A stretch of 54,187 nucleotides of DNA from Candidatus Aminicenantota bacterium. Lineage in GTDB: Bacteria > Acidobacteriota > Aminicenantia > Aminicenantales > Aminicenantaceae. Shown here in pieces: positions 1 through 54,187 of this stretch. The first letter of the stretch is position 1, and every line of letters begins with the position of its first letter. Both the position numbers and the translations under genes were made by a program. The stretch covers positions 1 through 54,187 of the forward strand of contig SOIV01000051.1 in the NCBI GenBank assembly GCA_004377005.1. Reading direction: 5' to 3'. A model generated the notes under the pieces. The model ran no database searches, was not told where the DNA came from, and was given only the letters and a program-made list of their open reading frames with translations.

Positions 1-2
1 AG

Positions 3-674
3 TTTGTACTCAAGCCAGAAAAAGTAGCTGATTTTGAGGAGTCATGGAAAGAAGGAATTGGTGAATGCAAAAAACAAAATTATTACTTACCCATCTACGC
101 CTACCTTATGGATGATTTCCGTTTTTATGCCTTTTACCCTATGCCATTATATTCAGGAATTGACGACTTTTTCAATGCATATGCTGAGTTTGTAAAAAAA
201 ATGGGGATGGAAAAACTTCAGAAAATACATGAACGTGAATACGCCTCCATTGATTATTATAAGATGTTTTTAATCCGCTATAGGGCAGACCTTTCCTATG
301 CTCCCGAAAGCCCAAGACTTAAACAAGAGGAGGCAAATTTCATGTACTGGCCTTTCTGTTATGTCCAGCCTGGAAAGGAAAGTGAATTTGAGAAAATCTG
401 CAAGGAATGGGTAGACTTGGATAAAAGCGTAAATAGACCTAATGGATGGGATACATATGTTGGCGATATTGGGACAGATATGCCCTTCTATTTTTGGACA
501 GCACGCGCGAAGAGTGCCGCTGACTTCTGGAGCCAAGATGAAAAATATGTTAAGAAAGTGGGAGAAGAAAAACTCATGAAATTATGGAGCAAAACAATGG
601 CTCTTCTCAGGAAATTTGAGTATAAAACAGGCTGGTTCCGTCCAGACCTTTCTTACATACCCAAAGAAAAGTAG
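3..674 (+). CDS. hypothetical protein, 5'-truncated by window edge; two related internal segments (possible duplicated dimeric alpha/beta-barrel-like domain)
   Basis: Frame is open from nt 3 upstream of the listed ATG at 108 (FVLKPEKVADFEESWKEG...); internal similarity FVKKMGMEKLQK..RADLSYAPESP vs YVKKVGEEKLMK..RPDLSYIPKEK. Confidence 0.7.
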   Translation, partial: FVLKPEKVADFEESWKEGIGECKKQNYYLPIYAYLMDDFRFYAFYPMPLYSGIDDFFNAYAEFVKKMGMEKLQKIHEREYASIDYYKMFLIRYRADLSYAPESPRLKQEEANFMYWPFCYVQPGKESEFEKICKEWVDLDKSVNRPNGWDTYVGDIGTDMPFYFWTARAKSAADFWSQDEKYVKKVGEEKLMKLWSKTMALLRKFEYKTGWFRPDLSYIPKEK

Positions 675-1019
675 AGAGAGAGCTTGAGCAGATTAAAAAA
701 AATTGATTAAGTACCCGATTCTCAAAGCCGTTTAGAGCAAGAGAATGCATAGGATAAATGACCCCTGGGTTGTGTCGCTGAAGATGCATTATATCTACTC
801 GCTACCTATAAAATGACTTTTAGAGGGCAAAACAAATTATTGAGGCCAGCGAAGCCGAATAACATAAAATAAATAGAATTATACTCCAGTATTCCATAAG
901 ATTAATCACCCCCCCATGCTAATTTCTTCAAAAAATAACCCCCCAAATCATCTTTAGAGATGATTTACTTCTTGCTAAGATGATTATAGATTAAAAAAGA
1001 ACATGAGAGGAGGAAAAAA

Positions 1020-1532
1020 ATGAAAAAGCTAATTCTTTTTGCATTTATTGTAACATTACTCTTATGGGGGTGCACTTCTTCTGATGGAACGGGAAATTTC
1101 AAACTCTATTTGACAGATCAGCCAATTGATAATGCAGAAGAAATATTAGTCACAATAAGCGAGATAAACGTCCAAAAAGCTGAGGAAGGTTTTTTAACTA
1201 TATGGGAAGGTGATGAAGAATATGATTTGCTCAAATTACAGGAGATAGAAGTTCTTATGCTAAATATTACATTAAAAGAAGGGACATACACTCAAATTAG
1301 ATTAGTTGTAGCCTCAGGGAGGATCAAGATCGAGGGCGAAAAAGACTATGATAACATGACTGTACCCAGTTCAGAGGTAAAAATCCCTGTGATTTTCAAT
1401 GTTATGGATGGTGGTAATACTGAAATAGTTTTAGACTTTGAGGCAGAACACTCGATACATGTGGTATATGCTGGTCAAAGAAAAGAATATAAATTAAGGC
1501 CTGTGATCATAGTAAAAAGCATAACTTATTAG
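1020..1532 (+). CDS. DUF4382-like lipoprotein
   Basis: Signal peptide with lipobox (LLLWGC), GNFKLYLTDQPIDNAEEILVTISEINVQ typical of DUF4382; RBS gaggagg upstream. Confidence 0.7.
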   Translation: MKKLILFAFIVTLLLWGCTSSDGTGNFKLYLTDQPIDNAEEILVTISEINVQKAEEGFLTIWEGDEEYDLLKLQEIEVLMLNITLKEGTYTQIRLVVASGRIKIEGEKDYDNMTVPSSEVKIPVIFNVMDGGNTEIVLDFEAEHSIHVVYAGQRKEYKLRPVIIVKSITY

Positions 1533-1829
1533 CGCGATCGTTTAGAAGAAGTACGAGCAGTCACCCCTTCAGACTTTGAAGTCGGTCTCTACGATGTCAA
1601 AGTCATCAATCCTGATGGGCAGAGTGCTTCACTGGCTGACAGGCTTGAGATTACAGGCAGTCCGTCGCCTACTGTAACATCTGTCACACCGACTTCCGGC
1701 TGGAGCGGGGAGGATACCAGGATCACCATCACAGGTGAGGATTATATCTCAACACCCCAAGTTACCATCAGTACTACCCCGGCAAAACTGGAAGCCAAAT
1801 CCCCTAAAGCCCTAGCTTCCCTGGATTGA
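1533..1829 (+). pseudogene. IPT/TIG-domain gene remnant, in frame with and directly after the stop of the DUF4382 ORF
   Basis: Frame-0 reading from 1533: ...VRAVTPSDFEVGLYDVKVINPDGQSASLADRLEITGSPSPTVTSVTPTSGWSGEDTRITITGEDYISTPQVTIS..., IPT/TIG-like; no start codon of its own. Confidence 0.6.
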
Positions 1830-1915
1830 AAAAGGACGCTGAGCGAATTTAAAGCTAATTTCTTTTTCCCGAGAAGATTGCATCGCATAATCGATATTAT
1901 GTTAACTTATGACTT
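1790..1915 (+). repeat. dispersed intergenic repeat, copy A (hairpin + GGACGCTGAGCGAATTTAAAG core + 3' TTGCATCGCAT segment)
   Basis: Near-identical to 14917-14977 and 15201-15320. Confidence 0.7.
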
Positions 1916-2098
1916 CTAAGTAATTGATTATCAAGAAATCAGAAAAATAATGAAATTTGAAAATCCGGAAATTAGTGACTGAAAATCGGGGGATTGCCCC
2001 CATATTTCGTTCTCCTTCATTTGAATCAAATTTTCCTTTGTGCTATAAGTCGAAGAGTTACAGCTCGGGGTCAATATGAATCCAACAAGGAGGGAAAA

Positions 2099-2647
2099 AT
2101 GAAAAAATTATTTATGATTATTCCTCTGATCCTGCTTATTTGTTTTACACTTAACTGCCAAAACCAGGAAGCAATGGCAGAGCTTGAAGAGATAAAAGCC
2201 CAGGCAGAGGTTGAGGCTCAAAATGAGGAACTCATACGTAATTACTTTAAGGAGTTGGACAAAGGAAACGCTGAGATTCTAAAAGAAGTATATACTCCTG
2301 ATGCTGCTTACTACTTTCCATCGGGGATTTCCGAATCCATGTCCGTAGAACATGAAATAGAAATGGTAAAGATGTTTCATAATGCCATCCCTGACCTTAT
2401 CCATAATATTGAAGAATTGTTTTCTGTAGGGGATAGGATTATTGTCAGGTTTGTTGCCAGAGGTACTTACACTGGAGAACTTGAAGAAATGGGTCTTCCT
2501 GCAACAGGTAATAAAGTAGAAGTTAGCTCAATCATTATTTTCCGCATTGAAAATGGAAAAGTTGTAGAGGAAAGACAAGAGGCTGATATGTTAGGTTTTA
2601 TGCAGCAACTCGGCATGGAGCTAAAGCCTAAGGAGGCTGAGAAATAA
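2099..2647 (+). CDS. SnoaL-like / ester cyclase family lipoprotein
   Basis: ATG at 2099 with aaggagg RBS is better than listed 1994 start; lipobox FTLNC; SnoaL-like (NTF2-fold) sequence. Confidence 0.75.
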   Translation: MKKLFMIIPLILLICFTLNCQNQEAMAELEEIKAQAEVEAQNEELIRNYFKELDKGNAEILKEVYTPDAAYYFPSGISESMSVEHEIEMVKMFHNAIPDLIHNIEELFSVGDRIIVRFVARGTYTGELEEMGLPATGNKVEVSSIIIFRIENGKVVEERQEADMLGFMQQLGMELKPKEAEK

Positions 2648-2682
2648 TTACTATATTTGCTTTTCATAGGGTTGAGCCGACT

Positions 2683-2740
2683 GGAAGCCAAATACCCTGA
2701 AGCCCTGGCTTCCCGAAGAGTGAAAAAGACAGGTGAGCGC
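2683..2740 (+). repeat. dispersed intergenic repeat, copy B (GGAAGCCA/TGGCTTCC hairpin)
   Basis: GGAAGCCA 2683-2690 pairs with TGGCTTCC 2706-2713; followed by TGAAAAAGACAGGTGAGCG. Confidence 0.7.
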
Positions 2741-2745
2741 GATTA

Positions 2746-2771
2746 GCGTCTCATTGGGAGAGACGCTTTTA
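2746..2771 (+). terminator. putative intrinsic terminator
   Basis: GCGTCTC-attggga-GAGACGC followed by TTTT. Confidence 0.55.
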
Positions 2772-2814
2772 GATTTATAGATTTCTCATTTCTAAAAAAA
2801 ATAAGGAGGACAAA

Positions 2815-3330
2815 ATGAAAAAATCACTCACTCAATTATTCTTAGTAATTTCTCTTTGCTTCTTGCTGTGTTTTAGTATCAGTTGTCAAAATCAGGAAGC
2901 AATGGCAGAGCTTGAAGCGATGAAAGCCCAGGTAGAGGTTGAGGAGCAGAATAAGGCTCTTGTAAATCGTATGTATGAAGCGTTCAGCACAGGAGATTTT
3001 GAGGCTTATAAGGAGATGGTAGCTCCTGAGTATGTTTGGTACTTTCCATCAAGAAGTACTAAACCCGTGTCCCGAGAAGAAACAATAGAATTTGTAAAGA
3101 TGCTTCGTAATGCTTTTCCTGATATTGCTTACAGTATTGAAGAATTAATTGCTGTAGAGGACAGAGTTATATCCAGGTTTATAGTGAGAGGTACTCACGA
3201 AGGAGAATATCAAGGAATCCCTGCGACTGGGAATAAGATTGAAGTTAGTGGGATTGTGATGACCCGCATTGAAAATGGAAAAATTGTAGAGGATAAGGAA
3301 GAATTGGACGCGTTAGGTCTTATGATGTAA
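2815..3330 (+). CDS. SnoaL-like lipoprotein, tandem paralogue of 2099-2647, 3'-truncated by a nonsense codon
   Basis: Same signal peptide and fold; after TAA 3328-3330 the frame continues LEMELKPKEAEK*, matching the paralogue tail LGMELKPKEAEK*. Confidence 0.7.
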   Translation: MKKSLTQLFLVISLCFLLCFSISCQNQEAMAELEAMKAQVEVEEQNKALVNRMYEAFSTGDFEAYKEMVAPEYVWYFPSRSTKPVSREETIEFVKMLRNAFPDIAYSIEELIAVEDRVISRFIVRGTHEGEYQGIPATGNKIEVSGIVMTRIENGKIVEDKEELDALGLMM

Positions 3331-3406
3331 CTCGAAATGGAACTTAAGCCGAAGGAGGCTGAAAAATAGTTCCTGTATCTGCTATTTCATAGGATTTGAG
3401 CCAAGT

Positions 3407-3528
3407 GGAAGCCAAAGACCCTAAAGCCTAGGCTCATCCCTAGATAATCAATCCTCCCAGCTTCCTCTATCCCCAGGGGTGAGATTGTGTCGTCTAAGAT
3501 ACAATTTGTTACGAATCAGGGCGGAAGC
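3407..3528 (+). repeat. dispersed intergenic repeat, copy C (variant)
   Basis: Starts GGAAGCCAAAGACCCTAAAGCC; shares ATAATCAATCCTCCC..CTATCCCCAGGG with 10545-10615 and AATCAGGGCGGAAGC with 12984-12998. Confidence 0.65.
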
Positions 3529-3749
3529 CGGGATATTTATCAATTGCCTCTTAAGGCATCCGCTGTGCCTGCGGGTTCTCCTATACGAATGACGACCTGT
3601 ATTCATTAAGTTTGACTATTTCTTGATTAATTTATATCCTATTCTCGGCAAAGTTAGGGGAATAATGACAACAAAGTGTCCTAATGCTAATCAGATATTG
3701 GAGAGCTGGGCAGAGGAGGAATGGGAAGAGTATACAAAAGGGGGATGTT

Positions 3750-4655
3750 ATGACTGATCAAAAAGATTTGGAATATACTTACACTCTTTTCGACAATATT
3801 TTTCGTCATAGTTATGGCGAAATGGCGGACTTTAGCGGAGCAGTTTATAATGGGGATTTTTCAATGTCCCTTGAACAGGCCCAGAGACAAAAGCATGAAT
3901 TTATTGCTGAAAGTTTAAACATTAAAGAGGGCTCTAGAGTCCTTGACATGGGCTGTGGGTGGGGGCCGTTTTTAAAGTTTATTGAAGAGAGAGGTGCAAA
4001 GGGTATTGGTGTGACATTATCCACTGGACAGGCAGAGGCCTGTATTAAAAATGGATTGGATGTGCATTTCATGGACTGTAGAACAATCAGTCCTGCGACG
4101 TTTGGAAAATTCGATGCAATTGTTTCATTAGGTGCATTTGAACATCATTGCTCCAAAGAAGAATGGAAGGCAGGGAAACAAGACACAATTTATAATAATT
4201 TTTTCAGGGTTGTTTCTGACCTTTTACATGAAGAAAAAAGGTTTTACCTGCAAACCATGACGTTTGGCAAAAACATGATTGATGCTGATGAGATTGATAT
4301 TAATGCGGAAAAAGGTTCCGATGCGCACATATGCGCACTCGTGGAAGGGATTTTCCCTGGTTCTTGGTTGCCTTCTGGCAGGGAACAGATCATAGAAAAT
4401 GTGAAACCTTTTTTTAAATTAATATCCATTAGTAACGGAAGATTGGATTATATAGAAACCCTAAAACAATGGGGAAAGAAATGGAGGGAATTTAGCTTTA
4501 AGAAATACTTGTTTTATTGTACTTTAATCCCAAAATACCTCACAAACAAGAACTTTCGAAAGCGATTAGACTTATCCGGGATAGACCCACACAGATTATG
4601 TTTTGAACGTGAAATTATTGACCACTTAAGGATTGTTTTTGAAAAAGTTTCCTAG
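3750..4655 (+). CDS. class I SAM-dependent methyltransferase, cyclopropane-fatty-acid-synthase type
   Basis: VLDMGCGWGPFLKFI SAM motif and CFA-synthase-like layout; ATG 3750 preferred (gggg RBS) over listed 3684. Confidence 0.8.
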   Translation: MTDQKDLEYTYTLFDNIFRHSYGEMADFSGAVYNGDFSMSLEQAQRQKHEFIAESLNIKEGSRVLDMGCGWGPFLKFIEERGAKGIGVTLSTGQAEACIKNGLDVHFMDCRTISPATFGKFDAIVSLGAFEHHCSKEEWKAGKQDTIYNNFFRVVSDLLHEEKRFYLQTMTFGKNMIDADEIDINAEKGSDAHICALVEGIFPGSWLPSGREQIIENVKPFFKLISISNGRLDYIETLKQWGKKWREFSFKKYLFYCTLIPKYLTNKNFRKRLDLSGIDPHRLCFEREIIDHLRIVFEKVS

Positions 4656-4669
4656 GGGATGGTCATATA

Positions 4670-4737
4670 GGGGAAACATTACTTAATTTGTTAGAGATTT
4701 GATTATTTTGTAATTAAGTAATGTGTCCCCTTTTTTT
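4670..4737. terminator. long palindrome / terminator-like REP element
   Basis: 19-bp arms GGGGAAACATTACTTAATT / AATTAAGTAATGTGTCCCC (one mismatch) then TTTTTTT. Confidence 0.7.
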
Positions 4738-4758
4738 GTGAGGAGGGAAGAAGAGATC

Positions 4759-5865
4759 ATGGGTCATATAAATTCGAAATCAAAGATTTGGGATGAGCTT
4801 CGCAAAAGGTTGGATCGCCATTCCACAGGGCTACCCCGCCACGCAGCCATCGAGCGAATACTCGCCTTGCTTTTCACCAAGGATGAAGCAGAGCTGGCAA
4901 CCGTCTTTCCTCTCACAACGGTTCTGATAGAGGAACTGGTTTCAAAAACCGGACGTAAAGAGGCGGAGTTAATGCCATTGCTGGATTCAATGGCTTCCAA
5001 AGGTCTTGTTATGGAAATCGAGCGTGATAAGCGTACGCATTATTGGCTTTCTGCGGCTTTTCCCGGTTTTTTTGAATACACCTTTATGCGGGTACAAGAG
5101 GGTTTTCCATACCATGAAATGGCAAAACTCTTAGATGATTACTTTAAGCAAAGCGATTTTGCCAAGGAAATAGCGGGTATGAAAACCCAGCGCACCCGGA
5201 CGTTAATCCGTCGTGATGCCATTGGAGATGATTTTATCAGCGAGGTTTTACCCTACGAAACAGCACGCGGTTTGATTGAACAGGTGGATTACGGGAGTCT
5301 GCAGACCTGCTATTGCCGTCACAAGAATGTACATCTAGGAAAAACGTGTTCTCTTGGAGCACCTGTGGACGATATCTGTATGAGTTTTGGAGTTACGGCC
5401 GATTTTCTCATTAAACGCGGTTTTGCTCGCCGCGCAGACCAAAACGAATTGCTCCGCACTCTTGACAGCGCGGAAGAGCTTGGATTAGTTCATGTAGCAG
5501 ACAATTTTCGTGAGAATGTGGTTTTTATGTGTCACTGCTGCGGCTGTTGCTGCGAACTTTTGAAGATGTTAACGAGGAAGCGTATCCATCACGGTATCGC
5601 TCCCACTCGGTTCGTGCCATTGGTTGACAACCAAAAGTGTGTAGGATGCGGAACTTGTGAGGACCGTTGCCAAATCAACGCCATTGAAGTTGGGCCCGAG
5701 GGGATTGCCAATACTAAAGAAAAATGGTGTATTGGTTGTGGAGTGTGCGTTAATTTTTGCACCTCAGAGGCATTATATTTGCAATTGCGACACGAACCGA
5801 TAGTGCCACCCCGGAATCTTCGTGCAATGACATTGAAAATTCTCAAAGAAAAAAAAGAGCAGTGA
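4759..5865 (+). CDS. 4Fe-4S dicluster ferredoxin-domain protein with N-terminal helical/winged-helix-like region
   Basis: CVGCGTCEDRCQINAI and CIGCGVCVNFC motifs; aggaggg RBS before ATG 4759. Confidence 0.8.
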   Translation: MGHINSKSKIWDELRKRLDRHSTGLPRHAAIERILALLFTKDEAELATVFPLTTVLIEELVSKTGRKEAELMPLLDSMASKGLVMEIERDKRTHYWLSAAFPGFFEYTFMRVQEGFPYHEMAKLLDDYFKQSDFAKEIAGMKTQRTRTLIRRDAIGDDFISEVLPYETARGLIEQVDYGSLQTCYCRHKNVHLGKTCSLGAPVDDICMSFGVTADFLIKRGFARRADQNELLRTLDSAEELGLVHVADNFRENVVFMCHCCGCCCELLKMLTRKRIHHGIAPTRFVPLVDNQKCVGCGTCEDRCQINAIEVGPEGIANTKEKWCIGCGVCVNFCTSEALYLQLRHEPIVPPRNLRAMTLKILKEKKEQ

Positions 5866-5874
5866 GTCAAATAG

Positions 5875-8800
5875 TTATGACCTCTGGCTTAATATCACAT
5901 CCAATTCGTCCAAATCGCTCTCAATTCCTAATTCTACGAAGAGGCTTCTGGCTTTTCCAAGATATTCTTCAGCACTAATGCCGTTTAGTTGGTGAATCCT
6001 GCTTTTTACCTCTGACATCCTTTTCCCAACCTCCATATAGGTTCGGGAAAGTTCTGGCCGGGCATCGAGTTCCTCCCCATTCGTTATACTCCTCTTCCAC
6101 CATGTGATGGCTTTCTCTTGCTTTCCGATCAGCCAGAAATACACCCCCATCAATCTTAAGGCTTTTGTTTGTTCTGCCGCAAATTTCTTGGAATTTTTTA
6201 AATTTTCTTTTCCAAAATGAAATGCTTTTTTCCGGAGTTGCTTTATCTCTGATTTGTCACCAGAATCTATGGCTTTTTCGAGTTTACAAAGGTTAAGTAA
6301 AAACTGACTTGTTAAATAGCTGCTGATCATAAGAGGGGATATTCGCTTTTCACGCGAAACAGGTTCTGCTGCCTGCAGCAGTGAGCTTTCCGCACCGTCG
6401 AGATCTTTCAGAAGAATTTGCGCATTCGCTCTTATCCCCAAAAGATAGATCACGGATAAGCGTTGGCCAATCTTATTGTTAAGATGAATCATTTTTTCGG
6501 TCTCATCCAGAACATCATATAGTTTTCTGCTTCTCAGGAGAAGTTTTGTATAATAGTGGGATTTTCTGGCTTTGTGGTGGTCATCCTCATAAAGATCTGC
6601 AATTTCCTGAAACTTATCACAGCATTTTTGTGCTGTACGGAAATCCCCGAGTTCCGTTTTTATGAAAGAAAGCATACCTGCATAGCCTGGTGCATGCCAG
6701 GTTTCTCCCTTCAACATCATAGTGTCTATTAATTCTTCGTCGAACTCCTGTTCTTTGCTCCAATCTCCAGACAGGTATTCGCAAACCAGTTTCCAAAAAT
6801 CGTAGGCAAAGAGAGTTCTATCATCACATTTATCTAAGTAAGGCTTAAAATAACCTAATATTTTTTTCCCAATTTTCAGTGAAACCCCTGAATACGAAAA
6901 GAGAGCGCTAAATCCTGACAGGAAAGCTAATCCGTGCTCCATCTCTGTTAGATTAAACTTACCAACTCTCCTGAACAGCCCGATAGCTTCTGTAAACATC
7001 CTGTATGTATCTATGGAAATAAGTGCCATAACCTTTCGGTAACTTGTTTCCATGATGTCGTTTTCTTCTTTCCCGGGAGTTCTTTTTCTCTTTTTTGAGG
7101 GGAAATTGATCTCCTTCATCATCCACAATAAGTCAATTAAGAGCTTGAAACGGGCTTTGATCTCACTCTTCGGTCTTTTAAGCCCCCAGTATTCTAACGC
7201 TTTATCAAAATGCTCGACGGACTCAGCAAAATGACCTTTATAATAAAAAGCCATCCCAATATTTTTTTGGAGGCTGGCAATCTTTTCCGGGCTTACAGCA
7301 TCTCCAAATTTCCTGAGATAAAGCTCCATGGCATCCTGAAAATAATTCAGAGCTTCGTTTGATGCGGCTGCCTTCAACGCCTCCTCTCCAGCTTTGAGTA
7401 GAAATTCCTCTGCCTTCTCCATTTCGTCTGCGCGGCTGTAATGGAAGGCCAGCATACCGTAAAATTCGTGGAGTCTTTCACAAAATACGGATTCAATAGA
7501 ACGAGCCACATCAAGATGCAGTTGTTTCTTTTTTTTGAGAAGGATGGAATTATAAACAGCATCCCAGGCAAGGGCATGCTTAAACAGGTACTCTAGCTCC
7601 TTCATCCTTCGTCGCTCTTTGATGAGCTGAACTTCTTTTAAATGTTCAAGCCTGTCATCGATTTCTTCGACTCTCCTTGCCACTTCCGCCAGGATCTTGT
7701 AGAAGAAATTTCTACCGATAACGGATGCGATTTTCAGCAGGGATTTTGTCTGTTCTTCCAGCTTGTCAACACGTGCCATTATGACATCATTTATGGTCTC
7801 GGGGATGACCACTGAATCGATTTTTTCAGTCACTCTGAAATGGCCGTTCTCAATTTCCACAACTCCGTCATCGATGAATGATCGAGCTACCTCTTCAATG
7901 AAAAAGGGATTGCCCTCCGCCCTGCGTGCAATGAGTTCTCTTATACGGATCGGAAGAGCTTCCACATTGAGAAGATTTCCGATTAGGGCTTCACTCTGAC
8001 TGCCGTCCAGAGGCTCCAAATTTATTTCAGTGGAATAGTCTGAATACCTGTTCCGGATGGTTCTTAAGATTCGCTCGCCCGTTCCATAATCCGGCCGCAG
8101 CACATTGATAAACAGAATGCTGTTGCTTTCTGCCAATCTATAAAGGGATTCAAACAAATCAACAGAGGTTAAGTCAGCCCAGTGAAGATCTTCGAGGACA
8201 AAAACCAGGGGTTTGGTGACTGATGCCCTAGCGATAAGATCACGAAAGTTTTTCAGGATGAGTTTTTCCAGGGCATCTCCCTCTATTCCCTTAACCCTCT
8301 CTGCATATTTTCCCGTTAGTTTTATCCCCATCAGGGTCGCAATAAAAGGAAAAATCTCTGACACTCCCTCCGGAAACACATTCCTGATGACTTTTTCGAT
8401 TTTCTGAGCAGAAGCGTCCGGAGGATCCTCTTCTTTTATCAGAGCCCAACTTTTCAAAATGTCTATAATAGGATGAAAGCTCAGGTTTGAACCGATGGAT
8501 AAAGCCCTTCCTCTAAGCAGAGTAACTTTCTTCAATTCATCTCTTCTACTCAACTCTGCAACCAGACGAGATTTTCCGATGCCGGCTTCCCCGATCACAT
8601 TCACAACCGATCCTTCCCCATTAATGGCTTTGAGTACATGCAGCTTGAGCTTGTTCAGTTCCTTTTCCCTGCCCACCATTTCGGAGTAGATCATCCGTTC
8701 CGCTCCCAAACGGGCTCTGTACACTCTCTCCTTAACTGATAAAAGTCTGAATACAGTGACAGGTTCAGTCCTGCCTTTTAGTGAGACGGACTCTAAGGTT

Positions 8801-10287
8801 TCAAATTCGAAATCGTTCTTTGTGTATCTGTAGGTTAAGGGACCGATGTAGATGCTGTTTTTTGTACTAATATCTCTCAATTGAGAAGCTAAATTCACAG
8901 CCTCACCTATGACTGAGTATACTTTATCTGTGCTGCCAACGCCTGCTATTACCGTGCCGGAGTTGACTCCAATACGTATACTCAGAGGAATCCTGAGGTT
9001 CTCTTTCTTGTTGAATGTATCCAGAGTGTTACGTAGCTCTATGGCCGCATTTATCGCCTTTTTTGGTGCGTCCTCTATAGCTTGGGGGATACCAAAGGAC
9101 GCCATGAAACTCCCCCCCGTGGTCTCATCTATCCGGCTTTCGTATTTCCTGATAACAGAATCAAACATCGCAAAACAGCGATTGATCACTAAAGCTGCTT
9201 CTTCTGTTTCCAGGCTCTCCAGAACCTCCGAATAACCGAGTATCTCGCCGGAAAATATAGTAGCTTGCCGCCGTTCCGTTTCCCTCCCTGCTTCCAAACT
9301 TTTCTTTGCAGCCAGATCTTCTTTTTCCTTCTCCAGAGATATTTTGAGCTTGGTCAAATCTGATATGAGCCGGTCTGCTGATTGATACCGCCTCTCTGGT
9401 TGCTTCCGCAGACACTTCAAGACAATACGTTCTGCTTCCTCCGGAATATCCTCCTTCAAATCCATTGGGGGTTTAGGAGTATTGTGGATGATCGCATACA
9501 ACATCGATTGCTCATTTTCCCCTTGAAACGGAAGATATCCAGTAAGCAATTCATAAAACACTACTCCCAGGGACCACAGGTCTATGTGTTGGTCCGTACT
9601 TTCTCCCATGGCCTGCTCGGGAGACATGTATGCCGGAGTGCCTGTAATTGACGATGTCAGGGTCAGTTTCGCCTCACTGACCAGTTTGGCCAGGCCAAAA
9701 TCGACGATCTTTATGACTCGATCACTTGTTTCTATGATGTTAGCCGGCTTGATGTCCCGATGAACTATCCCCTCACTATGCGCCTTGGACAATCCCTGAG
9801 CCACCTGGATCACGATCTCTATTGCATCAGCTAAAGGGACAGCCCCCCTCTTGATCTTTTGCCTAAGCGTCTCTCCCTCATAATAGGCCATGGCGATATA
9901 CAACTGGCCATCTTCGGTCTCATCGATCTCATGGATAGTGCATATGTTCTGATGATCGAGAACTGAAACTGTCTGGGCTTCCAGGACAAAACGCACCTTG
10001 GCATCTTTATGGCTGCTGAGTGCAGAAGGCAAAAACTTGAGAGCAACAAAGCGTTTAAGTTTATCATCCTTGGCTTTGTACACCACTCCCATGCCGCCCC
10101 TGCCAAGCTCTTCATGTATTTTATACCTGCCAGCAAAAATTGTTTCAGGTTTGAATTTTATCCTGGGAAGGAAGATGGTTTCAGGGTCGGCGATTAAAGT
10201 TTCATCAGAAACTGTAAAAGAGGTGGCACATTTAATGCAAAACTGGGAATCTTCTGGATTTGGGGTATCGCAATGAGGACACTTCAT
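5875..10287 (-). CDS. Ser/Thr protein kinase with N-terminal zinc ribbon, class III cyclase-like domain, AAA/STAND ATPase and TPR-like region
   Basis: MKCPHCDTPNPEDSQFCIKC; kinase motifs HRDIKPANI, DFG, SPEQAMGE; cyclase-like segment; ATPase P-loop GEAGIGKSRL; helical repeats. Confidence 0.9.
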   Translation of the reverse strand: MKCPHCDTPNPEDSQFCIKCATSFTVSDETLIADPETIFLPRIKFKPETIFAGRYKIHEELGRGGMGVVYKAKDDKLKRFVALKFLPSALSSHKDAKVRFVLEAQTVSVLDHQNICTIHEIDETEDGQLYIAMAYYEGETLRQKIKRGAVPLADAIEIVIQVAQGLSKAHSEGIVHRDIKPANIIETSDRVIKIVDFGLAKLVSEAKLTLTSSITGTPAYMSPEQAMGESTDQHIDLWSLGVVFYELLTGYLPFQGENEQSMLYAIIHNTPKPPMDLKEDIPEEAERIVLKCLRKQPERRYQSADRLISDLTKLKISLEKEKEDLAAKKSLEAGRETERRQATIFSGEILGYSEVLESLETEEAALVINRCFAMFDSVIRKYESRIDETTGGSFMASFGIPQAIEDAPKKAINAAIELRNTLDTFNKKENLRIPLSIRIGVNSGTVIAGVGSTDKVYSVIGEAVNLASQLRDISTKNSIYIGPLTYRYTKNDFEFETLESVSLKGRTEPVTVFRLLSVKERVYRARLGAERMIYSEMVGREKELNKLKLHVLKAINGEGSVVNVIGEAGIGKSRLVAELSRRDELKKVTLLRGRALSIGSNLSFHPIIDILKSWALIKEEDPPDASAQKIEKVIRNVFPEGVSEIFPFIATLMGIKLTGKYAERVKGIEGDALEKLILKNFRDLIARASVTKPLVFVLEDLHWADLTSVDLFESLYRLAESNSILFINVLRPDYGTGERILRTIRNRYSDYSTEINLEPLDGSQSEALIGNLLNVEALPIRIRELIARRAEGNPFFIEEVARSFIDDGVVEIENGHFRVTEKIDSVVIPETINDVIMARVDKLEEQTKSLLKIASVIGRNFFYKILAEVARRVEEIDDRLEHLKEVQLIKERRRMKELEYLFKHALAWDAVYNSILLKKKKQLHLDVARSIESVFCERLHEFYGMLAFHYSRADEMEKAEEFLLKAGEEALKAAASNEALNYFQDAMELYLRKFGDAVSPEKIASLQKNIGMAFYYKGHFAESVEHFDKALEYWGLKRPKSEIKARFKLLIDLLWMMKEINFPSKKRKRTPGKEENDIMETSYRKVMALISIDTYRMFTEAIGLFRRVGKFNLTEMEHGLAFLSGFSALFSYSGVSLKIGKKILGYFKPYLDKCDDRTLFAYDFWKLVCEYLSGDWSKEQEFDEELIDTMMLKGETWHAPGYAGMLSFIKTELGDFRTAQKCCDKFQEIADLYEDDHHKARKSHYYTKLLLRSRKLYDVLDETEKMIHLNNKIGQRLSVIYLLGIRANAQILLKDLDGAESSLLQAAEPVSREKRISPLMISSYLTSQFLLNLCKLEKAIDSGDKSEIKQLRKKAFHFGKENLKNSKKFAAEQTKALRLMGVYFWLIGKQEKAITWWKRSITNGEELDARPELSRTYMEVGKRMSEVKSRIHQLNGISAEEYLGKARSLFVELGIESDLDELDVILSQRS

Positions 10288-10358
10288 TTTAAATGTTCAT
10301 TCCCCTTTAAGCTTTAGTAAGAATAACAATTTATAAGATTCTAGTCAACCCCTTCCAT

Positions 10359-10495
10359 AGTGTTGTCAATGCAAAGTAAAAACTTCCGGTTTTCTGCCAC
10401 GCCAAAATTTCCGGTTTTAACATCGATCAAACATGTCCTTATAATCATACTTTTTCCATGGATGCTCCATTTGACCTGCCCCCCATCAATGTGCC
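10359..10495. mobile_element. possible decayed IS21-like insertion-sequence end
   Basis: TTGTCAATGCAAAGTAAAAACTTCCGGTTTT...CCAAAATTTCCGGTTTT; direct repeats of AAAA(C/T)TTCCGGTTTT at 10379-10393 and 10404-10418; no transposase ORF. Confidence 0.35.
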
Positions 10496-10544
10496 ACCTA
10501 TAAAGTTAAATTTGCAGCCTTTGAGGTTTGCTCCTTTAACCAAT

Positions 10545-10645
10545 GAAGCCTAGGCACGTGCATTGATAATCAATCCTCCCTATCCCCAGGGTAAAATTGC
10601 GTCGCATTAGATGCATTATGTCAACCCATAAATTCTATGCTGTAG
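10545..10645 (+). repeat. dispersed intergenic repeat, copy F (3' portion)
   Basis: AAGCCTAGGC..GATAATCAATCCTCCCTATCCCCAGGGTAAAATTGCGTCGCATTAGATGCATTATGTCAACCC, shared with 3424-3505, 761-795 and 1890-1915. Confidence 0.6.
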
Positions 10646-10848
10646 ATATCAGTAAATCAGAAAAAAACGGCATCTAAAAACTCGGAAATTTTGGGTGCGA
10701 ATCTAGTAATGGTAAGGTCTGGATTTGATACTTATTAAAGTAGCAAAAATTTAAATGTTCATGAAAAATGAACAATGCGAATTATTGAACATTAAACTTT
10801 ATAAAAATAATAAATTCTTATAATTTAAGGGTTGTATAAAAAAAAATA

Positions 10849-10912
10849 TTGACATTTGTACATTTTTTTGTTATGTTCACGAATATTGTACGACTAATAT
10901 AACTGTACAAAT
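10849..10912 (+). promoter_or_regulatory. putative sigma70 promoter with operator-like inverted repeat for the toxin-antitoxin operon
   Basis: TTGACA 10849-10854, 17-nt spacer, TATGTT 10872-10877; perfect 9-bp inverted repeat ATTTGTACA 10854-10862 / TGTACAAAT 10904-10912. Confidence 0.6.
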
Positions 10913-10930
10913 ACAGGAGTGTGATTATCA

Positions 10931-11971
10931 ATGAACATGGAAATTATGGAGAAAGAAATTTTAAATCGAGCGCTGCAAAAATTTCGTGAAAATACAGGAC
11001 TTACAGCTGAGATAATTGAGATGGCTGCAAGGGCAACTAATGCGGGCTACATTCATGATGCAATAATCAAAATTAAATGGAAAGATTTGGATTACTTTTT
11101 TGCGGTTGAAGTTAAAAACATCATTACGCGTGCGACACTTGGAGGAGCGATACAACAGTTCCATTTATTTAAGGAAAAAGGGATGCTCGTAGCAAGGTAT
11201 ATTACCCCTCAAATAGCAGACGAGCTAAAAAAAATGGACATTCCTTTCATGGACGTCACAGGAAATGCATATATAAATGAACCACCTTTGCTTATCTTCA
11301 TAAAAGGGAATAAGCCTACTGATAAATATCGCTTAGAGCAGCCGGTGCGGACATTTCGACCGGCAGGACTACAAGTTATTTTTGCACTTTTATGCAATCA
11401 AGGTCTGGAAAATGCTCCTTTTAGAGAAATAGCTAATAAAGCAGCTGTTGCCTTAGGAACAGTCGGCTGGGTTATGTACGATCTAAGGAGAACGAACTAT
11501 CTGATGGATCTACATCCACGAAATCGACGATTGATTCGCAAAGAAAATTTGTTGAACAGATGGGCTACTGTATATCCTGAGCAATTGCGACCGAAAAAGA
11601 TGCTGGGCCGCTTTCGTGCGGATAAACAGGATTGGCGGAAGTATGCAGAAATAAAAGATATTAAAGGTCTGTGGGGCGGCGAGCTGGCTGCAAACATATT
11701 GACCAAATATCTGAAGCCACAAATTTATACAATTTATGCAAAACTCCCTATTGGTAGGTTTTTACTGAAAAACAAGCTTAAAAAGGATAACAATGGAGAT
11801 ATAGAAATTCTCAATATATTTTGGGAGTTCGGGCTTGATCGGTTAAATGATGAGTTGGTGCCTCCCCTCTTGATTTACGCGGACCTTCTTGCAACAGGTG
11901 ATGCCCGAAATATTGAAACTGCGAGGATTATTTATGAAAGGGAACTTACTAGACTTATCGGGGAAGATTGA
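10931..11971 (+). CDS. type IV toxin-antitoxin AbiEi-family antitoxin-like protein
   Basis: KGMLVARYITPQIADELKKMDIPFMDVTGNAYINEPPLLIFIKGNKP, characteristic of the family; adjacent AbiEii-like gene. Confidence 0.7.
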   Translation: MNMEIMEKEILNRALQKFRENTGLTAEIIEMAARATNAGYIHDAIIKIKWKDLDYFFAVEVKNIITRATLGGAIQQFHLFKEKGMLVARYITPQIADELKKMDIPFMDVTGNAYINEPPLLIFIKGNKPTDKYRLEQPVRTFRPAGLQVIFALLCNQGLENAPFREIANKAAVALGTVGWVMYDLRRTNYLMDLHPRNRRLIRKENLLNRWATVYPEQLRPKKMLGRFRADKQDWRKYAEIKDIKGLWGGELAANILTKYLKPQIYTIYAKLPIGRFLLKNKLKKDNNGDIEILNIFWEFGLDRLNDELVPPLLIYADLLATGDARNIETARIIYERELTRLIGED

Positions 11972-12797
11972 TAAAGTTAGACTGCTAGCTTTTGAGAAAG
12001 TTTCAAAGGTAGCAGACTATCTAGGTATCCCATTCTTTATAATAGGTGCTGCAGCTAGGGATTTGATACTTATGAATGGCCATAACATACCTACTATCAG
12101 AGCTACTCTTGATATTGATTTTGGAGTTCAAGTTCCAAGTTGGGATCAATATTTGAGACTAAAACAAGGCTTAATGGAGACGGGTGAATTTACTGAAACC
12201 GAGGATGTCCAGAGGATGATGTTTCATAGCAGTCTAAGAATAGATTTAATTCCATTCGGGCCGATTGCAGATAACACAAGTACGATTAAATGGCCGCCCA
12301 GTCAGGAAATTGTGATGAGTGTTCTTGGATTTGAGGAATCATTCCGTCATTCACAAACTGTTAGACTAAGTTCAAATCCCAAACTTGACATAAAAATAGT
12401 AACACTAGCTGGTTTAGCGGCTATGAAAATAATCTCTTGGAAAGATAGATACCCAGAACGCGATAGAGATGCAAGCGATTTAGCATTAATTATTCGAAAC
12501 TATACAGATGCAGGAAATGTTGAGCGGATTTTTGATGAAGCATTAGATTTAGTGGACTCTGAAGATTTTGATTATGTATCTGTTGGAGCGCGATTACTGG
12601 GTCGAGATATCGCTGTGATTCTTTCAACTGATGCCAAGGCTGTAGTTTTAGAAATATTGAATAATGAAACAGGAAAGCAAGATCGTTATAGACTTCTAGA
12701 AGATATGATGCGGAGTGATTTATTATTAACCAATGATTTTGAAGATGTACTCAGGTGGCTTGAGGAAGTGAAAACAGGAATTTTGGAGGGGATTTAA
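11934..12797 (+). CDS. nucleotidyltransferase, AbiEii/AbiGii toxin family-like
   Basis: FFIIGAAARDLIL...RATLDIDFGVQV NTase core, SDLALI; ATG 11934 overlaps upstream gene by 38 bp (listed start 11889). Confidence 0.75.
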   Translation: MKGNLLDLSGKIDKVRLLAFEKVSKVADYLGIPFFIIGAAARDLILMNGHNIPTIRATLDIDFGVQVPSWDQYLRLKQGLMETGEFTETEDVQRMMFHSSLRIDLIPFGPIADNTSTIKWPPSQEIVMSVLGFEESFRHSQTVRLSSNPKLDIKIVTLAGLAAMKIISWKDRYPERDRDASDLALIIRNYTDAGNVERIFDEALDLVDSEDFDYVSVGARLLGRDIAVILSTDAKAVVLEILNNETGKQDRYRLLEDMMRSDLLLTNDFEDVLRWLEEVKTGILEGI

Positions 12798-13388
12798 GCA
12801 GAACTAATAAATAATGAATCTTTTGAGATGATGAAATCCTTAATACAAACTGCGCATATCTATATGTAATTCATAAAATCTGCGTCGCATATCTATTACT
12901 ACGGAATATGGCACAATTTGTTTTACCGAAGCTTACTGGGGTTATCGGGGAAAGGGGAAAGGAAAATTTGTAACCGAGAAACCAATCAGGGCGGAAGCTC
13001 CCTTCAAGTTTACAACCACCTGGACTAGGTATTGACTCTAATTACAAATTAATGCATACGCCTCGAGCAACCTTAACCCTTTAGTTGCCCAAAAAAGAAG
13101 TAGCCAACTATCTGAGGTCTAAGTCTCGAGCTCTAACAGAAAAACTGCTAATTCTGGAATATTATTTTTCTTTCACAATCGCCATTAACCAGAAATAGGC
13201 AATCAAAATTAACACGAATCTGTCCACTTCCACAAGCAATTGACCTCATTTTTTTCCTATGATATAAGCCATAGAGAGTGTTAGCTTCAGCTAGTTGGAG
13301 GGATCGTTAATTCTGCTCCTGCTATTTTCATTAGGCTGATTTCACGAAAAATTAAATCTAGCTCAAAGATTAGGAGGGATAACCGATA

Positions 13389-14873
13389 ATGAAGAAAAAC
13401 TGGATGGCAGAACTCACCTATCATTATGAAAAAACTCGGCGCCGATATCCTCAAGATCGGCTGATGATTCTTTTTGATATCGACGGTACAATTCTAGATA
13501 TGCGCTATATGGTATTTCATGTTCTGAAAGCCTTTGATAAAAAGCATGACACCCATTTTTTTCGAAAGCTTAGTGTCTCTGATATTACTGTACATGAGAA
13601 TCAAGTGGATAGTTTTTTAGCAGAGTTACGAATTCCATCAGAGGAACAGAGAGAGATCATAAAGTGGTATAATCAGCATCGCTGGTCTTCGGAGTATATC
13701 CTTCAGTCTCACCATCCATTTTCTGGGGTCCTTGAGGTTATTCGATGGTTCCAACTCCAGCCAAATACCTTTGTTGGCTTGAATACTGGACGGCCTGAAT
13801 CAATTCTAAGTGATACCTTAAGATCCCTGAATAAATTAGGTAAAGAGTATAAAGTTCAATTTAGCGATGAACTGTTGCATATGAATCCTCAGGGCTGGGA
13901 ACAAGAAGTAGAAAATTCGAAGGTTGCTGGAGTGCGCCATTTTCAAAAAAAAGGGTATCGCATCTTCGCCTTTGTAGACAACGAGCCCGATAATTTGAAG
14001 GTGGTCTCCAATATTGATCCAGATCAAGAAATTCTCCTGCTTCATGCGAATACTATCTTCGAATCTAAAAGGACCAGATTACCTTCCCGTACGGTCAAAG
14101 GTAAAGCATACGACATAACTGAACTAATTCCTGAGAAAGAACTGCCCCAGCATATTCAATTTGTTTGGCATGGTATAAACGACGAAGTGAACTTACGTCA
14201 ATTTCTAGCTTCTGAGATTACTTGGGGTGAATGTGATGTTCGTATGGATCCAATAGCCAATGAGTTGATTCTTCGTCACGATTCCTTTGTAGAACTCCCT
14301 CTGGATGTAGACGAAGAGTGGTTTAGTTTGGATCGCCTGCTCCATCGCTTGTTAAAAACAGGCAAGTCAATTAAGCTCGATTTAAAGGCAGGCGGTATTT
14401 TGGTAGATAAGGTTTTGAAATTCATTGAATCTTCCAGCTTTGATGAATCTTGCCTGTGGTTTAACGGCAATGTGGAAAGACTGCAAGAGCAAGGGTTCAG
14501 AAAATTAGCCAGTGCCTACCCCAATGCTATTTTGCAATGCCCTGTTGATTTTTTAGCTCCTCTGATTAGCAGTGCCCCAGAAAAAGCTAAGGAAATACTC
14601 GATATGTTTATAAAATGGGGTATCAACCGCTTTTCCATTAGTTGGAAAACTCAGGACATGCGCAATTTCTTTGATCAGATGGATAAGTGGGGATTTGAAG
14701 TCAATATTTACAACGTTCCTGATTTAGAGTCATTCCTGGAGGTGGTGCTTCTCATGCCGCGATCTATCACGTCCGATTTCAATTTTCCTAAATGGCATTA
14801 TTATGGCAGAGGCTCAGGAGAAGATGGTAGCCATTATGAATATTCTATACGAAAGACGATTGGAAGAAGGTAG
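13389..14873 (+). CDS. HAD-superfamily hydrolase domain fused to a C-terminal FAM151/menorin- or GDPD-like domain
   Basis: HAD motifs LFDIDGTILD, LNTGRPE, FAFVDNEPDN; C-terminal VWHGINDEVNLRQFL..ECDVRMDPIANELILRHDS..IKLDLKAG..LWFNGNVERL. Confidence 0.65.
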   Translation: MKKNWMAELTYHYEKTRRRYPQDRLMILFDIDGTILDMRYMVFHVLKAFDKKHDTHFFRKLSVSDITVHENQVDSFLAELRIPSEEQREIIKWYNQHRWSSEYILQSHHPFSGVLEVIRWFQLQPNTFVGLNTGRPESILSDTLRSLNKLGKEYKVQFSDELLHMNPQGWEQEVENSKVAGVRHFQKKGYRIFAFVDNEPDNLKVVSNIDPDQEILLLHANTIFESKRTRLPSRTVKGKAYDITELIPEKELPQHIQFVWHGINDEVNLRQFLASEITWGECDVRMDPIANELILRHDSFVELPLDVDEEWFSLDRLLHRLLKTGKSIKLDLKAGGILVDKVLKFIESSSFDESCLWFNGNVERLQEQGFRKLASAYPNAILQCPVDFLAPLISSAPEKAKEILDMFIKWGINRFSISWKTQDMRNFFDQMDKWGFEVNIYNVPDLESFLEVVLLMPRSITSDFNFPKWHYYGRGSGEDGSHYEYSIRKTIGRR

Positions 14874-14916
14874 GTGCAAATAGACGCTAACACACCATGA
14901 AAAATTATCCAAAGCA

Positions 14917-14977
14917 GGAAGCCAAAGACCTTGAAGCCCTGGCTTCCCTGGATTGAAAAAGGACGCTGAGCGAATTA
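14917..14977 (+). repeat. dispersed intergenic repeat, copy D
   Basis: GGAAGCCA (14917-14924) / TGGCTTCC (14940-14947) hairpin then CTGGATTGAAAAAGGACGCTGAGCGAATT. Confidence 0.75.
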
Positions 14978-15010
14978 GCACCCCATAGCTAAAGAGGAGT
15001 AAGGAAAAAA

Positions 15011-15193
15011 ATGAATGTTGAAGAGAGGCTGAAAGCTCAAAGAATAGTAATCGCTATTGCTTTGATATTAATGTCGTTGATTTCATTTAATTTCGCCTTA
15101 AAAGGCACTTACACAATTATTTCTTTAATTGTAGGCTTTGCTTTTTTAGGGATGGCGCTTTTTCTCTTGTTTGGATTAAAGAAAAAACATTGA
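15011..15193 (+). CDS. small two-TM membrane protein, 60 aa
   Basis: RBS gaggag; two hydrophobic segments; bounded by repeat copies D and E. Confidence 0.55.
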   Translation: MNVEERLKAQRIVIAIALILMSLISFNFALKGTYTIISLIVGFAFLGMALFLLFGLKKKH

Positions 15194-15200
15194 GGCGAGT

Positions 15201-15320
15201 GGAAGTCAGAGACCCTTAAGCCCTGGCTTCCCGAAATTGAAAGGGACAGCTGAGCGAATTTAAAGTTAATTTCTTTTCCCCGAGAGGACAGTGTCGTAGA
15301 ATTACCAATGTGTCCCGCAT
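15201..15320 (+). repeat. dispersed intergenic repeat, copy E
   Basis: GGAAGTCA..TGGCTTCC hairpin, GGACAGCTGAGCGAATTTAAAGTTAATTTCTTTTCCCCGAGAGGACAGTGTCG; closely matches copy A. Confidence 0.75.
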
Positions 15321-15374
15321 ACTTCAGGACGAGCTTAAACGTAAGAAGTCTATAATTAAGTAAAGAATGGTGTT

Positions 15375-16523
15375 ATGAAATATTTGCATAGATCTCTGTT
15401 AGCCCTTATATTGGGGGTTGTAATAGTATCGTTACTGGGTTTCTGTAAGGAGGCCAATAAAAAAAAGGAAATGGAGAAACATGCTTTCGGGAAAACGGCA
15501 GATGGAACACCGGTTGAGCTTTATACCCTGACGAATGCTAATGGTTTAGAAGCGAAAATCACAAACTACGGGGGCATTGTGGTTTCATTACTGGTGCCGG
15601 ATCGGGATGGGAAACCGGGAGATGTAGTACTGGGATATGAGACCCTGGAGGAATACATCGAGAATAACCCATACTTCGGTACACTCGTCGGGCGTTACGG
15701 AAACCGTATAGCCCGTGGTAAATTCACGTTGGAAGGAATTGAATATACCCTTGCCCAAAACGACGGCGAAAATCATCTGCATGGTGGCCCCAAAGGATTT
15801 GACAAGGTCGTGTGGAAAGCGGATGCAGTCAGGAGTAAAAACAGCGTGGGGTTAAAACTCACTTACCTGAGCAAAGATGGCGAAGAAGGATACCCGGGGA
15901 ATCTCTCAGTAACGGTTGTCTACACCTTGACCAACGACAATGAGTTGAAGATAGAATACACTGCAGTGACAGACAAGGTTACCATAGTTAATCTAACCCA
16001 TCACGGCTATTTTAATCTTGCCGGTGCGGGGTTGGGAGATATTCTGGGGCATGAGTTAATGATTAAGGCGGACAGATTTACTCCGGTAGATAAAGGCTTG
16101 ATACCTACAGGAGAACTGAGGAGCGTCAAGGGCACACCTATGGACTTTACCCGGGCGGTCGCTATCGGTGCACGGATTGATCAGGCTGCTGGGCAATTGG
16201 TTTTGGGCGGTGGTTATGACCATAATTGGGTGCTGAATAATGGTGATGGTTCGCTGGCTTTGGCAGCCAAGGTTTATGAGCCCACAACAGGGCGGGTCAT
16301 GGAAGTTTATACGACTGAGCCCGGCATACAGTTTTATTCAGGGAATTTCCTGGATGGCAGTATCACAGGAAAAGGTGGCAAAGTGTACGAGTATCGTTAC
16401 GGGTTCTGTCTGGAAACGCAACATTTTCCGGATTCTCCCAATAAGTCTGACTTCCCCTCGACCGTTCTCAAGCCGGGTGAAACGTATACAACAACCACGA
16501 TCTACACGTTTTCTGTGAAGTAG
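15375..16523 (+). CDS. galM: aldose 1-epimerase (galactose mutarotase), predicted lipoprotein
   Basis: NYGGIVVSLLVPDRDG, GRYGNRIA, HLHGG, NLTHHGYFNLAG; signal with LLGFC lipobox. Confidence 0.9.
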   Translation: MKYLHRSLLALILGVVIVSLLGFCKEANKKKEMEKHAFGKTADGTPVELYTLTNANGLEAKITNYGGIVVSLLVPDRDGKPGDVVLGYETLEEYIENNPYFGTLVGRYGNRIARGKFTLEGIEYTLAQNDGENHLHGGPKGFDKVVWKADAVRSKNSVGLKLTYLSKDGEEGYPGNLSVTVVYTLTNDNELKIEYTAVTDKVTIVNLTHHGYFNLAGAGLGDILGHELMIKADRFTPVDKGLIPTGELRSVKGTPMDFTRAVAIGARIDQAAGQLVLGGGYDHNWVLNNGDGSLALAAKVYEPTTGRVMEVYTTEPGIQFYSGNFLDGSITGKGGKVYEYRYGFCLETQHFPDSPNKSDFPSTVLKPGETYTTTTIYTFSVK

Positions 16524-16661
16524 CATAGGCAATACTCAGGGACGGGCAACATATTGTGAGTCAAAACAAACATTTTGTTGCGTTCGTACTCTATTTTGCC
16601 CGCCACACATATGAAATGCACATTATGCCCCGACGTCACCTTTCTTTTATCACCGAGCTCA

Positions 16662-17849
16662 ATGAGTGAGAAGATGAACAGACTGACTACCAACGTGATA
16701 GAAACATTCAGAAAAACGTGGTCATCAGCCCCTGATGTCATCAGTGTTGCACCCGGAAGAGTAAATCTTATTGGCGAACACACTGATTACACCGGAGGAT
16801 TTGTTCTCCCGGTTGCAATAGATAGAGAAATCGTTTTCGCTGCAAAGAAAGTACCGGGAAATACAATAACCGGCTTCTCAATTGATTTTAATGAAGAGGC
16901 TTCATGTCAAATTGGTGAATATGACCCAAAACATCCATGTGGATGGTTTCGCTATGTTATGGGTGTATTATCTGAATTAGAGCGGATAAACAAAACTATT
17001 GAGGGTTTTAAGTTTACTGTGGGAGGCAATGTTCCAATAGGCTCGGGGCTTTCTTCTTCAGCAGCTCTTGAAATGGCTGTGAATACCGCAATGGAATGCC
17101 TTCTGGGATTTCAATTAAATGATAAAGAAGCTGCACTTCTATGCCAGAGAGCAGAGAATAACTTTGTTGGCATGAATTGCGGCATTATGGACCAGTATAT
17201 CTCCAGGATGGGGAAAAAAGATCACGCAATTCTCATCGACTGCACTGACCTGTCTACTAAAGCTATTAAAATCAATACTCCCGGTTACTCATGGCTTGTT
17301 ATAGACTCAATGAAAAGGCGCGGGCTTGTAGACTCGGAATACAATAAAAGACGATTGGAATGTGAAGAAGGTGTAAAATGTGCACAATCTGTTCTCCCTG
17401 AAAGAGAGATTAGTGGTTTAAGAAACATTACTGTTGATGATTTACATACTCTTGGTACCTCATGCGATGAACATGTTTTCCGAAGAGTTAAACATGTTGT
17501 CACTGAGAATGACCGCGTTTTAAAAACGGTAAAAGCACTGGAAACGGGTGACATTGATGCTGTAGGAAAAAACCTTTATGCATCCCACGAAAGTCTTCGT
17601 AACGATTTCGAGGTATCCTGTAAAGAGCTTGACATGCTGGTCGAAATTCTTTCAGAAGTAGATGGCGTATCAGGTGCACGACTAACTGGTGCGGGATTCG
17701 GCGGCTGTGTCATAGCATCCTTAAGGAATGATTCTATCGATTTTGCCGAAAGAGCTATTGCAGAAAAATATCATCCACAAAGTCTCCCCGCAGGTGAGAG
17801 CGCTAAAGTATGGCTCATTAATATTTCTGATGCTGCTAGGTGTCTGTAA
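16662..17849 (+). CDS. galK: galactokinase
   Basis: GRVNLIGEHTDYTGGFVLP, IGSGLSSSAALE, TGAGFGGC; likely start 16662 (listed 16575). Confidence 0.92.
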   Translation: MSEKMNRLTTNVIETFRKTWSSAPDVISVAPGRVNLIGEHTDYTGGFVLPVAIDREIVFAAKKVPGNTITGFSIDFNEEASCQIGEYDPKHPCGWFRYVMGVLSELERINKTIEGFKFTVGGNVPIGSGLSSSAALEMAVNTAMECLLGFQLNDKEAALLCQRAENNFVGMNCGIMDQYISRMGKKDHAILIDCTDLSTKAIKINTPGYSWLVIDSMKRRGLVDSEYNKRRLECEEGVKCAQSVLPEREISGLRNITVDDLHTLGTSCDEHVFRRVKHVVTENDRVLKTVKALETGDIDAVGKNLYASHESLRNDFEVSCKELDMLVEILSEVDGVSGARLTGAGFGGCVIASLRNDSIDFAERAIAEKYHPQSLPAGESAKVWLINISDAARCL

Positions 17850-17965
17850 ACAAATGAAACATACATTCCTGCCAGCCCTTCGGGTCTGTCCTTTGATAAA
17901 CAGGCCCCAAAAGAAGGGACAAGCACGAAGACCTGTTCTATTATTTAAAAGAAGGATAATGAATT

Positions 17966-19501
17966 ATGGAGTTGAGCTGGCTTGACATTGGGCTTTTTTT
18001 AGCATTTTTTGCTGTTACTGTTGGAACCAGTCTGTACAAAAGCTGGAGAGAAGAAACCGGTGAAGATTTCTTTTTGGCGAGCCGCGGACTGTATTGGCCC
18101 ATAATCGGCATTTCCCTCATAGCCGCCAATATTTCCACCGAACACTTTGTTGGAATGTCCGGACAAGGCGCCGGTATTGCCGGAATGGCTGTTGCCAGTT
18201 ACGAATGGCTGGCGGCAATCACTTTGGTATTCGTTGCACTCTTTTTTCTGCCCAAGTTCTTAAAAAGCGGCATTTACACAATTCCGGAATACCTTGAATA
18301 TCGCTATAATGCGACGGCGCGGGCAATTATGGCCTTTTATATGGTAGTTATATACGTTTTTGTCACTATCTCAGCTGTTATTTATTCAGGAGCCCTGACT
18401 CTCCATACCATATTCGGTATGAAAATGACACATGCCGTATGGCTCATCGGTGGTATAGCTGCCTTTTATGCCACGTGGGGAGGATTAAAAGCTGTTGCCT
18501 GGGCAGACCTTTTTCAGGGTTCGGCTCTTATTATCGGGGGAGCAATAACTATGGTTCTCGGCTTCAATGCGGTGGGCGGCGTCGGCACCTTCTTTGAAGC
18601 CAATGCCGATAAACTCCATGTGATACTTCCCCGGGACCACGCTGTAATACCCTGGACTGCTCTTGTCATTGGTCTTTGGATACCTAACTTTTATTATTGG
18701 GGGTTGAACCAGTTCATTGCTCAAAGAACGCTTGCCGCTAAAAGTCTCAAACAAGGTCAGCTCGGTATTATTTTTGCAGCATTCCTCAAACTCCTTATTC
18801 CGTTCATCATTATCTTTCCGGGGATAATGGCGGCGCAGCTTTACACAGATCAGCTCGCCGCTACCAGCGACGTCGCCTACCCGTTGCTTATCAGGAATCT
18901 CATCCCCACCGGTCTGAAAGGATTTATATTCGCAGCCATATGCGGAGCAGTTATAAGTTCGCTCGCCTCGATGCTAAACTCCGCATCCACTATCTTTACT
19001 ATGGATTTATTCAAACGTCACTGGAAAAAGGATGCATCCGGCCATTCGCTGGTAACGATGGGACGTATTATGACATTATTATTTGTTGGCATTGGCTGTT
19101 TGTTGGCACCTCAGCTTGGTGCAGAAAGATTCAAAGGAATCTTCAATTATATCCAGGAGTTCCAGGGCTTTATCTCACCCGGAATACTCGCAGCCTTCGC
19201 CTTTGGTTTGATTTTCAAACGTACTCCTGCTTCTGCCGGGGTTACCGCCTTGCTGCTTAATGTTCCCATCTACGGTTTTCTTTTGAAATATTTCGGGAAT
19301 ATTGCATTTCTTAATAGAATAGCAATCACATTCGGAATATTGATTTTAGCAATGGCAATCATCACGAAAAGGAGTCCACTCCCCCAACCGAAAGTTTTGC
19401 CCACAAGAGAGCATTTTGATATGAAGCCGGCTCCTTCGGTTATATGGCTGGGCACTTTGGTGATAGCAATCACCATAACTCTTTATATTATCTTCTGGTA
19501 A
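17966..19501 (+). CDS. sodium/solute symporter (SSS family, SGLT-like)
   Basis: Multi-TM; FFLASRGLYWPIIGISLIAANISTEHFVGMSGQGAGIAG; WIPNFYYWGLNQFIAQRTLAAK. Confidence 0.9.
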   Translation: MELSWLDIGLFLAFFAVTVGTSLYKSWREETGEDFFLASRGLYWPIIGISLIAANISTEHFVGMSGQGAGIAGMAVASYEWLAAITLVFVALFFLPKFLKSGIYTIPEYLEYRYNATARAIMAFYMVVIYVFVTISAVIYSGALTLHTIFGMKMTHAVWLIGGIAAFYATWGGLKAVAWADLFQGSALIIGGAITMVLGFNAVGGVGTFFEANADKLHVILPRDHAVIPWTALVIGLWIPNFYYWGLNQFIAQRTLAAKSLKQGQLGIIFAAFLKLLIPFIIIFPGIMAAQLYTDQLAATSDVAYPLLIRNLIPTGLKGFIFAAICGAVISSLASMLNSASTIFTMDLFKRHWKKDASGHSLVTMGRIMTLLFVGIGCLLAPQLGAERFKGIFNYIQEFQGFISPGILAAFAFGLIFKRTPASAGVTALLLNVPIYGFLLKYFGNIAFLNRIAITFGILILAMAIITKRSPLPQPKVLPTREHFDMKPAPSVIWLGTLVIAITITLYIIFW

Positions 19502-19651
19502 GACGTTTTTGCCGAAAAAGATGATAATTATTTGTAAAGAAACTTCTTTCACAGCTTGTAGAGCCTTCGCCCGTTTTACTGCTATTCTCTAAACTTGACT
19601 TCACCGACACCTGAGAATAAAATCTACCCATAACCAAAATAGAGATAAAAG

Positions 19652-19945
19652 ATGATATGTAAACATTGTCTCAAAGATGTGACGCAATATGCTCCTCTTG
19701 GCTACTGTGCTCAGTGTGGCGTATGGTACAAAGCCGAAGGCGAAGAAATAAAGGGCGTATACATGCTCTGTTCTACAAAAATAGACAATCCAGAAAAGTG
19801 CAATCTGGTAGTTCAAAGCCTGTTCATAAAGGCTGACGAATTGCCAGAAAGTGGAGAAAAACCTATTGCTACAGCAAGAATGCCAAACATTCGTAAAGCC
19901 GATAAGATCTGTGTCTCTTGTGCGGATAAACACTTTGTTTTGTAG
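19652..19945 (+). CDS. small cysteine-rich hypothetical protein (zinc-ribbon-like)
   Basis: CKHCLKDV...GYCAQCGVWY...CVSCADKH. Confidence 0.5.
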   Translation: MICKHCLKDVTQYAPLGYCAQCGVWYKAEGEEIKGVYMLCSTKIDNPEKCNLVVQSLFIKADELPESGEKPIATARMPNIRKADKICVSCADKHFVL

Positions 19946-20316
19946 TTTTTTAATTAGACCTTAGAGCGATCAGATTCATGGCCGTTCTTTTTTTTTAAAA
20001 AGTAGCCTGTCCCCTTTCCCAACACCCCATCTCCCAGTCTATAGGGTGATTTTTGGCTTGTACGCATCCTCGACTGCGGTGAACTTTTTAGCCTTTTCAG
20101 GTGAGGGAATGAATGCAAAATTCATCTTTCATATCCTCTCTACTGATGATTGACAGTATGAGAGTACTCTGCAACCATATGAGCTTGCTGTGAATAACCT
20201 GTGGATACTATTTGAAGAAACTGTTTTTGGGAAGAAGAGAAAAATAACTTGAAGTGACCGTCTATTATCTATGAATTATTTGAGAGCTCTTTTAGGAAAG
20301 GTAAAAGTGAAAAGAG

Positions 20317-20345
20317 TTGACAAATATTGTCAAATTGTTTATTTT
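20317..20345 (+). promoter_or_regulatory. putative promoter with embedded palindrome upstream of pilB
   Basis: TTGACA 20317-20322, 17-nt spacer, TATTTT 20340-20345; palindrome TTGACAAATATTGTCAA 20317-20333. Confidence 0.5.
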
Positions 20346-20369
20346 AAGGAAACTCCATAAGGAGCAATA

Positions 20370-22124
20370 ATGGGATCAAATCTTGGCGAACTTCTTCTAC
20401 GGGAAAAAGTCATAAATCAAGACCAACTGAAGACTGCTGCTGATTATGAGAAGAAGAATAAAGTTACTATCGGAAGTGCTCTGGTAACCTTAGGTCATGT
20501 TTCAGAAGAAGAAATGGCCCAGGCATTAAGCCGCCAGCTGGGCTATCCTTATATTGACCTCAGTCAATTCGAAGTCTACCCCGATGTTATCAATCTTATA
20601 CCCGTCGACATTGCCAAAAAACACATAATTATGCCTATTCATAGAATTCGGTCTTTTTTAACGATGGCCATGGTCGACCCAACAGATTTGGATGTCATCG
20701 AAAATGTCAGGTTTCGTACGAGCTTGAGCATCCAGCCTGTTATCGCCTCAGAGTCCGGGATTAATGATGCCATAAACAAATACTACGGTGCTACTGATTC
20801 CATCCGTGTTAAAGAAATAATAGATGAAATCGCGCATGCTGATGACGGAGCAGTAGACGTCATTGAGGAAGAAGGGGAAGAGTATAGTATGGAAGAGCTG
20901 GTTCACTCCACAGAAGAGGCTCCTGTCATCACCCTTGTGAACACGATATTTATGGATGCCATAAGAAAAGGAGCCAGTGATGTCCATTTTGAGCCGTATG
21001 AGCGCTCCTTCCGAGTGAGATACCGCATTGACGGCGTTCTTCATGAAATGATGGATCTAGCCATGAAGTTCAAAAATCCGGTGCTATCACGGGTGAAGAT
21101 CCTCTCTGCCATGGATATAGCAGAAAAAAGGCTGCCTCAGGACGGGCGGATAAAAATGAGAGTAAAATGGGGGGAAAACAATCGCAAAGAAGTTGATATG
21201 AGAGTATCTTGCATACCAACGATTTTTGGGGAGAAAATTGTTTCCCGTATTCTTGACCGCGAAATGTTGCAGTTAGACCTTACGAAATTAGGCTTTGAGC
21301 GAGAGTCTCTTGACGTTTTTGAGAAAGCTATTGTCAGACCCTGGGGAATTATTCTGGTCACTGGGCCTACAGGAAGCGGGAAGACAAATACTTTGTATTC
21401 CGCTATTTCCAATTTAAACGCCAAGGAAAAGAACATCATGACGGCTGAAGATCCTGTAGAGTTTTATATGCCTGGAATAAACCAGGTTAATATAAAGGAC
21501 GAAATTGGTTTAAATTTTGCTACTTCTCTTAGATCTTTCTTAAGACAGGACCCTGATATCATGCTTGTCGGTGAGATGAGGGATTATGAGACTGTTGATA
21601 TTGCTATAAAAGCTGCGCTAACTGGCCATCTTGTCTTTTCCACTGTTCATACCAACGATGCAGCAGGCACAATTATCAGGCTGGTGAACATGGATGTCGA
21701 GCCCTTTTTGATCTCAGACTCTCTTGCTCTGATCGTAGCCCAAAGGCTCATAAGGCGCCTGTGCAAAAAATGCCGTGAAGAACAAAAACTTGCTCCTGAA
21801 GCCCTTGTTGACATTGGCTTTTCTCCAGAAGAAGCGGGGAAAGTGAAAGTCTTTAAAACCAAGGGCTGTGCTGCTTGCAATGACACAGGCTACAAAGGAA
21901 GGACCGGGCTTTTTGAAGTCATGGAAATAACTGATAGTATAAGAGAGATTATTTTAAAAAAGGGACAACCCAGGGAAATAAAAGCGGTAGCTATGAAGAA
22001 CGGAATGATTAGCTTGCGTCAAAGCGGGTTGACTAAGATAAAAGACGGAGTTACAACAGTCGAGGAAGTTTTAAGAGAAACCGTAAAGGACGGGGAGATA
22101 CAAAATGACAAAAACAATGCATGA
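20370..22124 (+). CDS. pilB: type IV pilus assembly ATPase PilB (GspE family)
   Basis: N-terminal GspE domain, GPTGSGKTNTLYSAI, Asp/Walker B boxes, CxxC zinc motif (CKKC..CAAC). Confidence 0.95.
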   Translation: MGSNLGELLLREKVINQDQLKTAADYEKKNKVTIGSALVTLGHVSEEEMAQALSRQLGYPYIDLSQFEVYPDVINLIPVDIAKKHIIMPIHRIRSFLTMAMVDPTDLDVIENVRFRTSLSIQPVIASESGINDAINKYYGATDSIRVKEIIDEIAHADDGAVDVIEEEGEEYSMEELVHSTEEAPVITLVNTIFMDAIRKGASDVHFEPYERSFRVRYRIDGVLHEMMDLAMKFKNPVLSRVKILSAMDIAEKRLPQDGRIKMRVKWGENNRKEVDMRVSCIPTIFGEKIVSRILDREMLQLDLTKLGFERESLDVFEKAIVRPWGIILVTGPTGSGKTNTLYSAISNLNAKEKNIMTAEDPVEFYMPGINQVNIKDEIGLNFATSLRSFLRQDPDIMLVGEMRDYETVDIAIKAALTGHLVFSTVHTNDAAGTIIRLVNMDVEPFLISDSLALIVAQRLIRRLCKKCREEQKLAPEALVDIGFSPEEAGKVKVFKTKGCAACNDTGYKGRTGLFEVMEITDSIREIILKKGQPREIKAVAMKNGMISLRQSGLTKIKDGVTTVEEVLRETVKDGEIQNDKNNA

Positions 22125-23223
22125 AATGCTTAAAATTGCCTGTGATAGGGATGCAAGTGATTTACACATAACAACCAGCATCCCACCACGGATCAGAGTC
22201 CATGGCAGATTGATCTCGCTCGACCATCCACCTTTAACTGCGGTTGAAACCAAGAATCTTATCTACAGTTTATTAACAGATAAGCAGAAGAAAACGTTTG
22301 AAGAGAAATTGGAGCTTGATTTCTCTTTTGGCATAAAAGATATGGGACGCTTTCGGGCGAATGTCTTCATGCAGAGAGGAGCAGTTGCAGGAGCCTTTCG
22401 GAGATTTCTTAGCCAGATGTGGAGCTTTCCTAAATTGGGCGTTCCGCCAAGAGTTGCCCAGCTCTGCTATCTGCCCCGGGGATTGGTCTTGGTGACAGGG
22501 CCAACAGGCTGTGGGAAGTCAACAACTCTAGCTTGCATGATTGAACATATCAATGCAGAAAGAGGCGTTCATATAGTAACCATAGAAGATCCTATTGAAT
22601 ATTTTTTCACTGCTGGTAAGTCCATGATCAACCAAAGGGAACTCGGTTCTGACACATTGTCTTACCCCAACGCGCTTCGTTCTGTTTTGAGAGAAGATCC
22701 AGATGTTGTTTTTGTCGGGGAAATGAGAGATTTACCGACCGTGGAAGCCACCTTGCACGTGGCCGAAACCGGGCATCTCACTCTCTCAACCCTTCATACT
22801 AATTCAGCGTCTGAGACGGTTTCAAGGATTGTCGATATTTTTCCCGCTCAGTACCAGGCTCAAGTAAGAATCACACTTTCCATGTGCTTGGAAGCGGTGT
22901 TGACTCAGGCCCTCTTGCCTCGAGCGGGCGGAACCGGAAGAGTTCTGGCTATGGAGATCCTCATCCCTAATGCAGCAATCAGGAATCTCATAAGAGAAAA
23001 TAAACTCCACCAGATATACTCCGCCATGCAGATGGGCCAAGAGAAATATGGGATGCTAACCTTTAACCAATCTTTAGCCAGCCTTTATACCAGAGGGCAA
23101 ATCACCCTCGAGACCGCCATGAGAGTCTCCTACAAACCGGATGAATTGACAGAGATAATTGAAAGAGGAGGGGTACGCAAAGTGGCAACTGAAGGCTATT
23201 CTCCAGCTAATTTGAGAAAATAA
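22105..23223 (+). CDS. pilT: type IV pilus twitching motility ATPase PilT
   Basis: GPTGCGKSTTLACMI, REDPDVVFVGEMRD, AETGHLTLSTLHTNSA. Confidence 0.94.
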   Translation: MTKTMHEMLKIACDRDASDLHITTSIPPRIRVHGRLISLDHPPLTAVETKNLIYSLLTDKQKKTFEEKLELDFSFGIKDMGRFRANVFMQRGAVAGAFRRFLSQMWSFPKLGVPPRVAQLCYLPRGLVLVTGPTGCGKSTTLACMIEHINAERGVHIVTIEDPIEYFFTAGKSMINQRELGSDTLSYPNALRSVLREDPDVVFVGEMRDLPTVEATLHVAETGHLTLSTLHTNSASETVSRIVDIFPAQYQAQVRITLSMCLEAVLTQALLPRAGGTGRVLAMEILIPNAAIRNLIRENKLHQIYSAMQMGQEKYGMLTFNQSLASLYTRGQITLETAMRVSYKPDELTEIIERGGVRKVATEGYSPANLRK

Positions 23224-23236
23224 AAGGAGGAATGAG

Positions 23237-24439
23237 ATGGCTGTTTTTGTCTGGAAAGGTAAAAATCGTTATGGAGATGTTGTCGATGGAGAGCGTGTTG
23301 CTAAGTCCATAGCAGACTTGACAAGAACCCTGAAGAGAGAGCAGATAACCGTCTTTGATGTCTCAAAGAAAAAAGTTGATATAAAGATCCCCTTTCTTAA
23401 AAGAGAAAAAGTCAGTCTCAAAGAATTAGCGATCTACAGCAGGCAAATTTCTGTTTTGGTAGACGCAGATCTTCCTTTGATTCAAAGCTTGACCATGCTG
23501 GCCGATCAGACAAAGAACATTTATTTTAAAACTGTAATTCAAACCATTAGGAAAGATGTTGAGGCTGGTTCCACTTTAAATGAGGCCAAAAGGAAATTTC
23601 CCAACGTCTTTGATAACCTCTACTGCAATCTTGTGGCCTCAGGAGAGCAGAGCGGTTCGCTCGATGTTATGCTGCGGCGCTTAGCCGAGTATTTGGAAAG
23701 TATTGTCAAGTTAAAGGCCCAGATCAAACAGGCAATGACCTACCCTGTGGCTGTCTTGATTTTTTCTCTTGTAGTTACGATTTTCATGATGTGGAAGGTT
23801 ATTCCGGTTTTTTCTAGTATTTTTGTCGAGTTGGGAGCAGATATGCCCCTCCTTACAGTGGTGGTTCTAGTTATAAGTGATTTTGTCCAGAGCTATATAT
23901 TGTTCATCTTTCTCGGGCTTATAGGCTCTGTTTTTCTTTTCAGGCATTTTAAGAAAACAAAAGCGGGAAGAAGGATCATTGATAAATCGATGCTTAAAAT
24001 GCCTCTTTTTGGACCATTGTTCCGGAAGGTTGCCTTCTCTCGAATCACACGAACTTTAGCCACACTCCTTTCTGGAGGTGTGCCCATGCTGGAGAGTCTT
24101 AAAATCACCTCCACTACGGCTGGAAATGTTATCTTAGAAGATCGTATTGTTTTGGCCCGAACCATGGTCTCCGAGGGAGGAAATCTTACAGATGCCCTTA
24201 GAGAAAAAGCTCTTTTTCCCATAATGATAACACAGATGGTAAGTGTGGGTGAAGCCACGGGAAATCTGGATTCAATGTTGGGGAAGGTAGCCGATTTTTA
24301 TGATGATGAGGTTGAAACTGCAGTTGGGGCCCTTCTTTCTATATTGGAGCCCATTCTTCTTATCTTCATCGGAGGGTTAATCGGATCGATCGTTATTTCC
24401 ATGTACCTGCCTGTCTTCAGTCTGATGCAACAGTTTTAA
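23237..24439 (+). CDS. pilC: type IV pilus inner-membrane protein PilC (GspF family)
   Basis: Two T2SSF-like repeats, three TM segments, operon position. Confidence 0.94.
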   Translation: MAVFVWKGKNRYGDVVDGERVAKSIADLTRTLKREQITVFDVSKKKVDIKIPFLKREKVSLKELAIYSRQISVLVDADLPLIQSLTMLADQTKNIYFKTVIQTIRKDVEAGSTLNEAKRKFPNVFDNLYCNLVASGEQSGSLDVMLRRLAEYLESIVKLKAQIKQAMTYPVAVLIFSLVVTIFMMWKVIPVFSSIFVELGADMPLLTVVVLVISDFVQSYILFIFLGLIGSVFLFRHFKKTKAGRRIIDKSMLKMPLFGPLFRKVAFSRITRTLATLLSGGVPMLESLKITSTTAGNVILEDRIVLARTMVSEGGNLTDALREKALFPIMITQMVSVGEATGNLDSMLGKVADFYDDEVETAVGALLSILEPILLIFIGGLIGSIVISMYLPVFSLMQQF

Positions 24440-24514
24440 GGAGTAGATAGACAGAAGACAAAGATAATTTTTCGCAAGCCAGGAGATGGAAAAGAATCAA
24501 GAAGAACAGCCAAA

Positions 24515-25864
24515 ATGCAAAAAAGACAGGAAACTGAGGAGATAGATACAAAAAAAAAAGACATCTTATGGCTAATTCTTCTTCGTTTAATCATAGTCAC
24601 GTCTCTTGTAGTTTCAGCCGTTATAATTCAATACAGCACATCAGTCTTTCTCCCGCTTAATTCCTTTTACTACTTAATCCTCTTATTCTACATTCTCTCT
24701 TTCATCTATTTTATTTTTTATACCTGGGGAAAATATCTCACCCTCCAGGCCTACTTACAAATATTTTTCGACCTCTTTTTGATTACAGCCCTTGTCTATA
24801 TTTCCGGAGGATTACAAGGGTCTTTTTACTTCCTTTATATTTTGGGAATAATTGCAGCAAGCATCGTTCTCTCAAAGCGTGCTGCCTATCTGACCGCAGC
24901 CCTCTCTGCCATCTTTTTTGGTTATCTTGTGGTTTTGATGTATCGGAGAATCATTCCTTCTTTTGCTCCCGGGGAAATTCTGGATATTTCTCTGGGTCTT
25001 GTTATAAACAATATTTTTATTGCCTGGAGCGCCTTTTTCCTCGTGGCCTTTTTAATGAATTACCTGACCGGGAGTTTACAGAAGACAAGGGACGAGCTTC
25101 GCCTGACTCAAAAAGAGCTTGAAGTAAAAAAACGGCTGGCAGTGGCTGGAGAGGTCTCAGCCCAACTGGCTCATGAAATCCGGAATCCCCTGGCAGCAAT
25201 CTCAGGCTCTGTTCAGGTTCTGAAAGACGAATTAGACCTGCACGAAGAGCAAAAAGATCTGATGAATATCATTGTTAAAGAATCAGGGAGAGTGTCTCGA
25301 TCCATTGAGCAATTCTTGAATTTAGCTTCCCCGGTCAAGCAAGCCTTTTCCTCTATCGACCTCTCAGCTATTTTAGAAGAAACCGTGGTCTTGCTTCAAA
25401 GCGGCGGCGAGCTAAACGGGAACTTTCGGGTTGAGGGGAATTTTAAATCAGTCCATGTTCGATATTTTGGAAGCGGCAGCCAGTTCAAGCAGCTGTTCTG
25501 GAATATCATTAAGAATTCGCTCAGAGCCATGCCCGATGGCGGGACGTTGACTGTTGATTTTAACCAGGAGAAAAAGGATAAAATCCAATTAAGGATTGCC
25601 GATACCGGAAAAGGCATGACCGGAGAGGAAAAAGAAAGGATTTTTGAACCTTTCTATTCTGGTTTTGAGGGTGGGCAGGGAATTGGAATGGCTGTTGTTC
25701 ACCGGATTGTGGGCGACTATAAAGGGGAAATCAAAATTGACTCTGAGCTTAATAAAGGAACAGAGATCGTCATAACTCTTCCCCTGAGGGGACCTGGAAA
25801 TCCAGGAATACTGAAAAGTGTAAAGAAAAAGAAAGATGGAAAAAATACTCATAATAGACGATGA
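24515..25864 (+). CDS. pilS: sensor histidine kinase, PilS/NtrB-like
   Basis: N-terminal TMs, AHEIRNPLAAISGSVQ H-box, N/G boxes; next to pilR. Confidence 0.85.
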   Translation: MQKRQETEEIDTKKKDILWLILLRLIIVTSLVVSAVIIQYSTSVFLPLNSFYYLILLFYILSFIYFIFYTWGKYLTLQAYLQIFFDLFLITALVYISGGLQGSFYFLYILGIIAASIVLSKRAAYLTAALSAIFFGYLVVLMYRRIIPSFAPGEILDISLGLVINNIFIAWSAFFLVAFLMNYLTGSLQKTRDELRLTQKELEVKKRLAVAGEVSAQLAHEIRNPLAAISGSVQVLKDELDLHEEQKDLMNIIVKESGRVSRSIEQFLNLASPVKQAFSSIDLSAILEETVVLLQSGGELNGNFRVEGNFKSVHVRYFGSGSQFKQLFWNIIKNSLRAMPDGGTLTVDFNQEKKDKIQLRIADTGKGMTGEEKERIFEPFYSGFEGGQGIGMAVVHRIVGDYKGEIKIDSELNKGTEIVITLPLRGPGNPGILKSVKKKKDGKNTHNRR

Positions 25865-27203
25865 AAAGAGCGTTCTCGATATGCTCAACGTAGTCTTTAA
25901 AAAGGAAGGCTACAGAGTAAAGAAATCCCTTTCTGCCCAAAAAGCCCTTGAATTGATAGAGGAAGAAGACTTTGACCTTATCCTCTCCGATATAAGGCTC
26001 CCCCAGATAAGCGGAATGGAGCTTCTCCGGAAGGTCAAGGAGAAAAAGCCCGGGATTCCTGTCATCATGATAACAGCTTACGGGACGATCAAGCAGGCAG
26101 TGGAGGCTCTTAAAGCAGGGGCCATAGATTATGTGGTGAAGCCTTTTGACGTGGAAGAGCTGAAAATCATTGTTTCTCAAGGACTGGAAAAGATAAAGCT
26201 TAAAGAAGAGAATATTCTTCTTAAAAAAGAACTCAAGGAGAAATATAGTTTCAAGAACATGGTGGGCAAGAGTAAGAAAATGAAGGAGATTTACAGCTTG
26301 ATTGAAAAGCTTGCAGCAACAGATTCCACTGTTCTTATAACTGGAGAAAGCGGTACGGGAAAAGAGATGGCTGCCAGAGCAGTTCATCTTCTCAGCCCGC
26401 GTTGGGATAATCCATTTGTCTCCCTAAACTGCGCAGCTCTTCCCGAAAATCTATTGGAGAGCGAGCTTTTTGGCCATGTGAAAGGGTCTTTTACAGGCGC
26501 AGTGGTTAATAAAAAAGGCATGTTCGAAGTGGCAGAGAAAGGAGTTTTATTTTTAGACGAGGTAGGAGAAATGTCTCCCTGGACTCAGGTGAAGCTCCTT
26601 GGGGCTATCCAGGATAAGAAAGTAAGAAGAGTGGGGGGGACCGAGGAAATTCCGGTTGATGTCCGGATCATCGCCGCTACCAATCAAAATTTAAAGAAGA
26701 AAATCGAGGAAGAGAAATTCAGGGAAGACCTCTTTTACCGCCTGAATGTCATTTCTTTTGAAATGCCCCCTTTAAGAGAGAAAAAAGAAGACCTGCCGCT
26801 CCTTGTCTCTCATTTCCTCAAGAAATACTGCCAGAAGATGGGAAAAAAGATGAAAAGAATTGTTCCCGAAGTGATGAATATCTTCGAATCCTACCCTTGG
26901 CCAGGGAATGTCAGGGAGCTCGAGAACCTGATAGAAAGAATCGTCGCCATCGAGGACAGGGAGACAATAACAGAAGATAGCCTTCCTGAGGAACTTTTAA
27001 AACCACATAAAAAGCCGGAAACCAACCTCCTTTTTCAGCAGGGTTTTAACCTCAATTCACATCTTGATGAAATTGCCCAAAATTATATCAAAGAGGCTCG
27101 CCAGGCTGCGAACGGTAACCTCAAGGAAACAGCTTCTCTCCTTGACGTCAGCTACCGCACATTGAGGTACCTCATCGATAAATACGGCTTAAAATCTTCC
27201 TGA
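25836..27203 (+). CDS. pilR: sigma54-dependent response regulator, PilR/NtrC-like
   Basis: Receiver domain, GESGTGKE, GAFTGA-type loop (GSFTGAVVNKKG), C-terminal Fis-type HTH. Confidence 0.92.
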   Translation: MEKILIIDDEKSVLDMLNVVFKKEGYRVKKSLSAQKALELIEEEDFDLILSDIRLPQISGMELLRKVKEKKPGIPVIMITAYGTIKQAVEALKAGAIDYVVKPFDVEELKIIVSQGLEKIKLKEENILLKKELKEKYSFKNMVGKSKKMKEIYSLIEKLAATDSTVLITGESGTGKEMAARAVHLLSPRWDNPFVSLNCAALPENLLESELFGHVKGSFTGAVVNKKGMFEVAEKGVLFLDEVGEMSPWTQVKLLGAIQDKKVRRVGGTEEIPVDVRIIAATNQNLKKKIEEEKFREDLFYRLNVISFEMPPLREKKEDLPLLVSHFLKKYCQKMGKKMKRIVPEVMNIFESYPWPGNVRELENLIERIVAIEDRETITEDSLPEELLKPHKKPETNLLFQQGFNLNSHLDEIAQNYIKEARQAANGNLKETASLLDVSYRTLRYLIDKYGLKSS

Positions 27204-27256
27204 AAAACTCCATAAGAAGGAAAATTAAAGGAGATAATAGAATTTTGCCTGATAAG

Positions 27257-27292
27257 TGACATATTTTGTCAAAAGAGAGACAAAAGATGTCA
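27257..27292 (+). promoter_or_regulatory. putative PilR upstream activating palindrome
   Basis: TGACATATTTTGTC-aaaagaga-GACAAAAGATGTCA, 13/14 bp complementarity. Confidence 0.65.
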
Positions 27293-27363
27293 TTTTGGAG
27301 CCGAAAAATTGAGATTTTAAAATATAATCTTTTTATTTTCAATAAGTTAATATTTTTTTAATT

Positions 27364-27379
27364 TGGCACAGAAATTGCT
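27364..27379 (+). promoter_or_regulatory. sigma54 -24/-12 promoter for pilin gene
   Basis: TGGCAC-agaaa-TTGCT, correct GG-GC spacing, ~90 bp upstream of the pilin ATG. Confidence 0.8.
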
Positions 27380-27466
27380 AAATAAAGATTGCACATTAAA
27401 TAATGTCAAATTTAACATTTTCTGGTGGACTAGAACAATAAAGTCGCCAGAGCCAAGGAGGTTTTA

Positions 27467-28003
27467 ATGTTAAAAAAAGTAAGAGGTTTTACACTGATTG
27501 AGCTGCTTATCGTTGTGGCTATTATCGGAATTCTTGCCGCCCTTCTCATCCCCAACGCCATAACCGCCATTCAGAAAGCGAAGCAAAAAAGCACCATGAA
27601 GGATGTCGTCGTCATTTCCACAGCCATTGCAGATTATGTCACTGATAACGGAGTAGCTCCTACTCAGACAGCTGGTACTTATTCAGGCGGCGACGAGTTC
27701 TATCTTTCACTTTCTCCCTTCTACCTCAAAGTCATGCCTGTTACCGATCAGTGGGGTAATGGTTTCTATATCTATTGCAATGTTGCTGTAAATGGAAATT
27801 ATGGAATCAGTGGGGCTCTTGGAGATGATTTCTTGGTTTCTTCCTGGGGACGTGACAAGATACTGGAAAGTTTTACTTTCGATCCTAGTTCACCTGAAGT
27901 TGGAATGTATGTGGTAAGTACAGGAGCACATTTCAACAATGATTTAGTTATGTGGAATGGTTCCTGGATTCGTGCTCCAAGGACTGCTGCAGCCGGTACC
28001 TAA
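27467..28003 (+). CDS. type IV pilin / GspG-like prepilin 1
   Basis: Type III signal RGFTLIELLIVVAIIGILAALLIPN; TDQWGNGF motif. Confidence 0.88.
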   Translation: MLKKVRGFTLIELLIVVAIIGILAALLIPNAITAIQKAKQKSTMKDVVVISTAIADYVTDNGVAPTQTAGTYSGGDEFYLSLSPFYLKVMPVTDQWGNGFYIYCNVAVNGNYGISGALGDDFLVSSWGRDKILESFTFDPSSPEVGMYVVSTGAHFNNDLVMWNGSWIRAPRTAAAGT

Positions 28004-28040
28004 TTTCAAGCTAGCACTCGCTAAAGTACTTTCCAAACTT

Positions 28041-28085
28041 GGAAGAGGGCGATACATCAAGCAGTGTATCGCCCTCTTCTTTTAT
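28041..28085 (+). terminator. intrinsic terminator after prepilin 1
   Basis: GAAGAGGGCGATACA-tcaagcag-TGTATCGCCCTCTTC then TTTTAT; 15-bp perfect stem. Confidence 0.9.
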
Positions 28086-28099
28086 CTAGTAACTAAATG

Positions 28100-28282
28100 T
28101 AAGATAAACGCAATGTATATTTTTGCAATATCATTGCGAGCCCTGAAAGGGCGTGGCAATCCCATACAATAAATTGTCATTGCGAGTGACCGAAGGGAGC
28201 GTGACAATCTCATCCTATAAAGACGAGATCGCCACTTAGCTTCGCTCCTCGCGATGACAGTGGAATAATTGCGTTTGTATTA
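28100..28282. mobile_element. MITE-like element, copy 1
   Basis: Terminal inverted repeats TAAGATAAACGCAAT / ATTGCGTTTGTATTA; flanking 12-bp direct repeat TAGTAACTAAAT at 28087-28098 and 28281-28292; internal CATTGCGAG..GGCAATC units. Confidence 0.75.
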
Positions 28283-28337
28283 GTAACTAAATATAGTATA
28301 ATTTTATCTCTGGAGTTGCTCTAAAAAGAGAATTCAA

Positions 28338-28895
28338 ATGTTGAAAAAAGCAAGGGGTTTTACATTGATTGAATTGCTCATCGTTGTTGCTATCGTCGGT
28401 ATCCTCTCGGCGCTTGTCATCCCCAATGCCGTAGTTGCCATACAGAAAGCCAAGCAAAAAGAAACTATGAAGCAAATCGTCCACATCGCCACTGCCTGTG
28501 CAGATTATGTAAGCAGCATGGGATATGCTCCTGATTATGGAAATCAATCAGGTCCGCTTCAAGCTGGCAGCAACTTCGTGACTTCTATTTCTCCATTCTT
28601 TTTAAAAGTTTGCCCTATAAATGATCAATGGGGGAATCCTTTTCGAGTTTATACAGGCACAGCCATAGCCTCGGTTTACGATATTCCAGCAGAAGATGTA
28701 TATGATGATGACTTTTTAATTGTTTCCTTAGGACGTGACCGCGCAGATGGCGGTGCTGTAAATTTTACCTATCGGCCAGAAAACCTTGCATTAGGCCTTT
28801 ATCAGATCAATTCTGTGGCGGATTTCAATAATGATTTGATCAATTTGGATGGATCTTGGCTTCATGCTCCACGAATAATGTTAAGTGGTTCATGA
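28338..28895 (+). CDS. type IV pilin / GspG-like prepilin 2
   Basis: ARGFTLIELLIVVAIVGILSALVIPN; NDQWGNPFRVY. Confidence 0.88.
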   Translation: MLKKARGFTLIELLIVVAIVGILSALVIPNAVVAIQKAKQKETMKQIVHIATACADYVSSMGYAPDYGNQSGPLQAGSNFVTSISPFFLKVCPINDQWGNPFRVYTGTAIASVYDIPAEDVYDDDFLIVSLGRDRADGGAVNFTYRPENLALGLYQINSVADFNNDLINLDGSWLHAPRIMLSGS

Positions 28896-28921
28896 TTTAA
28901 ATAATTTTTTAGCTATGCAGT

Positions 28922-28954
28922 GCGGTACATTACCTAATGTGTCGCTTTTTTTTC
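28922..28954 (+). terminator. putative intrinsic terminator after prepilin 2
   Basis: GCGGTACATTA-cc-TAATGTGTCGC then TTTTTTTT. Confidence 0.7.
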
Positions 28955-29026
28955 GCCCTTCCATACTTGACTGATCCCCGCTCTCCTTTTATTCAAGGAC
29001 TTATGTTATAATCTCAGCAACAAGGA

Positions 29027-29722
29027 ATGCGAACAATTGTCCTTTTGATTATTTATACTCTTCTGACGATTCTTCTCATTCCCCTTCTTCTTTTCTGCTA
29101 CCCGATAAAGTTTGCTCAGCCTATTATCTTGATCGCCAAGTGGGCTTTTTGGATCGGGCAGAAAATATTGGGGATTCGCCTTGATGCTTCCGGAATCGAG
29201 AGAATAGATAAAAAAGTGCCCTATGTTTTTATGGCTAACCATCTGAGTTTAATCGACGGGCCTTTGCTTTTTATGCTCATTCCTCAATTTGTTAGAGTTC
29301 TCCTGAAAAAAGAAGCTTTCAGGATTCCTATTATCGGCCAGGCTATGAGGCAGGTGGGTTTTGTTTCTGTTGATAGAAAAAGTTTAAAGGGAGGAAAAAA
29401 GAGCATAGATCGAGCCACTCGCATGATAAAAGAGAAGGGCATTTCCTTCCTGATATTTCCCGAAGGCACAAGGAGTCGAGACGGGAAACTTCAGCCATTC
29501 AAGCGGGGAGGATTATTCCTGGCGGTCAACAGCCAGGTCCCCATATTTCCTGTGAGCATAAAGGGAAGCTACGCACTCCTGCCCAAGGGTTCTTTTTTTG
29601 CAAAAAAAGGAAAAGTGGACGTGATATTTCATCCGCCCGTTTCTGTTCAGGGATTTGACAGGAACAACCTCTCCCAGCTTATGGGTAAAGTCAGAAGCGT
29701 CATACAGAGTGGATTAGATTGA
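29027..29722 (+). CDS. plsC: 1-acyl-sn-glycerol-3-phosphate acyltransferase
   Basis: FMANHLSLIDG (HX4D-like variant), FPEGTRSRDGKLQPFKRGG. Confidence 0.88.
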   Translation: MRTIVLLIIYTLLTILLIPLLLFCYPIKFAQPIILIAKWAFWIGQKILGIRLDASGIERIDKKVPYVFMANHLSLIDGPLLFMLIPQFVRVLLKKEAFRIPIIGQAMRQVGFVSVDRKSLKGGKKSIDRATRMIKEKGISFLIFPEGTRSRDGKLQPFKRGGLFLAVNSQVPIFPVSIKGSYALLPKGSFFAKKGKVDVIFHPPVSVQGFDRNNLSQLMGKVRSVIQSGLD

Positions 29723-29760
29723 AAATTTTCAAGAAACTTTATTATTAGCCAGGAGGGAAG

Positions 29761-30321
29761 ATGGATTATCAAAATGTTATCGAGGAATGGAGACAAATTG
29801 CAGAAGATTTTTTTGCAGCCAGGGGTGATCTTTTCGAAAAAGTTGTGAGCCTCTCGGTCGAAAAGCTAAGAGCCGGCCATAAGATTCTGATTTTTGGTAA
29901 CGGCGGAAGCGCTGCCCAAGCTCAACATTTTGCTGCAGAGCTTGTGAATAAATTTCTAAAGGAAAGGGCTCCTATTCGAGCGATATCCTTAACCACAGAC
30001 ACTTCTTCCCTCACGTCTATCGCCAATGATATATCCTACGACTATGTCTTCAGCCGCCAGATAGAAGCCCTTGGGGATAAAGAGGATGTTGCCCTGGGCC
30101 TTTCCACAAGCGGAAACTCACCCAACGTAATGGAAGCCATGAAAGTTGCTAAAGAGAGAGGATTGTTCACCGTAGCCTTCACCGGAAAGGGAGGAGGAAA
30201 GCTCAGCTCTCTCGTTGATTATCTCCTTGATGTGTCTTCAGAGAGCACTCCCAGGATTCAGGAGGTTCATCTTCTCCTCCTTCATCTTTTAGCTGAGGAG
30301 ATAGAAAAAAGGTTGGAATAA
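29761..30321 (+). CDS. gmhA: SIS-domain phosphoheptose isomerase (GmhA/DiaA family)
   Basis: IFGNGGSAAQAQHFAAELVNKF, LGLSTSGNSPNV. Confidence 0.85.
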   Translation: MDYQNVIEEWRQIAEDFFAARGDLFEKVVSLSVEKLRAGHKILIFGNGGSAAQAQHFAAELVNKFLKERAPIRAISLTTDTSSLTSIANDISYDYVFSRQIEALGDKEDVALGLSTSGNSPNVMEAMKVAKERGLFTVAFTGKGGGKLSSLVDYLLDVSSESTPRIQEVHLLLLHLLAEEIEKRLE

Positions 30322-30327
30322 AATTCT

Positions 30328-32160
30328 TTACCTTGACCGCCAGAACCTCTCCCTGCGCGGTCTGGATTTGGATTCCCTGAACGTGATGGGCTTCTCCTCC
30401 GCAGCCGGGCTTTCAAGTACAGGTGCCTTTTCTTTTTTTTCACTTTTATCGATGCGGAAGGATCGTTCTGCTGCATAAAGAATTTCTTCTCTGAGTCCTT
30501 CGGAGGAAACTTCCTCCGTAAACTTCCGTCTACCTGCCACTAAATCCTTTATATAGTTTTGAAGCTGCTCCTCAGAGTAGAAGTTGCGGAGGGCGTATTC
30601 ATCAAGACTCTTTCCTTCGCAGAGCCTTATTTCCTTGGTTCCGAGCAGTCCTTTCTCATAGTGGTTGGTTCCCCTTAAATCCCCCCTCTGGATTTGAGCC
30701 ATAAGATTGATGGGAACACGGCTCACCTTGCGCACCAATCTTTTTTTCGTTTGACCGTTTTCTTCATGAGTTTCGATAATCTCTCCAAGCCCCCCTGTGT
30801 TGTACTGCATGAATTTGAGTTTTCCCGGGTAGTTGCTGGCCAGGGTCATGATTATTTCATAGAAGCGGTTGATTTTTTTAGCTCTGGGCCCGACGATGAA
30901 AGGATCGGTTCCGACAATGCGCACTGATTCACCGGCTTTGAGGGGCTGGCTGGCAAAGCTGTGAGTGCTTTCTCCCCAGAGATAGGCAAGCACAGCTTGT
31001 TCCGGGGTCAACTCCTGGGCAAAACTCATGATCGTATTTCTTCGAGTGATGAAAGCAAAGACAAGCCCGTCAAGTTCTTCCAGAGGAGGGAGGTTGATAG
31101 ATTTAGAGTAGATGCCAACCGTTTTTCCCTTTATCTTGACCTTGAGTTTATCACGCCTCACAACTGCCCTTCCGTTCGCCGTAAGAGTTTCATCGAGAAA
31201 ATCGACTTCCCCATCGGCTTTGATCATGACGTTTTCAAACAGCGCAGATTTGTCGGTTAGAGCGTTATACATCGCTTCCTGGCTTTCTTGTTCAACATCT
31301 GTTTTCACAAAGAAGTTGTCTTCTGTCCCCAAGGCAGATCCGTCATTCTTCAAGAAAACAATATCATCCTGGGAAACTATAGTCTTTTCGCCTTTATCAT
31401 AATCAAGCCCGAGCTTGTGGCAGGACCAGGTGGATTTTCCCGTTGCTGTCAGGCCAAACAGAAATACTCCGTAGGTTTTGAGCTTATTGTTGGAATCTCT
31501 GACCGTAACCAGCTTTGTTCCGGCGTGAAGACCGAGCATACCCAGCTCATCAGCTGACCACATGGCCTGGCGGAGAAAACCTTTTTTGTCTTCTCCCATG
31601 TAATCAGTTCCCAGAGCGACATTAATTTTTTCTTCAGGAAGAACAAGAACTTGCTGCCGCAGAAGATGCTCTTCCGGAATATGAATCATGGTGAACTCAG
31701 GGCCAGGATGCTTTCCCGGTTTGAACATGGTGTGTCCCCACATAAATCCGATGCGGTAGTTCACAAGATCTGCTTCGGAAACATAAAGATTGCAGATGGG
31801 GTTGTAGGAATCATTTTCTCCCATCTGTCTCCGGATGTGGTAGAAGGGAAGAGTTCTCAGAAGATGGAGCACCTTATCCAGCTCTTCCGGCGCCCTGGAG
31901 ATGAGAGTTTGCTGTTCTGTTGTGGGAGAAGAAAGGCGGACTGCTTCACTCCCTAAGTAAACAGTTTTCGGAGCAATCCGGCTTGATATGGCTGCCCGCC
32001 AGCCGTAGGATCCGAACTTTGTTTTCACTCCCGATGCTTTGGCTTTTGGCTCGAGCCATTTGAGGTCTACAGCTCTGATGTTCGGTCCCTTTAAGACTCG
32101 AGAGAGCTCCTCCTTGAATTTATTGTAGGCTTCCTGGTTGTGAATTCCTTTGTTATTCAT
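30328..32160 (-). CDS. divergent ATP-type phosphoenolpyruvate carboxykinase-like protein with basic C-terminal tail
   Basis: PEPCK-type P-loop FLFGLTATGKSTWS, LTPEQAVLAYLWGESTHSFAS; non-canonical kinase-2 region SQDDIVFL. Confidence 0.65.
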   Translation of the reverse strand: MNNKGIHNQEAYNKFKEELSRVLKGPNIRAVDLKWLEPKAKASGVKTKFGSYGWRAAISSRIAPKTVYLGSEAVRLSSPTTEQQTLISRAPEELDKVLHLLRTLPFYHIRRQMGENDSYNPICNLYVSEADLVNYRIGFMWGHTMFKPGKHPGPEFTMIHIPEEHLLRQQVLVLPEEKINVALGTDYMGEDKKGFLRQAMWSADELGMLGLHAGTKLVTVRDSNNKLKTYGVFLFGLTATGKSTWSCHKLGLDYDKGEKTIVSQDDIVFLKNDGSALGTEDNFFVKTDVEQESQEAMYNALTDKSALFENVMIKADGEVDFLDETLTANGRAVVRRDKLKVKIKGKTVGIYSKSINLPPLEELDGLVFAFITRRNTIMSFAQELTPEQAVLAYLWGESTHSFASQPLKAGESVRIVGTDPFIVGPRAKKINRFYEIIMTLASNYPGKLKFMQYNTGGLGEIIETHEENGQTKKRLVRKVSRVPINLMAQIQRGDLRGTNHYEKGLLGTKEIRLCEGKSLDEYALRNFYSEEQLQNYIKDLVAGRRKFTEEVSSEGLREEILYAAERSFRIDKSEKKEKAPVLESPAAEEKPITFRESKSRPRRERFWRSR

Positions 32161-32183
32161 CGGAATTATGCATTTTCTTTTAT

Positions 32184-32406
32184 TAATATAAACGCAATAT
32201 ATATTTTTACAACGTCATTGCGAACGCAGCGTGGCAAATCGTCGTTGCGAGCGCAGCGTGGCAATCTCAAGCAATAAATTGTCATTGCGAGGAGCGTAGC
32301 GACGCGGCAATCTCAACCTTTTTTATGCTGCACAGCCTGTTCCGAGCAAAGCGAAGGAATCTTCTTCGCTCCTCGCGATGACACTGGAATAATTGCGTTT
32401 GTATTA
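32184..32406. mobile_element. MITE-like element, copy 2
   Basis: 15-bp TIRs TAATATAAACGCAAT / ATTGCGTTTGTATTA (one mismatch); same internal GTCATTGCGAG..GGCAATCTC units as 28100-28282. Confidence 0.75.
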
Positions 32407-32408
32407 GA

Positions 32409-34760
32409 TTATTCTGTTTTTGGCTCATCTGTCACAATTTTTTTGAGGTCATCTACTGAAGCCTTTCCGCTGTTAAAGAGGTAACAGGAACTGCTCTCGA
32501 GAAGACGCTCGAAAAAATTCCTCTGAAGTTCCATCTTTTCAGGGGTTGTGAGCAAAAGATGGGGATTGAAAAAAGGCTGGCTTTTAGAGGGACTGAGACC
32601 GCGCGTTAGTCCCAGGCTCTGTCCGGATTCGAGAATGCGCAGGGCATCCTCAACCTGGACTTCCACTACTGGGGGAGAGACAGTATCATAGCGGAGGATG
32701 AATACCCAGCGGAGAGAAGTTCTCTTAACGTGCATTGCCGGTCCCTCGATCCAATAAGGATCAAGAAGAGCATGGGAATCTTTGGAGGCTTTATAGCAAT
32801 AGGGGGAGCCGCGGTCAAGACGGCAGTCGTCAATGCGAAGGCATTCTGCATCCTGGCAGTCTTCCTTGAGCGTAATTACGTTTTCACATTTACTTGAGTC
32901 GAAAAGAGGAGCTAAGCGAGGATAGGATTCAACCGTGTTTGTCGGGAAAAAAAGCTTTCTTTCGACAGAATCAGCCAGGGCTGGGCCTCCTGCCAAGCGG
33001 ACGAAGATGATGTCGTTGGAGTGCAAGCGCAATCTTTTATCTTGAAGAAGAGCGAAGAAAAGTTCAGTCTTTTTTGTTCCTTTTGGCCCGATCAGGACGA
33101 GACCGCTTCCGTCAATTTCAGCCGACATTCCCCGGATAGTGTGGACATTAAAGAGCTTTTCGGAGACGTCCATGACAAGACCGAGAGCCAGACTGCGCAG
33201 AGAAACGTAATTGTCTGTGTTGACGAGCACGCCTGTGTTTGTTTCTGAGTTATAGAAAGAGTGCGGTTCGCGTCCTGTTATTCCGTCGACAGCGTATATG
33301 ATGCCGTGGGGTTCCAGGTCTGCTTCAAGTTGAGCCGGGTACCAGTTTTCGATCCAGAAATCATTGAGATGGGAGACATTCGTGCGCAGCTGAACAATGA
33401 CGCCGTTGATGTTGGCGTTCCATTCATAATAGTTTTCGTAGCTGAGATGGCTTTCCATTTCAGCGATCAGAGCATCCTTCATTTTGACAGGGATTGAGGA
33501 ATCTACGGGCACTGATTTTTTTCTTCGTGTTATCGTATTGTCTAAAGATATGCGCTTGATTTTTTTGGCTGTTTTAAGGTTTGAGAGGGCCTGTGTGATC
33601 CTGTCCATACCTTTTTCCAGGTTTTCCATGGAAGTTGCGTATGAAATACGGATATAATCATCGGCACCAAAGGAATCTCCTGGAACTATAGCTACTAAAG
33701 CCTCTTTTAGAAGATAATAAGCCATGCCGTAAGAGTTTCGAATCTGGACATTGTTGAATTCTTTATCATAATAAGAGGAGAGATTCGGAAAAAGATAGAA
33801 TGCTCCCTGTGGTTTGAAACAGGAGAGATGAGGGATTCTCTGAAGCCTCATCAAGAGATAATTTCTCCGTCTCTGAAACTCAGATGTCATTTTGGAAACT
33901 TCATGCTGGGGACCGGTCAAGGCTTCTAAACTCGCCTTTTGAGAGATCGAGCAGGCATTGGAGGTGGTGTGGCTCTGGATTTTGGCCATGCCATTGATTA
34001 TTTCTGCAGGGCCGGCTGCATATCCTATTCGCCATCCAGTCATGGAGTAAGATTTTGAGACTCCGTTGACGATAGCTGTTTTCTTTTTTATTTCCTCTCC
34101 CAGGGAAGCGAAGCTAACAAAACGAAAGTCATCATAGACGATTTTTTCATAGATTTCATCAGTGATAACGAAGATATCTTCTTCCATAACTACGTCCGCC
34201 AAGGCTTCAAGGTCGCGTTTTTCGTAGGCTGCTCCTGTGGGATTGGAGGGATTGTTCAGTATCAAAGCCTTGGTGGCAGGGGAGATGGCAGACTTTAGCT
34301 GATCTGGCGTCAGAAGAAATCCGTCTTCCTCCTTGGTAGGGATTATTACAACTTTGCCTTTAGCGAGTGAGACTGAATGGGGATAGGTTACCCAGTAGGG
34401 AGCCGGGATGATGACTTCTTGGCCTTCATCAATCAGCGCTTGAACGAGATGGTAAAGCGAGCTCTTTGCTCCTGAGGAGACGATGATTTCATCCATAGCA
34501 TATGTGAGGCCAAAATCTTGTTTCATGCGGTTTATGATCGCTTCTTTCAGCGCTGGAATTCCGTCGTTTGCCGTATACTTGGTAAAATTTTGCTCAATGG
34601 CCTGGATTCCAGCCGCTTTTACATTATCAGGAGTGGAAAAGTCTGGCTCTCCCACACTGAGGTCAACAACGTCTATTCCCTCGGCTTTCATTGCCTTGGC
34701 TTTGGCTGATATTTTAAGAGTGGGAGATATGCCGATTTGACTAGCTTTTTCTGATATCAT
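32409..34760 (-). CDS. class I/II aminotransferase (aspartate aminotransferase-like) fused to a C-terminal PEPCK/HPr-kinase-like domain
   Basis: N-terminal AAT motifs (NNPSNPTGA, SKSYSMTGWRIGY); C-terminal P-loop-like LIGPKGTKKTELFFALL. Confidence 0.8.
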   Translation of the reverse strand: MISEKASQIGISPTLKISAKAKAMKAEGIDVVDLSVGEPDFSTPDNVKAAGIQAIEQNFTKYTANDGIPALKEAIINRMKQDFGLTYAMDEIIVSSGAKSSLYHLVQALIDEGQEVIIPAPYWVTYPHSVSLAKGKVVIIPTKEEDGFLLTPDQLKSAISPATKALILNNPSNPTGAAYEKRDLEALADVVMEEDIFVITDEIYEKIVYDDFRFVSFASLGEEIKKKTAIVNGVSKSYSMTGWRIGYAAGPAEIINGMAKIQSHTTSNACSISQKASLEALTGPQHEVSKMTSEFQRRRNYLLMRLQRIPHLSCFKPQGAFYLFPNLSSYYDKEFNNVQIRNSYGMAYYLLKEALVAIVPGDSFGADDYIRISYATSMENLEKGMDRITQALSNLKTAKKIKRISLDNTITRRKKSVPVDSSIPVKMKDALIAEMESHLSYENYYEWNANINGVIVQLRTNVSHLNDFWIENWYPAQLEADLEPHGIIYAVDGITGREPHSFYNSETNTGVLVNTDNYVSLRSLALGLVMDVSEKLFNVHTIRGMSAEIDGSGLVLIGPKGTKKTELFFALLQDKRLRLHSNDIIFVRLAGGPALADSVERKLFFPTNTVESYPRLAPLFDSSKCENVITLKEDCQDAECLRIDDCRLDRGSPYCYKASKDSHALLDPYWIEGPAMHVKRTSLRWVFILRYDTVSPPVVEVQVEDALRILESGQSLGLTRGLSPSKSQPFFNPHLLLTTPEKMELQRNFFERLLESSSCYLFNSGKASVDDLKKIVTDEPKTE

Positions 34761-34787
34761 GACTGACCTACTTTTCCTGGGGAATGA

Positions 34788-36194
34788 TTATTCTTCTTCT
34801 TTCTCTTCAGACGTGAGTTTCTCTTTGAAATATTTCTTCAGGTCAACCCCTGTCAGGGACTTGACTACCTCTGGCATTTGAGCCAGAATTTCTGCTACTT
34901 GGGCGGTGATTTTTGAAGTACCCAGGCCTTTATCTCCTCCGACAATCACAATTTTATCAACCTTGGAAAGAGGTTCGGAGACGGCCTTGGTCAATTCAGG
35001 GAGGACTTTAAGATAAGTATCAAAGAGAGCAGCCTTGTCGTACTTTTCCCAGGCTTGAGCTTTTTTCAGCATTGTTTCAGCCTCGGCTAAACCTCGTTGC
35101 TTGAGCTCTTCGGCTGCAGCAGTACCTTCGAGTTTTGTCGCTTCTGATTTTCCCCTGGCTTCAGCCAGGATGCGGTATTCTTCTGCCTCTGCTTCGGCTT
35201 TTAGCTGGTATTTGCGGGCGTCAGAAGGTTTGATAACGCTGGACTCAAGCTCTTTCTGCTTACGGCCGATTTCTAAATCCTCTATCTTTATGGATTGTTC
35301 CTTTTCTATGATCTTTACTTTGGCTTCTTCTTTTTTTATTTCCTGGTCGATACGGAAGCGCTCAAGTTCATAGGAGAGGTCTGCTTGTGCTTTTTTCTGG
35401 TTGACCAGAGCCTGCGACTCGGCCTTTTTGCCCTCGTTTTCCCACTCGGCCTTGGCGATGAGGGCTGCGGCAGCTAGGCGGGCCACTTCTGCTTCCTTTC
35501 GAGCTTCTGAAGATTTGACCACGGCTTGCTTTTCTGTTTCTGCTTCTGCGATTGTAGCGTCTCGTTTGGCTGCAGCTATCTGTGGCTTTCCGAGGGCATC
35601 GAGGTATCCCTGGGTGTCGCTTATGTCTTTAAGGGCAAAGGACATCATGACCAGACCCATCAGGGCAAAGTCTTTATGAGCAGCCTGGATCACTTTTGAT
35701 GAAAATTCGTGTCTTGCCGTATAAATTTCTTCCACGGTCATGGCACCTATAACCTCTCTCATCTTTCCCTCTAGGATTGTCATGGCGACATCCTTGATGC
35801 CTTCTTTTCCTAACCCCAAAAATTGCTCTGCTGCCAGGCGAATAGAGTGGTCAGAGGAATCTATCTTGACCTGAGCAGTGGATTCAGCCATGAGGGGAAC
35901 TCCTCCTCGGGTGAGAACTTCTGGGGTTTTAATGTTCAAGGTGATCACTTCCATGGGCAAGATGTCTACGGTTTCAATGAAAGGCAAGACAAAAGTGCCC
36001 CCTCCTAGACGATAGCGATAGCCGACTTTTCTCTTTGTTCCATCAGGGGCGATCACTGTTTTCTTTCTTCCTCCAGAAATAATAAGAGCTTGATTGGGGC
36101 CGACTTTTCGATACTGTTTGGCCGTGAGGAGGATTATTAAGGCTAATAAAATAAGTATGATGCCTAATATGATCAGCTTGGTTATGATGGTCAT
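34788..36194 (-). CDS. SPFH/flotillin-family membrane protein
   Basis: N-terminal TM, SPFH domain, long Ala/Glu coiled coil (AEAETEKQAVVKSSEARKEAEV). Confidence 0.85.
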   Translation of the reverse strand: MTIITKLIILGIILILLALIILLTAKQYRKVGPNQALIISGGRKKTVIAPDGTKRKVGYRYRLGGGTFVLPFIETVDILPMEVITLNIKTPEVLTRGGVPLMAESTAQVKIDSSDHSIRLAAEQFLGLGKEGIKDVAMTILEGKMREVIGAMTVEEIYTARHEFSSKVIQAAHKDFALMGLVMMSFALKDISDTQGYLDALGKPQIAAAKRDATIAEAETEKQAVVKSSEARKEAEVARLAAAALIAKAEWENEGKKAESQALVNQKKAQADLSYELERFRIDQEIKKEEAKVKIIEKEQSIKIEDLEIGRKQKELESSVIKPSDARKYQLKAEAEAEEYRILAEARGKSEATKLEGTAAAEELKQRGLAEAETMLKKAQAWEKYDKAALFDTYLKVLPELTKAVSEPLSKVDKIVIVGGDKGLGTSKITAQVAEILAQMPEVVKSLTGVDLKKYFKEKLTSEEKEEE

Positions 36195-36374
36195 AATAAC
36201 CTCCTTGGAATTAAGCCTCTCGAGATAAGGCAGGATTTTGATGAATTATTCATAATTATAAATACTTGCTTGTTTTTCTTAAAATCCTTTGATAGCGGAA
36301 ATGTTATATTGAAGAGTTATTATTGTCAAGAAGGCACTCTCTTAAGTACGCATATCAAATTCCCCTATTTCGAA

Positions 36375-36397
36375 AAAATGGGGCCAGGCCCCATTTT
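36375..36397. repeat. perfect palindrome (REP-like)
   Basis: AAAATGGGGCC-A-GGCCCCATTTT. Confidence 0.75.
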
Positions 36398-36436
36398 CTC
36401 TTCGCTAAGTAAAATTTGTTCCTGATAAAAGGCGGG

Positions 36437-37381
36437 CTATTTTTTCTTGAGCTCCAGTTTTTCTCTAAAGTAGGCGATGGTTTCGAGCAGTCCCTCCTCT
36501 AAACCTATTTTTGGCTGCCAGCCGAGTTTTTCTTTGGCTAATGAGATATCCGGACATCGGCGCACAGGGTCATCCGAGGGCAGAGGCTTGCGGATGATCT
36601 TGGAAGAGCTCTTGGTGAGTTTGATTATTTTTTCGGCTAACTCAAGGATGGTGGATTCTGCTGGATTTCCCAGGTTCACGGGCTGTGTAAAACCTTCTTT
36701 ATCCATCGTCATTATGATAGCATCAATGAGGTCTGAGACATAGCAAAAGGAGCGTGTTTGAGTTCCGTCTCCGTAAACGGTGACCGGTTCTCCTCTTAGT
36801 GCCTGAACGATAAAGTTGCTGACAACCCTTCCGTCATTTATGGCCATCCGCGGGCCGTAGGTGTTAAATATACGGACTATTCTGGTGTCAACGTTGTTCT
36901 GACGGTGGTAGTCCATCATCAGCGTTTCAGCCACTCTTTTTCCTTCGTCATAGCAGCTTCGAATACCGACAGGATTGACGTTTCCCCAGTAACTTTCTTG
37001 TTGAGGATGAACTGCCGGATTCCCGTAAATTTCAGATGTAGAAGCGAGGAGGATGCGGGCTTTTATCCGTTTGGCCAAGCCCAGCATATTGATGGTCCCC
37101 ATGACGCTGGTCTTTACCGTTTTTATCGCATTGTGCTGGTAGTGGAGTGGTGAGGCAGGGCAAGCGAGATTATAAATTTTATCAACCTCCAAAAAGATAG
37201 GATGGATGATGTCGTGGCGGATCAGTTCGAAATAAGGGTGGGAAAAGAGGTGCCGGATATTATCTTTGTAGCCCGAGAAAAAATTGTCGACACAGACCAC
37301 ATCCGCCCCCTTTTCTAAAAGAGAGTCGCAAAGATGGCTGCCTAAAAAACCGGCTCCTCCTGTTATAAGGATTCGATTCAT
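36437..37381 (-). CDS. NAD-dependent SDR epimerase/dehydratase, UDP-glucuronate decarboxylase-like
   Basis: [14 protein letters not shown], YxxxK region [23 protein letters not shown]. Confidence 0.88.
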
Positions 37382-37396
37382 ATTTTTTTCTCCTTT

Positions 37397-38140
37397 TTAC
37401 CTGTAGGCCATGAAGAGGACGCTCTTTTTTTTGAGGGTGTCCTTCTGCACTTGGGCTATTTCTTTTATTCCCTTATAGGCTAAGTTTAAAAGAGTGCTCA
37501 GTTCTTTTCTTGAAAATGGATTTTTCTCTGCTGTTGCCTGTAATTCCACGAGCTGCTCCTTCTCTGTACCGACAACATTCATATCAATTTCTGCTTTTGA
37601 ATCCTCGGAGTAATCGAGGTCAAGGAGGATTTCTCCTCCCACAATGCCCACACTGATGCCGCTGACCAGGTATTTGAGGGGCATCCGGTCGATGATCTTT
37701 TCGTCCATCATCTTTTTCAAGGCGAGGGCTAAGGCAATGCAGCCGGCTGTTACCGAAGCTGTTCTTGTCCCCCCGTCAGCCTGGAGGACGTCACAGTCAA
37801 GGATGATAGTCCTCTCTCCAAGGACGCTAAGATCTGTCACGGCACGAAGTGAGCGCCCTATGAGGCGCTGAATTTCTTGACTTCGGCCCGAAATATGAGC
37901 ACGTGTTCTTTCTCTAATGTTTCTTTTTTCAGTGGAACGGGGAAGCATGGAGTATTCGGCCGTGATCCAGCCAGTTCCGCTTTTCTTAAGGAAGGGCGGA
38001 ACCTTCTCTTCAATTGTAGCTGCAGCAACGATTCTGGTTTTGCCGATCTCTATGAAAGCAGAACCGTCAGCAAAATCCAGATAATCTGGCTTGATTTTTA
38101 TCGGTCTTAATTCATCGAAAGATCTCTTATTGGCTCTCAT
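37397..38140 (-). CDS. rph: ribonuclease PH
   Basis: [51 protein letters not shown]. Confidence 0.95.
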
Positions 38141-38240
38141 TTTCCCGTTTCCTTCAGAATCCTCGCATCCACTCGGGGAAGCTTGTTGAAATTTTAATTT
38201 TTCTTTCCTTATATATCAAGGATTTGACCATTTTCAAAAT

Positions 38241-39140
38241 TCAAGCCTCCTCTTCCTCTGGTCTCGTTTTCCACCTGTTGTGGAACCAAAACCAATAATC
38301 TGGATTTTTCCTTATCTGAATTTCTATAATCTTAGTGCATATTTGGGTAATTTTCAATACATCCTGGTTGTAATTTCCTCCCAAGGTTATGCTTAGAGGG
38401 CTGAATATTTTAAGGTGATAGGCATGGGATGATGTAGGATAGCAAAATACCGGGATGAGAGGTGATTTTGTCCTGAGGGAAAAAGATGCCAGGCTTGGGG
38501 TTGTGGCTGCTTTCTTGCCAAAAAAATCGACAAAGACAGCTTGTTGTCTGAGAACATTCTGATCTATCAAAAAGGCAACCATTTCTCTTGCCCGTAGAGA
38601 TTGAAGAATCTTTTTTGTTGCCTGATTTTTGTAGATGACGTGGGACCCCTGGCTTGTTCTGAGCTTGAGGAGTTCTTTCTCCAGGAGCTTGTTATCCAGG
38701 GGGCGGGCAATGACACTTAGTTTTCCCTTTTTGGCTAGAAAAAACGGAATGATTTCCCAGCTTCCGTAGTGAGCAGAGAAGAGGAGCGCTCCCTTTTTTT
38801 CTCGAAGAGCTTTAAGCAGATTTTCTTCGCCTTCGACATTTATGAGGGCATTCCTTTTCTCTTCTCCAAGACGAGGAAGCTTTATGATGTCCATGAAGGT
38901 CTTTCCGAAATGCATAAAGGAGTTTCGGGCTATTCTTTTAAGCTCAGAAGGGGGCAATTCCTTTCCAAAAGCGATTTTCAGGTTGGATAAGGCGATCAGG
39001 CGATGCCTTTTATCCAGGTAATAAAAGGCTAATCCTAAGGTTTGTCCCAAAGAGAGACACAGCTTCCGGGAAAGAATGGACAAAGGAGCTTTGGCTATTT
39101 GAAAGAGTGAGAATTCAAATAATTCTTTAAAACTTGCCAT
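38241..39140 (-). CDS. lysophospholipid / lipid A acyltransferase (LpxL/HtrB family)
   Basis: SAHYGSWEIIPF (HX4D/E type), DQN..FFGKKAATTPS. Confidence 0.85.
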   Translation of the reverse strand: MASFKELFEFSLFQIAKAPLSILSRKLCLSLGQTLGLAFYYLDKRHRLIALSNLKIAFGKELPPSELKRIARNSFMHFGKTFMDIIKLPRLGEEKRNALINVEGEENLLKALREKKGALLFSAHYGSWEIIPFFLAKKGKLSVIARPLDNKLLEKELLKLRTSQGSHVIYKNQATKKILQSLRAREMVAFLIDQNVLRQQAVFVDFFGKKAATTPSLASFSLRTKSPLIPVFCYPTSSHAYHLKIFSPLSITLGGNYNQDVLKITQICTKIIEIQIRKNPDYWFWFHNRWKTRPEEEEA

Positions 39141-39149
39141 TTTAGAATA

Positions 39150-40142
39150 TTACACCCAATTTTGGAGTAGATTTGATATCCTGGCGTAAAATTTATCCTC
39201 CACCTCGAGGTCGATCTTTAAATAATAAGCAGGGATTTTTTTAAAGCTATTGTTGTGAATAATCTTCAAGGCGTCTTTCTCAGTAGTGATGATTGCTTCA
39301 GCGTTGATTTTTTTGTATTTTTCTGTGATTTTTTCCAGAGAAGATTTGGGGTAGGGATGATGATCAGGAAATTTAAAGAAAAACGATGGCTTTATGCCTT
39401 CCTCGTGGAGGATGGATAAGAATCTTTCAGGCCGGGCTATTCCGCAAAAAGCGAGAACTTTTTTTCTTTTAAGCTTTTCACCCGGCTCTCTCCCTTCCTC
39501 TACTAACCTGAAGAAACCCTTATTTTTAACAGAGTATTCAAAGACGGTTGATTCAGGAAAGCGTTCCCTTATTCTTTTTTTTCTCTGAGGATCGACTCCT
39601 TTCTTCATCAAAAGAATGTTGGCTCTTTTAAGGGAAGAGACAGGTTCGCGAAATGCAATTTTTTCTGCCGGAGTGTAGAGAACAATGTCCAAATCTCTGT
39701 GGAGGCGGCGATGCTGGAAGCCGTCATCCAGCACAGCAAGCTCGAAACCCAAGCTCTTTGCTTTTTGGCAGGAGAGAAGACGATTTTTACCGATGAAAAT
39801 TCCAGCCTGAGGAATGCTTTGGGCGACCATAAATGGCTCATCACCGGAATCCTCCCAAGGAGCGAGAATGTTTTTTCCGTCAGAAAGAATACCTCCGCTC
39901 TTTTCCCATCTCCCTTTATACCCACGGGAGATCAGGGCAGGTTTGAAGCCGTGTTTAATGAGATAGGTTATCAGATTTATGACTAATGGCGTTTTTTCTG
40001 TCCCCCCAAAGGCGATGCTTCCCACGCTGATAACGGACAAAGGCGCTTTTTTTGGTGTTGATATTTTCTTTTTGTAAAACCAATTTTTAATCTGGCATCC
40101 TGAGCGGTTGAAAAGAGAAAGAAGGAATAAGAGAAATTTCAT
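39150..40142 (-). CDS. lpxK: tetraacyldisaccharide 4'-kinase
   Basis: SVGSIAFGGTEKTPLVINLI, LDDGFQHRRLHRDLDIVL. Confidence 0.92.
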   Translation of the reverse strand: MKFLLFLLSLFNRSGCQIKNWFYKKKISTPKKAPLSVISVGSIAFGGTEKTPLVINLITYLIKHGFKPALISRGYKGRWEKSGGILSDGKNILAPWEDSGDEPFMVAQSIPQAGIFIGKNRLLSCQKAKSLGFELAVLDDGFQHRRLHRDLDIVLYTPAEKIAFREPVSSLKRANILLMKKGVDPQRKKRIRERFPESTVFEYSVKNKGFFRLVEEGREPGEKLKRKKVLAFCGIARPERFLSILHEEGIKPSFFFKFPDHHPYPKSSLEKITEKYKKINAEAIITTEKDALKIIHNNSFKKIPAYYLKIDLEVEDKFYARISNLLQNWV

Positions 40143-40319
40143 CCTCCGGGGAATATACTATATTCGATTTTCTCTTTCAAGTTTAGAGTTTGGGGAACGT
40201 CCCCATTTTTGCTTTGACTTTTTTCTTTGTCTTATGATAGTTTTTGCTTTCTATTCAAAACATAAGATGAGTATTTTGGCATAATGCTCGTTCATCACAA
40301 GGATAAAGGAGGATATGAT

Positions 40320-43300
40320 ATGAAAAAAGGAATATTTTCGTCTAGGTTTCTATTGGTTCTGTGTCTGGGATTGGCCGTAAGCCTTTTCCTCGGTGCGAAA
40401 AAAGCAAAGAAAGAACCTGAACTTCTTCTCAAAGAATCAGTCCTTGATGGGCTGAGATGGAGATGTATCGGCCCGTCCAACATGGGAGGACGGATTGATG
40501 ATTTTGCTGTTGTGGAAAGCAACCCTAAAATTATTTATGCAGGGACTGCCTCAGGAGGAGTGTGGAAGACCACCAATAACGGCGTAACCTGGGAACCCAT
40601 TTTCGACGACCAGATTACTAGCACCATCGGCGATGTGACCGTGGCGCCTTCCAATCCGGGTATAATCTGGGTTGGCACTGGAGAACCGAACAATCGTCAG
40701 AGTTCTTCCTGGGGAGACGGGATTTATAAATCTACTGATAGCGGCAGGACATGGAAAAATATGGGGCTTCGTGATACCCATCATATTGGTCGTATTGTCA
40801 TCCATCCGACCAATCCGGATATTGTTTATGTTGCAGCCTTGGGGCATCTCTGGGGTCCGAACAAAGAAAGGGGCCTGTTTAGAACCATGGATGGCGGAAA
40901 AACCTGGCGCAATACTAAATTTATTGATGAGAATACAGGATTTGTGGATGTTGCTCTGGATCATGAGAATCCAAATGTTCTGTATGCAGCAGCTTATCAG
41001 AGGCGCCGCCGCGGCTGGGGTTTTAACGGAGGAGGACCTGGCAGTGGTCTTTACAAGACGACCGACGGCGGAGAAACATGGGCCCGTCTGACAAATGGAC
41101 TGCCTTCAGGAAACACAGGACGTATCGGAGTAGATATTTACCGCAGTAGCCCCAATGTTGTCTATGCCGTTATCGAACACAAACAGGGTGGAGTTTTTCG
41201 CTCTGAAGATAAAGGCTTAACCTGGAAAAAGATGTCGAGCACCAATCCTCGGCCCATGTATTACAGCAAGATACGCATCGACCCGAACAACGACCAGAGG
41301 ATCTGGGTTCTCGGAGCTTCTATGTATGTCTCTGAGGATGGAGGTAAGTCTTTCAACACTAATTATGTAAGGGGGGTACATGGCGACCATCATGCCATGT
41401 GGATTAACCCTTCCGATTCCAATCATATGGTCCTGGGCTCAGATGGAGGGATTTATTTTTCTTATGATCGCGGCAAAACCTGGGATTTTGTCAATACGCT
41501 CCCTCTCGGACAGTTTTACGAAATAGGTTTTGATATGCGGAATCCTTATTATGTCTACGGAGGATTGCAGGATAACGGCAGCTGGGGAGGTCCCAGCTCA
41601 ACCTTGAATAGAATTGGAGTTTCCAACGAGGACTGGGTCAGAATCGGGGGAGGAGATGGCTTTTATACTCAAGTAGATCCCGAAGACAACAACACCATCT
41701 ATGCCGAATCCCAGAATGGGAGACTCTACAGGTTTGACGTGAGGTCAGGAGAAAGCAAGTCCATAAGGCCTGAACCTAATGATGAGAAAGAGCGTTACAG
41801 GTTTAACTGGAATTCTCCGATTTTGATATCTCCTCATGATCCCAAGACAATCTATTACGGCGGAAACAAACTGTTTAAATCCAAAGATAGAGGAGAGACA
41901 TGGGAAGCCACGATTGATCTGACAACTCAGCAGGATAGAGAAAAGCTTCCGCTTATGGGAGTGCTTCCAGACAAGGACACGCTTTCCCGACACGACGGCA
42001 TTTCCTATTACGGCGATATCACAACAGTTTCTGAGTCCCCTCTTAAAGAAGGTCTCATCTATGCAGGCACAGATGACGGTAACTTACAGGTCTCCCGCGA
42101 TGGCGGGAAGAATTGGAAGAATGTGATCGGTAAAGTTCCTCGGATGCCCAAGTATACCTATGTCACCAGGGTTGTAGCTTCCCGCTTTAAAGAAGGGACA
42201 GCCTATGCCACATTTGACGGCCACCGCAATAATGATTTCAAAGCATATGTCTTCATGACAACCGATTATGGGGAGAGCTGGAAGAATATCTCAAGCAATC
42301 TGCCTCAAGGCGGAATTGTCAATGTTATAAGAGAGCATCATCGGAATCCCAATCTTCTTTTTATCGGAACAGAAAGAGGTGCCTACTTCTCTATTGATAG
42401 AGGAAAGAAGTGGGTGAAGTTTAAGAGCAACTTCCCCACCGTTCCAGTTGATGACATTGCCATTCATCCTCGAGAGAATGACCTGATTTTTGGCACCCAT
42501 GGCCGGAGTGTATGGATTTTAGATGATATCACTCCCTTAGAGCAGCTTGCAAAAGATACCTTGGCCTCTTCCGCTTATCTTTTTGACATCCGTAAAGCAA
42601 CAATCTTTAATCCTTACAACCATAAGGGAAATCTTGGTCACAAATTTTTTGTCGCTCAAAATCCGCCTTTTGGGGCTACGATAAGCTACTACCTGAAAGA
42701 GGAAGCGAAAGAGGACGTAAAAATAGCTATACAAGACAGCCAAGGGCGGCAAATAAGGGAGCTCAAAGCTCAGAAAGATGCTGGAATCCATCGCGTTGCC
42801 TGGGATTTGAGGTATGGGCCTCCTGAAGCTCTTGGAGAGGATAGGATTAGCCGTCGCTTCAGAGCTCGAGGGCCCTTTGTTCTTCCCGGAGAATATAAGG
42901 TGACGTTGAAAACAGCGGGTCAGGAGATGACAAAGATTGTTAAGGTTGAGGGAGACCCCAGGATCGATATTTCCTTCGAGGACAGAAAAGCCCAGCATGA
43001 TGCCCTGATGAGCATTCATAAGCTGTACCCTGCTATTTCAGCAGCGAGCCGTGCTTCAGATAGTATGAGAAAGGAGATAAAAAAGCAGGAAAGCGCTCTA
43101 AAAAAGATTCCTGATATCCCCGCGGCAATTCATGAGTCGATTAAAGCTATCTCCAAAGAGATCGATGATATTCGGCTAAAGTTAATCGGAGACCCCGGAT
43201 TAGGTTATAGGGGGATGCGCCGTTCAGTCAGGGGACGGCTCCTCATGACTGGAAGGTCTATAGGAGGATATACAGGTGCCCCTTCTGAGCGTCGTGTTCA

Positions 43301-43448
43301 GCAGATAAGGAAAAATTCTGAAGAGTTAAAGACACTTATTGAGAGGATAAACAAGATAATAGAGGTAGATATCCCCAAGCTGAATGAGTTGATGAACAAA
43401 AACAATATCCCCCGTATATTTGTTGGGAAAAAAATAAAAATTAGCTAA
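40320..43448 (+). CDS. secreted VPS10/sortilin-type BNR-repeat beta-propeller protein
   Basis: Repeated YKSTDSGRTWKNMG, FRTMDGGKTWRN, YKTTDGGETWARL; ATG 40320 with aaaggagg RBS; signal peptide. Confidence 0.88.
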   Translation: MKKGIFSSRFLLVLCLGLAVSLFLGAKKAKKEPELLLKESVLDGLRWRCIGPSNMGGRIDDFAVVESNPKIIYAGTASGGVWKTTNNGVTWEPIFDDQITSTIGDVTVAPSNPGIIWVGTGEPNNRQSSSWGDGIYKSTDSGRTWKNMGLRDTHHIGRIVIHPTNPDIVYVAALGHLWGPNKERGLFRTMDGGKTWRNTKFIDENTGFVDVALDHENPNVLYAAAYQRRRRGWGFNGGGPGSGLYKTTDGGETWARLTNGLPSGNTGRIGVDIYRSSPNVVYAVIEHKQGGVFRSEDKGLTWKKMSSTNPRPMYYSKIRIDPNNDQRIWVLGASMYVSEDGGKSFNTNYVRGVHGDHHAMWINPSDSNHMVLGSDGGIYFSYDRGKTWDFVNTLPLGQFYEIGFDMRNPYYVYGGLQDNGSWGGPSSTLNRIGVSNEDWVRIGGGDGFYTQVDPEDNNTIYAESQNGRLYRFDVRSGESKSIRPEPNDEKERYRFNWNSPILISPHDPKTIYYGGNKLFKSKDRGETWEATIDLTTQQDREKLPLMGVLPDKDTLSRHDGISYYGDITTVSESPLKEGLIYAGTDDGNLQVSRDGGKNWKNVIGKVPRMPKYTYVTRVVASRFKEGTAYATFDGHRNNDFKAYVFMTTDYGESWKNISSNLPQGGIVNVIREHHRNPNLLFIGTERGAYFSIDRGKKWVKFKSNFPTVPVDDIAIHPRENDLIFGTHGRSVWILDDITPLEQLAKDTLASSAYLFDIRKATIFNPYNHKGNLGHKFFVAQNPPFGATISYYLKEEAKEDVKIAIQDSQGRQIRELKAQKDAGIHRVAWDLRYGPPEALGEDRISRRFRARGPFVLPGEYKVTLKTAGQEMTKIVKVEGDPRIDISFEDRKAQHDALMSIHKLYPAISAASRASDSMRKEIKKQESALKKIPDIPAAIHESIKAISKEIDDIRLKLIGDPGLGYRGMRRSVRGRLLMTGRSIGGYTGAPSERRVQQIRKNSEELKTLIERINKIIEVDIPKLNELMNKNNIPRIFVGKKIKIS

Positions 43449-43639
43449 GGTTGCAGGACGGCTAGCCTGGCTGAGCCAAATAATTATCTTTTGGAGCAAC
43501 GAGCATAAAGTAAAGCGGACAAAGATAATAGGAGTTGGTCTGATTCATCAGATCCAAGCTGGTTGATGAACGCTCGAAGCTGGCCGATACCGAAAAGACA
43601 TAAGGGTCTTTTCCTATACTTTTTGATTTCTCATAATAT

Positions 43640-44539
43640 TTGCACCTATTGAGAGAAAAAAGGAGGATCGAGATTATAAGAAAGGTGGCAGGAATCCTTC
43701 TTGTAATGCAGATGGCATTTGTCTCTTTCAGCTGCAAGAGGGAGACGCAGATCAGGGGGGTCGAACTCGAGGTGAGCTTTTCTGAAGCGACTTTATCAGA
43801 TGACCTGGTTACTGATATCCAGTATAGATGGAAGACGAAGAAGGACTTTGAAGAGGTAAAAGAAGACTACTATGCTTATGTGCATTTTTGGCATAGATAT
43901 AACCTTCTTTTCTACGATAATCATTCCCCGGAAATTCCGACATCTCAATGGGAGCGGGAAAAGGAATACACTTATTCACGGAGAATATATATTCCTACCT
44001 TTATTGATAAGTCTGACCCTGCGTTCAAGGGAGAAGATATCTTGAGATTGTCTATCGGATTGAACTCTCCTTATGACAGGTCCGGGAAACTACCAAAGCC
44101 TCTTCTTGAAAAAAAATTAAAGTTTTCGCCTGCTCCTCCCGATACTCCCAAAATCAGCTACGAAGACGGATGGTATGATTTAGAAATAAGCCCGGAGACT
44201 TCTCTTAAAAGGTGGAGATGGACAGCCAATGAAGCCAGATGCAAAATTGATAATCCTCGCCAGGATGCTCTGCTGTTTATAAAAGGGGGGGTGAATCTGG
44301 GAGTATTGAATAATCAAAAAGTTGTCTTCAAGGTCAACGATTCGATTTTGGATGAGTTCATCCCAGAGGAAAGTCAATTCGAGAAATCATACAGGATAAA
44401 AAAAGAAATACTTGGCGAGGCGGATATATTTTACCTCGTTATCTCTACAGATAAAACGTTTATCCCGAAGCAGGTTATACTTCGCTCTAAGGATGAGAGA
44501 GAGTTAGGAGTCCAGATTTCCTTTATTTATTTTAGATAG
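43640..44539 (+). CDS. hypothetical lipoprotein
   Basis: Signal with FVSFSCK lipobox; start codon uncertain (non-ATG). Confidence 0.6.
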   Translation: MHLLREKRRIEIIRKVAGILLVMQMAFVSFSCKRETQIRGVELEVSFSEATLSDDLVTDIQYRWKTKKDFEEVKEDYYAYVHFWHRYNLLFYDNHSPEIPTSQWEREKEYTYSRRIYIPTFIDKSDPAFKGEDILRLSIGLNSPYDRSGKLPKPLLEKKLKFSPAPPDTPKISYEDGWYDLEISPETSLKRWRWTANEARCKIDNPRQDALLFIKGGVNLGVLNNQKVVFKVNDSILDEFIPEESQFEKSYRIKKEILGEADIFYLVISTDKTFIPKQVILRSKDERELGVQISFIYFR

Positions 44540-44650
44540 ATAAATGCAAATGAAGAAGAGCTTACTCTTTTTTCTTGAGATTTGCTGAGGGAGATCGGAA
44601 CACCTTAGAGAACTTACTCTTTCCCCTTATTCTTGGCTTTCTTGTTAGGG

Positions 44651-45220
44651 CTATCTTCTCTTTCTAGCTCCAGTTCTTGCCTGCTGATATTCTTTCCTGG
44701 CCCTGGCTTCCTCTTCCTTAGCTTTCTGAAGTCTCAGAGAAGTTTCGCTTATATTTCTCTGAATGTTTTCTCTGGAACTCATGTCATCCATGCTGTAAAA
44801 TTCTTGCCATAGACCGTTCATCCTCGTGGTTAATAAACCTACTTGCTCGCGCGCGCGCTTCCATTTCTTTTCGAGTTTATCCGGTGTATTTTCTTGAGGC
44901 TCCGCTCTGTCTGCGTTTTTAGCTTTTGATCCTCTGGCTTTGGCTCCTGATGGTTCCGCTTTATCTAGTGAAGACATCTCAGATGAGGATCCTGCCATTG
45001 CGCTTCCTTCTGGGGGGCCTGCTTGTCTTGAAGTGGTAAGAGCCGGCCCTCTTTTAATGTTTGACAGATCAGCATTGGTAACAACTGTCTTTTCTTGATT
45101 CTTTAGTTTTTCTCTTCTTTCTTTTTCTTTTTTGGCTAAATCAACCAAGCTTTGAGAGGAAAGAACAGCGGTAAGGAATAAAGGGAGAGAAATTGCTACG
45201 ATAATTTTGTTGAAACTCAT
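44651..45220 (-). CDS. hypothetical secreted coiled-coil protein
   Basis: Signal peptide; charged helical C-terminus. Confidence 0.55.
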   Translation of the reverse strand: MSFNKIIVAISLPLFLTAVLSSQSLVDLAKKEKERREKLKNQEKTVVTNADLSNIKRGPALTTSRQAGPPEGSAMAGSSSEMSSLDKAEPSGAKARGSKAKNADRAEPQENTPDKLEKKWKRAREQVGLLTTRMNGLWQEFYSMDDMSSRENIQRNISETSLRLQKAKEEEARARKEYQQARTGARKRR

Positions 45221-45538
45221 TTTTCCTTCTCTTTAAAATTTATTTTATACATTAGAACTTTTTATGTCAATCAAACGAATAACTAGCGCTCGCCAAGAAT
45301 TACTGGCTCTTTCACACCTCTATTTGGCAATAAATACCGTCGGAGATTCATTATTGCCGCAAATATAAGGTAATAAAAACCCCGATATAAGTAAATACCC
45401 CTTTGAGATGATTTGGGGAATGATTTTTTTTCTTTTTTTCCTCACCTAAAAAGATGACCTACCCTCACCATTTCAGTTAACCTGGTTTATTCATAAATTA
45501 TGCCGGCACCCCCTTTTATTTGTCTCTTTATTTGTCTT

Positions 45539-47908
45539 CTACTGAGATGTCCGAATAAAAATTATCCGTCCATCTGAGGAGACTTCTACTGCTCCATGAA
45601 CATCGGTGCGGTAGACTTTAGCTCCTATCTTTTTGTATCTTTCTAAAATTTCTTGATCTGGAAAGCCGTACCTGTTGCCCTCGCCTAGGGAGATCACGAC
45701 GATTTCGGGAGATATCCTGTGGAGAAACGCTTCGGTGCTTGAAGATGGGCTTCCGTGGTGAGGAGATTTGAGCACCTGACTCTTGATTTGCCCGGAGCTT
45801 TCTAAAATCTTTTTTTCAGCATCAATTTCGATGTCGCCTGGGAGAAGAAATGAAATTTGATTGTAGGAGAGTCTGAGCACAAGAGATTGGTCATTGTTTA
45901 TAGTGTAAACATAAGGCTCTCCCTTTTCAGGATGGAGAACTTCGATTCTCACCTTTCTTTCATGATGGGAGTAGCCACGGAAAAGCCTTTTGCGAGAGAC
46001 AGATGAAGAGAGCGATCTTTTGAATTCCGTGTATGGATCACTTTCCAAGGGACTGAAAGTTTCCCAGTATTCACCTATTTTAAAATTTCTGGCAACTGCT
46101 ATTAAGCCGTTTAGATGATCGGGATGGGCATGGGTTAAAACCAGGTAATCAATTTTTTTGATTCCTTTCTCCCAAAGGAAAGGAGAAACTACATGTTCGC
46201 CTATATCAAAAGTTCCCTCTGGATGACCGCCTCCATCGATAAGCATTTTTTTGCGGCCGGGAAATTCAACCAATATAGACTCTCCCTGTCCGACGTCGAT
46301 AAAAGTGAGTTTAAGGTTTTTGGATAAGGAGGGAAAAGGATAGGATATCAGAACAGTAAAGAAGACAAGAAAAAGGACGATAAGGACCAATTTTTGTCTC
46401 CTTATTTTGGAAGGCAGGAGCAAAAGAAGCAAAAAAAGGAAATAGCCGATTATGGTGATGAGATGGGGTGTGGGTATTCGGTAGGACATGAAAGAGAACT
46501 TATCAAAGAGATGTGAACAACTGATGAGAAGGTTTATGAAAGACTCCATACCTTTGGCGAGAAGTTGGGCCAGGAAAGAGCTTACGAAGGAAAGGGGAAG
46601 GAATATATAACCGCCGGCCATGATCAGCCCTACCATAGGTAAGGCGGCATAGTTAAGGATAAGAGAGGAGAATGTCACCCTGTTGAAAGAGCTGGCAATA
46701 AAAGGAAGAACTCCGAGTTGGGCTGTAAGGGAGAGAACCAGGATATCGCTGATTCTAAAGGGAAGGCGGGGAAAGTATTTAATGATCCTGGGAAAAAAAA
46801 GAATGATGGAAAAGGTGGCAGCAAAAGTAAGCTGGAAACCTACATTAAACAGGCTAAAGGGATTGAAAACAAGAAGGATAAAGGCGCTGATGGAGATCGT
46901 GTTGATGAGGTTGACATTCCTCCAGATGAGTTTCCCCAAGAGAAATGCCACAGCCATTATTGTAGCCCTCATTACAGAAGGCCTGCCTTCCACCAAAATG
47001 GCATAAAAAACGAGAAAGAAAATCACGAACAGATAAGAGAGGCGTGTGGGCACTCTCGAAAGCTTCAAAAGAGAGAAAAGAAAGAAGGAAATAATTGCAA
47101 TATGAGCTCCAGAAATAGCAAAAAGATGATAAATTCCCGCTTTTTGGAGAGACCGGGTGATAGAAGAATCCATTCTTGATCTTTCACCTAAGAGGAGCGC
47201 TTCAAGAACAGCTCCCTGAGGAGAAAGTGCGTTTGTTTCAGAGGAGAAGTAATTTTCGATTTTTTGCTGCAGTTTTTGGCGAATAACAGATACTAGATGT
47301 AATGGAGAATACTTTTTTCCGGATTCTAATCTTTCTACAAGAAGCGCGCTTTTGGAAAAAGCCCTGTTGTGGATGTTCTGGCTTTTGAGATATGCATTCA
47401 AGGAAGATGCTTTAAAGTTTCTAAAGCCTCTAGAAGAAAGAAGACGGGCAGAAACCTTGATTTCATCATGGATAAAAAGGTTGAGAGAGGAGGAAGACTC
47501 TGAGGAATGGGGCACTGTGATCCTCAGATTCCCTCGGATTTTTTCCTCTTTATTCTCGTAAAAAACTTTTTTCACCTTTATAAAGAGAAAGTCCCTGTCA
47601 GGTCCACGAGAGGGAGATTTGTACAAAGTGCCGTAAAAATCGGCATAATTTGAGAGCTTTAGCCTCTGAAGGGAATTTTCTTCGAAATTTCTGTCGGAGA
47701 GAGAATAGAGACTTGCACCGAGAAGAAAAGTAGAGAGGAGAATTACAAGGAAAGAGTGTCTTTCTTTTCTGAAGATAAAGAAGAGCCAGGCACAAGCGAG
47801 AGATGCTATCAAGGATAAGATCCAAGTTAGCAAGGAGAAGGAGAGAAAAGAAGATAGTAAAATTCCTGATGCCAGCGATAAAGCCAGGAAGAGAAAGGGA
47901 AAAGGCAT
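45539..47908 (-). CDS. comEC: DNA internalisation-related competence protein ComEC/Rec2
   Basis: Competence TM domain (FAISGAHIAIISFF) plus metallo-beta-lactamase domain (LTHAHPDHLNG, LKSPHHGS); start 47908 avoids overlap (listed 47983). Confidence 0.92.
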   Translation of the reverse strand: MPFPFLFLALSLASGILLSSFLSFSLLTWILSLIASLACAWLFFIFRKERHSFLVILLSTFLLGASLYSLSDRNFEENSLQRLKLSNYADFYGTLYKSPSRGPDRDFLFIKVKKVFYENKEEKIRGNLRITVPHSSESSSSLNLFIHDEIKVSARLLSSRGFRNFKASSLNAYLKSQNIHNRAFSKSALLVERLESGKKYSPLHLVSVIRQKLQQKIENYFSSETNALSPQGAVLEALLLGERSRMDSSITRSLQKAGIYHLFAISGAHIAIISFFLFSLLKLSRVPTRLSYLFVIFFLVFYAILVEGRPSVMRATIMAVAFLLGKLIWRNVNLINTISISAFILLVFNPFSLFNVGFQLTFAATFSIILFFPRIIKYFPRLPFRISDILVLSLTAQLGVLPFIASSFNRVTFSSLILNYAALPMVGLIMAGGYIFLPLSFVSSFLAQLLAKGMESFINLLISCSHLFDKFSFMSYRIPTPHLITIIGYFLFLLLLLLPSKIRRQKLVLIVLFLVFFTVLISYPFPSLSKNLKLTFIDVGQGESILVEFPGRKKMLIDGGGHPEGTFDIGEHVVSPFLWEKGIKKIDYLVLTHAHPDHLNGLIAVARNFKIGEYWETFSPLESDPYTEFKRSLSSSVSRKRLFRGYSHHERKVRIEVLHPEKGEPYVYTINNDQSLVLRLSYNQISFLLPGDIEIDAEKKILESSGQIKSQVLKSPHHGSPSSSTEAFLHRISPEIVVISLGEGNRYGFPDQEILERYKKIGAKVYRTDVHGAVEVSSDGRIIFIRTSQ

Positions 47909-47922
47909 CGGTTTAACGAAGA

Positions 47923-49227
47923 TTAAGGAGGATATGTTGCATGCTGGCTCTGGCGTTCGAGACAATCCAAGAGAAGATGGCACATAATTTTGATACCCAG
48001 GGTAATGCTTCCTTCATCAGGATTAAAATAAGGATTATGAAGGGGAGCCATGGTTTCTTGTGCGGGATTTTTAGCACCCAAGAAAAAATAGAAGCCTGGA
48101 ATTTCCTGGCAGTAATACGAGAAATCCTCAGCTACCATCTGGGGAGCTAGCTCTTTGACGTGCTCTTCTCCCAGGACTTTCAAAAGAGTGGGGAGCATGA
48201 TTTTTGCCAATTCTGGATGGTTATATAGAGAGGGGGGGCCTTTTCTATAGCTAAAAGTGTAGTCTGCTCCGAACGAATGAGTGATTCCTTTTACTATATT
48301 TTCCATCAATTGTGGAATTTTTTTCCTGTTTCTATCACTCAGAGTCCTCACCGTCCCCTCAAGAATAACTTTTTCAGCAATAATATTAGATCTTGTTCCT
48401 CCACTGATCTTTCCGATAGTCAACACAGCAGGGTCAGTGGGATTGGTTGTGCGGCTGATAACAGATTGGAGACTCACCACTATATTAGAAGCCAGGGCAA
48501 TGGAATCGACTCCCTCGTGAGGCCGGGCTGCATGAGAGCTTTTTCCTTTGATGACGATTTGAAACCAGTCTGAGCTCGCCATCATATGACCAGGGATAAA
48601 GTATGCTTTTCCTAGATCTTCAGGCCAAACGTGAAGCCCGAAAATTGCTCCAACGGAAGGCTCTTGCAGAACGCCTTCTTTTATCATCAGACTCGCCCCG
48701 CCTTCCTCGCCGGGAGGGGGCCCCTCTTCGGCAGGTTGAAAAATAAATTTGATGTTGCCTTTGATTTTGTCTTTCAGCGCAGTCAGAACCATGGCTGTGC
48801 CCAGAGCTATGGAGGTATGGACATCGTGACCGCAAGCGTGCATGACTCCTGGATTTAGAGATTTAAAAGGAACATCCGTCAATTCCTGGATGGGTAAAGC
48901 ATCCATATCTGCTCTTATGCCCACTGTGGCTCCTTGCTGAGAGCCGCGGAGCAAAGCCACCACACCAGTTTTGGCGACTCCTTTTTTGACTTCCAGACCT
49001 AAGGATATGAGCTTAGCACCCACGAGTTTAGCCGTTTCATACTCACGATTGCTTAGTTCTGGGTTCATGTGCAAGAAGCGTCGTATTTTTATGATTTCAA
49101 GGTTATGTTTTTGGATTTCTTTTTCTATCCGAAGTGCTGTGGTTTTATCAACTGTGAGGCCCTTTAGGGGAAAAAGAAGCAGGGCAAACGAGAAGAATAA
49201 AATTTTATACCTGAGATTCCCTTGCAT
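47923..49227 (-). CDS. M20-family amidohydrolase, exported
   Basis: MHACGHDVHTSIALGTA, FQPAEEGPPPGEEGGA, N-terminal signal. Confidence 0.9.
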   Translation of the reverse strand: MQGNLRYKILFFSFALLLFPLKGLTVDKTTALRIEKEIQKHNLEIIKIRRFLHMNPELSNREYETAKLVGAKLISLGLEVKKGVAKTGVVALLRGSQQGATVGIRADMDALPIQELTDVPFKSLNPGVMHACGHDVHTSIALGTAMVLTALKDKIKGNIKFIFQPAEEGPPPGEEGGASLMIKEGVLQEPSVGAIFGLHVWPEDLGKAYFIPGHMMASSDWFQIVIKGKSSHAARPHEGVDSIALASNIVVSLQSVISRTTNPTDPAVLTIGKISGGTRSNIIAEKVILEGTVRTLSDRNRKKIPQLMENIVKGITHSFGADYTFSYRKGPPSLYNHPELAKIMLPTLLKVLGEEHVKELAPQMVAEDFSYYCQEIPGFYFFLGAKNPAQETMAPLHNPYFNPDEGSITLGIKIMCHLLLDCLERQSQHATYPP

Positions 49228-49289
49228 GGATTTATCTTAGATTTGCTGCAGGATAAAGTCAAGAAATCATATGAGAAGGATGAGATGAC

Positions 49290-50897
49290 TCAGATGGCGA
49301 TTGTTTCCTTAAAAGTGCCGTAGGCCTCTTTGAGGACGGAAGATATTTCCCCGAGAGTGGCCATTGCTTTTACAGCATTCATTATATAAGGAAGAAGGTT
49401 CTTTTCAGCCTCAAGCGCCTCTCTTAATGCCTGCAGCCGGTTTTCCACCAGCTTTTTTGACCTTTTATCTTTTAAGAGATTGAGTTTTTTTATCTGAGCC
49501 TTTTCTAACTTTTTTGGAGGATAGTAGAGCCTAAAGTGAATTTTTTCTTCCTTATTTTTGTACTCGTTAAGACCAACGATAATCTGTTCTTTGCTTTCAA
49601 TTTGTTTTTGATATTTATAGGCACTTTCTTGAATTTCCTTCTGAATAAATCCTTTTTCAATAGCGGCGAGCATTCCTCCCCATTCTTCTATTTTCTGGAG
49701 ATATTCCATTACTTTTTCCTCAATCTGGTTAGTCAAGCTCTCGATAAAATAAGAGCATCCTAAAGGATCTACTGTATTAGCCACTCCACTTTCGTGGGCA
49801 ATGATTTGTTGTGTCCGGAGCGCTATCTGGACCGATTCCTCGCTGGGGAGAGCCAGGGCCTCGTCCCTGGAGTTTGTGTGAAGAGATTGTGTGCCTCCCA
49901 AGATTGCGGCTAGAGCTTGAAGGGTGATCCTGATGACGTTGTTTTCAGGCTGTTGGGCTAAAAGAGCCACTCCGCTTGTCTGGGTGTGGAACCTGAATTT
50001 CCAGGAGAGAGGATTTTTCGCCTTATATTTTTCTCTCATGAGCTTGGCCCATATTCGCCTTGCAGCGCGAAACTTGGCAATCTCTTCAAAGAAGTTATTA
50101 TGGGATGCCAGAAAAAAAGAAAGGCGAGGGGCGAAGGTGTCCACCTCAAGGCCTGCTTTTTGGGCAGCCTCGATATAGGTGATAGCATTAGCCAAGGTGA
50201 AAGCCAGTTCCTGAACAGCCGTAGCTCCCGCTTCTCTGATATGGTAGCCGCTGATGCTCATCGTGTTCCATTGAGGAACATTTTTTTGGCAGAAGGCAAG
50301 AATGTCTGTGATGATTTTAAGAGAAGCATGAGGAGGGTATATATAGGTTCCTCGCGCGATATATTCTTTGAGAATATCGTTTTGGATTGTCCCTGAGAGC
50401 TTGCTCCATTCCACTCCCTTTTTTTCAGCTAAGGCCAAGTACATGGCGAGAATAATGGCTGCTGTGGAGTTGATTGTCATGGAAACGCTGACTTTATCGA
50501 GGGGAATGTGGTTGAAAAGTATTTCCATATCATCGAGGGAGTCGATAGCCACTCCGACTTTGCCCACTTCCCCACTGGCCAGAGGATGATCCGAATCAAA
50601 ACCCAGCTGGGTTGGAAGATCAAAAGCCACGCTTAGTCCTGTCTGGCCTTGGGAGAGGAGAAAGCGGTATCTTCTGTTGGACTCTTCCGCTGTTCCAAAA
50701 CCAGCATACTGGCGCATAGTCCACAGCTTTCCCCTGTACATGGTTGGATAAATTCCCCGGGTAAAAGGATATTTACCGGGATCACCCAGATCCCGAGAGA
50801 AGTTGAAGTTCGTTAGATCTTTGGCGCTGTAGGTTTTTTTAATTTCAATCTGGGAGGGAGTTAAAAACTTATCTTTTCTTTCTTTATCTGAAGCCAT
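49290..50897 (-). CDS. methylmalonyl-CoA mutase large (N-terminal/catalytic) subunit without B12 domain
   Basis: [59 protein letters not shown]; ends without a DxHxxG cobalamin domain. Confidence 0.93.
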
Positions 50898-51000
50898 AAT
50901 CCGCTCAGACTTCTATATTAATCTTCTCTTCATAAAAGCATTGGCAAAAAGTTTTTTTCATGATTAAACATATGTTTTCAATACAGAATTCTGCTTCCAA

Positions 51001-52365
<1,365 letters not shown>

Positions 52366-52378
52366 TCAAGAAAAGAGA

Positions 52379-52705
52379 TTATTTTTTCCCTTCTGTCTCC
52401 TTAAAGAACTCTTCTTTCTTTTTCGAGATTTCTTCATGTTTCTTCTCAACAAACTCTTTTAAAGTATCGAGTCCTTCAGAGGTTTTTTCTTTTACAACCT
52501 TTATTCCCTTTTCAGCTTCTTTGGCGATTTTTTCATAACCTTCTTTAGCTTTCTCTCCTGTTTTAACAGCTGTTTCCCCGATTTTCTTCCTTGTTTCTGT
52601 TCCGCTTGCAGGAGCAAAAAGGACGCCCAGGATAAAGCCTGCAGCTGACCCGATAAGAAATGAGAAGGTGATTTCAAAGAAACTCGCACCTCTATCGTTT
52701 GACAT
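52379..52705 (-). CDS. YtxH-like protein
   Basis: GSAAGFILGVLFAPASGTETRKKI. Confidence 0.75.
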   Translation of the reverse strand: MSNDRGASFFEITFSFLIGSAAGFILGVLFAPASGTETRKKIGETAVKTGEKAKEGYEKIAKEAEKGIKVVKEKTSEGLDTLKEFVEKKHEEISKKKEEFFKETEGKK

Positions 52706-53063
52706 TTTTACCTCCTTTTTTTTTCATGTGCCGCCAACCAAATCGAAGTAGGGGAAATATATAAGGCCAGTATTTGGAAGAGGGCTTGAAGACTCTTGCC
52801 GTTAAGAGCCAGGCGATATCAGATATTCTGGCAACAGTTGTTTTTGTGGCTTCGAGCACAGGGGTTAAATCATCTATTTTTGCGTTCACTTTTTTGTCTG
52901 TTTCCTTCAAGTTCTCGATTAGATCTCTTATTTCAACCAGAGTTTCTTCACCCTCTTTGGCTGTCTTTCGAAGCTGGACAATGAGAGCGACAAGGAAAGC
53001 GACAGATACAACAATGCAGATTGTTATCACTAGAAATAAAAACTGGTTTAAGGTTAACGACAT
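52692..53063 (-). CDS. DUF948-like membrane protein
   Basis: One N-terminal TM, coiled-coil; next to YtxH-like gene. Confidence 0.65.
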   Translation of the reverse strand: MSLTLNQFLFLVITICIVVSVAFLVALIVQLRKTAKEGEETLVEIRDLIENLKETDKKVNAKIDDLTPVLEATKTTVARISDIAWLLTARVFKPSSKYWPYIFPLLRFGWRHMKKKGGKNVKR

Positions 53064-53188
53064 TGGCAGTTATTAATAGATAAAATAAAACCTATGCTTT
53101 GTCAAATGAAAAGAGTTGTGCTAAATACCTCATTTTCCGTGATAAAAAGCAAAATTGTTGATCAGACCTGGCCTTTCGAAAACACACA

Positions 53189-53229
53189 AAAAAAAGGTTA
53201 CAGTTCCCATCAAAAAAAGGTTACAGTTC
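53189..53229. repeat. two direct copies of AAAAAAAGGTTACAGTTC
   Basis: 53189-53206 and 53212-53229, 5-nt spacer. Confidence 0.8.
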
Positions 53230-53261
53230 TTTAAGTAGAGGTTTGATTTATCAAACCCCTT

Positions 53262-53840
53262 CTATTTCCAAAGGACTTTATGAATGTCGTGAAGATTGTA
53301 TTTCTTTTCGATTTTTCCCAGAATTTGACTATAGCTTTCTTCTTTTTTAGATTCGAGCGTCTGTTCCCAATCTTTAAAAAGTGAAGAGGGGATAAACTCA
53401 TATTCTTTTTTTAGCAACCGGTTTATTCCTTTAAGAGCCTGCCAGTGTGTAATCGTTAAAAGAGCCAGGTAGCCAAAAAAAACGTTCGGTCCAGGGAGGA
53501 TAATAGCCAATCCGCTGATGGGGAGAAGCAGAGCTTCTCCGGTGAGCATGAAAATGTGCTTTGTTCTTTGTTTCTGGAGGAAGAAATAAAATTTGATTCT
53601 TATTCTTTTCTTATCCAGTCGGCCTGAGTGAAAAACCTGGATTTTCTTCTCCTCTAGTTTTAGGATTCTTCCGAAAGCCTGTTCTTGCCTGAGAACTCTT
53701 TGAGGCAAGAGCAGAAGCTTTTTTTTAGCCAATTCCCAGATTTCTTTCCAGCGAGAGGACTTGATTTTGATTTGACTGAAGGTTTCAGAAGAAAAATATC
53801 TGTATTTCCGCGAGTAGTCTCGAACGAAGAAGAATTTCAT
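53262..53840 (-). CDS. membrane protein resembling mitochondrial K+/H+-exchange-related family
   Basis: LPISGLAIILPGPNVFFGYLALLTITHWQALKGINRLL. Confidence 0.5.
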   Translation of the reverse strand: MKFFFVRDYSRKYRYFSSETFSQIKIKSSRWKEIWELAKKKLLLLPQRVLRQEQAFGRILKLEEKKIQVFHSGRLDKKRIRIKFYFFLQKQRTKHIFMLTGEALLLPISGLAIILPGPNVFFGYLALLTITHWQALKGINRLLKKEYEFIPSSLFKDWEQTLESKKEESYSQILGKIEKKYNLHDIHKVLWK

Positions 53841-53930
53841 GAGCGTGCCTCATTTTAACATTTCTCTGGGATAATAGACAAGACTTGTACTCTATTGTAA
53901 GCATCTTTTTTTCCGTGATTGCAAGTAAAC

Positions 53931-54076
53931 GATCAGGCTGGGTGTTTCGAAAACACGCGGGATTTCCCCAGCGAGGAAATCCCGCTCGGATACAGGCTTC
54001 GCTCTCCTCTCCATTCTGGAGAGGAACCGTGCCCGCTCAGCCTTCCTCACGGTTTTCTCAATCACCCAGCCTGATC
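53931..54076. repeat. multibranch inverted-repeat element (14-bp outer stem, three inner hairpins)
   Basis: GATCAGGCTGGGTG 53931-53944 / CACCCAGCCTGATC 54063-54076; inner GCGGGATTTCC/GGAAATCCCGC, CCTCTCCA/TGGAGAGG, AACCGTG/CACGGTT. Confidence 0.75.
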
Positions 54077-54187
54077 AATGCTCGTGGTTTTTCCGGCCCA
54101 TCTATTTCCCGGAAAAAAAGATGCTTCCTTCGCTATCTTCGCTGGCTGAGGAGATAGATGAAGAACGGAGCACCCACGACTGCAGTG

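Follow-up and report, generated by a model that had tools for sequence, protein, structure and literature searches.

A flotillin-linked fusion of an aspartate aminotransferase to a probable pseudo-PEPCK domain in Candidatus Aminicenantota and other bacteria

The window analysed here, the whole 54,187-nucleotide stretch of Candidatus Aminicenantota contig SOIV01000051.1, encodes on its minus strand (32409-34760) a 783-residue protein in which an aspartate aminotransferase (AspAT) is joined to a second domain that has the predicted fold of PEPCK and has probably lost PEPCK chemistry. The gene, of a kind present in many uncultured bacteria, is the middle member of a cassette with the order FloT-like flotillin, fusion, divergent PEPCK. 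A function of this module at the aspartate-oxaloacetate-PEP node is well supported; with respect to the fused domain itself, we lean, if only by a little, towards a flotillin-linked Asp-OAA-PEP module in which the pseudo-PEPCK domain would be a non-catalytic docking and/or sensing part. The first-pass annotation had described one open reading frame joining an aspartate aminotransferase (residues 1-395) to a second domain, and in this it was correct: the 783 codons are uninterrupted, with no internal stop.

The aminotransferase domain (residues 1-395; 33576-34760, minus strand) is class I AspAT-like. Residues 30-388 match Pfam Aminotran_1_2 (4.3e-80), the best NCBIfam model is the aspartate transaminase PRK06107 (residues 4-395; 447 bits, below its cut-off of 617), and the solved structures nearest to residues 1-395 are those of aspartate aminotransferases (E 4e-109 and 4e-108). 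The PLP-binding lysine, Lys236 in GVSKSYSMTGWR (34053-34055, minus strand), lies in an invariant column, as do K99, N173, D201, Y204, S235, W243, R244 and R371 across 47 aligned full-length homologues, and the PLP lysine, substrate arginine and cofactor residues of class I aspartate aminotransferases are all present. Lys236, R371, N173, D201, Y204 and the GAK lysine are common to residues 1-395 and to the class I AspATs of the T. thermophilus, S. meliloti AatB and plant bifunctional type (PRK06107); the conserved GAK lysine (K99) is suggestive only with regard to acidic-substrate specificity. Whereas the class I AspATs known so far stop at about 400 residues, the fusion continues, via a linker of approximately residues 396-424, into the pseudo-PEPCK domain (about residues 425-777; 32430-33488, minus strand), as delimited by the AlphaFold2 model and Foldseek. 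In a model of the full-length protein (pLDDT 88, pTM 0.55) the domains are confident and their relative orientation is not fixed, as could be the case if the linker is flexible and the enzyme dimeric.

Pfam searches with residues 400-783 of the window protein gave no family match, the C-terminal domain used alone as a query drew no significant match from Pfam or from PDB sequences, matches to PEPCK in sequence searches were, like those to HprK, only weak, and neither the window fusion protein nor 15 homologues matched PF01293 above the gathering score. Structure prediction and profile comparison reveal the relationship. The AlphaFold2 model of the domain, built from a 65-sequence alignment (pLDDT 89, pTM 0.88), has ATP-dependent PEPCKs as all of its best 35 PDB matches in Foldseek (E 1.5e-17 to 4e-14), followed by GTP-PEPCKs, with a TM-score normalised on the query of about 0.7 (0.70 for the best match) and essentially the whole domain covered. 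Profile alignment with the neighbouring PEPCK is collinear over 213 columns (P 91-93%), and that with canonical PEPCK, for which the profile is small and for which local alignment succeeded and global alignment failed, is collinear over 300 columns (P 49%); unrelated control profiles gave 0.2-0.7%. On the basis of the Foldseek matches and these collinear alignments, the C-terminal domain is, as modelled, a complete and compact PEPCK-fold domain of about 390 residues. Its likeness to ATP-dependent PEPCK (PckA, PF01293/TIGR00224) extends to the whole fold and to the motif order (P-loop, RL..D, ENV, xPPx-L-EDA, NTG/NSG), but it is shorter (about 390 compared with 520 residues), its catalytic motifs are not intact, it has a Cys4 motif and it was found only joined to an aminotransferase.

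The gene adjoining the fusion (30328-32160, minus strand), which had been picked out from the outset as a separate PEPCK-like gene, matches PF01293 (E 1e-25; 90.6 against the Pfam cut-off of 26.5) and, over residues 31-562, PRK09344.1-3; the latter score (289 bits) is below the curated NCBIfam cut-off of 369, and the protein is therefore assigned to a divergent PEPCK branch. Its catalytic residues are intact: Y187, K192, K193, H212, the P-loop GLTATGKST (G236-T244), D265, D266 and R331 are invariant or nearly so in 18 aligned neighbour PEPCKs and make up the complete ATP-PEPCK catalytic set. It is the only PEPCK_ATP match in the window genome, where no PEPCK_GTP match was found (the bin is 83% complete). 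Members of the order's other families do not have the PEPCK-like gene, and almost all of these members carry a GTP-PEPCK at another place in the genome. At least 13 members of the order keep the fusion without having the PEPCK-like gene, most of them with an unlinked GTP-PEPCK.

The first gene of the cassette (34788-36194, minus strand), 27 bp upstream of the fusion, encodes a flotillin of the SPFH/Band 7 type (Pfam Band_7 1.5e-27). It resembles the bacterial flotillin FloT (NF058507) in having an SPFH domain and a Flot region, scoring 377 bits and not reaching the NCBIfam equivalog cut-off of 700, and differs from it in that its conserved partner is the aminotransferase fusion. Of 66 testable loci, 65 have the flotillin gene directly upstream of the fusion and in the same orientation, and the PEPCK-like gene is directly downstream in 36 of 59, with three more nearby in divergent orientation; no further gene family is linked to the fusion as widely as these two. 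Even in a clade at 35% identity, each of the loci read (L186-L194) has FloT as the immediate neighbour of the fusion, and six of the nine have the PEPCK-like gene at most a few kb away, in opposite orientation. Within the phylum sample a FloT match is present in all 33 fusion-bearing genomes; among the other 264 genomes, 61 have one at the same threshold, some ten of these matches being strong. These linkage and co-occurrence counts come from related genomes and are not independent. Three genomes of that sample (G129, G149 and G104) keep the divergent PEPCK and lack both the fusion and any FloT match, a pattern which hints that fusion and flotillin go together. Scanning for promoters and terminators turned up no terminator-like site on the cassette coding strand, and several weak promoter-like matches in the 248 bp that separate the fusion from the PEPCK gene.

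G002 and G004, both from the same genus as the window, have a separate AspAT and a canonical pckA at the very place of the cassette, with no FloT (L180, G002:C89, 4170-7045; L181, G004:C83, 5623-8498). The replacement AspAT is a different one (32-33% identical), and the pckA, scored for G002, reaches 673 bits against the TIGR00224 cut-off of 590. The swapped locus is flanked on one side by LpxK, lipid A acyltransferase, RNase PH and NAD-dependent epimerase/dehydratase genes and on the other by SIS-domain, acyltransferase, pilin and sigma-54 regulator genes, with flank identities of 84-97% (71-80% for the pilin genes). As L065 and L074, which are more distant, carry the fusion cassette at the corresponding locus, the swap is probably secondary. 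In the window, two tandem prepilin-like genes (N_methyl; 27467-28003 and 28338-28895) lie downstream of a sigma-54 response regulator (25836-27203), an order kept in several relatives; a 1054-residue protein with sortilin/BNR repeats (40284-43448) adjoins the lipid A genes, and a similar protein occurs near the cassette in L074.

A different kind of change is seen in a single member of the order, G043, in which the corresponding locus (L179, G043:C13, 4919-6225) encodes an aminotransferase, 84% identical to the fused homologue L086, with neither FloT nor the C-terminal domain. Downstream, a 17-residue stretch, a possible remnant, resembles the tail of the domain, weakly when taken alone (E 0.065), and the absence of the domain looks like a secondary loss; the genome retains a GTP-PEPCK. 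Since both FloT and the C-terminal domain are missing from G043 while the aminotransferase stays, the two appear to come and go together, more tightly than do the domain and the PEPCK-like gene.

In the mechanism that we propose, the aminotransferase half, judging from its conserved residues, would convert aspartate and 2-oxoglutarate to oxaloacetate and glutamate, and the neighbouring divergent PEPCK would convert oxaloacetate and ATP to PEP, CO2 and ADP, a reaction assigned because of its conserved residues, its position as the sole recognisable PEPCK in the genome and the in-place replacement by pckA. The pseudo-PEPCK domain would couple the aminotransferase to a flotillin scaffold at the membrane, by docking and/or ligand sensing, and in genomes that lack the divergent PEPCK its part would usually fall to a canonical GTP-PEPCK encoded at another locus. 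We infer the docking role from the near-perfect flotillin linkage and from the joint absence in G043, which is one clear case.

It may instead be that the domain mainly regulates or docks PEPCK itself, the flotillin just localising the complex; the domain would then bind oxaloacetate, PEP or nucleotide, or pair with the neighbouring PEPCK, so controlling or channelling aspartate flux. Such an arrangement would accord with the PEPCK fold of the domain, its 213-column similarity to the neighbouring PEPCK and the fact that in most loci the PEPCK-like gene adjoins the fusion or lies near it. We nevertheless regard it as unlikely, if deserving of serious attention, in that the at least 13 members of the order without the PEPCK-like gene keep the fusion and retain the flotillin, and that G043 is without both domain and flotillin although a GTP-PEPCK is present.

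The proposal that the domain is non-catalytic depends on the residues at its would-be active site. In ATP-PEPCK (E. coli numbering) the P-loop GLSGTGKT contains the catalytic lysine, Asp268-Asp269 bind metal, and Y207, K212, K213, H232 and R333 are residues of the OAA/PEP and metal sites. The fusion contains LIGPKGTKKTELFFALL, whose Walker-like stretch GPKGTKKT (residues 558-565; 33066-33089, minus strand) is a degenerate P-loop with Lys at the usual Gly position, as the first-pass annotation had noticed; of 75 homologues, 40 have GTKKT and 7 have GTRKT, and a divergent clade has GxGR[TKS] forms. Profile alignment to PEPCK and HprK makes RLHSND (residues 578-583; 33012-33029, minus strand) the equivalent of the metal-binding Asp-Asp. 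By such alignment and inspection, rather than superposed coordinates, so that single-residue placements are uncertain, the Asp pair corresponds to N-D, Y-D or N-E, the first Asp being lost and the second, kept in the window, not being invariant; the Tyr is kept, the Lys pair that should follow is missing and a single Arg, invariant or nearly so, lies close by, the main clade has Arg where PEPCK has His while the divergent clade has a His there in an HC[AS]A motif, and an R333-like Arg is present only in the divergent clade. The fused domain has the PEPCK fold, on the predicted model, and departs from ATP-PEPCK in its P-loop, its Asp pair and its Y207/K212/K213/H232/R333 set. Because its catalytic residues are degenerate while those of the neighbouring PEPCK are kept, it is probably a pseudo-PEPCK in which PEPCK chemistry has been lost.

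Other parts of the domain are strongly conserved. The most conserved block, in the N-lobe (residues 446-485, EWNANINGVIVQLRTN to HLNDFWIENWYPAQLEADLEPH; 33306-33425, minus strand), has many invariant or near-invariant columns across diverse homologues, and R123, ERK 201-203 and K225 (domain numbering) are further conserved positions. The Cys4 motif, CX4CX5CX8C (residues 635-655; 32796-32858, minus strand), is a possible Zn site; CX4[C/H]...C...C is kept in 63 of 75 homologues, as C-C-C-C in 54 and C-H-C-C in 9, and this Cys/His exchange suggests metal binding. The N-lobe block could be a new active site, and the divergent clade, retaining the HC[AS]A His and the R333-like Arg, may have some activity. 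An active domain, which would make the fusion a bifunctional AspAT and PEPCK-like enzyme, or a new phosphotransfer or decarboxylase enzyme, is consistent with the very strong conservation of the N-lobe block, R123, ERK 201-203 and K225, and with the retention of a catalytic-site Lys or Arg in most P-loops and of the second Asp in many sequences. It nonetheless seems to us distinctly improbable given that the first metal Asp is lost and the second not invariant, that the Lys pair is not conserved, that the P-loop Gly is replaced by Lys or the catalytic Lys by Arg, that the main-clade His is replaced by Arg and that most genomes have another PEPCK anyway. Of the initial suggestion of a composite enzyme or sensor at the aspartate-oxaloacetate-PEP node, the node and the AspAT fusion hold, whereas an active kinase is unlikely in view of the degenerate catalytic residues.

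We give very little credence to the domain being an HprK-like serine kinase/phosphorylase that senses metabolic state. Its likeness to HPr kinase/phosphorylase (HprK, PF07475/TIGR00679) consists of the P-loop and kinase-2 region and a common superfamily; weak matches were found to TIGR00679 (8 of 16 members, best 7e-5) and Hpr_kinase_C (3 of 16), and the profile match is P 88-92%, but only over 60-63 columns around the P-loop, ending after the kinase-2 region, whereas the PEPCK fold spans the whole domain. The P-loop reads GTKKT instead of GxGKS, the metal Asp is likewise degenerate, the window fusion protein has no PF07475 match and scores 13 bits with TIGR00679 against a cut-off of 240, and the window genome has no Pfam-recognisable HprK. 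We therefore rejected an HprK identity. The first-pass assignment to a PEPCK/HprK-like domain survives in that the domain is of the HprK/PEPCK superfamily and has a complete PEPCK fold, and in its HprK part is reduced to about 60 columns.

The fusion gene is genuine and not an assembly accident. Of 60 relatives, 51 have the C-terminal domain (55-97% identity), the frame is about 780-800 residues wherever the contig permits, including in two single-contig 4.4-Mb genomes, and the fusion occurs in 33 of 297 sampled genomes of the phylum. Wherever the 5' end of the locus is complete (76 of 76), the C-terminal domain is fused to the aminotransferase, and no copy of the domain standing alone was observed. 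A scan of genome contigs found 153 relatives, of which 80 were kept; their titles include Aminicenantes, other Acidobacteriota, Ignavibacteria/Bacteroidetes-labelled bins, Calditrichota, KSB1, Gemmatimonadota, Latescibacterota, Zixibacteria, TA06 and others, these phylum-level names being MAG labels that may be wrong. An artificial joining of two genes by local misassembly or sequencing error, in favour of which we found nothing, is refuted by the occurrence of the same frame in relatives, single-contig genomes included, in 33 genomes across the phylum and at all 76 complete loci under many phylum labels.

In the open-access literature we found no description of the fusion, the pseudo-PEPCK domain or the cassette, in keeping with the first reading of the sequence, which knew of no example; that reading had not included the flotillin as the most constant partner, the conservation of the cassette across phyla or its in-place replacement by AspAT and pckA. 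The component families are known, and it is their combination and the degenerate PEPCK domain that appear new. Tentatively, the cassette may represent a new membrane-microdomain metabolic module distributed over many phyla, in which flotillin would scaffold the AspAT via the pseudo-PEPCK domain, itself maybe sensing oxaloacetate, PEP or nucleotide or carrying a Zn site, thereby coupling amino-acid catabolism to PEP supply; the domain would then possibly be the first PEPCK-fold pseudoenzyme to act as a scaffold or sensor.

The results tie flotillin, the bacterial role of which is poorly defined, by strict gene linkage to one metabolic branch point, and the fusion offers a natural pseudo-PEPCK domain. 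They also suggest a route to PEP for deep-branching bacteria that have no recognisable canonical PEPCK. The exchange of the cassette for AspAT and pckA at one locus in sister species amounts to a natural experiment, which makes the function of the module testable.
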